Source of the DNA: Phlebopus portentosus
Taxonomy: Eukaryota; Basidiomycota; Agaricomycetes; Boletales; Boletinellaceae
DNA: 64,000 bases
Assembly (NCBI GenBank): GCA_037892935.1
Contig: JAYXKI010000013.1
Location: 248,001 to 312,000, forward strand
Direction: 5' to 3'
The notes beneath the pieces are model-generated. The model was not told the DNA's origin. It did not search any database and saw nothing but the letters and a program-made list of their open reading frames with translations. Each line of letters begins with the position of its first letter. Within the stretch, counting starts at the first letter, position 1. The position numbers were made by a program, and so were the translations under genes. Positions 1 through 64,000 of the stretch are shown here, in pieces.

Positions 1-258
1 TCGCAGAATCGCTGTACAATTCAAACAAGAATGCTATTCCAAGCAGAATCACCATCAGGTCGTGCGTATTGAATTGTGTTTATCGACCAGTCGGAGTACC
101 TAATCAAGCTCGGCTGTGTTGATCATTAGTTATCTGTGCATTCTGACATTGTCCACGAGGTAAAGTAATTCCGCAGGAACTGGGTATGGCGGTCCTCTAG
201 TGTGCAGCTTAAATAACGCCATTGATAACATCTTTGAGACTCTGCCTCCTTCCCCTTC
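1..258. other. No gene seen
   Basis: No open frame or RNA gene can be supported here. The stretch probably holds the 5' flank of the first gene, whose first usable ATG is at 259. Confidence 0.5.
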
Positions 259-2979
259 ATGTCTAGATTACCGCCCCCCGAACTCTACGCTCACAAGCAA
301 TTCAAACATCACCTCGGATATGGACTCTTTGCACCAGATCCTGGCGATGATTACGATAAAGTCCGCGTTGGAGATGTGGGCTATATCTCCCACGCGGGTG
401 GATTCATAAGACTCTTCAATGCATTTCACGATGCAGACAGTCCAGAGAATCAACAATCGGACCTTCCGGAGAACTTCACACCCATCGCTCAACAATTTCG
501 CAGGCTCGTGGTCGACAGAACTTTAACGAAGGGGCATTTAGTCTCCGAGAGTGTGGATGTTGTCAGGTTTCAGGCGGATGCAAGGATGACTGGGACAATG
601 TACGTTCCAGATCCATTATATTCCTGACTACGGCAAACTGATTTCGGACTTACTGTAAGGCCCGGTATACAAGTAGAAGCCAACATGACACTCCGACTTC
701 AATGCGCATCGAGAACTGGTGCAGTACTACTTTTGAATCATGCACCGACTCGCGAATGGGCTCGATCATCGGATGCTATGGTGGACTATATTTTGGCAAA
801 TTGCATGTCCTGGTTGAGATTGGTCAAAAGCCAGCGACTTCCAGTAGAACTCCACGATCTTGTTTTCGTACGAGAATGTACCCTGACTGGTGATTGGGCG
901 ACTACAGTGTGGGATGAATCGTCATTTCACTCCGAAATTAATTTCAATATCGGTATTAACGGTGGCCCAAGTCTTGGAGTTTCATACTGGGGAGAATGGG
1001 AGGATCGAGTGACTACACCAAAACGACAGGGACCACGGCGTGCGGCTAATGCTCGACAAGTATATTCTACGGAACACTTCGACCAATGCATTTTCTTGAA
1101 GGGAATACGGGTTGCGCTTCGAGAATGGTATCAGAAGTTAGCGACGATGCTTGCGGCGAAGAACACACCGGATGATGCCGGATTTCTGGACTATCCTACC
1201 CCATCAGTGATGCGCCTCCTAAAGAAGATAGGGTTCAAGGTGGAAAACATTGATAGCAGTTCATCGTCCTTCCGTCCTGTAAGTTTTACATGCACACAAT
1301 GCAAACAAAAGTCTGAGAACACATCAATAGATACGAAACGCTTTAGAGTTGATTGCAATCTTTATCTTTGAGGTTCGTTAATACTTATGCCCGGTCAAAT
1401 TTTACTAAAATCGTGTATAAAACGTCAGGACTCTGATGTGGACATAGCAGTCGTCGAAGAGAGTGATATCATCTCACTCAACCTTGTTAGTAGACATTTT
1501 TGCTGTTCCCGATCATCTAACACCTTCTACTGTGGTACTCACTTCTGCTTCTAAGGACGACACCGAGTCGTTGGAGAGCATATGCGAGGCCCTAATTAGC
1601 CGCAAAGATCTTGAGATTTTCACTGTCATGAGCGCGGATAGCAATTCAAAAACAGGTTGGGACTCCCGTGTTCTCTTAGCAATAAATTTTTACCCCTATC
1701 CTGTTATGGATGAAGTTGGTAGAATACGTCAGCGGCAAATCGACTGTCAAGTAGGCACATCCGATTTGGTTCTCCTTGACGAAGCATTCGTTCCCGCAAT
1801 TGAGACGGATGTATGTTCTGTGGACTACGACATCTTCGATTCCGCAGGAAGATCACACTATCACATGAGCGGTTCGTCCCATCTTGCAGCTCAGGCTTTG
1901 TCCACCGCTTATTATCTTTGTCCTTGTATAGAGCATGAAATCAAGAGCAGCAGTGCCCCTTCTAGATCAACGCACGTACTTTCAGAGGACTCGTCCATTG
2001 AAACAGGAATTTCGGATCCGAATAATGCGTGCCATCAAAGTTCTGGTTCTGTTTCTTCCAAGTTAAAGGGGCGTCAGGAAGAGTCCGAAAGATCCGAAAA
2101 GGAAGTAAGGATCAAGGCGTTCTACCGTGTATGTCAAGCATTTCAGATCTCTCACTTCTCATGTATCCTTACGTTGTCATCAGTGTCATCAGAAAGAGGA
2201 CTCGGTAGCTGACGTACAGGAGGATATCCAAAGTATCCCTAAGTGTGACCCGACAACGAAGATGCCAAGGAATGAGCCACTTATGGAACAGTCGCGGACA
2301 CTTCTCAGCAGTGGTATATACTCCGTTTCCGTTCCTTCCGCCTCAGATTCTTCCTCAGTCCCTGCTAATGCTCTGGGGCCAGCCTCAGGCTCATCCGGAG
2401 GAGCCACTGAGAAGAAAAAGCATGTTTGCCCTATTTGCAACCGCACTTGCAAAACATCAGTTCATTTGTCGCGACACATGGGCGTTCATACTAGCGAACG
2501 ATCGTACAAGTGTCCTTTTCCCGGATGCGAAGCACGCTGCTTCAGGCAAGAGAATATACAGAAACAGTGAGCATTTTTGTCTTTCTTCCTCTTGGAGTTT
2601 ATCTGATTTCTGATAACATCATCGAAAAGTTATCAAATCCATCTCCTCTAAGGTCACGACGTTCATCGTCTTTGGCTAATCGTGCAGCTATTAGTGCCGG
2701 TCAATTGCTGAAGCACTTTTGGCACCACCAGTTCTTGATTCTTTCCCACCGCTTGCACAAACGATCTTTTCTCCTGTGTCTCCGTCTTCTTTTGCTCAGT
2801 ATGCCGTAGTCTGTCAGCCTATTACTCTATGATTGGTTACCTTCTTCGGGAACACGTATCCGCTTGGTACATTGCGCAACAACCTTTTCACTCTCAGACA
2901 CCTCCCAATGCAAATGGACACGTGTACGAAAATGGCAATAGCAGTGGCAGTGAGCTAGCTGCAGATGTTTCTATCTAAA
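259..2979 (+). CDS. Multi-exon protein: unnamed agaricomycete family domain joined to a C2H2 zinc finger
   Basis: Exon 1 runs from the ATG at 259 to a donor near 601. It carries a motif I associate with an expanded, unnamed agaricomycete family (VGDVGYIS, then GGFIRLFNAFH). After a short intron the next exon reads ANMTLRLQCASRTGAVLLL and continues to about 1278 (GTAAGT donor). Reading resumes at about 1430 (SDVDIAVVEESDIISL) and, after a phase-0 intron at about 1483-1554, enters a long exon that passes through a further intron near 2129-2181. The C-terminal part has one clear C2H2 finger at about 2425-2490 (CPICN then HLSRHMGVH) and a second half-finger (YKCPFPGCEARC) whose histidines are missing or lie past an intron at about 2570. 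A Ser/Pro/Asn-rich tail ends at 2979. The frame between 2570 and 2850 is not resolved by eye. One fused gene fits the intron phases, but two adjacent genes remain possible. Function: inferred DNA-binding protein. Confidence 0.5.
2425..2570 (+). other. C2H2 zinc-finger region with incomplete second finger
   Basis: The first finger has a normal C-x2-C and H-x3-H arrangement. The second has C-x4-C and the linker-like TSERSYKCPFPGC, but the sequence runs RQENIQKQ where a His pair is expected. An intron donor (GTGAGC) follows directly, so the histidines may be encoded after the intron or may be lost. Confidence 0.65.
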
Positions 2980-3267
2980 ATGAGGGACCGCGGTTATCCA
3001 GACATGTTGTCTTTTATAGTGCTTTGAACAATTGTTATCAAATTGTGTATTTCGATGTGAATAAATACTTCATCGGAAATGAATTCGGATGCAACGTGCG
3101 TGGACGACCAAAACATTGAACAGCATCTGAAAACGAATAAACAAGTTTGACGCTCCATTATGGATTCTTCGGAGCACATTCACAACGATAACATACGGTG
3201 ACCTATCGATAATACATGACGTACTGTACGTACAGAATCGAGTCACTCTCCCGATACTTTTGTTTTA

Positions 3268-4703
3268 TCAATTCCCTCTTCGATCAGCAAACTTGTTTAT
3301 TCGCATCCGGTCGATCTTGAAAGGTCGTTTTCCTTGTTGCGGAGAGGATGCGGGCGCAGGTGCCGGAGGAGGGCCAGGAGGGCGGGAAGAGGTACTTGAC
3401 GTACGAGCCAAGGACGGACCTGACGGGAGTGGAGGAGCACTGCTAGAAGAATAGCTCTCTTTCATCGTCGCAGGGGGAGGCGGACCCGCTCCTTTCCCGG
3501 AATCGAATCGTGTTGCAGCATTGGGATAACATAATGAGTTTTCCTCTGCTACAGCTTCGTCATCATCTTCGTTCCAGTCGCTTGTCGTTTCCCACGCATT
3601 ATCGAATTCGATGTCAATAGGGAGATCGGGCGCATTTGAGGGAAGAGCGGTACGTGAAGACGTAGGAACTGGATTCGAGGTCGGGTCTGACGACGGAGGT
3701 ACTGTAACGCCAGACGTATTTTCCTCCTTCTCCTCCGCACCGAGATTCGCAGACGAGGATATAGAAGAAGTCATCTCAGGAGGCAATGGCGCAAACGAAG
3801 CTAGTATCGGTGCACTCTGAGGTCCATGCACCAGGGGCTGCACCCATCTTCTCTCTCTCAGACGCTTATGCCGCTCCCTATCCTCCTCGATCCGTTTGAA
3901 TACCTCGTTTCGCGAGAAAGCATGAGATTCGGCGTTTTCTGATGTGCCTTGTGCGTTCGATGATGCATCTTGAGCAGAAGAAGTAGCCGCAGCGTGCATT
4001 CCCGCCTTTTGGGATTCGAGTTTGGAAAGGACCTCCTCGACTTTTTGTGTCTCAATTACGCGCTTGTTGCGCCAATTCTCCAGTATCTATACGTTGCAAG
4101 AAAGAAGGTCGGTCTCATCAGATTTCATACCACTTTTTAGACGTAAAAGGCAGATCGTAGGAAATCAGGAAGATAAACAATCGCAATACACACCTGAACA
4201 GCACTCATAAGGTTGATCAGCCCCTCTCTACCCGAAGGAACGACATAGTCGACAATTGTTGACAAGTCACGAGCAACGAAGTCAACATAGAGATTTCCGC
4301 TGGCACTGCTACTTGTTGACCCAGGTCCGAAGGACGCTTTGCTAAGACGTGACGCCTCGCAAAGAGAATCAAGAAGGTAAAGAATATTTATCCGCGTATT
4401 CAATGATCCCTTAAGAAATACATGTCTACATCGGTCTTCAAGGGTATGAAACAAAAAGGTCGAGGTACGATACCTTTTGGCATTCCTCCACAATGCAGTC
4501 CCAAATCAAGTCACCACAGCGAGAGAAGTACTTGAGCGCGTAAGAAACCACTTTCTGGATCGACTGTTGCGACCTGCGCTGCGCGAAAAACGAGACTAAT
4601 AATCAGACTTTTTCACGCCGCGGCTTCTAAGAAGGATGTATACTGACGCGTTAAGCCGGTGAAGAAGAGTGAGGAATTGCATCCTCACTTCAAAAGGATC
4701 CAT
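3268..4703 (-). CDS. CTK3: CTD kinase subunit gamma (Ctk3-like)
   Basis: On the minus strand the gene starts at 4703 with MDPFEVRMQFLTLLHRLNAS, the typical start of fungal CTD-kinase gamma subunits. Short exons continue with SIQKVVSYALKYF and WDCIVEECQK, then HTLEDRCRHVFLKGSLNTR and INILYLLDSLCEAS. This is the CTD-interacting-domain-like helical region. A further exon (ILENWRNKRVIETQKVEEV) leads into a 243-codon last exon that is charged, Ser/Pro-rich and poorly conserved, ending with KRPFKIDRMRINKF. Ctk3 is the non-catalytic partner of the Ctk1 kinase and Ctk2 cyclin, which phosphorylate Ser2 of the RNA polymerase II C-terminal repeats in the nucleus. At least four exons with ordinary 50-80 nt introns. 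It converges with the C2H2 gene and diverges from the kinase-like gene. The N-terminal match is strong; exact splice sites are approximate. Confidence 0.85.
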
Positions 4704-5098
4704 GTTCGTTGTTAGCTCAATCCTCTTATGCCACGTCCGAGATTCTATAGTATTATAAGAATAGAACTAGAAGAAGAACCCAGTCAATATGAGCCTCCTG
4801 TGACTCGCGAGATGGTGGTAAGAGGAAAAGAGCTAGTGACTTCTCAGAAGAAGGCGGCGCGTGACTTGGCTACTTCGTCACGTGGTCGTAAAAGAGTTCT
4901 TATTCGAGCTGCTCGGCTCTTCAATCGGCGCTCTATCGTAGAAGCAAGGAACAAGCAAGGACACTCAGAAAGAAAGCAGATTTCATGGTGTGACCCCATT
5001 GGCAAAGCGATAAGTATCCTGGGTGGCTCTCGCTAAGTAGTCCGTTACACAGCATCACTCAGCACCCTTGGTCCATATGACAAGGCGTCGAGTTCATC
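4704..5098. other. Intergenic, divergent promoter region
   Basis: About 395 bp between the Ctk3 start (-) and the kinase-like start (+). A 102-codon open frame at 4728-5036 lies here, but it has no recognisable motif and overlaps the space where both promoters should be. I do not support it as a gene. Confidence 0.4.
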
Positions 5099-7389
5099 AT
5101 GCCCAACCAGCCAACCAGGTAGAAATTGCCCCCTCCCGAGCCGCCACTGGAGTCAGCTAGGATTTGGCTGGACCAGTATGCGAAATGGCATGTTCCGATC
5201 TGTAACCAACCAAGTCAGAGTCGCTCTTCCAGCGACGTCCCGGAAAAACACCTGGAATCCGTGGTATCAAATCCACCTGTGATGGCCTTCGATGATGAAG
5301 AGAAGACTCAGAGGCTTATTAATAGCCTCGAAGGTGTCCTTCAGGATAGACCCCTACGATCCTCGGCACAAGGCAATGAGAGTCGCACACCCAATATGGT
5401 GCGGTACCTGTTTGCGAAATTGTTCTATCCTCTCTGCATGCAAGACGAGGGCATTGGAAAGGATATGTAGCGCGAGATTGCTGCATGCCTTGAAGGTCGT
5501 TACAAAACGCTTGTTTGGCAAACGTATTTATACCGCAACGTAGCCTTTGCATCCGGGTGCCAACCCAGGCGGTTTGATGGCACGACGGCAGAAACTTTGA
5601 AGGAGAAGGTTGATTTTGCCGTCTTTCTGGAGGATGAAGATATCGCATTGTTCTTCGTTGAAGGCAAAACACCTCCCGTCCTGCGTTCACTCGGAGTATT
5701 GCTCAATTGGGAACCCATTCGTTTCAACTTTCAGGAGGAGTTGCCAACCCCTAGTGAGAAGGTTCTTTTCATGGTGAGATGAGCAAAGTTTCTAAATCTT
5801 ATCCGAAATACTGACCGCAAGCCGCAGCTTATATTTTACATGTACCTCTGGGAACGCAAACGCCTTGTCTTTACATCCTTTCGAGAGGCGTTCATCCTGG
5901 AGCTTCATGAAAGCGAGTCAGGGATGAACTTCCTCTCATATTCAAAGAGAATCGAGTTGCATGAGAACTCGGACTTTTCCGAGCTATGCTCGGGATGGTT
6001 TTGATCGAACTTTAAATCGCGGGTTACCAGCCATTCGACGCGGATGCAGCATTCGCATCGCATAGAGAAGGTCTTTTGGCTGAAGCTAACGAGCGTGCAG
6101 AACGTCGTTCTGAACGCGGTGGTGGTCCTTCGGGTGGTCCTTCGGGTGGTCCTTCGGGTGGTGCTGGTGGCTCTTCTGGTCCGTCTGGTGTGGGCCGTAG
6201 TTGTGGATCAGGCGGGAACCGAGATCCACGTCTCCGTTCAAGCAAGAAAGGCGGCTCAGACGGAGGCGGGAACAACTACCAAATCTTTCGGCACGCGAGG
6301 CACCAAACGTTCTCATGGAGAGACTAACGGGACACTCACAGCCACGAACAGTGCTAATGAGATTGCCTCTTCGAGAGTTACTAGATCAATGTCGAAGTCA
6401 TTGATCAAAGCGGAACGTGAGGAAACGGTACAAAGCATGACTTCGCTCATGGTGAGATCTATTTCCACTTCTGCTCATGATATCGATCTGACTGCGTTTA
6501 GCCGGGCGCTGAATCACTGCATGTTATTGCGCCTGGAATTGACCTCCTGCTTGATCGTGATTCAGTATCGCCGTTCCCCAAGTTACCGACGTCCGGACGA
6601 GTGCCTTGTCTGAAAGTGATTAGCAAGCTCGAGAGCCTGAACGAATTCATACTTGAGGCAGTTCTTCAAGGCTCCGACGGTTCCGATAGTGTAAGCATGG
6701 CCGTCGGGCCAACGTTCATTGTCAAGGTGGTGGATGTCTCGCAGTTGTCGTTTGAAAAGTATAGAAACTCGCTGGAAGAGCTCGTCAAGGAATACAAGAC
6801 GTACTACCTGCTCGCATTGGCCAAACGATTTGGTAGATACACAAACATCATACAGAAATTCACCCCTACCTGTTACGGCCTTTATTTCGATAGAGGGAGA
6901 TCCACCGACGTGTTCACCTTAGTCATTGAATGTGTAGGCGATGTGGGCCTCTCTGAATATATGTCGTGGTCAGGGTCAGACAAGTAGGTCAATTAATTCT
7001 TCTGCGCAGTCAGGCTAGTCATAATTGTTTACAGAGTCGGGTTGATGCAATCTCTTCTTGCTCTTCATTCAATCGGACTTAAACACGGTGATCCAAACGA
7101 GAGGAACGTTGGTATTGATCGCAATAGCGTGGACCCCACTTACCGAATTTTCGACTTTGGCTGCAGCTCTTGGCACAAGTGTCATGGGGTCACTGAGTGC
7201 AGGGAGCTGAAAGACCAATTTCAAATGCTCTTCGACTTGCAAGAACCTCTGTGGGACTCCCTACTTATTCAGGAGAGGACCATTCGCGAATACGCATTGC
7301 CGTTCTGTAACCTGGAAGATGTTGTGGATGAAATGCAACTCTTTGAACCCGAGCGGTCTGTTTTGCGCTTGAGAGCACCAGGAACCTAG
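5099..7389 (+). CDS. Protein-kinase-like gene of a fungal lineage-specific family; model uncertain
   Basis: The C-terminal third is a kinase-like fold. An N-lobe region at about 6601-6987 (FIVKVVDVSQLSFEKY, where K may be the ATP lysine) is followed after a 50-nt intron by a C-lobe at 7035-7389 with catalytic-loop-like HGDPNERN and metal-binding DFG (IFDFGCSSW). Upstream exons (5161-5772 and 5827-5999) carry an acidic N-terminal module, then a Gly/Pro/Ser linker with a 12-bp tandem repeat. ATG 5099 is followed by an in-frame TAG at 5120 that a 42-nt intron (5119-5160) would remove. A second in-frame TAG at 5468 is removable only by a weak-consensus 72-nt intron (5399-5470). The frame also changes near 6270 without an obvious intron. 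The gene is therefore either intron-rich or decaying. The kinase motifs make a phosphotransferase or aminoglycoside-kinase-like fold likely; the substrate is unknown. Confidence 0.5.
6121..6162 (+). repeat. 12-bp tandem repeat (GGTGGTCCTTCG, three copies and a partial fourth)
   Basis: Three perfect copies followed by a partial one encode GGPSGGPSGGPSGG in a low-complexity linker upstream of the kinase-like domain. The repeat is in a place where copy number changes would keep frame. Confidence 0.85.
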
Positions 7390-8060
7390 TACTACCAGGA
7401 GTTCTCTCAAGGAGAGGACTAGTGCCGTTGGTCAAGGGTGAAAAAGCTGGGTCTGTAGGCGAGGATCTCAGGTCAGGGTCAACGGTGAGATATCTGGAGT
7501 CGGATGACTTTATTTTTCTCCCTCAGACCAAAAAAAAAATTGTAGGTCGCATTTTCCTTCTGTCTGTCGACTCTCAGCCCGACGTGCTCCCGGTGACGGT
7601 GCGGAATAAACGGGCGCACCTACAGCATACAACATCCGAAAATGTACTGACACTCGAATTCGTGACACACTCGCAGCAGAAGAACGTCCGCTCGCATGTG
7701 TACCTGATGCCTCAGCAGCGGCAACAACAATTGTCGAGTCAAAACAGACCGGCACCAGTTGCTGGATCAAATCGGTTCCGCGGCTACTTCGACGATTCGA
7801 GGCAGTTGCTCTTCGAGCACGGGTCGGAGGACAAGACCGATCGTGCGAGCTCGGGGCCTTAGAAGAAGCGTACAGTATATGCTTTGGTACCGCCTCAAGT
7901 ACGAAGAGGGAGGGACAAAGGACCCGTTTTCCGACCAAGAAACGTGCGACCTCATGAATAAGTTTGCCGCCCGTGTTCCTGTGTCAGATGGCCAGAATGG
8001 GACAACGCTTTCACAATGGGGACATAGCCGCTCGGATACATTCAAATGCTGCCTTGATTA
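7390..8060. other. Non-coding or unassigned stretch
   Basis: Overlapping open frames exist on both strands (for example 7422-7862 + and 7510-7938 -), but none has a motif, a convincing codon pattern or a family I recognise. Confidence 0.4.
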
Positions 8061-8410
8061 AAAATACACCAATTCCAATAAAGCTATATGTTGTTCCATA
8101 TTTAAGGAAAGGCGATCGAGATACGAAATAACAGCTTGCTGCTGGGTTGGCAGTTGTTCCGTGTGAAAAGTAAATGATGTGAGCAAGAGTAGCGCTCCGC
8201 GCCGGTCATCGGAGTCTTGATGAGTCGGTACGACCCTCTCATTGTAATGACCACCAGAAAAGTCAATGCGTGTGCTGACTTTGAGGCTAACGTTGGTCAT
8301 AGCTGACGATTGGTCCTATTTGACTGCACCCATTCGCAAATAAGAGCGCAAACTTCGACCGAGTACCCTTGTCCGATAAGCACACGCAGCCACTGAGCTA
8401 GGGGCCTTCA
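8061..8410 (-). other. tRNA-like element, candidate SINE head
   Basis: On the minus strand, positions 8400 to 8390 read TAGCTCAGTGG, a match to the RNA polymerase III A box (TRGCNNAGTGG). About 40 nt downstream, at 8360 to 8351, GGTCGAAGTT resembles a B box with one base missing. The spacing is that of a tRNA, but the cloverleaf is poor: the D-stem pairs only in part and the anticodon stem is weak. The following minus-strand sequence down to about 8061 ends in a T-rich stretch. This fits a tRNA-derived SINE or tRNA relic better than a functional tRNA. The distal end is a guess. Confidence 0.4.
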
Positions 8411-8943
8411 AATCGCGACAATATAATCTTCATGGAAAGAGAAATGATAGTAAACTGTCACAAAAAAATAGATACGAAGATAAAGCCAGATGTGATGCCG
8501 CCGGAGCCTCTATATCCATAGTAAAGCAACGACAAGGATAATGACCATACACAGTACTGTAGATGAATATTAAATCAATATGAGCGTTATATGTCCTATG
8601 ATGGTAGCTAGCCATCCTGTTTGTGACGTGTCGTATGTGGCCGTTACAATAGCTGTCCTTTCCAATGCCTCAAGAACATGAGCCTAACTCAATCAATGGG
8701 ACAGACCTCGAAATGGCGACGCTTCGTCTTCAAGTCAGCGTAAATTTCGACGGAAAACTGTCATTCTCTGTCCTTGAGCATGGACACAAGGAACAGTGGT
8801 GGCCATCCCCGTATGAGGTCATTATAAAGCGATCTCTCACCACACAAGCGGTTACTCTTTCTCGCGGCTACTATCTGCAGCACCGACGGAACACTCGAGC
8901 TTATATACAAGGACAGACATAACATGGAATCTCAGAACAGGTT
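8411..8943. other. Intergenic
   Basis: AT-rich spacer downstream of Utp20. An 85-codon frame from an ATG at 8665 has no recognisable family and is not supported. Confidence 0.4.
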
Positions 8944-11900
8944 TTAATTGTCGTTATCCTTCCTTATCTTCCTACGCTTCGAAACCTTCATCTGTACCTT
9001 TCTTTCCCTTTCAACGGCAAACACCATCAGTGAAGAGAAACAGCACAAAAATACCAAGAAGTACCTACTTGAGGTCCCCGATTTTTCTCTCTCCCTTTTT
9101 CGTTTTCCAACATTCCTCTTTAACTTCCTTTCCGCTGCGCTTTTCGGATCGACGGTCTTCCTTAACGCTCGAGTGACCTTCCTCTCCTGACGTACATAAG
9201 TCACCCTTTGGCGGATGCGAGAGTAATGCTGCGCAAAGGTGGTTACGCCGACCTTTGTTTGAAGAAGGTCTTGAAGCTCGGAAGTGAGGGTTTTGAGGTC
9301 ATCTGATTGGACCAAAAGTAAGAGAATCAATCTGTTAACATTGGCACGGGAAATGGTCGATGAGACTATTGAGCGTACTAATGGCAGGATCTCGAATGAG
9401 GTCGTCTTCGGCGAATCGGTACAAGGGCCCTAAGATATGTGGAAGGAAACGCACAAGTTGAGCGCTGTCATATGCGACGCCATCGCTGCGAACCATTGAA
9501 AGACCGCACGTGGCTGATACCACCAATTCTTCTAGGTAATCAAACAGTCAGAACCATGAGCTAGAATATACCGGAGGAGCCACTACCTGAATCGGATTGT
9601 TTATACGAAAGATATAGGCTGAACGAGCCTGATAAGAGAGGCGCGAAAAGAGCCATGGTAATGGATGGCTTCTGTTGGCGGTGATCTCGTTCGTATCGTG
9701 ATCTTTCTCACTCTCGGAATCTGACTCATCGGAACCGTCTTCTACATCCATGCCCTTTTTTCCACTGTCTACCTCCGGCAGCGGTATCGCATAGAAACAC
9801 TTCCCGACATAAAACAAATTCTTCACGATCTGCAAGGCGAGACCTTCGTCTAGGTTTTCGCTCTTGAGCTGAAAAGAAAATGCATTCGCTAATCCTCGCA
9901 TTCCGTAAAGAGACAAAGGAAAGTCATCCGTGAGATGTTCATCTGGGGGTCGCACAGGCGCCACTGAGAAGAGGGTGCCGAAAAGACGGCTCGATGCTGT
10001 GCGGACCCACGCATGCGGGTGTAGAAGTAGTGATGAGACAGACGACCAGGCAACTTTATCATGCTCTGAAAGAAGATAAGGGAAGTGGAGGAAGACCTTG
10101 GAAAGGGTCAAGAGCGCTTGGTACGGAATCTGCCATGCAGAGTCCGATACTCCGGTCTCTTCATTGACGCCTTCGTCGAATGCCTCGAGTGATATCGCCG
10201 AAGTTCGAACTTTGTCATTGACGTCATCCAAAAGACTAGTCAAATAAGACCTTGCGTCCAGTTTCAACGCGTCAAGAATTAATCCGTATAATTGCGAGGA
10301 CACGCGAGCCAACGCCAGACTGTCCTGTTGCGCAGCCCAAGAATGGACATGCGAAACAATGGCCGGTTGTTGTTCATGCCCTAGCCGCTCGAGAAGCAGC
10401 TTCACGAGCTGTGAGGCCATTTCACGACACTTTGTTGAATCATCATTCGCGATGACGAGAACCAGTGAGACGAATAACATGTCTGCATACTCCGCAATGA
10501 TGTCGTCGGTAAACTTCATGATGATCGCGCTGAGAAACTCCAACACGGACTTCCGACCACTTTCAAACACGTAGGATAGGTTCTTAATGAGAAATGCGAA
10601 CTGCTGCTTGAGGCGATTCTTGCCCTGTGGGTATTCCAGCATGAACTGCAATAGGACACTACGACAGAGTTCTTGAACCTGTGGAGACTGGCTTGTCACC
10701 ATTATCTCCCCGACTCTGTCCATAAGATCATATATCTCAGGTACGATGAACTTCCGGTAGACGATGGCGCGCAGTAGAGCGAATGCATTTGCTTGTCGAG
10801 TGACCTCTTCAAGGTCTGGTGTCAGCAGCTCCAATAGGAAAGTCAGATCCTTCTCCTTGAGCTGCGATGAAGAGACGTCGCGAATGATGACGGCAAGGGT
10901 TTTGAACGCAGCTTGAACGACATCTGCTTCCGTACTCCCCGTTTCCCGTATGATCTGAAGAGTCTGGCGAACGAAAATAGGAAGATTCTTCTTGACATTT
11001 TCAAGGGGAGCCTTGACAATCTGTGCAACTGCCTTGAGCCCAAAAGAAACCACGCTGCCAGTTGACGAGTACAGCGTGTTGCCGATGACGTTCACCATGG
11101 GTTCCAGGCGTGACAAAATGCTAGCGTCCTTGAGGTCAAAATGACCACGTCGATAAGCAGTGTTAAAAAGATCGAGGCCAAATACGACAAATCTAAGTCG
11201 AACAGATGCAAGACACCCTTAGCGTTCAAGTCAATTTTAGTTGGTGTAGCGCCTACCTCCATGAATTATGAGCATAGTGATCATTCTCCGGTTCAATCTT
11301 CCGCTTCAGCAGGACATTCACATCGTTGATTTTCTTTGCCCTTCGTTTCTGGACCTTTGTGCTCTCTTGGAAGAACCGGGCATTTTGGCTGACCAATGTA
11401 TGGCAAAACACGAGTAACTCAGGCGCTCCGAAGTGTTTATTGGCATTAAGACCGACTGCCATCCGCCGCAGCACTTCCTCAACTACCTGCATCATCTTCA
11501 CAGATTCGGTCTCCTGCATAATACCCTTGATCGGCAGAAGGAGGCTGCTAGTAGCCGATGGAGTGACATACTTTGCAAGGATGGCAAACGAGTCCATGCT
11601 TTTGCTTGATGAGCCCTTCACTTCTTTCATCTTTGTCTTGAACCCTTCGGACTCAACGTCTTTCTTCGACTCTCCAAAAACTACCTCAGACGACACGTGC
11701 ACAACATCCGGAACGCATCCATCTAGAGTATCGAACACGGCGACGTTCTCTGGCCGAGTAACATGGACTAGGATCGCATGCGTGACATATGCCAGAACAT
11801 GAAGATGAGGGCCGCGAATAAGGGCCTCGCGAAGCTGACGGATGATTACCGGCAAGTAAGACGGTCCGAGCATAATCGCGATTCTACATAGCGTTTCGCG

Positions 11901-14900
11901 AGTAACGTCACGCGTTTCTTGAGATTTGCTGCGGAAGACTTGTGACAAAATGGTCAGCAGCCGAGATACTTGTATATCGCGCGATGCTTCTGGTAGGTGA
12001 AGAGAGACTTTTGTTATTCCAATCGCCAAAGGAATTCGGTTTGTATCCTCGAGCTCATCACGTTGCTCCAGGTGCTTGAGCAAAGTGGGCAGGAGTCGAT
12101 TAATAACCGCATCATGAATTTTCATCGTAACGGATGGTGCCTTTGTCTCGATCGGTCCGACGTCGTCACCTTCACCGTCCTCTTCAGCTTCTTCGGCAAA
12201 TGTGTCTTCCATAGCGAAATGGAAATTATCCAGGACAGAGACCAACGCACGAGTGTATGTTCGCTCAGAGGAATTTTTCTCTGACATGAGTCTGATATAC
12301 TGCTGCACCAAGGCAAAATAAGCCGGCCAAGCCAAATGCATCGCAATTCGCCCAAGTGTCGTAATCGCTTCATTGACCAGATGGTGATCCGTCGTGCCTG
12401 GTCCACGAATGAAACTATTCACCACCGGAACAAAAATCTCTTGAAGAGTGCTGCTGCGAAAGCCGGGTTGATCACAGAACTCAGCAAGACGGCGTAAAGC
12501 CCGCGTGCGTCGATGAACTTGGATGTGGAAAATGTTGTTGAAGAAATTCGCTTCCTCGTCTCCGTTAGCCAGAAGCACGCGCATCTCTTGAAGTGCATTG
12601 ACATTTGAACACTTCTCAACTGCAAATGAGAGAACGCCCATGACTTCTCCTCTTACAAGATCTGACTTCGAGCGCAGACCTCGCTTCAGCCCCGGAAAGA
12701 GAATACGGACGAAGCATAGCTGCAAATCATCTTGCCGACCGATCGATAATGCTTCGAGGAAACGTTTCATGGACAAAGATGCATTAGTCCGAATGGTGAG
12801 CTCATCCTCGTCCTGGATAAAGCATAGCATGTTTTGCAAGAAAGGCGACCATTCCCTCGCCGACAACGACTTCCACTGCTCCTCATTTAAGGTGGCAAAT
12901 GCAGTCAAGCGTCGATCGAAATCTGGCTCGTCAATTCGGGTCGTCGAGTACGAGTTAAGAGAAGCGAGTAGGCGGGCTGTAGCTGTGAGACTGGGGTCGA
13001 CACCCGTCAGGACGGTAAAGGCGCCTATGAGGGTAATTCTCGCCTGCCTTCCTCGCAGCGACTGGAAAAGGTACGCCAGAGTTTCGTATGTTTTCGAGAA
13101 CAGCGGTATGTGATTTTCCGTGAAATCATATATTCGCGGAACAAGATAGCAGATGGTGTTCAACATGTCCACTTTGGATTTTTCTGGTATACCCTTCCCT
13201 GTTCTTCGAAGCTGGGGCAGGAATATCGACAACAAGGTTGCTGCCTGGCTATCGTCTACGATGTATGGCGAGAGCCTGGACAGAATCGCGATTTCCCGCT
13301 GAGCGATGCCTCCAATAGCTGAGACTGAACCACCGATCGTTGAGCGCTCAACAGCCGTAGCAACATTCCCCAATAATCTTGACATATAAGGCTTCACTAC
13401 TCGATCGGAAAATGTAGCATCCTCAGAAGCGAAAGTGAGCAAGTTTTCAAGCATATCAAATATCCTCATTTGTACCGCAGGCTTGACATTTGTCGCAACC
13501 AAACAATCAAATACTTTTGTCAACGTCCGTTGATCGTACTGAACAAAGTATTCAGCCGTGTCGGGTTGCATGGACCATACGTGGAGTAGCTCAAGTAGCG
13601 AAGATGGTGCTTGGGTGTTCTCGCGATCAAGTAGCGGGATTCGGGGTGAAATGACGGATCGATAAAGTTCTGCCATGTAGGGTGAAAAGTCGAACTGCGA
13701 ACGTAGGCGGAAGAATTCCGCAAATCGTTTTAGTCCCAGTTGCCTGATGAGTCGCAACTGTCGAAGTCTAGTTACTGAACGAGTTGTAAGCTTTGCGTCC
13801 TCTTCATCTCCTTCCTTCTCATCCTCATTTCCATTCCCCGCCTCCTCAACAATAGCATCCTCGGCAGAATTGTTGAGCGTTCGTTGAGCATGTGCAGTGA
13901 GAGCAATAGATACGGCAACTAACTGCGGCCACGATTTTTCAACACGTGTCCCAAGAATTCTTAGGACGTCTGCAAGCAACATCAAGAAACCGATTTGCTG
14001 CTTCTCCGGGAAGGCCAGGGTGTCAACATTGCCGAGCGTCCATGTCCGATCCCCATCTGTAAAGACGTTTGAGTTCAACCCTTCTCGGAAAGGCTCGACC
14101 ATGAGTTCGACGAGAAGCGCTAGTTCATCCTCCGTACAAGCCGCGAGTGCTCCAAGTAGAGCAGCGCGTCTATCCATGCCCTTCCCGCTCCCTCCTCGTT
14201 CACGCATCATTCCGTAGAACAGGCGCACAAGAACGGGAACTATCTCATCGCGTTCATCGGGCGAGAGCTCCTTAAGGTCTAGCATGGTAATCTCATCGCG
14301 CCATTTTATATCGTCCAACAAGTTTTTGAGTATGTCAGACTTGGATACTAACGCAGGTGTCTTGTACGTCTGAAGACACGAAAGCGCGGAAGACTGCAAA
14401 CTCCTGTCCGGATGCGAGAGCAATGAGACGAACAACGCGTGAACCTTGTTTGACTGATAGAAGGCTTTCGGGTTCGAGAACTTTGCGAAGAGCTTGAGCC
14501 AGTTGACCCAATTAGAACGCGATGCCTTCTCAGAAGACGCAGACGAAACGACAGACAGGAGCAGAGGTACTAGCTCGCGGCTGTGTTTCTCTGCTACTGA
14601 TGGGAACTCGCTTATGGACGCGAGCAGCTGGGTTTCGTAGGATCGTGCATCGTATCGCTCGCGGGGTTTTTGTTGCTATAACGCAGATGTCAGTGGAAAG
14701 ACGTTGAATATGATTACTGGATTAACGTGCCTCAATTAGCGCTATACGACACGACGAGACAGAGGTCCATTTCGCAAGCGCAACGCGGAACTTATGCGCA
14801 CTCGGGTCACGCCAACTCCTTTCTTGCTCGTTTATCGCATCTTCCTCCTGTGATGTATCCGAAGCCCAGACAGGCACCGTTCCAGCTGTGGCAGGCGCAT

Positions 14901-17425
14901 CAATGTCCTTCAGTTCTGGATACACAATACTCCACACGACGTCCGGAAACCGCTGCGCGAGATTGGCGAGGGCTTGACCGGCCGGCGCCCAGATTGGTCT
15001 GAGGCCGACTTTTAATTGACCCAGAAGCCAGTTTCCGCAGATTAGCGTTGCTTGTTCATCGTCCACTGCAATTTGTCCAACCTTCCCGGTAAGCAGAACA
15101 CGTTCCTTGACTCCTTGCACACTCAAAGGGACGAGTTCAGCGGCTAAACATCGCTTTACGGCATCCATGGTTGATTCGGGAGCGACACCGGGGAGGCTTA
15201 AAAGTTCGAGGGACGAACGCCGAATGATGTGGGAATGCGAATTCACGTTTCTCGTTAGCTGTAAAAGAACAATATCACGATCTTGAATGATTTCAGAGCG
15301 TGAATGAAGACTAAAATCACAAGATCAGATAAGGATACTGTACGAGCAGTATCGTGAGCTGATAAGCGTACCGCGACTTCGCCAGTTCAGCGATACCCTC
15401 TAAAACATGTTCGGACCATGACCATCGTCGGATTCCAGTACAAATGATCTTCATGGTGCGCGACTCCGAAAGCAGAGACTTATGTTTGTTGGTGGACAAG
15501 ATATATATGAGTTGCCCGAAAACCTGCGTCTCGTTAGCCCATGAAGTCGAGTATTCCGTTTCTGCGTCTGCCTCATTGTCGATAATTCGTTGTACGAGGG
15601 AGATAAGAGGTGGAATGAGATTGTAAGATGATAGCATTGGCATCAATGCTATCATTTCAGCAAGCATGATCACCTTTCAAATTGTGTCAGTAAGCAAGAG
15701 AACAAGGCAAGATAGTGAACTCACCGAGTCTTCTGATATCGTAAACTGTCCTATCCATACGCGTATCCAATCTGCTAATCGAGAACGCCATAACTCATCC
15801 ACATTCTTCAGCATTCCGCTTTTCGCTAACTTGGCCAACACACGCAGAATCTGTAGTTGCAGTAGCGGACTTGTATCCTCTGACGCAAGCAAATCAAGAC
15901 TCTTCTTCAAGAAAGGCGACAATGCAAACTGCGAGAAGCCCTTCCATCCGACTTCAAGAAGAGAACCTGTCAGTGATACCGCGAGTTGCGCATCCACAGA
16001 CCATGCATGCTCGATTACGCGACGGCCACCACCCATCCATATAGAAAGGTCTGCGGAAGACGCGCTGAGCGCTGCAGTAGTCAAGGTTAACACGGCATTG
16101 CGGAGGTTCGTGGTCAATGGTAACTTTATGGTCGCGTCTATGATTGCGGACACTTGCTTCGCTAGAGAAGACGATGAGCACACAATCAGATAGACGAATT
16201 AAATAAACGTACGGGTCAAACGTGATCCTTGACGAACCGTGCATGGCACGATGAGTAGTTCAAGCATGCGCTTAGAGCATTCGACATCGGTCGTCTCGGC
16301 GAATTTCAGTATCAATGGTTCTGCAATTATTGAAAATTGTTCTGCCTTTTTACAATGATGAATTAGCGCCGTAAGGATGCGTCGCAGAAGCTTCGCTGAC
16401 GCCTCCAGTTCATCATCCGAAGCAACTAGGTGATAATTAAGACATGAAGAAATCAGCAATGGGCCGGACATGTGGATCGTCTGGGCTACGCTCTGATCAC
16501 ACATTTAGCTCGGATCGATCGACAAGTAGAAGGTTTCCATACCTTTGCTGTAAACACAAAGGACCATGTTACGAAGTCATTCAATTCTCGAGCTGAAACC
16601 ATCATGAGTCCAACGCATTGTTGCCGATCGCCCTTTCTTAGTCTGCGAAGAACAGATGACCAAACCTCAGCAACGGCACGTTGAACTTCGGAATTGCACT
16701 TCACAAGCGTCGTGCTCAGATACGTCCATGTGGTAGATAATACATCCGTATTATTGCTTTCTGACACCGAGGGGATCATCACATACTTGAAGACCGATGT
16801 CAATGAGGCGAGAAGTGCAGTAAGAACCTCGGGACTTCTGCGACGCATCAAAAGGTCGAATAAACAGCTTATTATCGATTCGTATGCAGGATATAAGGTC
16901 GTTCGAATATCCTCAACGAGTTTCTGAAATAGACTATTCCCTTGTTAGTTGAAAGCGATAAAGAAATGGAGATTTCCACTCACTCCAATAAAGCCTTCAT
17001 TGCCTCATCCTCCGCTCCCCGAACGCAAGACAACCATAATTCGGTCACTTCCCTCCAAGAGTGTACAAGAAGTGTTAATGATTGCGATAGCGGTGAAACT
17101 TTTTGCGCGAAGGAGATGAACGATGGGGATAGGTTCAATTGCATCCAATGAGACAACGATGCATGGAATAGGCATTCTTCATCCTGAAGAATGCATTGGA
17201 TACGACAATCACAGAGTCGTTCTGGTCCACTTACCACCAGCGCTTCGTCAACTTTAGATCGATCGAGAGGAGAAGGCGCATGGACCTCCTTTAATTGTTC
17301 GTTGTACGATTGGTACTGGACGTTGAACACCAAAAAGTGAGATGCACGATGCGCTACGAGTTTCCGACTTGACGTACCTTAAACCGCTTAGTCCTATGTC
17401 CATCCTCATCGCGATTATCGACCAT
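8944..17425 (-). CDS. UTP20: U3 snoRNP / SSU-processome component Utp20 (DRIM-like HEAT protein)
   Basis: A giant minus-strand gene starting at 17425 (MVDNRDEDGHRTKRFK, then after an intron YQSYNEQLKEVHAPSPLD, typical of Utp20 N-termini) and ending with TAA at 8944. Roughly ten exons follow, the largest at 11253-14435 (about 1,060 codons) and 9548-11116 (about 520 codons). The protein is almost entirely helical HEAT/ARM-like repeats, with the DRIM region in the large exon (LSPDERDEIVPVLVRLFYG). The C-terminus is a Lys/Arg-rich tail (KRNVGKRKREREK, KRRKIRKDNDN) split by a final intron, as in other Utp20 proteins. Utp20 is a scaffold of the 90S pre-ribosome in the nucleolus, needed for 18S rRNA maturation. 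It shares a 201-bp upstream region with Nop12. Identity is strong; internal exon junctions are approximate. Confidence 0.85.
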
Positions 17426-17626
17426 CCTTCAGAAGGTAGGTTCCCATATAATGGACCCGCTTTTTTCTCCTCAGTATGCGTAGCTGAAGGTTAGAGGAGG
17501 AAGCAAGAAGGAGACGCGCAAATTTTTGGAGGAACTTTCGCGGCACGTGGCCGATAATTCCTCGTCTGGGTCAACACGGAATCTGCGTTGAAGTTTCTCG
17601 CTCGCCTTTGCCTCGATATCTCAGTG
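17426..17626. promoter_or_regulatory. Bidirectional promoter of UTP20 and NOP12
   Basis: A 201-bp gap between two divergent ribosome-biogenesis genes. It contains AAATTTTT at 17520-17527, like the fungal RRPE element (AAAWTTTT), and a palindromic CACGTG E-box at 17544-17549. A PAC-like GCGATGAG lies on the minus strand just inside the predicted UTP20 start (about 17415 to 17408). Motif roles are inferred from yeast. Confidence 0.5.
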
Positions 17627-19520
17627 ATGAGTCTGGCAGAAGTTCTTTCGAGTAAAAATGTCGACAGGGGCTTGGACGATATCTTTAAGTCAAGCGTGAG
17701 CGTTACGTCTCGAGGCATCTTAAGTCTGGGTCGAACTGACTTGACTAAATACAGGCTGGTCCATCTACTGTTGCTTCCGGGCCCATCCAACTCACCTCGA
17801 CGCTCCAGAAGAGAAGAAATGAGAAGCATACCGAAGTCGAGAAATCAAAGAAACGTCGTGTCTCCGAAAACGATAGAAGAAAGACGAAAGATGCGAGTCG
17901 AGGGAAAGCGACAGCGAAAGAAAAGAAGATTGAGTCAGATGAAGAGGAAGGCGACGAAGATACAGACGAGAAAGATCAGATATCCTCGGATAGTGAAGAA
18001 TCTGTCGATGCCGTTCCAGAGCATGAATCTATGAAGAAGTTCAAGAAGAAGGGTATCAAGAAAGTCAAATATGCTCCAGAAGGCGAGACCAAAGAGGAAC
18101 GCGATGCAAGGACGATATTTGTTGGTAATATACCAGTCGTTGTAGTCAAAAGCAAGGTTCGTAAATCTCTGCGGACTCCTGCTCTTTTATAACCTCAATT
18201 TATTTTTCTAGCCTCTCAATAAACAACTGAAACGACACATCCTCTCCTTCGTACCTTCTGCGAAAATCGAGTCCGTTCGCTTTCGCTCCGTCGCTTTCCG
18301 GGAACCTACATCAGCAATAGAAGAAGGCGATGGCAAAAGCAAGTCGAGGCAGAAAAGAGAGCAAAACCGGACTGCTGATTGGCGGACTCGAAAAGATCAG
18401 GATCGGTCCTCGAAACTCGATAAAGAAGACGTCGAAGAGGTGAAGAAGGGCGAAAAGACGTATTTGTCTCCTGCTGAAAAGCGTCGCCTCGCTGCAATTA
18501 AGGGCGAAATCCATGAACATAGCTCCGCGACTACGAATGCATACGTTGTCTTCGCGTATCCTTCACCTGGCCCCGAAACACAAGAAACGCGCACGAAGGA
18601 TGTCTTGGATCCATTTGAAGCAGCCCGGGAAGCTGTTCTCAAAGTCAACAGAACAACTTTCGCTGAGCATGTGTTACGTGTCGATTTGGCTGGCAGACCA
18701 ACAAAAGACCCTCAGGACTTGACTGCCACGATTGGCACATTCACGGATCCTCGGCTGAGCATTTTCATTGGGAACCTGGACTTCGCAAGCAGAGAAGACG
18801 ACGTACGCGCATTCTTCGAAAAGATCATGTCCGAAGAACGCGGAGATCCGAACGCTGACGTAGATGAAAATAATGAGGGTGACGATGGCGAGGCCAGTAA
18901 CGCGCGTCGAATGTCTTCTTGGGTTACTCGTGTACGTATTGTCCGCGATCGAGAGACGCAACTTGGCAAGGGCTTTGCGTATGTTCAGTTCTTGGTGCGT
19001 ATCCCAACGAAACAACTGTCTGCCTACGACTGAGTTACTCTGACAAACGTAGGACCGAGACTGCGTAGACGAAGTATTAGCAGTCGAATCCGAAAAGCTG
19101 AAATTTGCAAAACGGACTTTACGAGTTCAGCGATGCAAGACTCTACCAACTGCAGGGCCAAAACCTTCAACCAATAAACAAGCACCCTCAGAAAAAGAAA
19201 TTCCTCACGCCTCAACAAAGACTCGTTCTCCAGCTGTCTCAAGGTCATTGCCGAAGGGCGATCCTGCTCTCGGAGAAAGGCTTGCTGGTCTTCCTAAAGA
19301 AGCGCGAAAACTTGCCAAAGCTACAGACCCTACGCGCGTTGCTCGACGACTGGCAAAGAAGAAAGCTCGCATGGAGTTGGAGCAGACGGAGAATTCCAGT
19401 AAGCGTCTGCGAGAAAGGAAGGACAAGAAGGTGAAGAGTGCGGTGAATACTGGGAGGAAAGGGAAAAAGAAGAGAGAGCGAAGCGAGAGAAATCTGGAGA
19501 GGAAGAATGTGAAGAAATAG
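17627..19520 (+). CDS. NOP12: Nucleolar RNA-binding protein Nop12 (RBM34-like, two RRM domains)
   Basis: ATG 17627 (MSLAEVLSSKNVDRGLDDIF), a short first exon, an intron at 17696-17752, then a Lys/Glu/Asp-rich exon leading into RRM1 (RNP2-like TIFVGNIPV at about 18112). Another intron (about 18155-18211) splits RRM1. Its second half includes VRFRSVAF and AYVVF, separated by a charged insert. RRM2 follows with SIFIGNLDF (RNP2) and GKGFAYVQF (RNP1), the latter at the edge of a third intron near 18990-19052. The basic C-terminal tail ends with TAG at 19518-19520. In yeast Nop12 binds pre-rRNA and is needed for 5.8S and 25S maturation, especially in the cold. The large insert inside RRM1 is usual for this family. 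Downstream, the dynamin-like gene converges, leaving 185 bp. Confidence 0.85.
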
Positions 19521-19705
19521 AGATTGGTGATGACACGCTTTTGGATTCGTTGACTCTTCGATTTGACTTCTCAAAGGAGTGCATATTCTAATTTCGGAGA
19601 AACAGACATTTTATAGGCGAACTTTATATACAAAAGAAATTTCTGGACGAGCGCAGTTGATACAGAGCAAAGGTGCAATGATGGTTCCCACCATATTGTA
19701 ACAGA

Positions 19706-22640
19706 TCAATATACATCTTGCCAATGCAAGCTAAGAAGCTCCTTTCTCGCAGCCTCCAACCTTTGATGCTTTCTCTGTAATCTCAATCGACGAGCCGTTA
19801 CGAATGGAGACTCTTGCAGTAGGCTCTTGCACCTGTTCGGAGCGTCGTCTCTGATGATGGCGGACATCAATGCCGTCTGCAGGCTCCGACTGAGTCCCAG
19901 TACGAAGTCGTGGTCAACGATGGCGGGAACGAGGTCGATGAATCTCTTTGAGGCAACTACCATCATACATGATGAGTATCGACGCACTCTAAAATACCTT
20001 CCAGGTGAAATAAACGTACCCTGGTAGTAGGCACTTACTTCGGCCATCATTATAAGAGCAGGCTCGCAATCATCCTCGGGTAAGAGTTTAGCAAGATCGA
20101 GCGCCTTTACGTCTTTGATATTCATTTTATTGAGGGACGAAAGGACTTCGCTGACGTAGTTGACACTACGCCCGGAATTGAAAGTCTGGATGTATGTCAT
20201 GGGCTCGCGATGCAGGACGTTGAACCGGAACATCTTATAATATGCCAGGAACTTGCTTTTATAATCGGCCAGATACCTATGATTGAGAGTGAAGGGACGT
20301 TCTTGGAAATTCATGGCCCATTTGAGCTTCTCACGAGTCTCGTTCAGGCATTTTTCCAATTGTGTATTCACCTCGAGCCTAAAACCGAGACCATCAAGTC
20401 ACAGTCAACATAACCAAAAAAGAATGGCGGCTCACTTTACGATGCTGAGGAGTTTTTCAAAATGTTCGAAATGGTCTTCGATGAGGCGTTTCAGATGTGC
20501 ACTGACTATACCCAAGACATCTTCAAAATACGTGAACGCTACTGGGGACCATCTAGTCGTGGCTTTTATGATTATGCCTTTAAGCACCTCATAAGAATAG
20601 TGGTTTGGTAATTCGCGCGTCCGGGAGCTGCACAAACGACGTTAAGGGATGCTAGCAGTCTAGACATTTGACCAGTGCTCACTTCTTCAGTAGATTCATC
20701 GCCTCATCTATGGCCATGACGAGACGTTGTTCGGCTGCTTTGTTATCTTCCTCTTCTCCGTCCAAGAATTCGCAGGGTGGCAATTGCGGTAAGTCCGCCA
20801 CTGATTCACTGAGCTTGTACGGTCTGAACTCAGGAGCTAGGGACCCCACGGATCGTTTAAATTGTTCTTGCCTCGCGTTTATGGATTGTATGAGTCCATC
20901 GTTCGTCGGAATGCCCTCGGCATGTCGAACAACATCGTCGCAGAATGACTTGAGCAGGTGCATGATCTCGGATAATGCGTTCTCGGAAGGTGGAGCTGGT
21001 ACTCCTTGCAGTTCTTCTTCAGTCTCCTGCAAGATATCATCCAGCTCTCCACGTAGTTCGGGAAGTCTATAACGAGTTGTGTGTAAACTCTGTAGGTTAG
21101 GTCAACTTTAGACCACTCACCTCTGAGCTATGAGGCCTGCCAGTGTTTTCCCTAGCTTTTCGACAAGGTTCATTGTCCCCAATTGGCCCGAGTACTTTAC
21201 TTGAACGTTGTTCCATGGACTCGTGGAGTCGAACCACTGTGTCTCCGAGTCGCGAGACTGTACCCAGTCAACTCCTTGTTTGAGCTGAATGGCATCTGGC
21301 TGCTTTACACAGAACCAGCCGTGCTCAAGTTGCTCTTCTTCGTCCTTGATGAACCGCAACCAACGGTCTTCGTCCCCCTTCGCAATTCGATCTGGCTTTG
21401 TAAGAACACCTAGGCGCAGAATCTTGGTAAATCAAATCGAAATGAGGTACACTTTAAACATACCAATAGTCCTCACTCCCTCGGGGTCATTATTTTTGAC
21501 AAGCTGATATGCGCCTTGCGTATAGAAATCGCCTAAAAATGGGCGGAGGCATTAGCAAAGAGAACTTTCCGATAGTAGAAGAGACCGAAGTTTCACTTTC
21601 GCAAGCGACAGTCAGCAGTATCAGCGTGCTCCTTTTTTGCATATATGTTACTACAAGGTCTTCAATCAGGTCAATGTCCGATTGGTTGCCTTGCCTGGCA
21701 CTTGCGACGAGCCCTGAAAAACTCCAACTTTAGATGACACGCTTGCATAAGCGTCAAAATAGCAAAGTCACCTGGCAGATCGACAAATGACAGGTCAGCA
21801 ACGTTTGGCCCTTCCACTTGGATTAAGATATAGTTCTTGGAGAAGGACAATTCTCTGGCGCCAGACATTGACATATGTAAAAATTCTTTTGGCGGAACGG
21901 ATGGAGTCAGTATGGCCCGCTGAGCACGTCTCACTCTATCCTCGACGTCATCAGGATTAAATAATGCATCTCCAAAAACAATTGTCTGATGATGAGACAG
22001 AGACCTTCCCTGTTCGTCGTAGAATATTTCGAGGGATATGGAACACTTCCAGTTGTTTGGACTTCGCTTCATGCGAAGTTCAATCGGGCACCTAAAGGCA
22101 ATCTCAGTTCCATTACATCGTAAATAAATTCAAGTAGTATACCTAGTGCAGGTCCCACTAGCCCTAGGAAGCTTTATGCCGCACATGCCCTCTATCAATG
22201 AGGATTTTCCTGACGCGATTATTTTTCGTGAGGGTCGATCAGATCTACCCTCAGTAGGCAGACTTACCAACATTCTGCATTCCGACTGCAACAATCTGTG
22301 GAAGGTCGAGCTCGAATTGAAGCCTACGGATTAATTCGCGATCACAGAGAAAGTGGGCATCAAGAAGACGCGATGCTCACCCAAAGGATCGAAGACGATC
22401 CAAAAGCTCCAGCAAAGTGCGCTGGTGTTTGAAGACCCGTTCATCAGACAACCCGACGCCGAAGACACTTGCCTGTTTGCCGCCGGAACCATTGGGCGTG
22501 TCTTTCGATGTATGTGCAGCGATGTCCGTGAACGATGAAGGAGTATCAGACGACGATGTTCTCGTGCTCGCAGCGTCAGATAGGTCTGGAACAGAGCTCG
22601 ATTGCTCGCCGTCTTCTTGTTTAGTTACAAAGTTGAACAT
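19706..22640 (-). CDS. Dynamin/Mx-like large GTPase (paralogue 1)
   Basis: Start at 22640 (MFNFVTKQEDGEQ). After a Ser/Thr-rich leader come the G motifs in order: P-loop GMQNVGKSS (split by an intron after the Gly), switch-I SGTCTRCP, G3 DLPG and G4 VLTKPDRI. The stalk (middle domain) and a GTPase effector domain follow (AEVSAYYQ and KRFIDLVPAIVDHDFV in the last exons), ending with TGA at 19706. About nine exons. No membrane segment or PH domain was seen, so it is closest to the Mx/Drp type expanded in basidiomycetes. The P-loop reads GMQN where classical dynamins and the neighbour at 33.2 kb read GDQS. Predicted role: membrane remodelling by GTP-driven helical assembly. It lies just downstream of GCN1 on the same strand. 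Confidence 0.8.
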
Positions 22641-23151
22641 CGAGATAGAGGAGAGGAGTGTTGTTGCCCTTTGACCTCTGAGGACACGCAAATATATACG
22701 CTTCGGGCCTAACGTAACTGTGAAGCCCCTAAGCTGCGTAACAACGATTATCGATGGCCAAGCTAGAAGATTGTTGGGTGTCGCAGGTATGACGGAAGTT
22801 CTTCGACGATATTAGCCTCTTATGCGCGCGTCTCTTTCGTACTATTGCTGGAGTATGCTCAATAAATTGTTGACGCTGAGATATTGGCATCCTGGGATTG
22901 GCGCAGCAAACATATATCTAGGACTGTGGAATCAGGGAGTGGCTGAATGCTTCGAATAAGAGTCGGATGCAAGAGCGCTCCCCTACCAAGGCGCCAAAGC
23001 CTCGAAGTAGGACTTGTAATCGCTCACTCATCGTCCTTCAGGGTAACGGAAAAGTAGATATTGCGCAATAACACAAAACAGTTGACATGTTTACAATACA
23101 ATATGTACTTGATGAGTGTCTATATGTACTACAGCAATTCGTCTATCCCAC
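22641..23151. other. Intergenic between dynamin-like gene and GCN1 end
   Basis: About 510 bp with no supportable gene. It should contain the dynamin-like promoter and the GCN1 3' UTR. Confidence 0.5.
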
Positions 23152-26100
23152 TTAACTGTATTTCGAGAGGAGTTCTTTCGCCTCGCGTGCGGGTCTCGAT
23201 ATCGATGGCCGATCCGCGGCGATATTCTCCTGGACTTTGCGGGCTATGCTGGAAATGATGTCGAGCTGTTCAAATAGGTTAGGGACTCCTTGAGCGCTAT
23301 CATCATCATCATCATCATCATCATCTTCTTCTTCTTCCTTTGATAACACGGCTAGAATGGAATGTGACGAAAGTACGGATGGAGAAGTGCCTGGCATAAG
23401 GTGCTCCCTGGAAAGGGGATATATGACATCGAGAAGATTTCGTGCGACGAAGACAGGGTTACTTACCTTACAATGGGCTGAAGCAATTCCGGGAACCGCT
23501 GAAGCGCTGCAAAAAGCAATGCCACTGCTTGAATATATTGTTCTAGAACCCAGGGTCAGACAAAAAAGCGGATAAGTGATGAATGTTCCAACCATCATGA
23601 GGTTCCCTGTACGCTTCTTCTATCAATTCAATGCACGTTATCCTCGCCTTATCCCCGATGTTTTCGCCCGCATTCTTGACAACCTTTGCCAGTGCCTTCA
23701 CATGACTAGCAGCGATGGGTTCATCAGAAATCTTCGCACCGGCGACCAACTCTGTTATGACTGGATCGACTCGAGGCTGAGACTTCATCAGCTCGCCAAG
23801 AGCAACCGCAGCTTTGTTTCGCACGGCAAGGCTGCTTGGATCTGAGGCCGCTTTCACGAAAGTACGCTGAAGTTGAGGGAAGAATGGTTTGACGAATGAA
23901 GGAATACGAGATAGCATCGTCGTAAGGGCGACAAGGATTGCAGACTTAACCCCAGGCGGGTAGCTCGAAGACTGTGCAGCGACACGGATCAAAGGACCAG
24001 TAAATGGCACGACGAAAGGTTTGATAGCGTTCTCTTCCGTCCGAATTACGAGATCACCTATAGCATATGCAGCGTTTTCACGTTGCTCGTTGCTCCCAGT
24101 TGTCAATCCTGCGATGATTATCGGCACCATGGGCGCGATACCTTTCGGAAGGCTGAAGCCTGGTACAAATCGACCAGGAGCACCACAGGATTCGATTGAC
24201 CGTCGAAGGGAGACTACCAGAGCTTCTAGCTCATCTTTCGGTACGGATTTTACGAAGTGATCCAGAGCTTGCCATGCAGCAAAATGCACTATTACTTCTG
24301 GGTCATCCATTAACTTGACGAGCTGACGAATCCAGTCCACGCGATATAGGGAATCGTCCAACTCGCTTTCTGCGCAGAAAATGCCGAATACTGTGCATGA
24401 GCTGGCACGCCGAATGGGCCCTCCAGACTGAACCCTAACAAACAAACTCAGCTGACGACTAGAAATATAGTCTAGATAAACACACCAATCTAGCAAAAGA
24501 AGCATAAGGGTATTGAGACCCTCCGCATCGGCTATCGAACTGAGTAAGGCTTTGAGTGCTTCATCCAAAGCTTCCCTCAATTCTTCGCTATTGTCGGCTT
24601 CCAAGTTGGTCACTAAAGCCCCAAGTACCTGTGTCAAACGTTTGCTGAGCGCATTTCCAGCCACTGTAACTAGTGAGGCTAATGCGCGTGCGTTAAAGAC
24701 GGTCATAGGTGACACAGTTAAAGTTGGAATGAGAACGGGGAAGACGGTACTAGCCCTGACCTGCGCATGATGTCAGTCAATGATTATGTCTCTAAGCAAT
24801 TGCCGACTCACAGCCATGACTTCCTTAAGGGCCTGAAGAGCCGTCTCAGAGCCTTCCCCCGGTTGCCTGAGAGCTTCCAGTAATGTCGGAATAGTCTGAT
24901 CTATTGCCTTGGCACCAAGATGTTCTTGAAGATTATCAAACGCTTTCGCAGCGGCAGAACGAACATTGGATTCGTCATCGACGAGAGATGCGCGGACAAT
25001 GGTAACAATGTCATCCTCATGACCTCCCCGTTGGGTATCGGTCGCATTCGCCCTGTCTTAATATCAGAAACCAGTATCCACACGCATGGATGAGCACGAA
25101 CATGATATCGCATAACGCAAGGCAAACACCTTCTCTTGTACGACTATCGGAAGAAGTCGACTTGGTCCGCAGAATCGGAAGAATTTCACCCAAAATTCTT
25201 TCCCCAAATTTCCTACATACTTCACCGATAGTTCGAGATGCTGTCTAAATCATAATGAGTGTTCTGAGAATTACAGAAATGTCGCAAAATAGGCTACTTC
25301 TTGAGATTCCCCACCCTCTTCTTCAACGAGGAGATTGACGAGCTGAGCGATAAGTTCATGAAGCAGCTCGCGGACTGCAGCAATGCAAAGCAGGTCGTTA
25401 GCTACTTCGCGGCAATCTCAGAGGATATACGTACCTGTCCTAGGTGTGTTGTGGACCAGGGCCTTCCAGATATGAATGGCAGACTGCCGTACGATACCGA
25501 CAGCATCCTGGCGAACAATGTACAAAGCCGACAGAACACGATCTCGGCGTTCTTTTCCGAGTACTTCAGCGAGTGCTTTCCGAGAACCCTCGGCTGCGGT
25601 GATTTCCACTTCCTCATCCTCTTCAATCTCTGCTTTGCCGCTGATACCGGATACTTTAAACAGTAGCTCGCCGACCAAAGTAATTGAAGAGTGCTATATC
25701 GAATAGAGAAACAGAGCAATTAGCACCAGATTAGTGTTATTATGCTTGGATCGGACATACCCTGATTCGCCAACTAGAATCGAACATTCCTCTTTCAAGC
25801 TCGGGTAGGAGAAGGTCAATAGCCCTGTTAGAATAATTGGTGATAATCATACGCCCAGCACGCATTGCTGCCTCTCTGACATATTCTTCTGTGTCCGACA
25901 AACCCGATAGAATGGGACCGACGATCTTCGTAAGATGCGGCTGGAATCTCACGCCGAAAGTGGATGGAAGATAGACCAGCAGAGACATGAATCCTTCTCG
26001 TACTGTGCTTTTTGGCGATTGCGCATTGGACACAATGTCCGGAAGTAGGGACTCCAAACGTTCCATTCCTAGTCCAGCAAGGACTTCGCTAAGCCCTTGA

Positions 26101-29100
26101 GCAGCACCCTGCCTATCGACGCCTGAAGTATCTGTCTTAAGTATGCGAAGAAGGTTGGGGACCATATCGGGAAACTGCTCTTCGCCGAGTCTCTCAATCA
26201 AAGTACCCAACGCTTTAGCGGCAGTTGCTCGAGCTTCTGGCACGGGATCGACCAACACGACATGGACGAGAGGAAGGAGTCGTGTCAGATAGGGTATAAA
26301 GTCTGAGAGTCTGTTAAAGAAGCAAGGTTGCCGACAATTTGCACCGCCTTTCGTTTTGTATCCGCGCCGCGCTCCCTTAAGCCTCTCTCGATGATGGGAA
26401 TCACCTAGAAGGCAATTCATGATAAGCGAATGTAATAAAGATGATTGTAGTTTGGACACACCAGAGCTAAAGAGGGAGAGTCGATGTAGTGAGCAAATGA
26501 TTTTTTTAGAAGAGACGTCAGAGCACCAGCAGTCTTAGCGGGATCAACGAATGCTTTCAACAGCACTGGAACCAGCGCTTGAATCTCAGGATTGCTGATC
26601 ACTTCTCCGAATTGCTTTAAGCTTCTATTTGCAGCTGTACGGACCTGCGCATGTGAGTCCGTAAGGACCCCAGTGAGTCGAGGGATCACTGTCGGAAGTG
26701 ATATCGACAATTGTTCTGGAGCGCAAAACGCCATTGTCCCCAAAAGTTCAATGGAACCCTTCTTTGTTCTCCATTGTTTCTCGTCGAGGCCAGACAACAG
26801 GGTAGGAAGAATACACTTGACCCCATAACCCGACAAGTTCGCCATGACCACTTTCGCGGCATCTTCCGCCGCTTCCCGGACATCTGGCACCGGGTCTCCA
26901 AAAGACGCCAAAAGAGAGGGAAGAAGCTCAATGATGTATGGCTCAAAATCCCTACCAAGACTAGCCGACAGGGTTTCTAGTACAAACATAGCACCTTGGC
27001 GGGGTTCATATCGCTTCTTCTCTTCCAGCGACGCTCGCAACCTATCGACAATGTTGAACTTCGAGATTCCCGCGATTCCGACACCTTTGATGATCCCAGC
27101 AAGACCATATGCAGCTCCTTTGCGTTCTCCGTATTTTGGTGCGCTGGAAAGTTCACGAAGAAGCTCATCGATCAACTTGGGTACGGATGGTTTGATAAGC
27201 TTGACAAGCGGTGCCAGACATTCTGAAACGGCGATCTGCACTTGTTCCGACGGTGTCTTCAGAGCTTCCACCAGTCGGGAAACTACCGACGGTATTCGTT
27301 CATCTTCTGCACTTAGATGGCTCGCAGTTCGTCCCAGTAGAATCACTACGGCTTCTTTCACGTAGTCAGCTGTCTCGGAAGTCGGAGTGGAAGAGGTCAA
27401 GTACGTCTCGAACACAGCGATTAATGGTTGCAGATGTTGGGCACCGTGAAGATCGATGACTTTCGATGCCGCCCTTAACACTCCAGACCTTACTTCTTGC
27501 TTCGAGTCACCCAGAACCTCTTCATCGATCAAGAATCGGATGAACGGCACAACGAGGTCTGGGGGAAGTAATGGAGCTAATGCCTCAAAAGATTGAGCAA
27601 CAGCAAGTCGAGCCTGCCATGGATCGTTCGCCTCTGTTGATCTAGAGGTGAGAATACCCTATGCAAATGCATGAATTCTCATGAAGATCATAACATCCTC
27701 GCTACTCACGAATTCGTCGTATTCAGGGCCAGTTATTTTCGTCTGAAGCATGGTAAGCTAGAAATTTCTTTCGTGAGAATATAATAGCGCACCTTTTTAC
27801 GATAAAGCTCTTGGAGGGAATGCAGCACAAGTGCACCTTGCTGTGGCCATTGTTCGATGGCTTCAGTTAAGGAACTCGCACAGCTCGTGCGTATACATGC
27901 GTGCTCATGGACTGGCACGGTATCAGATAAGTCCAGTGTCAGTCTGTTAACGAAGAAATGTCATACCAAGGAAAGTACACAAATCATTGAAAAAGGACTC
28001 GGGAATGTCCAGTCCGTTATCCTCCCAGACATGTCTAGCTACACGGGCGTTCTGCTGATCGGCGTCGTGACATGCGATCCACAATTCGGGGCTCCAATCA
28101 AGGTCCGTCAGATCAAGGGTCTGGGACATCTTTCGTGAGCTTCGCGATAGAGCCAAAAAAGACTTAACAATACCTGTAAGCATTGCAAAGCGGAATTTCT
28201 GACATATGCTTCTGAGACCAGAGTGCTTCCGATAAGAATACGAATCTCGTCGAGGGTAGAGTTAATATTAATAGTTTCTCCAATCCCGATCAAGACCGAC
28301 GAAGCATCCTTCCCGAGAGACGGGTACTTCTTGATAACACGCAACAAATCGGACAATATTCGCGATCTTGGGAATCTGATATCTGAGACTATCGGGTTCG
28401 CAGAGTCAGCTAATTTGGTAAAGAGATGACACTTGGGTAACTCACAGTCCCTTATATGAAAGTTAAGAATCGCAATGATGAGCGCGATACGCTCGAGGGG
28501 CTCATCTTCATCTTTGTCCCCAATGGCTGAGTCGCCTTCGATGACACACGAGAATAGCGCAGCAATGTACGAAAATGTCGCTGCATCAAACGCGTTTTGC
28601 TCGGATAAAGTTCGTATTCTATAGAGCACTCGCAGAACAAGTGCTAGCCAAATAAATGTTATTCCTTAAGCTTCAAGACCAAGTCGATGTAGAAGACATG
28701 CCATTCAATGGTTCGACCTTCAGCTCATCCGCGACCACTCCAGGATTGTGGCACCGTAATGTAGCGACTCCAACCCACTTTCGAAGCGGGTCAAGTCTGT
28801 TCGCGCAATATCGACCAAGATTCTGATACCATAAGGATGTTTTCAGGGACATTCTATACTGTGGGAAGGGTAAGTCTTACCAAGTAGGCATCTGCGGCCT
28901 CGTTGCCGAGAAGAGCCCCTCCTCGATCCACAGCACCAACCAAGAGCAAGTTCACGAGGTCGGCAAAATATATCTCGAGTTCCTCGACCTTTGCGTTCAC
29001 TATTGCTTGCAACAAAAGGAATCCACGCGTAACTTTCGCGATGATCGAACTGACACGCTTTCTAATTCCGGTCTCGATACGCAACTGTTCGGCAACCATT

Positions 29101-32100
29101 TCCTGCTCTTGCTTCGATAATGCTTTTGAACCCGAGGCTTTCTTTGATGCAAGGGATGCTCTCAGCTCTGCTTCCCATTTCTCAATTGCCGCATCCTTTC
29201 CTTTTCTCGTAGTACTTCCGTTACCCTTGGAAGAAAGCACTACGGACGAGGTGAGAAGTTGGGATAGACACGAAGGTAATAGCGTGCTTTGGTCACTCAC
29301 CATCATGATAAAGAGTGCCTTCAGGCGTCTTCCAAATTTCTACGTCCTCCTGAGACACTGACGCAAAGCATTCCGGACTTAGGTCGTCCTTGATCTGGTC
29401 TATCAAAGGCGGTAAAATGATTTCAGGCGCAACGAAAGTCAGGGTGGTCGCTGCGCTTTCTAATGTCTGTCGAAGGATGAGACACCCGCATACTTTCTTG
29501 AAGCACAATAATATCACCTTGCTAGGAATTTGGCTGAGAATAAGAGCCAAAAGCAACTCCTTTTGTTGTACAATGAGCTGATGCGGATCCACCTTCGCAC
29601 GTTGGCATAAGTCAATCCACAATTGGCCTGATATACTAGCTGAAAGTAACAGTGTAGTGTTATCTCATGCCCCTACAATTGAAGGGAAGACGAATAAGCC
29701 TCACTTAATGCAGGTTGGTGAGCGACTAGCACCAGTTCCGCAAGAAGGCGCTCCTTCTCGGAAGGATCAGACTCATCCGCAAATGATGCACATGCCGCGA
29801 GAACGGGAATGACGTTTCGGTGCAACCGATGCTTGTCCGTGTCATTAGCGCTCGGATCGGAAGAAGTGTCGCTATCCTTTTCTAATAAGCTGGAAATCGC
29901 GACTCGCAAAACTTCATTCATCTCCTGCGGCATACGCGCATGCAACTTCTCTAACGCTTCTGTAACACTTCTGCGAACTTCAAGATGCCTGCTATGAGCA
30001 GCAAGATGCAAAAACGCATGCCCGAACTGTCGCCTGCAACGAAAAAAAAGCATATGAGAATGAGTAGAAGCCAGATAGGGAAATAGAACACTGACCGGAT
30101 GAATTCGAGTTTCTCTATCTCTACTTTAAGTGACGTGAAAGCTTCTGAAAGCGCACGACCTAACCAGGTCTCCTCCTCTTCCGAGCCCAACTTCTGGTAT
30201 ACTTTATCCCACAACAGGAAGGAAGGCTTCCCTGCGCTACCCACTAAGCTCTGTACGATTGCATTGTGTGAGGATAAATCTGATAAAAGATTCATTTAGA
30301 GATAGTCCATACGACGAGACGTGAAAAGGTTATGTACCGAAATCATGGCATTTTCTGGAAGGACCCAGCAAACTTGCAAGCGCGACATACCCTTCCAAAG
30401 GGCTCGCTGAACCACCTAGAGGATTGGCGGCAACAGCTTTGAGGTTCGCTTCGAAACCTGGGATTGCAGCACGCCTTAAACCGTCGAATGCAGCTGTCCG
30501 AATGTCTTCTTCTGCGCATTGGAAAAGGACGGCACCAACAAGGCAGCTGATGGAACGCCGTAGAGCAGGTTTTGAACCCTGCATTTCCCGTAGCAGAATA
30601 TTCAAAGAAGACGATGGGACGCCCGCATCGGTTCGCAAGACGAAGACAAAATGCGGGACAGTTGATCTCGCGAGCTGCTGAACTACAATGTCACTATTCT
30701 CTTTGACGAGCAGCGGAGGTGCATTCTCCACGATTGAAGCAGAAACAATAGGCGAGGGACGAATCATATGAAGTATCGAGTACAGGGCAAGTCGGTGCTC
30801 CGGTCCTACCGACTTGCCGCTCTTTATGGGACTCATAATTTCGTTGAGACTGTGTTCCTCACAAGCAGGATCTTCGCTCCGCCGTAAGAGGACCTCGGAG
30901 AGTGCTATGGCGTTCGAGCGTGTCGTGGGGTTACTTGATTTGGCGCTATTCATAATGGTAGTGAATACTCGACGAAAGCTGTCACCCTCCAAGTCGTGTT
31001 TATACGTGCGGAAAAAGTCTGCCATAACTACGAGAAACTATCAGGCTTGCGTGAAAATGCATAAAAAGCATATTTATACCTGGGAGCGAGACCTCAGGTG
31101 AACGCAACGCTGACCTTTCCATTGCCGGAAGGATTGAGCTTTTGAAATCGTCTTCGGATAAATAGGATCCAATGAAGCCACTTAATGCTGCAATAACATG
31201 CTTCGGAATCGGTGTCCTTGAAGCTAACACAGACGAAGTGTACACTGGACTATCTCTGTCTGTAAAAGTTTCAGCAGTCTATCACAGCAAATCTCAAGTT
31301 TTGCCTACTTGCGTCGTCGTCGACAACTGCCTGAGATCATCCGGCACGTGTTTGAGATGGTATGTTACATCACAAGCCAGGCCCAGTAACGTAACAAGAT
31401 ACCCACTTGTAGGGTTCTCTTTCAGAAGACCAAGAGTGGTATTGATGACCGACGACACGTTTTTAGGGGACTGTCTCACTGGACTGTCAGCCGTAATCGT
31501 GAAAATTTTCGAAGATCACTCACAGATCGAAGACAGCGGCGAGCACAAACGATAGCAGTTTTTCGAAGCGCACTTTTAGCGGGCATATCTTCATCCATCA
31601 ATGAATCAAAGAGCAGTGCAATAGACCCAATAAACGCCTTCCACTCCTTTCCATCCGCCTTGACGGCATTTGTCTTTACAATCGAACCGTATATTACACA
31701 GCACCATTTGAGAAGAACGAAACGATTGGCCGCAGAGGACGACCTTTTTGAAACTGTATTGAGGTCACTGTACTGCATGATCCTAATTTGTGCAACTCAC
31801 CTTGAACTTCCTCTGTTGCATATCTTTCCGGACTCTGACCGGATCCATTCGATGATCTGATGCGCAACGTCGTTCTTCTGCTCAACAAGCTCCTTCACAA
31901 TGACTTCTACGGCTTCACGAGAAGGGTGATCGATGTAACGCGGATACGTTAGTGTGAGTGAACGAAAGATGGACGACGCCTCTGCAATCGAAAGGTCTGA
32001 AATGACTATCAGCTACTGTTTTTACGCTCAATATCGTATTAGTGGGACTCACCATGACCGGAAGCGATTGGCAGCAGCTGCTCTTTAAGAAAAGCTATTC

Positions 32101-32278
32101 GTTCCTTTGTCCTGCTCGACAGTAATCTACTCTGCGTGTACTGGAGAAATCCAGACCAATCTTCACGAGCCCGATCAAGCGTGTATGTGTCCCCTGCTGC
32201 TTCGACGTCGCCGTCATCATTGTCGAGTCGGCTTGTCGTCGACGATGCAATCCAGTTTTCGATGTCAGGAGCGCTCAT
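23152..32278 (-). CDS. GCN1: eIF2-alpha kinase activator Gcn1
   Basis: A very large minus-strand gene starting at 32278 (MSAPDIENWIAS) and ending with TAA at 23152, with many short introns. The product is a HEAT-repeat protein. The eEF3-like central part is clear in the exon at 26417-27550 (YGERKGAAYGLAGIIKGVGI, then DPVPDVREAAEDAAKVVMAN). The following exon at 25740-26459 has the highly conserved region that binds the RWD domain of Gcn2 (VDRQGAAQGLSEVLAGLG, NYSNRAIDLLLPELERGMFD). Gcn1 sits on colliding or stalled ribosomes with Gcn20 and passes the uncharged-tRNA signal to Gcn2. The C-terminal exon contains a run of about four Glu and nine Asp encoded by a trinucleotide microsatellite, which I do not recall from other Gcn1 proteins. 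Identity is very strong; single junctions are approximate. Confidence 0.9.
23299..23339 (-). repeat. Trinucleotide microsatellite (GAT/GAA sense strand) in the GCN1 coding sequence
   Basis: On the plus strand, eight ATC-type units are followed by four TTC-type units. On the coding strand they give an uninterrupted run of Glu then Asp near the Gcn1 C-terminus. Such runs change length easily by slippage. Confidence 0.85.
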
Positions 32279-33171
32279 GCCTGATGACAATCACAGTCAC
32301 CAGTTCAACGCGAGGTGATTACGATGTCAATTTTTTTTCAATCCCTCTCTGGCTCGAGTCACATATGATTTCGGTGCCGTCTAGGCCTGACAGCCTTTGA
32401 TATTGGAGTCGTAGAAGAAATGGAAGAAATAACGAAGTACTTATGATGGTCACACCGCGAAATTTTTATTTACTGTTGTTTGCCAAAAGAATGCTAGCTA
32501 GGAATGGTAGTGGCCGTCGATCATCAAGCAATCATATTCTTTCCTGGTTCATCATCACATCACCACGTTTCTTCTGTGCTATTGTGTAAATTTGAAGATG
32601 ACTCCTAGGTCAGGATCTTAACGCTTTCTGCTTTCTCCCTGTGGACTGCACCATTACTCGTAATGATGAAATGGAGGCATCCACCAAGTTCTTCATACTA
32701 TTAGAGGGTGCGAAGCCGTTTTCACGTTTGCTAAGGTCTCTATCTCACGCATTTCACAATAAACGCCCATAACAGACACGAGTTTTGATGTATACAGTGC
32801 ATCAGCAACAATAGAAGCTGCGATGCCTAGGACTTTTCGGATTACTTTCAGTTCAAGAACGTCGTTGACTCAGATGGTCCTCTCAAAATACAGTTTCATT
32901 CAACTACGTAGATGATAACTGGTTTCGGTTTGACTCCCGATTTGGAGTCGTGCTATAGCTCCTATGTTTGCAACATGATACAGTACTCATCCTGGTTGCA
33001 GTAGAACCAGTTCGCCGCTTTCGTGCTTCTGACGCACTGGCCCAAAGGAAGGCAACACCCGTCCTTATAAGAATGCCAGCAACCTTCCAATGCCTCCTCA
33101 ACTGCCTTGTACAAACACTTCCTCGTCATCTAACTCCATTCCAAAGTCGCAAACTACCTACACGATCCAGT
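32279..33171. other. Divergent intergenic region between GCN1 and dynamin-like paralogue 2
   Basis: About 890 bp without a supportable frame. It must carry the promoters of both flanking genes. No clear repeat or RNA gene was seen. Confidence 0.5.
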
Positions 33172-35996
33172 ATGTCTGATACTGCAAGTGACTTCCTCCA
33201 GGATGAAAACCTGAGTGATGGTGCTGGCGCTCGCTACGAGCTCGTTGAGTTTCGTGGCAACTTCTCCGAGCCACTTGTCGGCCAGGATATGCAGCGCATG
33301 CTGAATTTCACAGATCGTCTGCGTTCTGTCGGGTACGTGGTCTCGTAGGTCGATGGGTTAGAAGGGCTTACACGGGACATCTATAGAGCGCAGTCAGAAA
33401 TCGACATCCCGCAGATTGCTGTCATCGGAGACCAAAGCACCGGTATGCTCACAACAGCTATGCCCGATCTCGGGCTGACTGTATTCTGACTAGGCAAATC
33501 ATCCCTCCTCCACCGAATCTCCGGCGTTCCTGTCCAAAGGTCTAGTGGGACCTGCACGCGGTAAGCTTCGTTGAAATGACCAGTGTTAACATGTATTTGA
33601 CGTGTCATCCGACAGCGTACCATCCGAGATCATACTGAAAGAGGCAACTGATAGCTCATGGGAGTGCACGATAAGTATTCGATACATTCGAGACGCGTCT
33701 GGAACACGTCTTGGCAAACCAAGGACAGAACAATTCGGCTCTAAAATGACAAACCCCATCGAAGTAAAGGACCGAATGACACATGCGCAGCTAGCTTGCC
33801 TCAACCCATCGCGGCCGTGCTCAGACTTCCTTAATGGTCCACCCTCACTCCGTTTTGTTTCTGAAAATTCGTTTTCCGACAATTGTGTCATCGTCCAGAT
33901 TATAGGTCCTGGGGTACCGAATCTATCTTTGTGTGACCTACCAGGCATATGCCCCGTCTATACTCCCAGGTTACCTTTACTGACAAGACGCTTTAGGACT
34001 GATTGCTAGCGTGGGGAAGGCCGGCAATGAAAGCGATATCGATATGATCAAGGACCTGGTGGCCTCGTACATCTCTAAGTCTAACTGTCTGATACTACTC
34101 ACAGTGTCTTGTGAAAGTGGGTGCAACCCCGGTCCTTGAACAACTATCATCCTAACTCTTAGTTTGTAACGGACTTTGAAACGCAGGGTGCATATCGATT
34201 GTCCACACAGTATGATCCAGATGGAAAGAGGACTCTCGGTCTGTGCTTCTCTTTTCTCCTACGACTCCTCTATCAAACAAATATCTCTTCCTGTAGGTGT
34301 TTTGACCAAGCCTGACAGGATCGCTTCCGGGGATGAGGATCGCTGGGTTAAGCTGGTCAAAAACGAAGAAGAACAACTGGACTTGGGCTGGTTCTGTGTC
34401 AAACAGCCTGACTCAAAACAGGTCGCCAGTGGGATCACGCTTGAAAACATCCAGACACTCGAAGATGACTTTTTCGAATCGGTAGAGCCTTGGCGTTCCC
34501 TTTCCTTTAATGCTAGATCTCGCTTGGGAGCAAGGCCTCTGGTAGAAAGGCTCAGTCAGATGCTTGCGGAGCTCATCGCACTCAGGTACCCCCTCATGTT
34601 TTCTAATAACATTGTCATCTGACTCTGACCGTTTTGCTCAGACTACCGGAAGTCCGTGAGGAAGTGGAGAGGATGATCTTTGAGACGAAAAACACTCTCA
34701 AAGATATGCCTATTCCACCTTCTGAAGACTCTCTGGCAGAAGCAACCGTCCGAGTTATGGAGTTCTCGAAAGAGATCAATTTGAATGTTACCGGAAGTGC
34801 AACTGAAGAAGGACTCATACACAATCTAAATATCGCTCAGCAGAAACTAAAGGTCTCAATCCTTTCGTCAGCACCCGAGTTCCTACCCTATCTCAAGGAT
34901 TCTGGCCGTCGTATTCTTCCTAATATGGAGTTCCTCGATAAGGAGGGAGATGGAACTTTCTGTGGCGGTATAACGATGCATCTGGATGATATTACGGAAC
35001 TCATGGAACGGTGAGTTCGCTGGCTTTCCTTCAGATTTTACGTGCTAAGTTCGTGCCAATATCTCGTAGTGCTCGTGCACGAGAGCTTCCAGGGTACACC
35101 TCGTTCGACGTTCCTGGGAAGGTCATCAAGAAAACTATGGCTGAATGGCCCAAGTTCGCAGAATGCTATTATAGCACTGTGCTCAGTATCCTCAGAGAGT
35201 TCCTGAAGGGGGTGACAAAACGTCATTTCTACCGCTATCAGAATCTCTATGAACTCGCACAGTCAGTAATCGTTTCTTCTGCGTGCGTGTACGAAGCTCG
35301 TGCTCATCGTTGGTTTTAGGAGGACAATTCAAGAACTCTTGAAGAAGGTCGGCGAGCAAACAGAAACACACATGGATCGCCTCTTTCAGCGAGAAGAGAC
35401 ACCTTTCACGCTTAATTCTGTTTACTTAAATCAGTACAAGAACGATTTTCTCGCCTACTACAAGAGCTGCCGACAGCGAGACCTTAATGGAATCGCTATG
35501 GACCATATCGAGGATTATAAAGAGCTCGAATCTTCCTCTGTTAATGCTTCTTCCATGAAAGATAATGCAGTCGGCCAGATAATATCTAATCTGAACAAGA
35601 TCAACATTCGTGACGTGAAGGCGTCGGATCTGCCCAAACTTCATAGAGACCCGTTCGACGCGGCTCTAGAGGTGATGGCGACGGTAAGCGCCTATTATCA
35701 GGGTGAGTAATTCATCGCCTCATGTTGTTCGTGCGTTTTTCTTATTTTCCGAAGTTGCTTCCAAGCGTTTCATCGACGCCATCTCGCTCGCTGTAGATTA
35801 CGAACTGATTCGGGCGTTTGCGAACGACATATCGAGGGCTCTATACGAGTCGCTCAACAAAGGCGATGCCCGAGAGCGCTGTGCTATCTATATGCAGGAG
35901 GCGCCAAAGATCAAGAAGCGAAGGGAGGAGTTACGTAGCAGGTTGGAGAGGCTGGAAGCCGCGAAACAGGAATTGACAGATTACAGTCCATGGTAG
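33172..35996 (+). CDS. Dynamin/Mx-like large GTPase (paralogue 2)
   Basis: ATG 33172 (MSDTASDFLQDENLSDG). G motifs: P-loop GDQSTGKSS, split by an intron between the Gly and the Lys exactly as in paralogue 1; switch-I SGTCTR; G3 CDLPG; G4 VLTKPDRIASGDEDRW. A long stalk follows (WFCVKQPDSKQV, ARELPGYTSFDV), then a GED-like end with AYYQ and KRFIDAISLAVDYELIRAF, finishing with a coiled Lys/Glu segment and TAG at 35996. About ten exons, with boundaries matching paralogue 1. No PH domain or membrane segment was seen. Predicted membrane-remodelling GTPase. The pair with 19706-22640 is an inverted duplication with GCN1 between the copies. Confidence 0.8.
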
Positions 35997-36490
35997 TATG
36001 TCTTTTCTGCTCTGTTTCGCGTTTAATCGAACGATGGCTATATATCTTCTGTATTTGAGACATTGGAAGGGACAGTTAGTCCAAGACCACAAGAGTGCTA
36101 AGACGAACTGAGGCACTGCCGGACCAGTGCCGGCGAACTCGGCATGAACGATAAGAGAGGGGCACATGAACACCGAGATCGTTTATGCCGGAATGCGGAA
36201 CGGAATTGAAATATACTCTTCGTCTCGCATCGAGCGGTCAACGACAACGAGCGGCCGAGGGTACTGGCAAACGCGTCGTCATTCGGAAACCCGAAGAAGG
36301 GCAAAATTGCCTTTTCTAGGAATTTTGAACAATTGTTTTCCAACCCACAGTTTCATGATCAGTAAGCGATGCCGTTCTTGGCGCTCAGCGCCAAGAAGGC
36401 GGTGCACGGTGACGGTCCAGTTTATTCGGTCTGTCTCGTCTCGGTGCATCTCTTTTCTCTCACTGCAACCACCATCTTGATTTTCCCATC
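35997..36490. other. Intergenic
   Basis: About 490 bp between two plus-strand genes. No frame here has recognisable features; it probably holds the 3' UTR of the dynamin-like gene and the promoter of the Rcr-like gene. Confidence 0.5.
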
Positions 36491-37252
36491 ATGAGCACTT
36501 CTAGGAGGACACATACATCGGTGCAAGGGCGGGCTGGAAGCGAGCAGGTTCTATGGAAGGCGGCTTTGGCCGTGTTTGCTGCGTCGGCTCTGCCGACGGT
36601 AAGCGCTGCGCGCGATTGCTGGGTCGATAGGTAAGCTTTCCGTCCCGTCGCTTACCCGAGTTGCATTACTCACGTATGTTTGTAGCTATGGTAGTAGGCA
36701 TTGTAGACTTTCTGTTGGGACGAGAATCGCAATTGCAGTTGCCGTTGGTGTGTAGTCTATCGCCACTTGCCTCCGGATTATTTCTCATTCCTCATTTGTC
36801 GTTATAACTCTGCAGCTGTCGCCTGTATACTCGTCATCATCGGACTCTTCATAGCACGAAGAAGACGTGTAATGCGTGCGAACCAAGCTTACGTTGCCGC
36901 GCAGCAGCATCAGCAAGCCAACCATCCTTACGGAAACCAGTATCAGTATGGGAACACGCCATACAACCCGACGTACGACCCGATGTATGCTGCACAGTAC
37001 CAACAGTACCCGCCTCAAGGGCAGAGTTACTATAACGCGCAGGCGCCTCAGGACGGATATGCACCGGTACGCACGTAGTCCCTATATGCATCTAATTTTG
37101 TTCTGATCATGTTCAATCATTTCTCACACTATTTCTTCATTGTGCTGCGCACATACCATTGGATTTTCCATGACAAACAGCCTGAAGTCCCACCTCCGAA
37201 CTATCAAGAGTACAACCCGCCTCGTAGCCCTCCGCCAACGATGAAGGCCTGA
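36491..37252 (+). CDS. Rcr-like single-pass membrane protein with PPxY motif
   Basis: Four exons. The first (ATG 36491) encodes a basic leader and a hydrophobic segment (WKAALAVFAASALPTVSA) that may be a signal peptide. Exons 2-3 give a short Cys-containing lumenal part (RDCWVDSYGSRHCRLS), a transmembrane helix (IAIAVAVAVACILVIIGLFI) and an Arg-rich stop-transfer RRRR. The cytosolic tail is Gln/Tyr/Asn/Pro-rich and ends, after a last intron (about 37070-37181), with PPPNYQEYNPPRSPPP, which contains a PPxY WW-domain ligand. This layout fits the fungal RCR family (Congo-red resistance, chitin regulation). Yeast Rcr1/Rcr2 work in plasma-membrane and endosome traffic through the Rsp5 ubiquitin ligase. 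Stop TGA 37250-37252. Family assignment rests on layout, not on a long match. Confidence 0.7.
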
Positions 37253-37383
37253 ACGTCCGTTTGTGTTGATTGATCATCAGCATGACCTGACCTTGACTAC
37301 TGTCCCGTACTCTTCAAGTTATTGATCTATTCGAGTGTATCTGTAGCATGAACCCTGACTCAGTAACGGCTATACACGGTGTC

Positions 37384-38663
37384 TCAGTGGTTACACATTT
37401 TCTGTACTAATTTCCTTGTTACATGGTCTTCGCAATCTATTCTAACCCTGCTTGAATGCACCGCTTTGGCAATCGGCTCAAAAGCTTTGTCACATACAAT
37501 TTCCCGCCATTCGTATCCATACAGTGTGATGCGTTCTAGAGCAGTGAACCGGGTGCCTTCTCTGAAAAACGCATCCACAAGGTCCTTCAGTTGAACATGT
37601 ATCCAGGTGTTGCTCACCTGTTGATCAAGGCCATCTTCGACGCTTGCGTTGAGCCCGATATGCTTCACGCGATATTCTAGCCATTCTGTTCGTGGAGTGT
37701 CCAAGGCATTCTTTGCCGGTGGCATAGTAGTGGAGACGGGAAATAGTAATGTCTCGACATTTGGGCAGTATCCTAGTGATATCGTGATAGCATCTATTCG
37801 CAGAAATCGTCGACATCGTCCAAGCTCAAGTGTCTTGATCCATGAGCCGTAGAAAGCAAGATATCCTGAATGTAAAGCGTACAGCGCCAGCGGCCGCTCT
37901 AGCACTAATCGTCGGAGAGACGGAAGCTGAATCGAATACCATGATTCCTCGGGGTCACCGAGGGCATCACACGAATGTAGCCGCAAAGTGTGTAGTTGCG
38001 GAAGGTTCATGAGGATTTCGCGGTGCTCCGGTCCCCAGGCCTCCTCGGCTTCCGGGATAAAGAGATTGTCGGTGTCGAGAGCGAGGACACGGAGAGTGGG
38101 AGAGTGCCAGAAGAATCGGGGCGATTGGTTCAGTGAGAATTCCTTTCCTGCAAGGACGTCGATCCAGTCAATACGATGCAGTTGAGGAGAGAATAGATTG
38201 TTCAAGACCGGTCCGCTGTTGGAGCTAGTCAAGGACGAAGCGCGAGAGATTATCCGGACGTTCGGCCAGAAGACCAGAATTTGCGGCGCATCATCAAATG
38301 CATTAGAAACCAAGATAACTCTCCTAACATATCTTCCAATACTATGGTTACTATCAGAACCAGCTCCAGAGGCTCGAAATGTCTCGAGAAGACAGCTGAA
38401 GCCATGCCTAATCCAGACGTCCTCGTACAACAGCTTCACTGTCATCTGTCTAAACAGCGAACAAGTTAACGACAAAGCGTGCTTCATCCGGAGCGCCTCC
38501 TTGTCTAGTGCATCCTTTCTTCAGAGTAAATTGCTTCAAATGGAGGTAGATCAACCAGATGGTCGATTTGACGAGTCGCGTTGTAAGTCGCCAACTCAAA
38601 AATTGATAGTAACACCTCCGGAGGAAGAGGACTGGCCTGATGAGACGTTGAAACGATCGACAT
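37384..38663 (-). pseudogene. F-box-like family member 1, single frameshift
   Basis: Reading from ATG 38663, the N-terminus has an F-box-like start (LPPEVLLSIFELAT) and continues to FEAIYSEE. Frame is then lost at a run of three A on the minus strand (38518-38516). The next frame resumes at once with a sequence aligned to the intact paralogue (KHALSLTCSLF against KYALSLVCTVF) and stays open for about 367 codons to 37384. It ends with a leucine-rich region and the shared ERITLYGYEWREIV motif. The spacing matches the intact paralogue if one base is missing, and there is no room for an intron. It is therefore a recent pseudogene or a one-base sequence error. F-box proteins recruit substrates to SCF ubiquitin ligases; that role is inferred here only from the short N-terminal motif. 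Confidence 0.65.
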
Positions 38664-39487
38664 TTGTACTTTTGTGTTGAAAGGGGCGACTATTAGCTGG
38701 ACAACACCCACAGAAAACGTAGAACTAGATTGCTGAAGATGCTTCCAGACAAGGCGGCATAAACATGGACGTACCTTGCCGATGGCCTTGTAGACAGAGG
38801 GCCTATGAGAAGACACGTTCAATAGAATAGTACACAATCGTTAATAGCTTCCTCTCTTTGCCATTCTCACGAGAACTTTGAGGGTGGTTTGCTAGCAACG
38901 CCATGGGAGTGTTCGTCAAGCTGCTTTCGGGACGAACTTTGCGCAAGTGTCGGCTCGGTAAGTTCCGTGGCGGCGCTCAGATTCAATTTCTGTTGATGGA
39001 TCCGGTACGCACCGTCGATGTCGCTCTTTCACTGGCATCTGCGCTACCACTGTCTACGCCGACTATTCAAATGGGCGATAAAATTCATATTGAACGTACA
39101 TGTATATGTAAGCAAGGCATAAGGTTCAAGCTCACTGACAGTTGAGCCAGTGGGCTTTTCACTGTGAACCTATCCCGACTATTATCCAGCGTAGGTGTCT
39201 GTTTGGTCTCCTTGGCTCTCGATAAGCAACCTGAAGAGTACGAGAGACGACCCGATAAAGCAAGATCAGTTCTAGGTTCTGGAATTTCTCAGAAGTGTTG
39301 CTTTGTTTCCGGGCTGCTGACACCTATATTGCTCAGAATGCGGCTCTTTGCATCTGCAGCAAGTATGTATTATTGGGCGAGACTCGCGCCTCCCTCCCTC
39401 CCTCACCTTGCGAGAGGTGACCGGTAGGGCTCAAAAGACTCTTGCAAATTAAGTCATCTTCTCGTGCTTTCTTCTAGACTGCAGGTA
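38664..39487. other. Divergent intergenic region with unassigned open frames
   Basis: Small plus-strand frames occur (80 codons from ATG 38903 in a good context, and 39164-39427), but I recognise no family and do not call them. A short CCCT repeat lies near 39390. Confidence 0.35.
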
Positions 39488-40773
39488 ATGTCGGACTCCT
39501 ATGGACCCTCTCCAGTGCTCCCGCTACCCGCGGAGCTCCTTTTGTACATCTTCAAACTTGCGACCGTCAATCCCTGCAGGGATATCGATCGTTACGTCGA
39601 CCTTCCGCCTTTTGAATCAATTGAATCCGGAAGGCAAGAGGAGGAATTTGATGTAGCTCTCGGGACCAAACGCTCGATTATCCTTACATGTTCTGCTTTC
39701 AATCGTCTCGGCAAGGCCATCATGTATGAAGACATAAGAGTCGGACGTGGTGCGGCCGTTTTGATGGATATACTAGACAAATCTGAAGTGGAGTCACCAG
39801 GTGCTGGTATAGGAAGAATGGTCAAAAGAGCCGTCTTATTCCCTCTGTCTTCGGAAACTTCTGCACCCGGCAGGTTAAGCAAGAGTACACTCCGAATCTT
39901 AGCTTGCTGTCCTAATATCCGCGCTCTTAGTCGCCACAAAGGTGCCATCTCTCACGATGGCGAATGCGGAGCGCAGGAGTCCGGCTCTTCTCACCAAGAA
40001 CTGCACATTCACTCTTTGGAGCGCGTCGACTGGTCTAGCTGCCCTGCCGATGACCCACCGTTTGTTGCCGAAATGCCTCATTCCGTTTGGGGCTCGGAGT
40101 CATTGAAGACATTGTCCGTTGGAGTCCAAGAATGGTCTCGCTTCACTGGTATGCAAGAAACAGACACTGTCAACGTCTTTTCTAACATCCGAACATTGCG
40201 CGTCCGCTCCATTGATGCGTTTGGTCTTCCTGGGCAGCGCTTCTTCACACTAGAACTCCCATCATTTCGGCGCCTAATTCTAGATCAACCTGACTCACTG
40301 TACGCTCTTTTCAGTGTAATTCAATACGGTGACAAGGTCGATACTATCGAACTCGGACTCCACTCTGGGTTTCTTGAGCACGACTATATCGCAGTACTTC
40401 TCATCTATTGTCCGAACGTCACGGACCTCTACTTTCCGGTTTTCACTACTTTTATCACTCGTAGAAATGGTCTTATATACAGCCTGAGACATGTTGCGTT
40501 GCACGCTGCGACCGAAGAAGGCCCTCTCTCGACGAAACTTGGCAGTGGGAGCATGTCTCTGGTCACTTCGAGGCATTGTGCGGAGATGGTTCCAGGTTTA
40601 CAATGCTTGAAAGAATAACTCTTCACGGGACTGAATGGAGGAATTTTGTAGGCGATCCACGATTTATCCCCTCTGCGCGTCTCATACGTTCAAGAAGTAT
40701 CGCATTGTTTTTCGAAGACGAGACGGCCAGGTTACTTTTTGACCAGGTCAATCCTGTCGAAGTAACGCTTTAG
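39488..40773 (+). pseudogene. F-box-like family member 2, single frameshift near the C-terminus
   Basis: ATG 39488 opens an intronless frame with LPLPAELLLYIFKLAT, the F-box-like start shared with its neighbours, then VNPCRDIDRYVDLPPFESI and a leucine-rich middle (LELPSFRRLILDQPDSLYAL). The frame runs to about 40535, where family sequence switches by one base at GACGAAAC. Past the switch the reading WEHVSGHFEALCGDGSRF and LERITLHGTEWRNF matches the intact paralogue (RGHFESLCAPESRF, LESIVLCGSEWKE) to a stop at 40773. Without the shift the frame ends early at 40618. As in member 1, one missing A in a short A-run explains the break. Confidence 0.65.
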
Positions 40774-41078
40774 TTTGATCGCAACTCATAAGCAAGATAC
40801 TCTACCTCAAAACTATCTTGCATTTTCATCTTGCCTTGCATAACAACGAAGCATTAAGCTTTCCTTGCGAGATAATTACAATTAATTATTAGAGTCAAGT
40901 TTACCCAGAATTGTTACATAATCAGACCTGAATGCGCCTACTTCTCTGTACTTTGCAATGTACTTTGCGACGAAAGCCCATCACTTTCCGGAGCTGGAGA
41001 GGGCTCATACTCAGAGACTATCTTTGAACGCATGTACCAAGCTCATTGCATCTCTGCCGAGTAGGCATCCTGCCGCAC
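40774..41078. other. Intergenic, AT-rich
   Basis: About 305 bp, AT-rich in its first half, between two tandem F-box-like genes. It probably carries the promoter of the third member. Confidence 0.5.
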
Positions 41079-42386
41079 ATGGTCCACATACTTGACTTGC
41101 CTCCCGAGTTATTGATCGAAATCATGAAGCTAGCGACCGACAATCCAGTCAGAGATATTGAACTCTTAGCATCATGGTCTCGCTTTGAAACAATCTATAC
41201 CTATAATCGACACGAGCAGTCTAAGCTGGCCATTCAGACAAAGTATGCGTTATCCTTAGTCTGCACTGTGTTCAGAAAGCTGTCTCTAGGACTACTGTAC
41301 GAGGACATCTGGATTAGACACGGTTCAGATGGTCTGCTGGAAGCCCTAGAAAGGTCAAGAAATGGTCCTGATCCGGGATTCGGTGGCTACGTAAAGCGTG
41401 TTTTCTTAGCCTTAGCTTGCGAAGAGGAACGCCTGCCTAAACGGGACATTTACGCGAACGTGCGCAGAGCACTAATGTGTTGTCCCAACGTCCGCATTAT
41501 AGAGCGACACCAGGAGGTGACCGAAGAAGACCAGGAGCAAGCTACGGTGATGACTGTATCACCTATCGACGACCTCGAGTTTCGCCACCTTACCCGTGTT
41601 GATTGGCATAATACTCCGCTTGATAGCTCTCTTGCGAGTATATCATCGCCGCGGTTCATCTGGAACTCGGATTCCTTGCGCGTCCTTATAGTAGGAGCTG
41701 ATAATTTTCCGGACCAACTCGAGGAGACCGATCCAGAGACCGTTGTCTGTCTACCGAGTGTTCACACACTCGGTATTCGGTCTTTCAACACATTTGGCAG
41801 CGAGCGGCGACGCTACCAACTCTTTCTGCCGTCACTCCGTCGTCTGGTAGTGGGAAGGCCGGAAGCGATTTATAACTTCTATTCGGGATGCCTTGCACCA
41901 TTGCGCTCCCAGATTTCGGAAATCGAGCTAGAACCGGAACCGCGTTTCTTGCGCCATGATTTCGTAACAACGCTCCTCGCTTACTGCAACAATACTACAG
42001 AGCTGTGCATTCCAGTAGGTACAACGCGCCCTGCGAGCCGGTATGACGAATCTCCAAGGACTGTGTTGAACTTTCCTATTCGGCGCGTCTGTCTACATGC
42101 TGGCTTACCCGGATCTCCAGGCGCTTACGACCAGAATGATTTGTTGTGGTGGGCACTGCTTAGGGGACACTTCGAATCTCTCTGCGCTCCAGAATCTCGA
42201 TTCAGGGATCTTGAAAGCATCGTCCTCTGTGGATCGGAATGGAAAGAGACAATCGAAGACGCTCGGCTTCTTAGTTTCCTATGTCTAGCGGAATCTAGGG
42301 GAGTCCACATAGAGTGCGAAGATGAGCAGCTACAACGGACGATTTCCACACGGATACGAGAACTTTCACCAAATGGCGCAACTTGA
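41079..42386 (+). CDS. F-box-like family member 3, intact
   Basis: An uninterrupted intronless frame of about 435 codons from ATG 41079 (MVHILDLPPELLIEIMKLAT) to the stop at 42386. The N-terminal LPPELLIEIMKLAT is an F-box-like helix. The body has repeated Leu-rich segments (LPSLRRLVVGRPEAIYNFYS) like those in members 1 and 2, and the C-terminus has SIVLCGSEWKE. It is the only one of the three paralogues without a frameshift and serves as the reference for the other two. I infer a possible substrate adaptor of an SCF ubiquitin ligase. Such families are large and fast-evolving in agaricomycetes, so orthology and substrate are unknown. Confidence 0.7.
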   Translation: MVHILDLPPELLIEIMKLATDNPVRDIELLASWSRFETIYTYNRHEQSKLAIQTKYALSLVCTVFRKLSLGLLYEDIWIRHGSDGLLEALERSRNGPDPGFGGYVKRVFLALACEEERLPKRDIYANVRRALMCCPNVRIIERHQEVTEEDQEQATVMTVSPIDDLEFRHLTRVDWHNTPLDSSLASISSPRFIWNSDSLRVLIVGADNFPDQLEETDPETVVCLPSVHTLGIRSFNTFGSERRRYQLFLPSLRRLVVGRPEAIYNFYSGCLAPLRSQISEIELEPEPRFLRHDFVTTLLAYCNNTTELCIPVGTTRPASRYDESPRTVLNFPIRRVCLHAGLPGSPGAYDQNDLLWWALLRGHFESLCAPESRFRDLESIVLCGSEWKETIEDARLLSFLCLAESRGVHIECEDEQLQRTISTRIRELSPNGAT

Positions 42387-43149
42387 AAGATGTGTTTTTG
42401 GACGCATCCATGCTCCTCTTGATTCTGTGGAGATGCCGAGGGATGAGGCACTCCAGGTAATTTAAGTCTTCAGGAGACTGTGCCTTCTCGCCGTATGTGC
42501 ATCCTATTATTCTTGCATAAACGGAGAAGCAGATTAATATAAAACTATGCCGGATATCCGCGGAGTCTAAGGAACCATAGCTACTCACCATAATTTACCT
42601 TTCGGCTCGACGGCATCGTTGTAAACTTGCGGTTTACAAATATCCATTACGCACGATGATGCTATTTCTTCGTAATCGCTGTATAACACCGCACTCCTCG
42701 TCGGTAGGACGCCAATCAATGATTGGATATACAAATGGTCGATGCAAGATCAAGATGAAAGTGGTTTGCAAGTATTATTTGCAGCTTGCATTTGAGGGAC
42801 CGAATAGTCCAGAAAACAGTGTGCATAAAACTGAAGTGACACCCTGACCGGCGATAGTCGCAAAATCAACCCAATCCATGAAGTTACAGTATGGTGCGAT
42901 CCCTGTAATAAAGCAGTTCCCTGCGATTCACCGAAAATGCCGGAGGCCTGAACAGTGCCACAACGCACATCAATTATACGTTCACACGTATTGTACTAGA
43001 CAAATACGTACACAATAGTCGATATATGTTGAAGAGTTTATTTTGAGCAATTCTCTGGTCTTCACGAGATAGGGCTGGACAAGGGTGCGACGGCAAGTTG
43101 TCTTGATTGATTACTCGGAATACTAATCCATACAAGACTCAGCCAGGCT
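42387..43149. other. Intergenic
   Basis: No gene can be supported. Short frames lack motifs and codon structure. Confidence 0.45.
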
Positions 43150-43819
43150 TATCGGTCCGGAGGACGATGTTCAAAGATGCTTGGTCAGCGAATCAGAACA
43201 AGCGGATACTGCACAAGACAGCTCCGTCTCTGGAAACCTGAAGCAATCTATAGTCGGTCTCCGTGGGATTTGCACTGTCAGTCTAGTGGAAGACACGAGG
43301 CATAGGGCCCAAGAGATGTGTAAGCTCGACTGCGCCTTCAAGCTGCGCAGGCGATGCAATACGTGAGAGATGCCCAAGAGAACAAGACGAACTCGAGCTA
43401 GACAATAGACTCGTAGATATGGGAACGAGGCAGACCAATGGAATGGAGGACTTGCGACCCGAAAGCACTCTTGATGTCCGAATGAATGCGAACGCGGATT
43501 ACGAGAACCGCATAACCCACGAAGTAGTTGAGCTACACGGATGCAATGTTCTGTACCCTCAGTTTTGGAGGCCAGGATTCTGGTACATGCTAATTCAGCA
43601 AAGGAGGTAGAGAAACGTAGATGAGACTTTCATACCAAGATATCCACATGGCTTTCAACTCTGGAGGAGCAACTGCAACGCATCGCCGGAATAGATTGGG
43701 AAAATCGTGGACATGCTTATGAATTCTTCATATTGCTAGATGTCTGTCTTGTGACCACTCCAGACGAGGGCACTCCTCGGAAATATCTTACACCTGATAT
43801 TGTCCTCAAGTACTCCTAG
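43150..43819 (+). pseudogene. Coding remnant of unknown family
   Basis: Two segments look like real protein sequence. One near 43382-43610 is charged and leads into VVELHGCNVLYPQFWRPGF. After a plausible 35-nt intron (about 43609-43644) the other reads LEEQLQRIAGIDWENRGHAY and FILLDVCLVTTPDEGTPRK, ending at a TAG near 43819. Upstream, a Gln/Ala-rich coiled-coil-like stretch is interrupted by stops and frame changes. I cannot name the family. It is most likely the 3' part of a decayed gene. Confidence 0.35.
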
Positions 43820-46451
43820 CCCGGATATCATTCGGGCTTTCAATGACCCTCATTACTGCCTCTTTTCGTGCAGATATACAGATCATCGGACCATCGGTGG
43901 GTCAATTGATCGGATAAATGAGAGACAAGCGTAGTGAAATGGAGGTATTTGGCCAAGTAAAGGTATATTGAGTGTCAAGACCACCAGTAGCAGCACAGAA
44001 GCATGTGGAAGCAATCTACATGACGAACGCAAACTTTTTGGCAATCGTTGTGTTTAGCTGTAGGAAACGATCAGCGCTAAAACAAGCATGGATATCAATC
44101 GACACGAGCTGAAGCCAGGCACATCCCTACGGAATTGTACAATAGCATAGCCCACAGCATTGGTTGCAGCTACTTTCATCTGTGAAATTCGCTCGATCTG
44201 GATTATAGATGACGATTATCATTTTCAAAGCCTTCGCCTGAATTTGCATAAGTCAAACTTACTTTCCAAGTGAGCAATGTGAAGGTTATTTTCGCGAAAT
44301 GAGTTGTACAAGTGTTATCCATGTGTCCTGCATTCGGAATAAACTTCTATCCGCATCCAGGCGACCTGCATCAATGAGCATCCACCATCGCGCCAATATA
44401 AACGTCAGTAACTTTTAGACACACGAAGGTTACGCTCCGATGAGAAGGTAGTTTCAGTTCCACGGAGCTGTGGAAGTATGGCGCGCGGCGTCCTCGGTAT
44501 ATCCGCATCAGTGAAAAGTTCGGCTGCACATTTTCGAGACTTAGGTTTTCTGAATGTTTCGGCTGAGTATCCCGAAAGGTTTCAATGTAGAAAGGGGCAC
44601 AGACCGACGCAACTGTTGCTATTGCTCTTCTTTCTCCACGTTTATACTGCCTCTCGCCTCGTTTCGGTGGGATCTGCCAAGGTTATGTTTAGAATGCTTC
44701 CGTAGCTATATCATCACTTCTTTTTCGTCTGATCCTGTATCAGCCTACAAGGCCCGTTGTCCGAGTTTTACGGTGTCAGGATAAAGACGCGTCTGTAGCT
44801 GCCTATACTTGCAAGCGCTATGAAATATCTAATTTGGGTCGTTAAAACACCGGCAGAACTTCCCGAAATGCGGGAAGATTGTGATCTCGTTGATGTATGA
44901 GGAAGGCGCTTGCCACTGTTGGAATGAAAGATGAAATTTGACTCTGAACTTGTATGTAACGACGAGATACGAGCTCTGTTGATAATCGTCGCCAGCTACT
45001 ATTCATTGAGCAAAGGTTCTCGCAATCGGCGACGTCGCCCGAGCATCCTTCAATTATTTTGGAACGAAGCAATTCCCAATTGCTGGTGATATCTTGTTCT
45101 CCGTTTAGATAGGGCGGCCAAGCAAACACGAGGTTGGAAAGATGAGAGTGATTAAACTTGAATGAGAGAGCCGATGGTGGCAGACAGAGGACAAAGCCGA
45201 CAGTGTGTATTTGCTTAGAGTGCATATGGGAATGGGAGTGCCGATCCCGGAATCAATTGGACTGGCAGTTTTCGACTCACGCGTGGGGCAGTCGACTGTA
45301 CTTCTCGTTCCTCGCTGGCCTATCAAATACGATGCCACCATCATCGATGTTCTTCTCTCGTGCGACGTTGGTGCAGATTTGCGGATAATGCTGCCCTAAT
45401 CTCGTCTGATGTGGAGCGTATCGTGGTAAGTAGGTTCGTTTTCATGGCTCTTGCGTATAAACCTTTGATGCGTCATGCGTCATCAACGGAGACCGATATG
45501 GAGACGTTGCTTGAGACATTGCGAAACATGAAAAGAGGTATGCATGGTTTTAGAACAGCTTCTTTGGAGGGGGCAGGTAATAATGACGATGGGAAACAGA
45601 TGAATCTAAGCCTCGGCAGATGCAAACACCTGAAAGATCGGCGCCTATCGATGTATTGGTTACACAATCCGGTCCGGATGACCTACAGTCAAGAAGAGAA
45701 ATCTTCATGTTTAGCACGCGTGGAGAGGAGACCAAGCGCGGGACCTCATGACGACCGATCACAACCAGCGACGGACGCGGACAGACAGGCAATGAGCCAT
45801 AATCCCATAGGTTTAGGGTGCTCAGGAAGGATGGTATGTACAGGAGTGTTTCTCTGGAAATATACTGCTCGTTGGATTGTGGTTCTAAACCTTGTGTAGT
45901 ATGGGTGAGTGTCATTATTGATATTTTACGTTTTCGGTTGTGTGTTGATGGATTGATACTATCATCTTTGTTTCAGGATAGCCTGTCCGAGCTAAAAATT
46001 ATGGCGGTACTTCGTCCCGTTTGAGTAAGAAAGCCAATTTTGCATGCTAGTTCCACTCTACGTGCTCTTGCCGTGGAAACCTTTGTTCTTCGCTTCCTCT
46101 ACTTCTCCGACCAATGCATATGTAATCACGCTCTCGCTGCCCTTTCCTCCCTCTTTCTGACATCGCCGTCTGGGCATGCCGTAACGTGCCATACTCTGCA
46201 CTGCCTCTGAGGGTGCGAAGAAGATGATTTATAACTGACTATAAGGATAGGACGTATTCATTCTTCAGTACTCGCGCCGCTTAGCCGTCCGTTGCTCATT
46301 GAAAAGCTCGAGGCGCTTAACGCACACTGAATATCTTTTCTGTCCATCCCGTCCGCTATCTTACTACTCAGAGCCGGAGCATCAGTGTAGTCTTCGTCGC
46401 GCCGTTGAGCATTCACCACCGCCAGCCCACTATTGTTGTCCCGGTCCGGCT
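43820..46451. other. Gene-poor stretch
   Basis: About 2.6 kb. Open frames on both strands between 44.8 and 45.9 kb (up to 179 codons) overlap each other and show no motif or family. The last 300 bp upstream of 46452 are C/T-rich, as expected for a fungal promoter. Confidence 0.4.
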
Positions 46452-48239
46452 ATGGAAGGATACTATGCAACGCACCATTCTTATGGACCTCCACTAGGAA
46501 ACTATCCCTCCGGAGCCTCATTGCTCCCCAATACCAATCAACCCGAGCATAGGACTCTCCTGGACGCTTCCATACATTCCCACCTGAACGAGCAATACAG
46601 CTACAACCACTATCGCAGCCCAACCCAACCATCAAATCTATCCAACTCTCTGGCAGGCGGTTTTGGACCTGATCCTGACTTCGTACAGTCATTGCGCTCG
46701 ATAAGAGCGACTCAATCGAGTCCGGGTCAGGGGCGCTTAGGTGGATCGAATGGCCCCACAGAGTCGGAGGCGTTGGTTGCTGAGACGATCGTGCGCGCTC
46801 GCAAAAGCTGGAAGACAGTCAAAGGTCGTAATGAGCCTGTCTGGCCTCCCGAGCTTGAGAAGGTCCTCGTTCAAGGTATGTGTCGTGCACCCATGATCCC
46901 AACTTTAATCTATCTTTTGATGCCTTCCTATCTTCTATATTTCTCGTCGGCTATGTTGCAGCTCTTCTGTCATATAGACCGGACGATGCGCAGTTCTCCC
47001 GCGCTCTAGGCCGGTTTCCGAAGCGTAACCGCTACATATCTGATTACATCTTCGCCACGACTGGCATACGACGCACCCCGAAGCAGGTCGGTAGCCGGCT
47101 GCAGCAACTGAAGGACGTGAGTTGCGGGAAGATGCGTAAGTTCTTTCGATTACCCTTGCATGATCTATAGAATCACGCTTCCCGGTATTTCGCCTCTGCC
47201 GCGAACTACGATCGAACAAGAATCTAGATCTTTCCATTCGTCGACTTGTTTCTATATTACTATTTTGACATTCATCGGGCTAACGTCATCGTTTATTTCA
47301 AATCCCAGTCTTAAACCACGTCGCAAGCTGGGCTCAGACTCCATCCAGCTCAAGTTCAGAACCGTCAGGCGACTCTGGTGATGCTCTTGCCGAAGAATCT
47401 CAACTCGATTACAGTGCCATTCTCAATGATGTAAACGAATTCGCTTCTGGATCAGGTTCGCAATATCATTTATTATATTGGTACTGATCAGAAGCTTACC
47501 CTGACCCTTTGTTGACAATTGTATTGCCAATTGGGACCTCTGTCGATTCCCGATGTCTTCTACTACGGCCCGCCACGTTCGCTCGCGCCACTCCGCTTAT
47601 TTTCCTTCCATATTTGGGTCTACTTGTCAAATCCATGACCAACTCTTATTCGCAAACACACGACACATTCTTTATGTTTTCGTGGGTCCGACTCTATACC
47701 GTTATTCTGCTGCGCATTGGTCGTATCACTGTGCTTATGCTCGGACACGAATGGGATATTAATGCGAACTCCAACGCGCGCATTTTAAATTCAATTATCG
47801 GATACAACGTCTCCAACGGAATTGTATATCGATGGAATAACTGCGCATCATACGGTCCTCGATACTCCATGGACCGATATATAACCCATCCCTCGTCCTT
47901 CATACAACTCGTCTGGGATGGCTCATACCACAGATGGTTCCCAATCCCCCGTAACACCTCTGGCGGTCATTGATCAGGGCCCTCCATTCTCAGCTCCATC
48001 TGCATCACCAGGTGTCCTACATTCATATCCGGGGAATACACAGAACATGTATCCACAAGCAACGTGGCTCGCATATGAGCATTGCTTATCTCAACTATAG
48101 GTCTGCAGTCTGCGGAGGTCATAAGAGGGAAGAAGGTAGTATGCGGGAAGGATTAATGTGTGACGAAGCATGTATAGTTCATCCGAATTCTCATACCCAT
48201 GTCCTCGGGACCAAGCGGTCGAGGATAATCAGAAGCTAG
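46452..48239 (+). CDS. TEA/ATTS-domain transcription factor, gene A (short paralogue)
   Basis: ATG 46452 (MEGYYATHHSYGPPLGNYPS). Exon 1 (to 46875) ends inside the TEA domain: PTESEALVAETIVRARKSWK, then EPVWPPELEKVLVQ. Exon 2 (46962-47135) completes it: LGRFPKRNRYISDYIF and RRTPKQVGSRLQQLKD, the DNA-recognition helix region. Exon 3 (47309-47455) reads LLNHVASWAQTPSS and onward. A 478-nt intron free of AG over its last 437 nt follows, then exon 4 (from 47934) with DGSQSPVTPLAVIDQGPPFS. The end is either the in-frame stop at 48100 or, if a 53-nt intron at 48048-48100 is removed, a stop at 48239. TEA proteins (TEC1/AbaA/TEAD class) bind CATTCY-type sites and control development. Gene A lacks the long C-terminal half seen in gene B, so it may be a truncated or competing regulator. 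Confidence 0.75.
47456..47933 (+). other. Long intron 3 of TEA gene A with a 437-nt AG-free zone
   Basis: Donor TCAG|GTTCGC, acceptor CCACAG|AT. From 47495 to 47931 the sense strand has no AG dinucleotide. A consensus branch point CTGAC lies at 47501-47505, at the start of the zone and about 430 nt from the acceptor. Exon 3 ends in phase 1 and exon 4 resumes in phase, giving SGSDGSQSPVTPLA. Confidence 0.8.
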
Positions 48240-50451
48240 CGTCTCGTTTGTAAATAGTACTTCGAATACATATTGGCCAACGCGATATGCAATATGGGTG
48301 CATGTTCTGCCGACGATGCGCTCCTTACTGGTTGAACTTTCGTACGGAGACCGGATACATCTTCGGAGTGTCGCCAAGATGTTGGACAAGCCAACTGGCT
48401 GCATTGAGCAGCGGGGTTCTTGGTCTGTCGGGACGTATTACGATAGACGGAGAGTCTCACTTTAGTTCCTTGAGGCTTCTTGAACCTTAAAGTTGAGAGT
48501 AAATTAGCGACGCCAGAAGACTAGGCACAGTCTGTGAGCAATAGACGATCTCCAGCGTATTGAATCCGCGACTGGTATGAATCTTAAACGGCACTCCAAT
48601 GAAACGTCTTCTTCGCATACTGCAACACTTATGGAAAACAGACATCACTCACTTTTCGCGTCAGAGACTACTCGTGACGCGTCAGAACTCTATGATGGGG
48701 CCGGGTTGGTTTCCGGGACAAACTGCATTGTGACCATGCTCTCACAAGAAGCGTATGCACAGTTCCCGATTCGAAGGACCCGAGAGGGACCACGCCAGTG
48801 GAGCGGAAGAATTAGCAAGAACTTCAGCTGGGTTATCATAGGACTCTACCATCTAGCGGCTACTCGAACTAATCTTAGGCAAGCAAGATTCGTGACGGAC
48901 GTTCCTCGTGTTCGAAATGGCATAGCGATGCGTGCCATGGGAAAGTATCTTGTTCACCGTCTGCGCGGTTTAATGGTATGTGAGACCGGGACATTCCTTT
49001 ACTGGGTAGCAATTTAGGGCTATCGGATGGCATACTTACCTACTCTAGAAAGTGAAGAAAAACTGCACGGGTCAGTGGTCATCATTACGTAACAGTTATT
49101 GCGTAAACGTTTCGGAGTTTGATAGAAGCCGTTTATTGAGATTGACCCTTTCTCTCCATCACTGGTTTTTGTCTAAGATAACTGCACAGATTTTATTCTA
49201 GTCTCCGTTCCATTTAAATCCTGTCGTATTCTAAGCCAGGGTTTGCTTCACTCTCCAAGTTCAGGATGAAGAATCTGTTAAGTGACGTTAGCCGGGCGAT
49301 CATATAAAAATGCACACAAAAAGAGGGGAGTTGTGCGTGTGCCATTTATCAGATAGGTAACTCTTATCTTATTGGAAACCGGGCTTGCTCTTCAGCATTG
49401 AGAGTATCGTCGCAGCTCGATCAAAATCTTTCTATTTTCTGCCGAACTCAGTCATTTTGGGACAGATGTCTATATCTGTCTATTTTCCCGGTTTTAACCT
49501 CTGTGGATTTTACAGACAGTATCATATCTGGTCTCTCACGACTCGTATATAGAACTGATCGTAGGTAATGTATCGACACAAGCGCTCTGGAGTCTATAAT
49601 TTTTGCACCTATATGCAGGGGGATCTGGCCGCTGTCATCCTACATGAGAAAATTGCATGGATCTTCCTCATGACGCCACAGGAGACTCTCTAACCTTTGT
49701 ATCCCCATCCGGAGACCTAGAATGGCGGAGTTCTAATATCTCACATTCAGTATCAGAAGAGCTACGGTATTCTTATGCGCCGCACATTGGACATGCACCT
49801 TCTTCAGGAAGCCAGGCTACGCTTACGACGACCGAGTAGCGGCGGGAACAGTTGAAGACGAAAGTCGTCACCGAGGCCTCTGTATCGTCTCTAAAGGCCC
49901 TGGAGAAACAGGGGCTAGCCTTACACGTGCTCGAGGAAAGTTAGTTAGAAGTCAGTGTTCTTCAGAACCGTACAGTCATTTACCATCAGCGAGGAAATTG
50001 GACTGAGTAAAGAATATGAAGATTCGGAGTCCGCCGGTCTGCCGGAAGTGCAATCTCGAAGAAATAAAGCCAATCCAATGACTTCCCGATGCATACAGCA
50101 TGCGGAATTCAGACTCGCAAGGAACGATTTGTACCGAAAAAATTCTTTTGCGTACGTACCGTGACGAAATTGCATGGAATGAGTTAATAGTCATACTTTT
50201 TTTAAAATGTGGTAACAGGGTACTAAAGGCCAGATCAGGAAAATTAAATAGGGAATCAAACTTCGTCCTTATTACATTTATAAAATTATCTAACAGATTC
50301 ACCATATACCGAGTAGTATCTCCATATAAGGAAGCTGAGGCGTCACTTTACCTAAGGTACGTGACTAATGACTTCTCTGTGGCCCAATTCAGTAACGTGC
50401 TTCCTTCTCATCATCTGAGTTTTAACTTCCTTGAAATCTGCTTTATGCAAC
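48240..50451. other. Gene-poor stretch between the TEA genes (left part)
   Basis: A 146-codon frame from ATG 48577 has no recognisable family. An AT-rich segment lies near 50160-50300. Nothing else can be supported. Confidence 0.4.
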
Positions 50452-50838
50452 TCAAGCTAGAGAAGGTGCATCCTTACGATTGTGTCTGTTAGGACATCCT
50501 GAAGTTGCAAGAAAATATTCCCAGAAAATTTTAAATATCAACCGTTTCGCCATTGATTCACGTTCCACAGGGGAAGCTGTTTCCTCTCGCCATCCCGCCT
50601 GGACCTTACCCTCTGGGACATCGAACTCTTTCTGCCGAGCTTTGAGAAACTTGGCCGCGCTGGCGACAAGATAGATACCGCCTATCAACGCTATTCGCAG
50701 AAAGTCCGCTTTTCTATGACAGCTCAGAGGTCCTGTTGGAAAATCTCTTTCTCGCCACAGCGGCCAGACTGTCGCACGCTGTAATATTAAATTACCCTTA
50801 AAAACGAGTCTTCCAGTTGGCATGTGCCAGAAGAACAA
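50452..50838 (-). CDS. Possible small membrane-protein fragment
   Basis: The minus-strand frame includes ADFLRIALIGGIYLVASAAK, one plausible membrane helix, followed by FLKARQKEFDVPEGKVQAGW. This recalls the helix-plus-basic-tail layout of small trafficking proteins such as the Pga2 family, but the match is weak. The start is not resolved and no flanking exons are obvious. It could equally be a chance frame in a patch richer in G+C. Confidence 0.2.
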   Translation of the reverse strand: MFFWHMPTGRLVFKGNLILQRATVWPLWRERDFPTGPLSCHRKADFLRIALIGGIYLVASAAKFLKARQKEFDVPEGKVQAGWREETASPVERESMAKRLIFKIFWEYFLATSGCPNRHNRKDAPSLA

Positions 50839-53652
50839 GGGAAGGATACAGAGGGAACACTCGTGCTGTCTTTCTATCAGGAGAATCGGCCGATCGGTCT
50901 CTATATCTAGATTTCCCTCACGAAAGCAGTCGGATTCGCAATGGGCTAGATGTTCTTCCTACTTCCCCCAAGCAACTTTGAATGGAACGAATATATGGAT
51001 CTCATATTTTCATGGGATGTTCTTATCTTTTGGGCGGTGTTATTGACATAATTCCCTGCCTTCTACTAAGGAAGCTTGATGGGGGGTTTTGCTAATTACT
51101 CTTTTGTTGTCGTGTCGGCCGCTTTATCTTGCATCTGAGTATACTGCTCAAAGCATTGTAGACCCATAATGTAGGATGCGGGCGAGCCGGTGTTCCTTTT
51201 GGTGACCCTGATGTTTCCATTCTTGCAAAGAGTCGAACGGGTCGGCTTGCCTTTCATTATACCTTATGTGTACATCGTGTTACCGCGGCCTCTCTGGCAT
51301 GCTATTGATCGCAAGCTCATCGAAAAAAGCCATACCGCCGCCGTAGAGTCAACCACCCACTAAGGAGTAATGATATTCTCTCCTGTGGTTCGACACCTTT
51401 GCGGCACCTCGGCGGGACCTTTCATGAAGTTATGTCCTCCCCTTTTCTCATCTCTTACTCGTGGTCATTTGGGGCAGATAATGGGGGTGCCCTCAGACAC
51501 GTTCTCCACACGAGTACGTCGTGGTCATCTATGCCTCCTTGCCGTAAATATCTTCGCACTATTCACTAGCTTCCAGACACAGCGAGGACAATTAGACTCT
51601 TGGTTTCGGCAGGGTGAGCACCGGCTCCTGGCGATTGCGGTCATCAAGAGCAGACACATCTACCAACCAGCATCTGAACCCTCATCCTTCGCTGTACAAG
51701 ACGCTTATCCTTCCCAGACAAACTTATCGCCTGATTCTCACCGACCGACAGTACTATCTTCTGCGTTTATGACAGAAGGAGAGGTGGGACGTTGAGAATG
51801 GGGGAAAGGCAAGCACTGAGGTAATGTCAGATTTCACCGTCTTCAACTGAAGTCTTTCTTTGGTCAGGGGAATGTGAATGACAGTCTTGACGGTCCTCTC
51901 TATACCTTTAAACATCGAGCCGATAACCGCGCACGTGGACGCCAGAGACATACGAGATGGGACTGCCTGCAGCGCGAAAGAATGTGTCCAGAGAGAAGTC
52001 GAAAGACCGTTCAATAGACCGTTCAACACGCCCTTAGTCATACTATACGGTCTATCTCGGTATCCACAGTGACTCACGGAAAGGCTTCTTCCTTCATCTA
52101 GTGGCAGACTGCTATGCTGCGACATGGGCTGAGCAACCGACTGAAAATTTTCTTACATGTATTAAATCAACTACCCGCTGGGCAGCCCGGTGGAGAGGAG
52201 CTGCTAGATTAGTTTAATGACGACGAGCATCCCGCCAGCGTTACTAGGAGAAAAACCATTGCCTGACTGTGAAACAAAACAGGACGGCATCATAACTCCG
52301 GATATCGGAAAGGAAGGTGTACAGCCATTGTAGCGGAATAACCAAGAACCCACTGTAGAACAGTAAATTAAATTTCCTCTATTCAGTCCGCCCACAGTGT
52401 GGTGCGAGAGGCAGGAAATATTAACCCATATACTCTCCGTCCAAACAAGCATGGGTTCAGCTGGAGGACGCATATCGGATCGGCATCAGCAACGGGCCGG
52501 CGACAGTTTATAAGGAACTATTCGACTAACTAAACCTGAGGTTTATGTAATAGAATTAATGGCGTTCAATAGGTTGAAATAGTTTTCCAATACGTCAAAC
52601 GACCTATGCAGGTGGCCGCAAGGTTTTCTTAGGGATAGGAGCACAAAGCAAAGTTTAGTCTAGAAATAGACAGAGGATCAGAATTGGATAATGTGACACA
52701 GCCATCAACGAGAGTAGGGATTGGCAAAGTTAAAAGTGCACGAGATTGATGCATGGAAGCGGCTCAGAAAATTGTATGAAACTCTTGTAAGGCAATGTGA
52801 ATGATATACTCGGAAAGTGGACATCAAGGGCGATACAAAATCAGATGTGCGGGAAGGAGACGGTGAAGTAAACGATAGGGTGTGTACTGTACAGACAAGA
52901 AACGCCGGATAAAGTAGTCGGGAAGATCAAGATATATAATGTGTGAAAGGTAATGCAAGCGAAGCAAACAGACGATAGTGATGCAATAACAAATGCGGAT
53001 AAAATGACGCATGGGTACTATTGGCTGAGATCTTGTTGTATAAGTGGACAAATCGGGACAAAGAAGTGGTGTAGATGAGGCGATAGTTATAGAGGAAAGG
53101 TCACGTTGAATAGATTCAGATGAAGCCGATAACAGTACAGGCGCGTGTCTGGCCACTGGGATGGAAGAAGTGGCTGACGCACGTAAAGGAAAGTCCATAT
53201 TGCTCCCGTGATGAGGTTCCGAAACACACATGAAAGGATAGAAGATTTTGCGTGGGGGTCGATCAAAGGTTTTGCACGCGTTCCTGTACCGCTCTCCGTG
53301 AGTCTGAGATCAACCATCGTCGCGGAACGGCAGGATGCGGAAAATGATGGATAAACTTCGCGGGTACGGCGGAGACGCGAATGTGAGATGAGCAAGTGGA
53401 GGGGTGCACGTTGTATTTAGACTCGGAGCTTGCAGCGGGAACTGAGGTGACCAATATTAGAGAAGTAGGGGACGGCGAAATTGCTAAGAACTCTGTGAAA
53501 GGGCAGGCGGTCTAATCAGATAAACATAATATTCACAAATAGTCCACGGATAACGCGGAACGTACATTTTAAGATACATAAAACCATGTCAGTGAGACGG
53601 GTCCAAATTATTTCGCTTCAAGAATAGGTTGTTCCGAGGAGTGGTGAAAAGT
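50839..53652. other. Gene-poor stretch between the TEA genes (right part)
   Basis: About 2.8 kb in which no open frame on either strand has a motif or recognisable family. No terminal repeats or transposase motifs were seen. Confidence 0.4.
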
Positions 53653-56600
53653 CTAGCAAAAGGAATAGGAGTTGTCAAAGCTTGTCGTCACTGTCGGGTT
53701 CGTAGTTAATTGCAAGTTCTCCATATTAAGCTCTCCGAATCCAGCATCATAATTGGAAAATGTGCCAGGGCCGACATCGGGATTATAAGTGTTGTAGCAC
53801 TCCTCCTGCATAAACTAACGTGTAATGATAATCCCATCAGCCTCTTTGATGGTTAGAATATCAGGTAGGGTAAACTCACAGGATGCATCAGAACTCCAGT
53901 CTGAGAGATGGTCGGCGTGGGAGCTTGCACGGAAACTTGAGGCAAACGCGCCTGAGAATGGGAATGTGAGTACACTTGGGCACTATGCGTCTCTCTATAG
54001 GCATTTTGGCCGTGTCCATGATTGCTACCACTATGGTGGGATTGCCAGCTTTGCGATTGTACGAAGGACGAAGGGCTTGCGCTGATTGGTGAGGGTGTCC
54101 CACTGGACGCGGGTGACACGGAGCCTCGCAAGTATCCCTGACCGCGGGTATCCAAAGACGAAAGCATAGAATGCGAGGGCGGATGCATGGAGTTAGTTGA
54201 GCTTGATATTGGGACGAAGTGATAAGTGATAACAAGAAACGCTTCGCCGCGCCTGGTCGTCGGACTATCAAAACTATGCATTAATTCCTGTATGATAGTG
54301 TATCGTCGCAGACCAACTATGAGCAAAATTTGAGCATCACGACTCAAGGATATACAGAAGAAAGGTCCAGCCACGTACCTCCTTCTCGGCGCATCGCGCT
54401 CCACACCGCATCATCAACGAGATGCGTCGCGTAGACAAAACGTTCGCAACCATCCTCTCTTCTTTCTTCAGGAGGACATTGTTGGTCGAATAGAAGGATG
54501 TCTGCGCTGCGCTAGCTCGAGCTACTGGTGTCTGTGTACAAACTAGAGCATCGATGTGCTGGTGTACTTGCACTAATGTGGAGTCTTCCATCTTTACGCG
54601 TGTCCGCATATCGGCCGACGTGGTTAAGTGGCTAGAGGCAGACACGGACGACATGGATGAGGAAATAGGTCTGTTGTCGACCCAAACACGAGCTACGCTC
54701 CGAGCACCAATAGGATCTCGAGAGGAAAATGTAACGCACGAATCCAGATGTCCAGACGTCTGCCCAGCATCGATGGGTTGGGGAGCGTTCACCGTCTCAG
54801 GACGAGCGAGACATCCGGCAAAGCTTACCAACGGTCGACCGTTCTCATTTCCATTTTCACACTTTGATTTGCCTTCACAGATATTGGAGGGATTGAATGG
54901 CACAAAGACATCCATTTTCCGAACGGTGGGAGTAAGTGGTGGAGAATCAAATAGCCACTTCGGCACCGAGGCGGGCGCGCCGCGAGCCGCCGGATGAAGT
55001 GATGGTTGAGTATGGTACGGACTCATTGCCGCTCCTGCAGGCAAAGAAGCCTCTCGCGCGCCAGCGCCTCCACCTGCAAGCGGTGATACGGGGGACGGGG
55101 AGTCTATTGTGGCGCCCGATGGTCCAACGCAGTGGAATTTCGAAGGGTTGCATCATGAGAACCGAAAAGAAATCAAAGAGTAGCAAACATAGACAGACGT
55201 GGCACGATCGAGAGAAGACACCGAATAGAACGTTTTCGGAGGGCGAGTTGCGTCGTTTGTTTCGATCGTTCGGACCGCCGGTTATCGGGTCATTTTTGTA
55301 TGGTAATGGCAATGATTGGGCGGCGTGCAGGAGGATCATGATTTCGAAATCCAGGGTACCGGACGAGATAAGGTTTGTTCAAAATTAGGCGGATTGTTCG
55401 ACGTGGGATGGAGAGGAGAGAAGAGAGGGGGTGGCGTCGTTAGCCACAATGACCGGTGGATAACAGAATAGTGAACAACAAGTACGTTTGGGGTGATTTG
55501 GAGAGCCCGCGGTTGTATTCATGTCCATCGTGAATCCAGAGCCCAGTGCGATCCGAGGAATAATTAACGAATGGTGACGGAGTGGTATCAGATAAAGATC
55601 AATCGAAGGTGGAAGTTATTATCGCAGAGATGTATAAGAAGTTGCCCGAAGCAAAGCAGAGATAGAACTCCTTAGTGAATGCAGTCCTTTTGTAACCAAA
55701 ACACGTAAAAGTTGCGTACCTGACCCATAGCCATGCATGCCGTTTATGATCACACTGAGATCGGGGTGAAGACTTGTAGAGGAGACAGCTGCGTCATTAC
55801 CGGTGGAAGACTTGGGAGAAGATTGGAGCGCCCAACTCGCGACATGATTAAGGACTGAATAACGAGAATCAGTCGTTTATCTAGTTATTCTTACAGCCAA
55901 AAGCCGAAAAGGTCCACCACTTACGCATCTTTCCGCAGCTGACGTCCTTTAGTTGCTGTAGGCGGCTTCCGACTTGCTTCGGAGTGCGCCTCACACCAGT
56001 CGCCTCGAAAATGTAGTCGGAAATATAGCGATTGCGCTTTGGGAAACGACCCAAAGCACGTGCGTACCGAGAATCGTGTGGTTTATACTGAAGGAGGGCT
56101 GTATTACAGTAGTAACAATCAGCAATGACGAAGCTACCTCGAGATCAAAGGATGTACTACTTACCTTGGACAAGAGCTTTTTCAAGGTGCGGCGGCCAAA
56201 CAGGTTCAGAGCGGCCTTTGACAGTCTTCCAGCTTTTGCGGGCACGTACGATCGTCTCCGCAACTGCCACTTCAGACTCAGTCGGTCCGTCAGCTCCTAC
56301 GCCTCCATGGTCGACGCCATCCTGGTCTCGCGTTCCGCGTATGGAGAGAAGTGAATTCATGAACTGAAAGTCGCTGCCCGGGTTCGAGTCATCGCTAGGC
56401 GAAAAGGGAGCATCATGTTGATGTCTGATATCTTGCATGCTCGATCCAATGTGTGAGCTACTAGCGTTCGCATGAGCTTGAGCACGGTGTGCATCAAGAG
56501 TCTGAGAGTGAAGCATATCCAGTTCGCTGTTGAACTCGGGCGACGGTATATCGTCAGCGAACATGAAGTCAGCGGATGATGCACAGACAGACTCCGGCGG

Positions 56601-56660
56601 GGAGATTGAGCCAGGAGAGGGAGCGTCATACACGTTCGGGTAGGCGTATTGCGGATTCAT
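53653..56660 (-). CDS. TEA/ATTS-domain transcription factor, gene B (full-length paralogue)
   Basis: Start 56660 (MNPQYAYPNVYDAPSPGSIS). Exon 1 (to 56165) and exon 2 (56098-55925) form the TEA domain: PTESEVAVAETIVRARKSWK, EPVWPPHLEKALVQ, LGRFPKRNRYISDYIF, RRTPKQVGSRLQQLKD. Exon 3 (55854-55720) reads LLNHVASWALQSS and onward. A 616-nt intron follows, then exon 4 (from 55103) with DSPSPVSPLAGGGAG. Further exons add a Ser/Pro-rich region with VTFSSRDPIGARSVARVWVD, then ILLFDQQCPPEERRE and FVYATHLVDDAVWSAM. After another intron, TIIQELMHSFDSPTTRRGEA leads to a His/Ser/Gln-rich tail. A last exon (from about 53812) begins EECYNTYNPDVGPG and ends with TAG at 53653. It is a predicted nuclear developmental regulator of the TEC1/AbaA/TEAD class. 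Intron positions 1-3 match gene A. Confidence 0.8.
55104..55719 (-). other. Long intron 3 of TEA gene B with a 562-nt AG-free zone
   Basis: On the sense (minus) strand the donor is TCAG|GTACGC and the acceptor CAATAG|AC. From 55667 to 55106 there is no AG on the sense strand (no CT on the plus strand). A strong pyrimidine tract lies at about 55436-55408. CTGAT near 55591-55587 is one candidate branch point. Exons 3 and 4 join in phase 1, giving GSDSPSPVSPLA, homologous to gene A. Confidence 0.8.
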
Positions 56661-58048
56661 GGTGGTATGAAGTTATGTGAGGGGATAAGAAGGATGAACT
56701 ATGCAAAGGAGATGTTTCCAGGGATGATGAACGAAGAAAGTGCAAGATGCAGGAGGGTGTCGGTAAAGACAATGGGTAAAGACAATGAGCAAGGCTGCTA
56801 TGAGATATGCGGTATGCGGACACTAAAATCCCGATAGCATTTTAAGCACTGCGCAGCGGGTGATAATAAGTCGACGCTAGCTCCTAGACAGTCGTGGTAG
56901 TGCAGAGACAACTTGGTGGTATCAACGTTAGGCCCTCAGCTGCCCTTATATAAAAAAAGCTAAGACGCAATAGCTCGTTCCGATCTCCTGCGTTCTGACC
57001 TCGGAGGATGCTTCTCTGAAGAGTGATCTTCTTCCCTCGTCGGCACAGCACGAGCCTGGCACCACGCGTGAATCTGTGCATAAGCAATGGCTGTTTTAGG
57101 AACTCAGGGTCTCAAGAGGGGGATGACGGCACAATATCTCAATTTCCTTCCATCAACTGGACATCCCATTTCCGTATAGTGAAATATCGGGGGGCGTGAT
57201 GTTGTGACCGTAACATAGTGTCGGCGGCGTCCAGAAAGGGGGCCAGCTCGGGTCAAGCAGCGAATCCGTACTTGAGAAGAGTTGATGAGCCGAACAAGGA
57301 TTGAAAAGGCGCGAAGCAGACGTCGGCTTGCACGCCGTAAAATTACAAAACAATCCTTGGGCAAAGCCGGCCAGAATTTCCAGCAGGACCCCCTCGGTCA
57401 ACGACCAGAAATGACAAAAGCTAAAGCAAAAATCAATTAAATCAAAGCGAAAATAGTCATGGCACATCATAGCCTTACCCGTCCACACTAGACAGAGTTT
57501 GGGACCCATCGCCCGCCTGCCTTCTCATGCTCGGTGCAGCCAGATCACCGTCCTCCGTTCGGATCTCCTAACATTCCATAGCCACCCCGAGTCTCTGAAA
57601 GCCTCCGTACGGGACTCGGCCAACCTAGCGCAATGCCCGAGATTGTCGCTCGTCGCTCGTCCTAAGGCACCGTCTCTTCTTCCACCAAGCCGCATGCTTT
57701 GGTAATCTGTGTGCAATTTCCGTTCATTGCAAATCCAACCTATTGATGGCATTTCATGAGCGAGATTAACGCTAGATATGTTCCGCAGGCGATACTTGTC
57801 CTCCGAACCGAAGCCGAGATGAATATTGATTAATTTCGTCCGCGTTAGATCGACTGTCGAGATGGATGAATTCCTCCCGTCCTTTCTTGAGAGCCTTTTG
57901 TCCTGCTCATCGCGTGTCTCTAGCTACTTTCCATGAAGAGAAGCCTCCGTCACGCGTAAGAAATTGCGTTTTTGCCTTCTGAATTTTCGCTTTCCACGAG
58001 CGGCGGCATCTGACAACGGGTTTGGACTTGCCATGTCACGCTGGACGT
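56661..58048. other. Upstream region of TEA gene B
   Basis: No gene supported. Short frames on both strands lack motifs. It probably contains the promoter and 5' UTR of TEA gene B. Confidence 0.45.
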
Positions 58049-59483
58049 TCCAATTGACAGATTAAAAAAAGCGTATCACAACTGTATGACCATTCTATCG
58101 CGCGCATTGGTCCAGGATCGCTATCGTGGCGTTCCAATTTCAGTTGCATCACGGCTCCTATTTTTCGTGTGCTCCGACCCTCTGAAGGCTGAAGCTGGTT
58201 GCCTGTCAAGAGACGCAAGAAGAGTGCGCCGCGCGAAGTCGAGCTCGATTTTCAATCGTAAAAAATGGCATAGAATCGGTAGATGAGAAGTGGGACACGA
58301 AACTGAGCAACCAATGCAGAGCAACACGAAAAAAAAAAAAAAAAAAAGTCGTGATATGTCACAGACGTGACAATATAGATTCCGATTGGTTCCGGATTGG
58401 GACATGGCACTTCCCAATTTGTTTCCGGCATCGCTCATTATTCACCCGCCATCACCATTGACCATCAAGCCGGATCCGTGAGAGGAAACTCGCCGTAAAT
58501 ATGGCGATTGATCTGTGCAGAAATTTGCGTAGAAAAAGAATATGTGTAGATAAACGAAGAAAGGCAATCATGACAAAGCTATCAGTCGATGCTTAAGAAA
58601 CGGATTCCCCGATAGCGACAGACAATGGGAAAACGTGCGAATCTAACCAGAAGGGAAAGTCGTGATGAGTATATGTAAATCTAGGATACACGCAAGGTGA
58701 GATTAATGAGCGTGAGCTCCTCCTTGCTTGGCACTCGCCTGCTCAACGCTCTTCGAAATAGGATAGTCTTACTTATAGACCCTCCGACTCCCGAACGAAC
58801 CCGAATGAAATTCAAGCAGTGGGTTATAAATTTTCACCTGTTATGCGGGCAAATCGTCAAAGTGAAATTATAAATGCCTTCCCGCGTGATCTGGACGCCT
58901 CTCCGCCCACCATCCAATGGTATTGATTTTTTTCCCCGAGACAACTCATACACACGTTGTCCCTATCCTATTGGCTTTGAAGCCTCCGTCGAATGGCATC
59001 TTATCCTGTAATAACTCGTCGATCTATGGAGAGATTGTCCCCCATACCATTCTATCTCCCTTTCACAATAATATCTCGTATAAATGTCTAGAATAGCCAG
59101 CTCCGATTGATTGGCCGTATCTTCTCCCGCGTCAAATGCGAATCGTGTCTGGATCCGTCGTCTCTCCACAAAAGAAGCATTACGACCTCATTTATTCGGA
59201 TGCAGATCGAAAGCCACTATTTACGCTTGGGTCCAAGGTCCGTTCATCTGTTCTTTTTGGCGCCCAATATCGCAAATTGATTGACGGCAGATAGCGTCTT
59301 ATGACCGCCTACTCTCTCAAGATCTGTCTCTGTTATCTGCCATACTCATTGTGCATATGAATGTCTCTGTCCTCATTGGCCACTATTCCTCATTGGCCGA
59401 CGGTATTCATCGGCCCAGCATTACTATTGGCAAGGACTAGAGTTGCAGATTGACTGGTCCATCGCCTTTCACTCCATGGATCC
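58049..59483. promoter_or_regulatory. CCAAT-box-dense region
   Basis: I count 15 CCAAT pentamers on the two strands together within about 1.43 kb, including the near-repeat TCATTGGCC at about 59373 and 59391. About three would be expected by chance. No gene lies within; the nearest gene is TEA gene B, 1.4 kb away. CCAAT is the target of the HAP/CBC complex in fungi, but binding is inferred. Confidence 0.4.
58330..58348 (+). repeat. Poly-A tract
   Basis: A run of about 19 A. It may be a simple mononucleotide repeat or the tail of an old retroposed copy; no target-site duplication was recognised. Confidence 0.7.
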
Positions 59484-62400
59484 AATGGCAATTCACACGC
59501 GCTGTACTGGCATATATGTAGCCAGATCGATGGACCGTCTCGTTATCTATGATGGACACACATTTTTGAGCTTTTTCCGAGCTCTTGCATGATTTCATGC
59601 TTTTCGTAAGTTAACTTTCCAAAAATCAAACCAAGTTCTTTGAGAACTCTTCTCTTGTGATAGATAAGAGGCGGGAAGCTTCACAGTGTGACTGACAAAT
59701 TTCAGAGATGAAAACGTTAGTGTGAGACTATGGAGCCTTCGGGTCGGTGGGTATTCGTATTACTTTCCTAGACCTCTGTTCTCATCCATATCCTTTGTTT
59801 TCAAGACATACACGCGTGCGCACACCGTAAGGTCTGATTATATTCTTTCAGTTCGTTGTTAGATAATCTGGTATGCGAAGTACAGACGACAACGTTATGC
59901 GATTGTACCAGTCGTTCTAAACCATACAGCAACATCTCTTTACCCATCCGCAGGCTTGATAAATGTGCGCAACGGTTCGCCAACTATGGCTTAGATCGTC
60001 TCCCGCAATTTTACATTTGACTTCATCGTTGCATGACTTGAATCAAATAGACGACAATACCTCGGAGGGTTTGAAGACTTGCGCTACAGTATATGGGATA
60101 CTATCTATTTCAGACAACAAGGAAACTGTCGAATAAGGAGCAATTAAGGGCACGGACGAAGACAACGAGGCTCAGCATAAGCTTGTAAGTCATATTCGTC
60201 ATACGTTTGTGAATTCCGATTTCATTCTGCTCATCTGCTCACACTTTCTATGAAGCAAGGTATTTTGAATAAATGCGCCCTGGAAACCGAACGAACAGGA
60301 TATTGCATATCAAACCATCTTGATGAATTTGTCTGCCGCTAAAGCCAGGTTGATCCGTGATCCGGTGACGGGCCACGCCTGCCGCGAAAGTAAGCCGTTT
60401 TCGCCGAAAGACATTCCAATATTCCAATATATCATTTTATTAACCCTTGAGTAACCTAACCTTTTGATATGCTTTTATTATATTTTGCGAGACAGTTTAC
60501 CCGTATCCGATGAAGAGTGGTATCTTTGAAAAAGGGATATCCGGAGTTTCTCCGACAGAAATGGATTCAAGCATAGTGAACACTCCGGAACTCATTTGAT
60601 GCGAACATCCGGAGCTATCGGTCGTAATAAAAAACCACATGGATCTCTACATCTGAGGATATAGCATTAGCATAGCGCGTATACCAAGACCGTACAGAGC
60701 GGGAGGAAGAGAAGGTCGGTCTGGATGTAACGGCTGGTGGCCCCTACCGACGACAAGAAGCTACGGAAGGGCACATGCATCTCTTGACCAAACTGTGAGT
60801 TCTTCCGACTCTGTCTTCTTTGCACCCACGAACTTCTGGATGCACCACTCGCTGCGGAGTGCTATGGAGATGTTTCAAAGTCAATAGGGGGTGGAGGCCC
60901 CCTCTGTCTCCGACACGGTCCGAGACTGGACATTCGTTATCGATAATCATCAGCGCCGTATTTCTTCAATTGATTCCAGCACAAAAATTCTAAAAATTTT
61001 CCTCGCTTGGAGGATTCCATCAATTCTTTCAGCGAAGATGTGCAGACTCCAGCAAGCAACTACAAGAGCTACGGCTTCATGCTTATGCGCTTAGCGCCAT
61101 AAACTATTTACCTTTGCCCTTAGCACAGACACTAGGACAAATGATCGGAAGGCAAAACCTAAAATGGGTTTAGAGAACTCCGAAAGGTTATGCCTATAAA
61201 TGTCGTTCGGAAGCAATCTAAACTGACGCACCATCAAGAAGATAGTCGAATTCAAATCGCGGGAAATGCAAATGTTGGGCACTATGAGAGACTGTATTGA
61301 CATCAATATGTGCTCGGACTTCTATTGCGGCGAAGCGCAATCCCGAACCAACGATTCAGACCTTATGACCCGTGAAGATAGCAGAAGGAAGATGGCGGTC
61401 CTGTTGAGCGAGGTACGAAACAAAAGACGCGGCAGTATCGGATGTACAGAAGCAGTACGCGAAACGATTCTAACGGAGCGGCGGAACGAATGATGCGGAT
61501 CCGGATGAAATGTATCCGGTGAAGAAGCGGTGGATAAACAGCTCAGGCCTGGACGCTTCGTTTACGTCTCTTCCGCTGCATTTTTATGGGACGAGGCGAG
61601 ACTTAAGGAGAAAATACCTGATCGAGTGAATAATGGAAACGTTGCGTAATGCGTATTATCTTTTGGATCCAGCGGGAAGTTGACAGAGGTATTTTATGGG
61701 TAAAAGACACTATTTCAAAGTCAGTGATCCAAGTTATCAGTTATCCTGTAACAGAGAGCAAAAGTGGAAGTACAATTCTTTTACGCATGAAACACAGAAA
61801 GAGGCAGCATTCTCGCTTGAAATTACTGCATTGCGGTGACTATTCAATGTGCTTCCAGCTCATGATATAACTGGTCATGTCCTGAGTAACTGAGGTGAGG
61901 CTCAAGGAGAAAAGTCTGCGCCAAGCGAAATGCAGAACCGGGTCGTAAAGAGATCCATACAGTGGTCTAGTCTCCAATCTACATGCAGCGCATATTGGCA
62001 CCGCAGACTTAGCAACACCGAATAGGGTGGTGGGTAAACGATCCTGCCTTTGCTCGAGGCCGCGAAGACATCTTTGGTGTGCAGGGCTACAGCTGCTTGG
62101 ACTGTTTCAAAGGCAGACGTGGAAGTACGCAAATTACAGACAGAAGGGACCTCATTGAAAGGATCTCGGGGCAGCTTTAACACCTAGAAATTTCGCTGCG
62201 TATAATCGGAGAATTGTCAATACTTCGGGAGCAGACGCTGAGGCTACTCACCAGCAATCACGTCATGAGTATCCGATCATGAAATCAGCGTCCATTGAGA
62301 TTTTTTTTTGCTCAGGTCCGTCGCCGACACTTTCCGAAGCAAGGAAGCATTGCTTTGGCGCCTTACATAAAAAAACTCGTCGTAGATGCTGGGCACGGAA

Positions 62401-64000
62401 ATATGAAATGGCGATACCTGTCTCAATGGTCAAAGCAGCGCGCACAAGACTTCTGGAGATAAGACACCACGAAAATATTGCCCCAATTCCTTGTTTGTAC
62501 CAGAGCGGCAGGTACCCGTCGCAGTAGATGCGGTGATGAAGCTATATAAAGTGCCACATGAAGCCAGACATTCTGAAGTATTTCAACATCAGAAGGCGGA
62601 GAATTGGCTGTGTTTACGCCTAGATATCAAGCGCATAATAGGAAGATGCCGAGTTGACAAGCGGACATCTCAACGCAAAGACTACCGGATAAACGTCCTT
62701 TCGCACCGGCATGCAATGAAATCCCCCGCAATACAGCAGCGCAATAGTGTGTTCTGCCGCTGGACGCAGTGAGTGACGGATAAAGTGGCAGATTTGACCA
62801 TATCTTCAAGTCGTGATGCGACGGAAACCGTCAACAACCAGAAGCCCAAGAAGATCCTATTCCAGGAGCTACACGACTGCCTTCATCGGGGTACCAAAAC
62901 GCGAAACCTCAGCCACGAAAGGATTCTTTGTGAACAAGCTGAGTTGACTAGTCCAACCGTCTCGGTCGTTGGAAGGAGGACAAGAGTTGTTTGTCGGCGA
63001 TCAAAAGCCAAACAAATACCAGCAGCAGGTCATGTGCGTGTTCGCATTTGACCGAGTCGGGTCGTCCGAAGTCGTTCCTTACTTCGTCGTCAAAAACACC
63101 ATCAAACACAAAGTCTCGTCTCGTCTTCCGAAAGTCATCAAGGATGTCCAATTGCTCTACTATTTTCTGTCCTACTGCTTCGTACCCCTATTCCAAGGTA
63201 CCAGTTATTCTCAAACAAGCACTGAAGATCCCACGGCAAAGTCCATCGTATCCTGTGGTCTGGTATTTCCTCGGGCTCGATGTAAACTCAGTTCGCCTAG
63301 AAAACACTCCGTTGAAGAAATGTTCAGAACCTGCAGCCGAAGGTACGTCTTTCATCAAGAGAACTCCGATCTTATCGTAGTGTTTCGAGAATCGTAGTAG
63401 AGGCGAAGACGTTGCCATTCAGATGAAGGGTGATCGTCTCTCGTACATTGCAGGCAGAAGTATTCGTGAAGCGGCCCCTTTCTCTACTGTAACTTCTTGC
63501 CTGTGTTTCGATCTCTGCAGAGGCTTGGAGCTTTATCCGCCGAACGTGGCCGATTGGTTCGAGCTGAGAATATTGTCTAGACTTCTAGTGTACGCCATGG
63601 TTCATCGAAGCATAAGAAGTTAGCGGGACTGCCATTGTTTATGATAAACAAAGACTGATTACACTAGAAGCTAGGTGGAGATGGAGGTGGCTCTCCCACG
63701 CATTCGTCTATCTCTCTCCAGATGCCAGAGATGTTGGTGCTGCAGAGGAGTAGCCGGGAATCTTGATCCTTCTCCAATTGAATAGGCAACTTTGCATCAT
63801 CGCAAGAATGCATTCATGATATCAGCTTCTGGCCACCTCGAATACAGTGCGGACAGTCTCTCGGATGAACTAGTGCCCTTTGCTTCTTCTTATACATTCC
63901 CGCTCTTCTTTGACTCCTTTTATACTCGGCTTTCAGACATATTTTTTTCAGGTTCACCAAATTTCCAATTTCCAATGATAAAATTAGTCCCAAGACGGAA
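59484..64000. other. Gene-poor right end
   Basis: About 4.5 kb without a supportable gene. Overlapping frames at 62.9-63.6 kb (up to 142 codons, three frames) look like shadows or decayed coding sequence and carry no family motif. No tRNA, LTR or inverted terminal repeat was recognised. Confidence 0.4.

Follow-up and report, generated by a model that had tools for sequence, protein, structure and literature searches.

Exons with distant branch points are described in human genes, where they carry AG exclusion zones, as in PTB exon 11 (381) and its paralogue nPTB (438) (PMC1431707, Gooding et al. 2006). A further human candidate, PTP sigma, is reported at 1126 and is unverified (PMC1431707). 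In S. pombe the acceptor lies on average 12 nt from the branch point; splicing of a reporter was poor at 30 nt, although about 40 native introns have a distance of more than 30 nt (PMC9508853). For budding yeast, a shortage of AG in the interval from branch point to acceptor is noted as data not shown (PMC11651659).

Two homologous introns of the paralogous TEA genes A and B were compared with these systems. Like the human exons of PMC1431707, they have an AG-free tract that runs to the acceptor, with a branch-like motif and perhaps a pyrimidine stretch at its 5' end; AGs near the motif are tolerated, a good proximal site is lacking, and the introns form a paralogue pair. They differ from the human exons of PMC1431707 in their host, a wood-decay fungus, in the shortness of the other introns, and in a zone that takes up about 91% of the intron; no alternative exon is known for A and B, and their branch points are predicted. 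The branchpoint-distant acceptors of S. pombe that need Sde2, Cactin and Tls1 are also fungal and far from the branch point, and the three families are matched in the present host, but the S. pombe distances are about 21-39 nt, against 446-568 nt for the predicted A and B branch points (PMC9508853). The telomerase RNA of S. pombe also has a long distance from branch point to acceptor; that RNA is noncoding and is released after step one, whereas in A and B a conserved coding exon follows (PMC4299874). The initial annotation took the arrangement to be an undescribed device. This is right only in part, as AG exclusion zones behind distant branch points, PTB and nPTB included, were already reported in humans (PMC1431707), so that the layout, even in paralogues, has a human precedent. 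Given the PTP sigma candidate at 1126, 562 nt is no overall record (PMC1431707). What seems to be new is that the host is a fungus, how far the acceptor lies from the predicted branch point, and that the zone covers about 91% of the intron. No intron from a fungus with a zone of this size was found among the literature matches listed (titles and starts of abstracts, with few subscription journals), which is weak evidence of absence.

The window is the whole stretch of DNA that was analysed (64,000 nt). Genes A and B lie in it tail to tail on opposite strands, with their long introns about 7 kb apart. The features are:

53656..56660, minus strand: TEA gene B, TEA domain and long C-terminal region (PF01285 match; tblastn with P0001)
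46452..48100, plus strand: TEA gene A, the short paralogue (PF01285 match; P0006)
55104..55719, minus strand: intron 3 of gene B, between exons 3 and 4, 616 nt, GTACGC...AATAG, phase 1
47456..47933, plus strand: intron 3 of gene A, 478 nt, GTTCGC...CACAG, position and phase as in B
55106..55667, minus strand: AG-free zone of gene B, 562 nt, 91% of the intron
47495..47931, plus strand: AG-free zone of gene A, 437 nt, 91% of the intron

The TEA domain (PF01285) was matched at 81.4 bits in B and 65.3 bits in A, both above the cut-off of 25.1. Gene B starts at 56660, and the final tblastn match to Sanghuangporus vaninii P0001 stops at 53656. Among the matches listed, the proteins closest to B were P0001 of S. 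vaninii (identity 93% over 95%) and P0002 of S. baumii (identity 88% over 97%), and the closest to A was P0006 of S. vaninii. Compared with the models of these two species, exon 4 of gene B shows an apparent frame change at 54448-54469 (tblastn, from frame -2 to frame -1), which may reflect either a misassembly or a true allelic difference. Contig C2 carries a third TEA gene, which is of a different type (locus L004, G000:C2:726540-726734). On its strand L004 contained no AG-free run longer than 125 nt, and no counterpart of the long AG-free intron was recognised there.

On re-check, the absence of AG from the sense strand of the 616-nt gene B intron between 55667 and 55106 (562 nt) was exact. 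The paralogous intron at equal position and phase, with the flanking peptides given by the initial annotation, was likewise confirmed (478 nt, 437 nt of it AG-free). The junction peptide of gene B, GYGSDSPSPVSPLA, also occurs in the annotated models P0001 (S. vaninii) and P0002 (S. baumii), and that of gene A, ASGSDGSQSPVTPLA, in the annotated model P0006 (S. vaninii); the comparison covers protein models. Five other introns delimited in the two genes measured 62-173 nt, and three of the five have the donor GTAAGT. The two long introns have an unusual donor in common, GTWCGCAAY (55719-55711 and 47456-47464), from which the donor of the Fomitiporia gene B seems to differ.

Expected dinucleotide counts were calculated from the base composition of each zone. 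For AG, 20.5 were expected in B and 17.7 in A, and none was observed. GA was near normal (27 observed against 20.5 in B, 20 against 17.7 in A), as was CT (52 against 52.9 in B, 34 against 38.6 in A). Since CT on the sense strand is AG on the opposite one, the depletion is limited to sense-strand AG. The Poisson probability of zero AG is exp(-20.5)=1.3e-9 for B and exp(-17.7)=2.1e-8 for A, for tracts that were picked beforehand. As a control, both strands of 313,901 nt of the host genome (38.4 Mb, 23 contigs) were used, sampled at 26 loci on contigs C1-C6 and C13. This sample contained 113 AG-free runs of at least 100 nt. Ranked by expected AG, introns B and A were first and second, and the third run had an expectation of 7.1. 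By length they were again first and second in the first 273,901 nt, followed by runs of 262, 241 and 206 nt. The 262-nt run (L020, 5981-6242, minus strand) is T- and C-rich and is tied to no gene here. In the 241-nt run GA is missing too over most of the length, which marks it as a composition effect.

A blastn comparison of introns A and B gave nothing above chance words (best E 1.5), and a search of the host genome, with simple repeats outside its scope, gave no second match for either; a repeat or mobile origin was rejected on that search. As one intron is on the plus strand and the other on the minus strand, and each is free of AG in its own sense direction, the property follows the direction of transcription. 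The proposal of the initial annotation that selection, rather than inheritance or chance, keeps the zones free of AG is supported by these observations (dissimilar introns, opposite strands, no second genomic match, AG absent from both sense strands).

Candidate branch points were placed by motif:

47482..47487, plus strand: predicted branch point TACTGA of gene A, branch A 47487
55672..55677, minus strand: predicted branch point CACTAA of gene B, branch A 55672
55439..55443, minus strand: second branch-point candidate CTAAC of gene B, branch A 55440
55410..55431, minus strand: polypyrimidine tract behind CTAAC, all C/T (all-pyrimidine 20-nt windows)

The candidate branch adenosine of gene A lies 31 nt from the donor and 446 nt from the acceptor end, and that of gene B 47 nt and 568 nt, respectively; the CTAAC candidate of B lies 336 nt from the acceptor end. 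Each zone opens shortly after the branch A of a CTRA motif, at 8 nt in gene A and 5 nt in gene B. Of 40,428 AG-run starts, 3,088 have a CTRA within 10 nt, as do 63 of 837 starts of runs of at least 60 nt (about 7.5%). After the candidate branch A, AGs occur at +3 and +6 in gene A and at +0 and +3 in gene B, with none further until the acceptor. AGs less than 12-15 nt from a branch point are reported as bypassed (PMC1431707), and these four lie inside that range, which fits the placement of the branch points. Going back from the acceptor end, the first 280 nt of the B intron and the first 428 nt of the A intron contain no CTRAN branch A, though a degenerate site may lie there. The first motif of gene B is CTAAG, short of the CTRAY ideal. 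In the other introns CTRAN was present in three of five, 14-25 nt before the acceptor end and with AGs upstream of it; its absence from the remaining two makes the motif a weak guide. The best 20-nt stretch after the upstream motif is 85% pyrimidine in B and 75% in A (top 3.5% and 8.3% of windows, respectively), and the tract at 55431-55410 in B is better.

We consider it quite probable that branching near the donor, choice of the first AG as acceptor, and purging of every intervening AG together account for both introns. The spliceosome would branch at the adenosine near the donor, 47487 in A and 55672 in B, and in gene B perhaps at times also at CTAAC (55440), as the motifs suggest. The acceptor would then be the first usable AG downstream, 446 nt (A) and 568 nt (B) away. 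Because an intervening AG would be used, wrecking the frame or the protein, each new one would be purged by purifying selection; the outcome would be an AG exclusion zone that takes up about 91% of either intron. To judge from family matches, second-step factors, Sde2, Cactin and Tls1 among them, may assist. All three families had matches above cut-off in the host genome, with Hep_59 presumably representing Tls1. The short yeast distances count against branching over 446-568 nt (S. pombe, PMC9508853).

An RNA fold that would shorten the path from branch point to acceptor was rejected on folding and graph-distance shuffles. The gene B intron folded worse than 20 of 20 shuffles, and the gene A intron was average, with 30 of 100 shuffles at least as stable. 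Graph distance from branch point to acceptor was no shorter than in 25 shuffles each for A and B. In the minimum-energy fold of gene A the branch region is paired with the final nucleotides before the acceptor, but shuffles do as well, at 38% of 500 for the duplex and 52% of 25 for the graph distance.

The cross-species comparison was made on protein models rather than on orthologous intron DNA. For the DNA of relatives, contig searches with P0001 and with an alignment, A1 (13 of the best 120 of 338 matches), gave 1, 63 and 53 pattern stretches, none encoding a relative. In Fomitiporia mediterranea gene B is present as two models, FOMMEDRAFT_151020 (P0121) and FOMMEDRAFT_151019 (P0019), each of which seems to cover one half of a single TEA gene, with the division at the long intron. 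P0121 seems to read through the donor (...DHGSG, then VFNLIIGPVISFH, then a stop), and P0019 begins before the common SPVSP exon, apparently inside the intron. If an equal donor is assumed, the stop of P0121 after FH would put CAY plus a stop codon at intron nt 39-44, which is suggestive. Also suggestive is that the implied Fomitiporia CAYTRA (unless the stop is TAG) would be close to CACTAA at nt 43-48 of the B intron. A Phellopilus model (P0122) seems to end shortly past the long-intron donor, with an ambiguous codon phase.

The first part of P0019 was aligned in order with the B intron at a score of 57 (2,000 shuffles, 33.1 +/- 4.8, P 0.0005); against the A intron the score was 32. When this piece of P0019 was searched against the window as a whole, its top match was at the right place with 25.0 bits, but the ten best of 200 shuffled queries reached 26-30. 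As shuffled queries outscore the piece window-wide, its homology rests on place and order. A likelihood test of the piece under AG-free against AG-allowed DNA gave a log-likelihood ratio of +3.14 nats in favour of AG-free, a value equalled by 0.3% of 300 AG-allowed simulations and by 1 of 100 window chunks; 67% of AG-free simulations scored no higher than the piece. This test uses a gene model, which may hide false introns, rather than DNA. The lower GC of the Fomitiporia genome (40.83%, PMC10410303) also bears on it. The peptide model P0019 would extend the absence of AG to another genus, indirectly. A coding origin of the zone was also considered and rejected. The Fomitiporia-like frame in B is interrupted by stops and differs from the exon 4 frame, which makes a conserved protein unlikely. 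In the gene A zone one frame stays open through all 145 codons, probably a chance effect (simulated P 0.039), and the longest open stretch of the gene B zone is ordinary (P 0.65).

A different placement of the branch point in gene B is a lesser but real possibility, namely that CTAAC at 55440 with its pyrimidine tract is the working site, 336 nt from the acceptor, and the upstream CTAAG is minor or unused. CTAAC is the best motif in that intron and has a 100% pyrimidine tract directly behind it, but the 228 nt upstream are AG-free too, where 8.1 AG are expected (exp(-8.1)=3e-4), which speaks against this placement unless the upstream site is also used. It also has no parallel in gene A, the intron of which has CTRAN motifs only at nt 32 and 49. 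CTAAC would still be a distant branch point, differing in place and not in kind. The initial annotation had suggested that a pyrimidine tract at about 55436-55408 could bind U2AF far from the acceptor. The tract is real (all-pyrimidine at 55431-55410), but with the AG-free 228 nt upstream a U2AF site there cannot be the whole story.

It is unlikely that a degenerate branch point close to the acceptor is used and that AG is absent for another reason, either frequent retention that needs an acceptor-free intron or a sequence-specific RNA element. The two other introns without CTRAN leave room for a cryptic proximal site, but proximal branching would need no purging of upstream AGs, and the 173-nt intron A2 does have AGs upstream of its CTAAC. 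For an RNA element, P0019 hints at some sequence conservation within the zone; against it, a common element should leave similarity between A and B, which was not found, and there was no Rfam match at gathering scores in 46000-57500.

We regard as improbable that the long gap slows or blocks exon ligation, with many transcripts cut at the donor and then discarded, so that the intron would act as a brake on the expression of the TEA genes. In the telomerase RNA of S. pombe, TER1, a distant acceptor combined with a strong branch site causes release after step one (PMC4299874), and the failure to find a folding shortcut is in line with such a fate. On the other side, the sequence past the junction stays in frame in the Sanghuangporus models and in the Fomitiporia A-type genes, so full splicing must occur, and discard by itself leaves the removal of every AG unexplained unless ligation still matters. 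That AG is absent through chance, base composition or a repeat can be set aside almost entirely: the longest other AG-free runs (262 and 241 nt), being pyrimidine-rich or T-rich, show composition able to yield long runs, but both of the two homologous introns are AG-free, their own-composition expectations are 20.5 and 17.7 against 7.1 for the next run, and neither has a second genomic match.

Under the preferred reading, with branching near the donor and first-AG choice of the acceptor, regulation of the TEA genes through the long intron would be plausible. If left unspliced, the A transcript would be read as far as the TGA that is part of its candidate branch motif and the B transcript for about 30 codons, so that the product would have the TEA domain but lack the C-terminal part. 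The zone has no room for a cassette exon with an AG acceptor. There is a slim chance that both paralogues have a kinetic gate at exon ligation, with a fast first step by the donor, a delayed second step some 450-570 nt away, and a fraction ligated or discarded that is set by second-step factors during development. The TEA/ATTS gene tea1 is required for normal mushroom formation in Schizophyllum (PMC5428507). If the kinetic gate were true, the AG-free tract would be a tuned delay line in two transcription factors of that mushroom-formation family.

If the branch points are where the zones imply, basidiomycete exons are joined across gaps more than ten times the 30 nt of the S. pombe reporter. 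The first-AG rule would then apparently have been kept in two paralogues until the remaining intron sequence had diverged beyond recognition. With 562 and 437 nt free of any AG, GAG included, the zones would amount to a natural saturation test of which AGs are acceptor-competent. They may explain the split Fomitiporia annotation and are a warning that such introns can be missed. With exclusion-zone introns in a fungus, scanning and second-step factors could be put to the test outside vertebrates.
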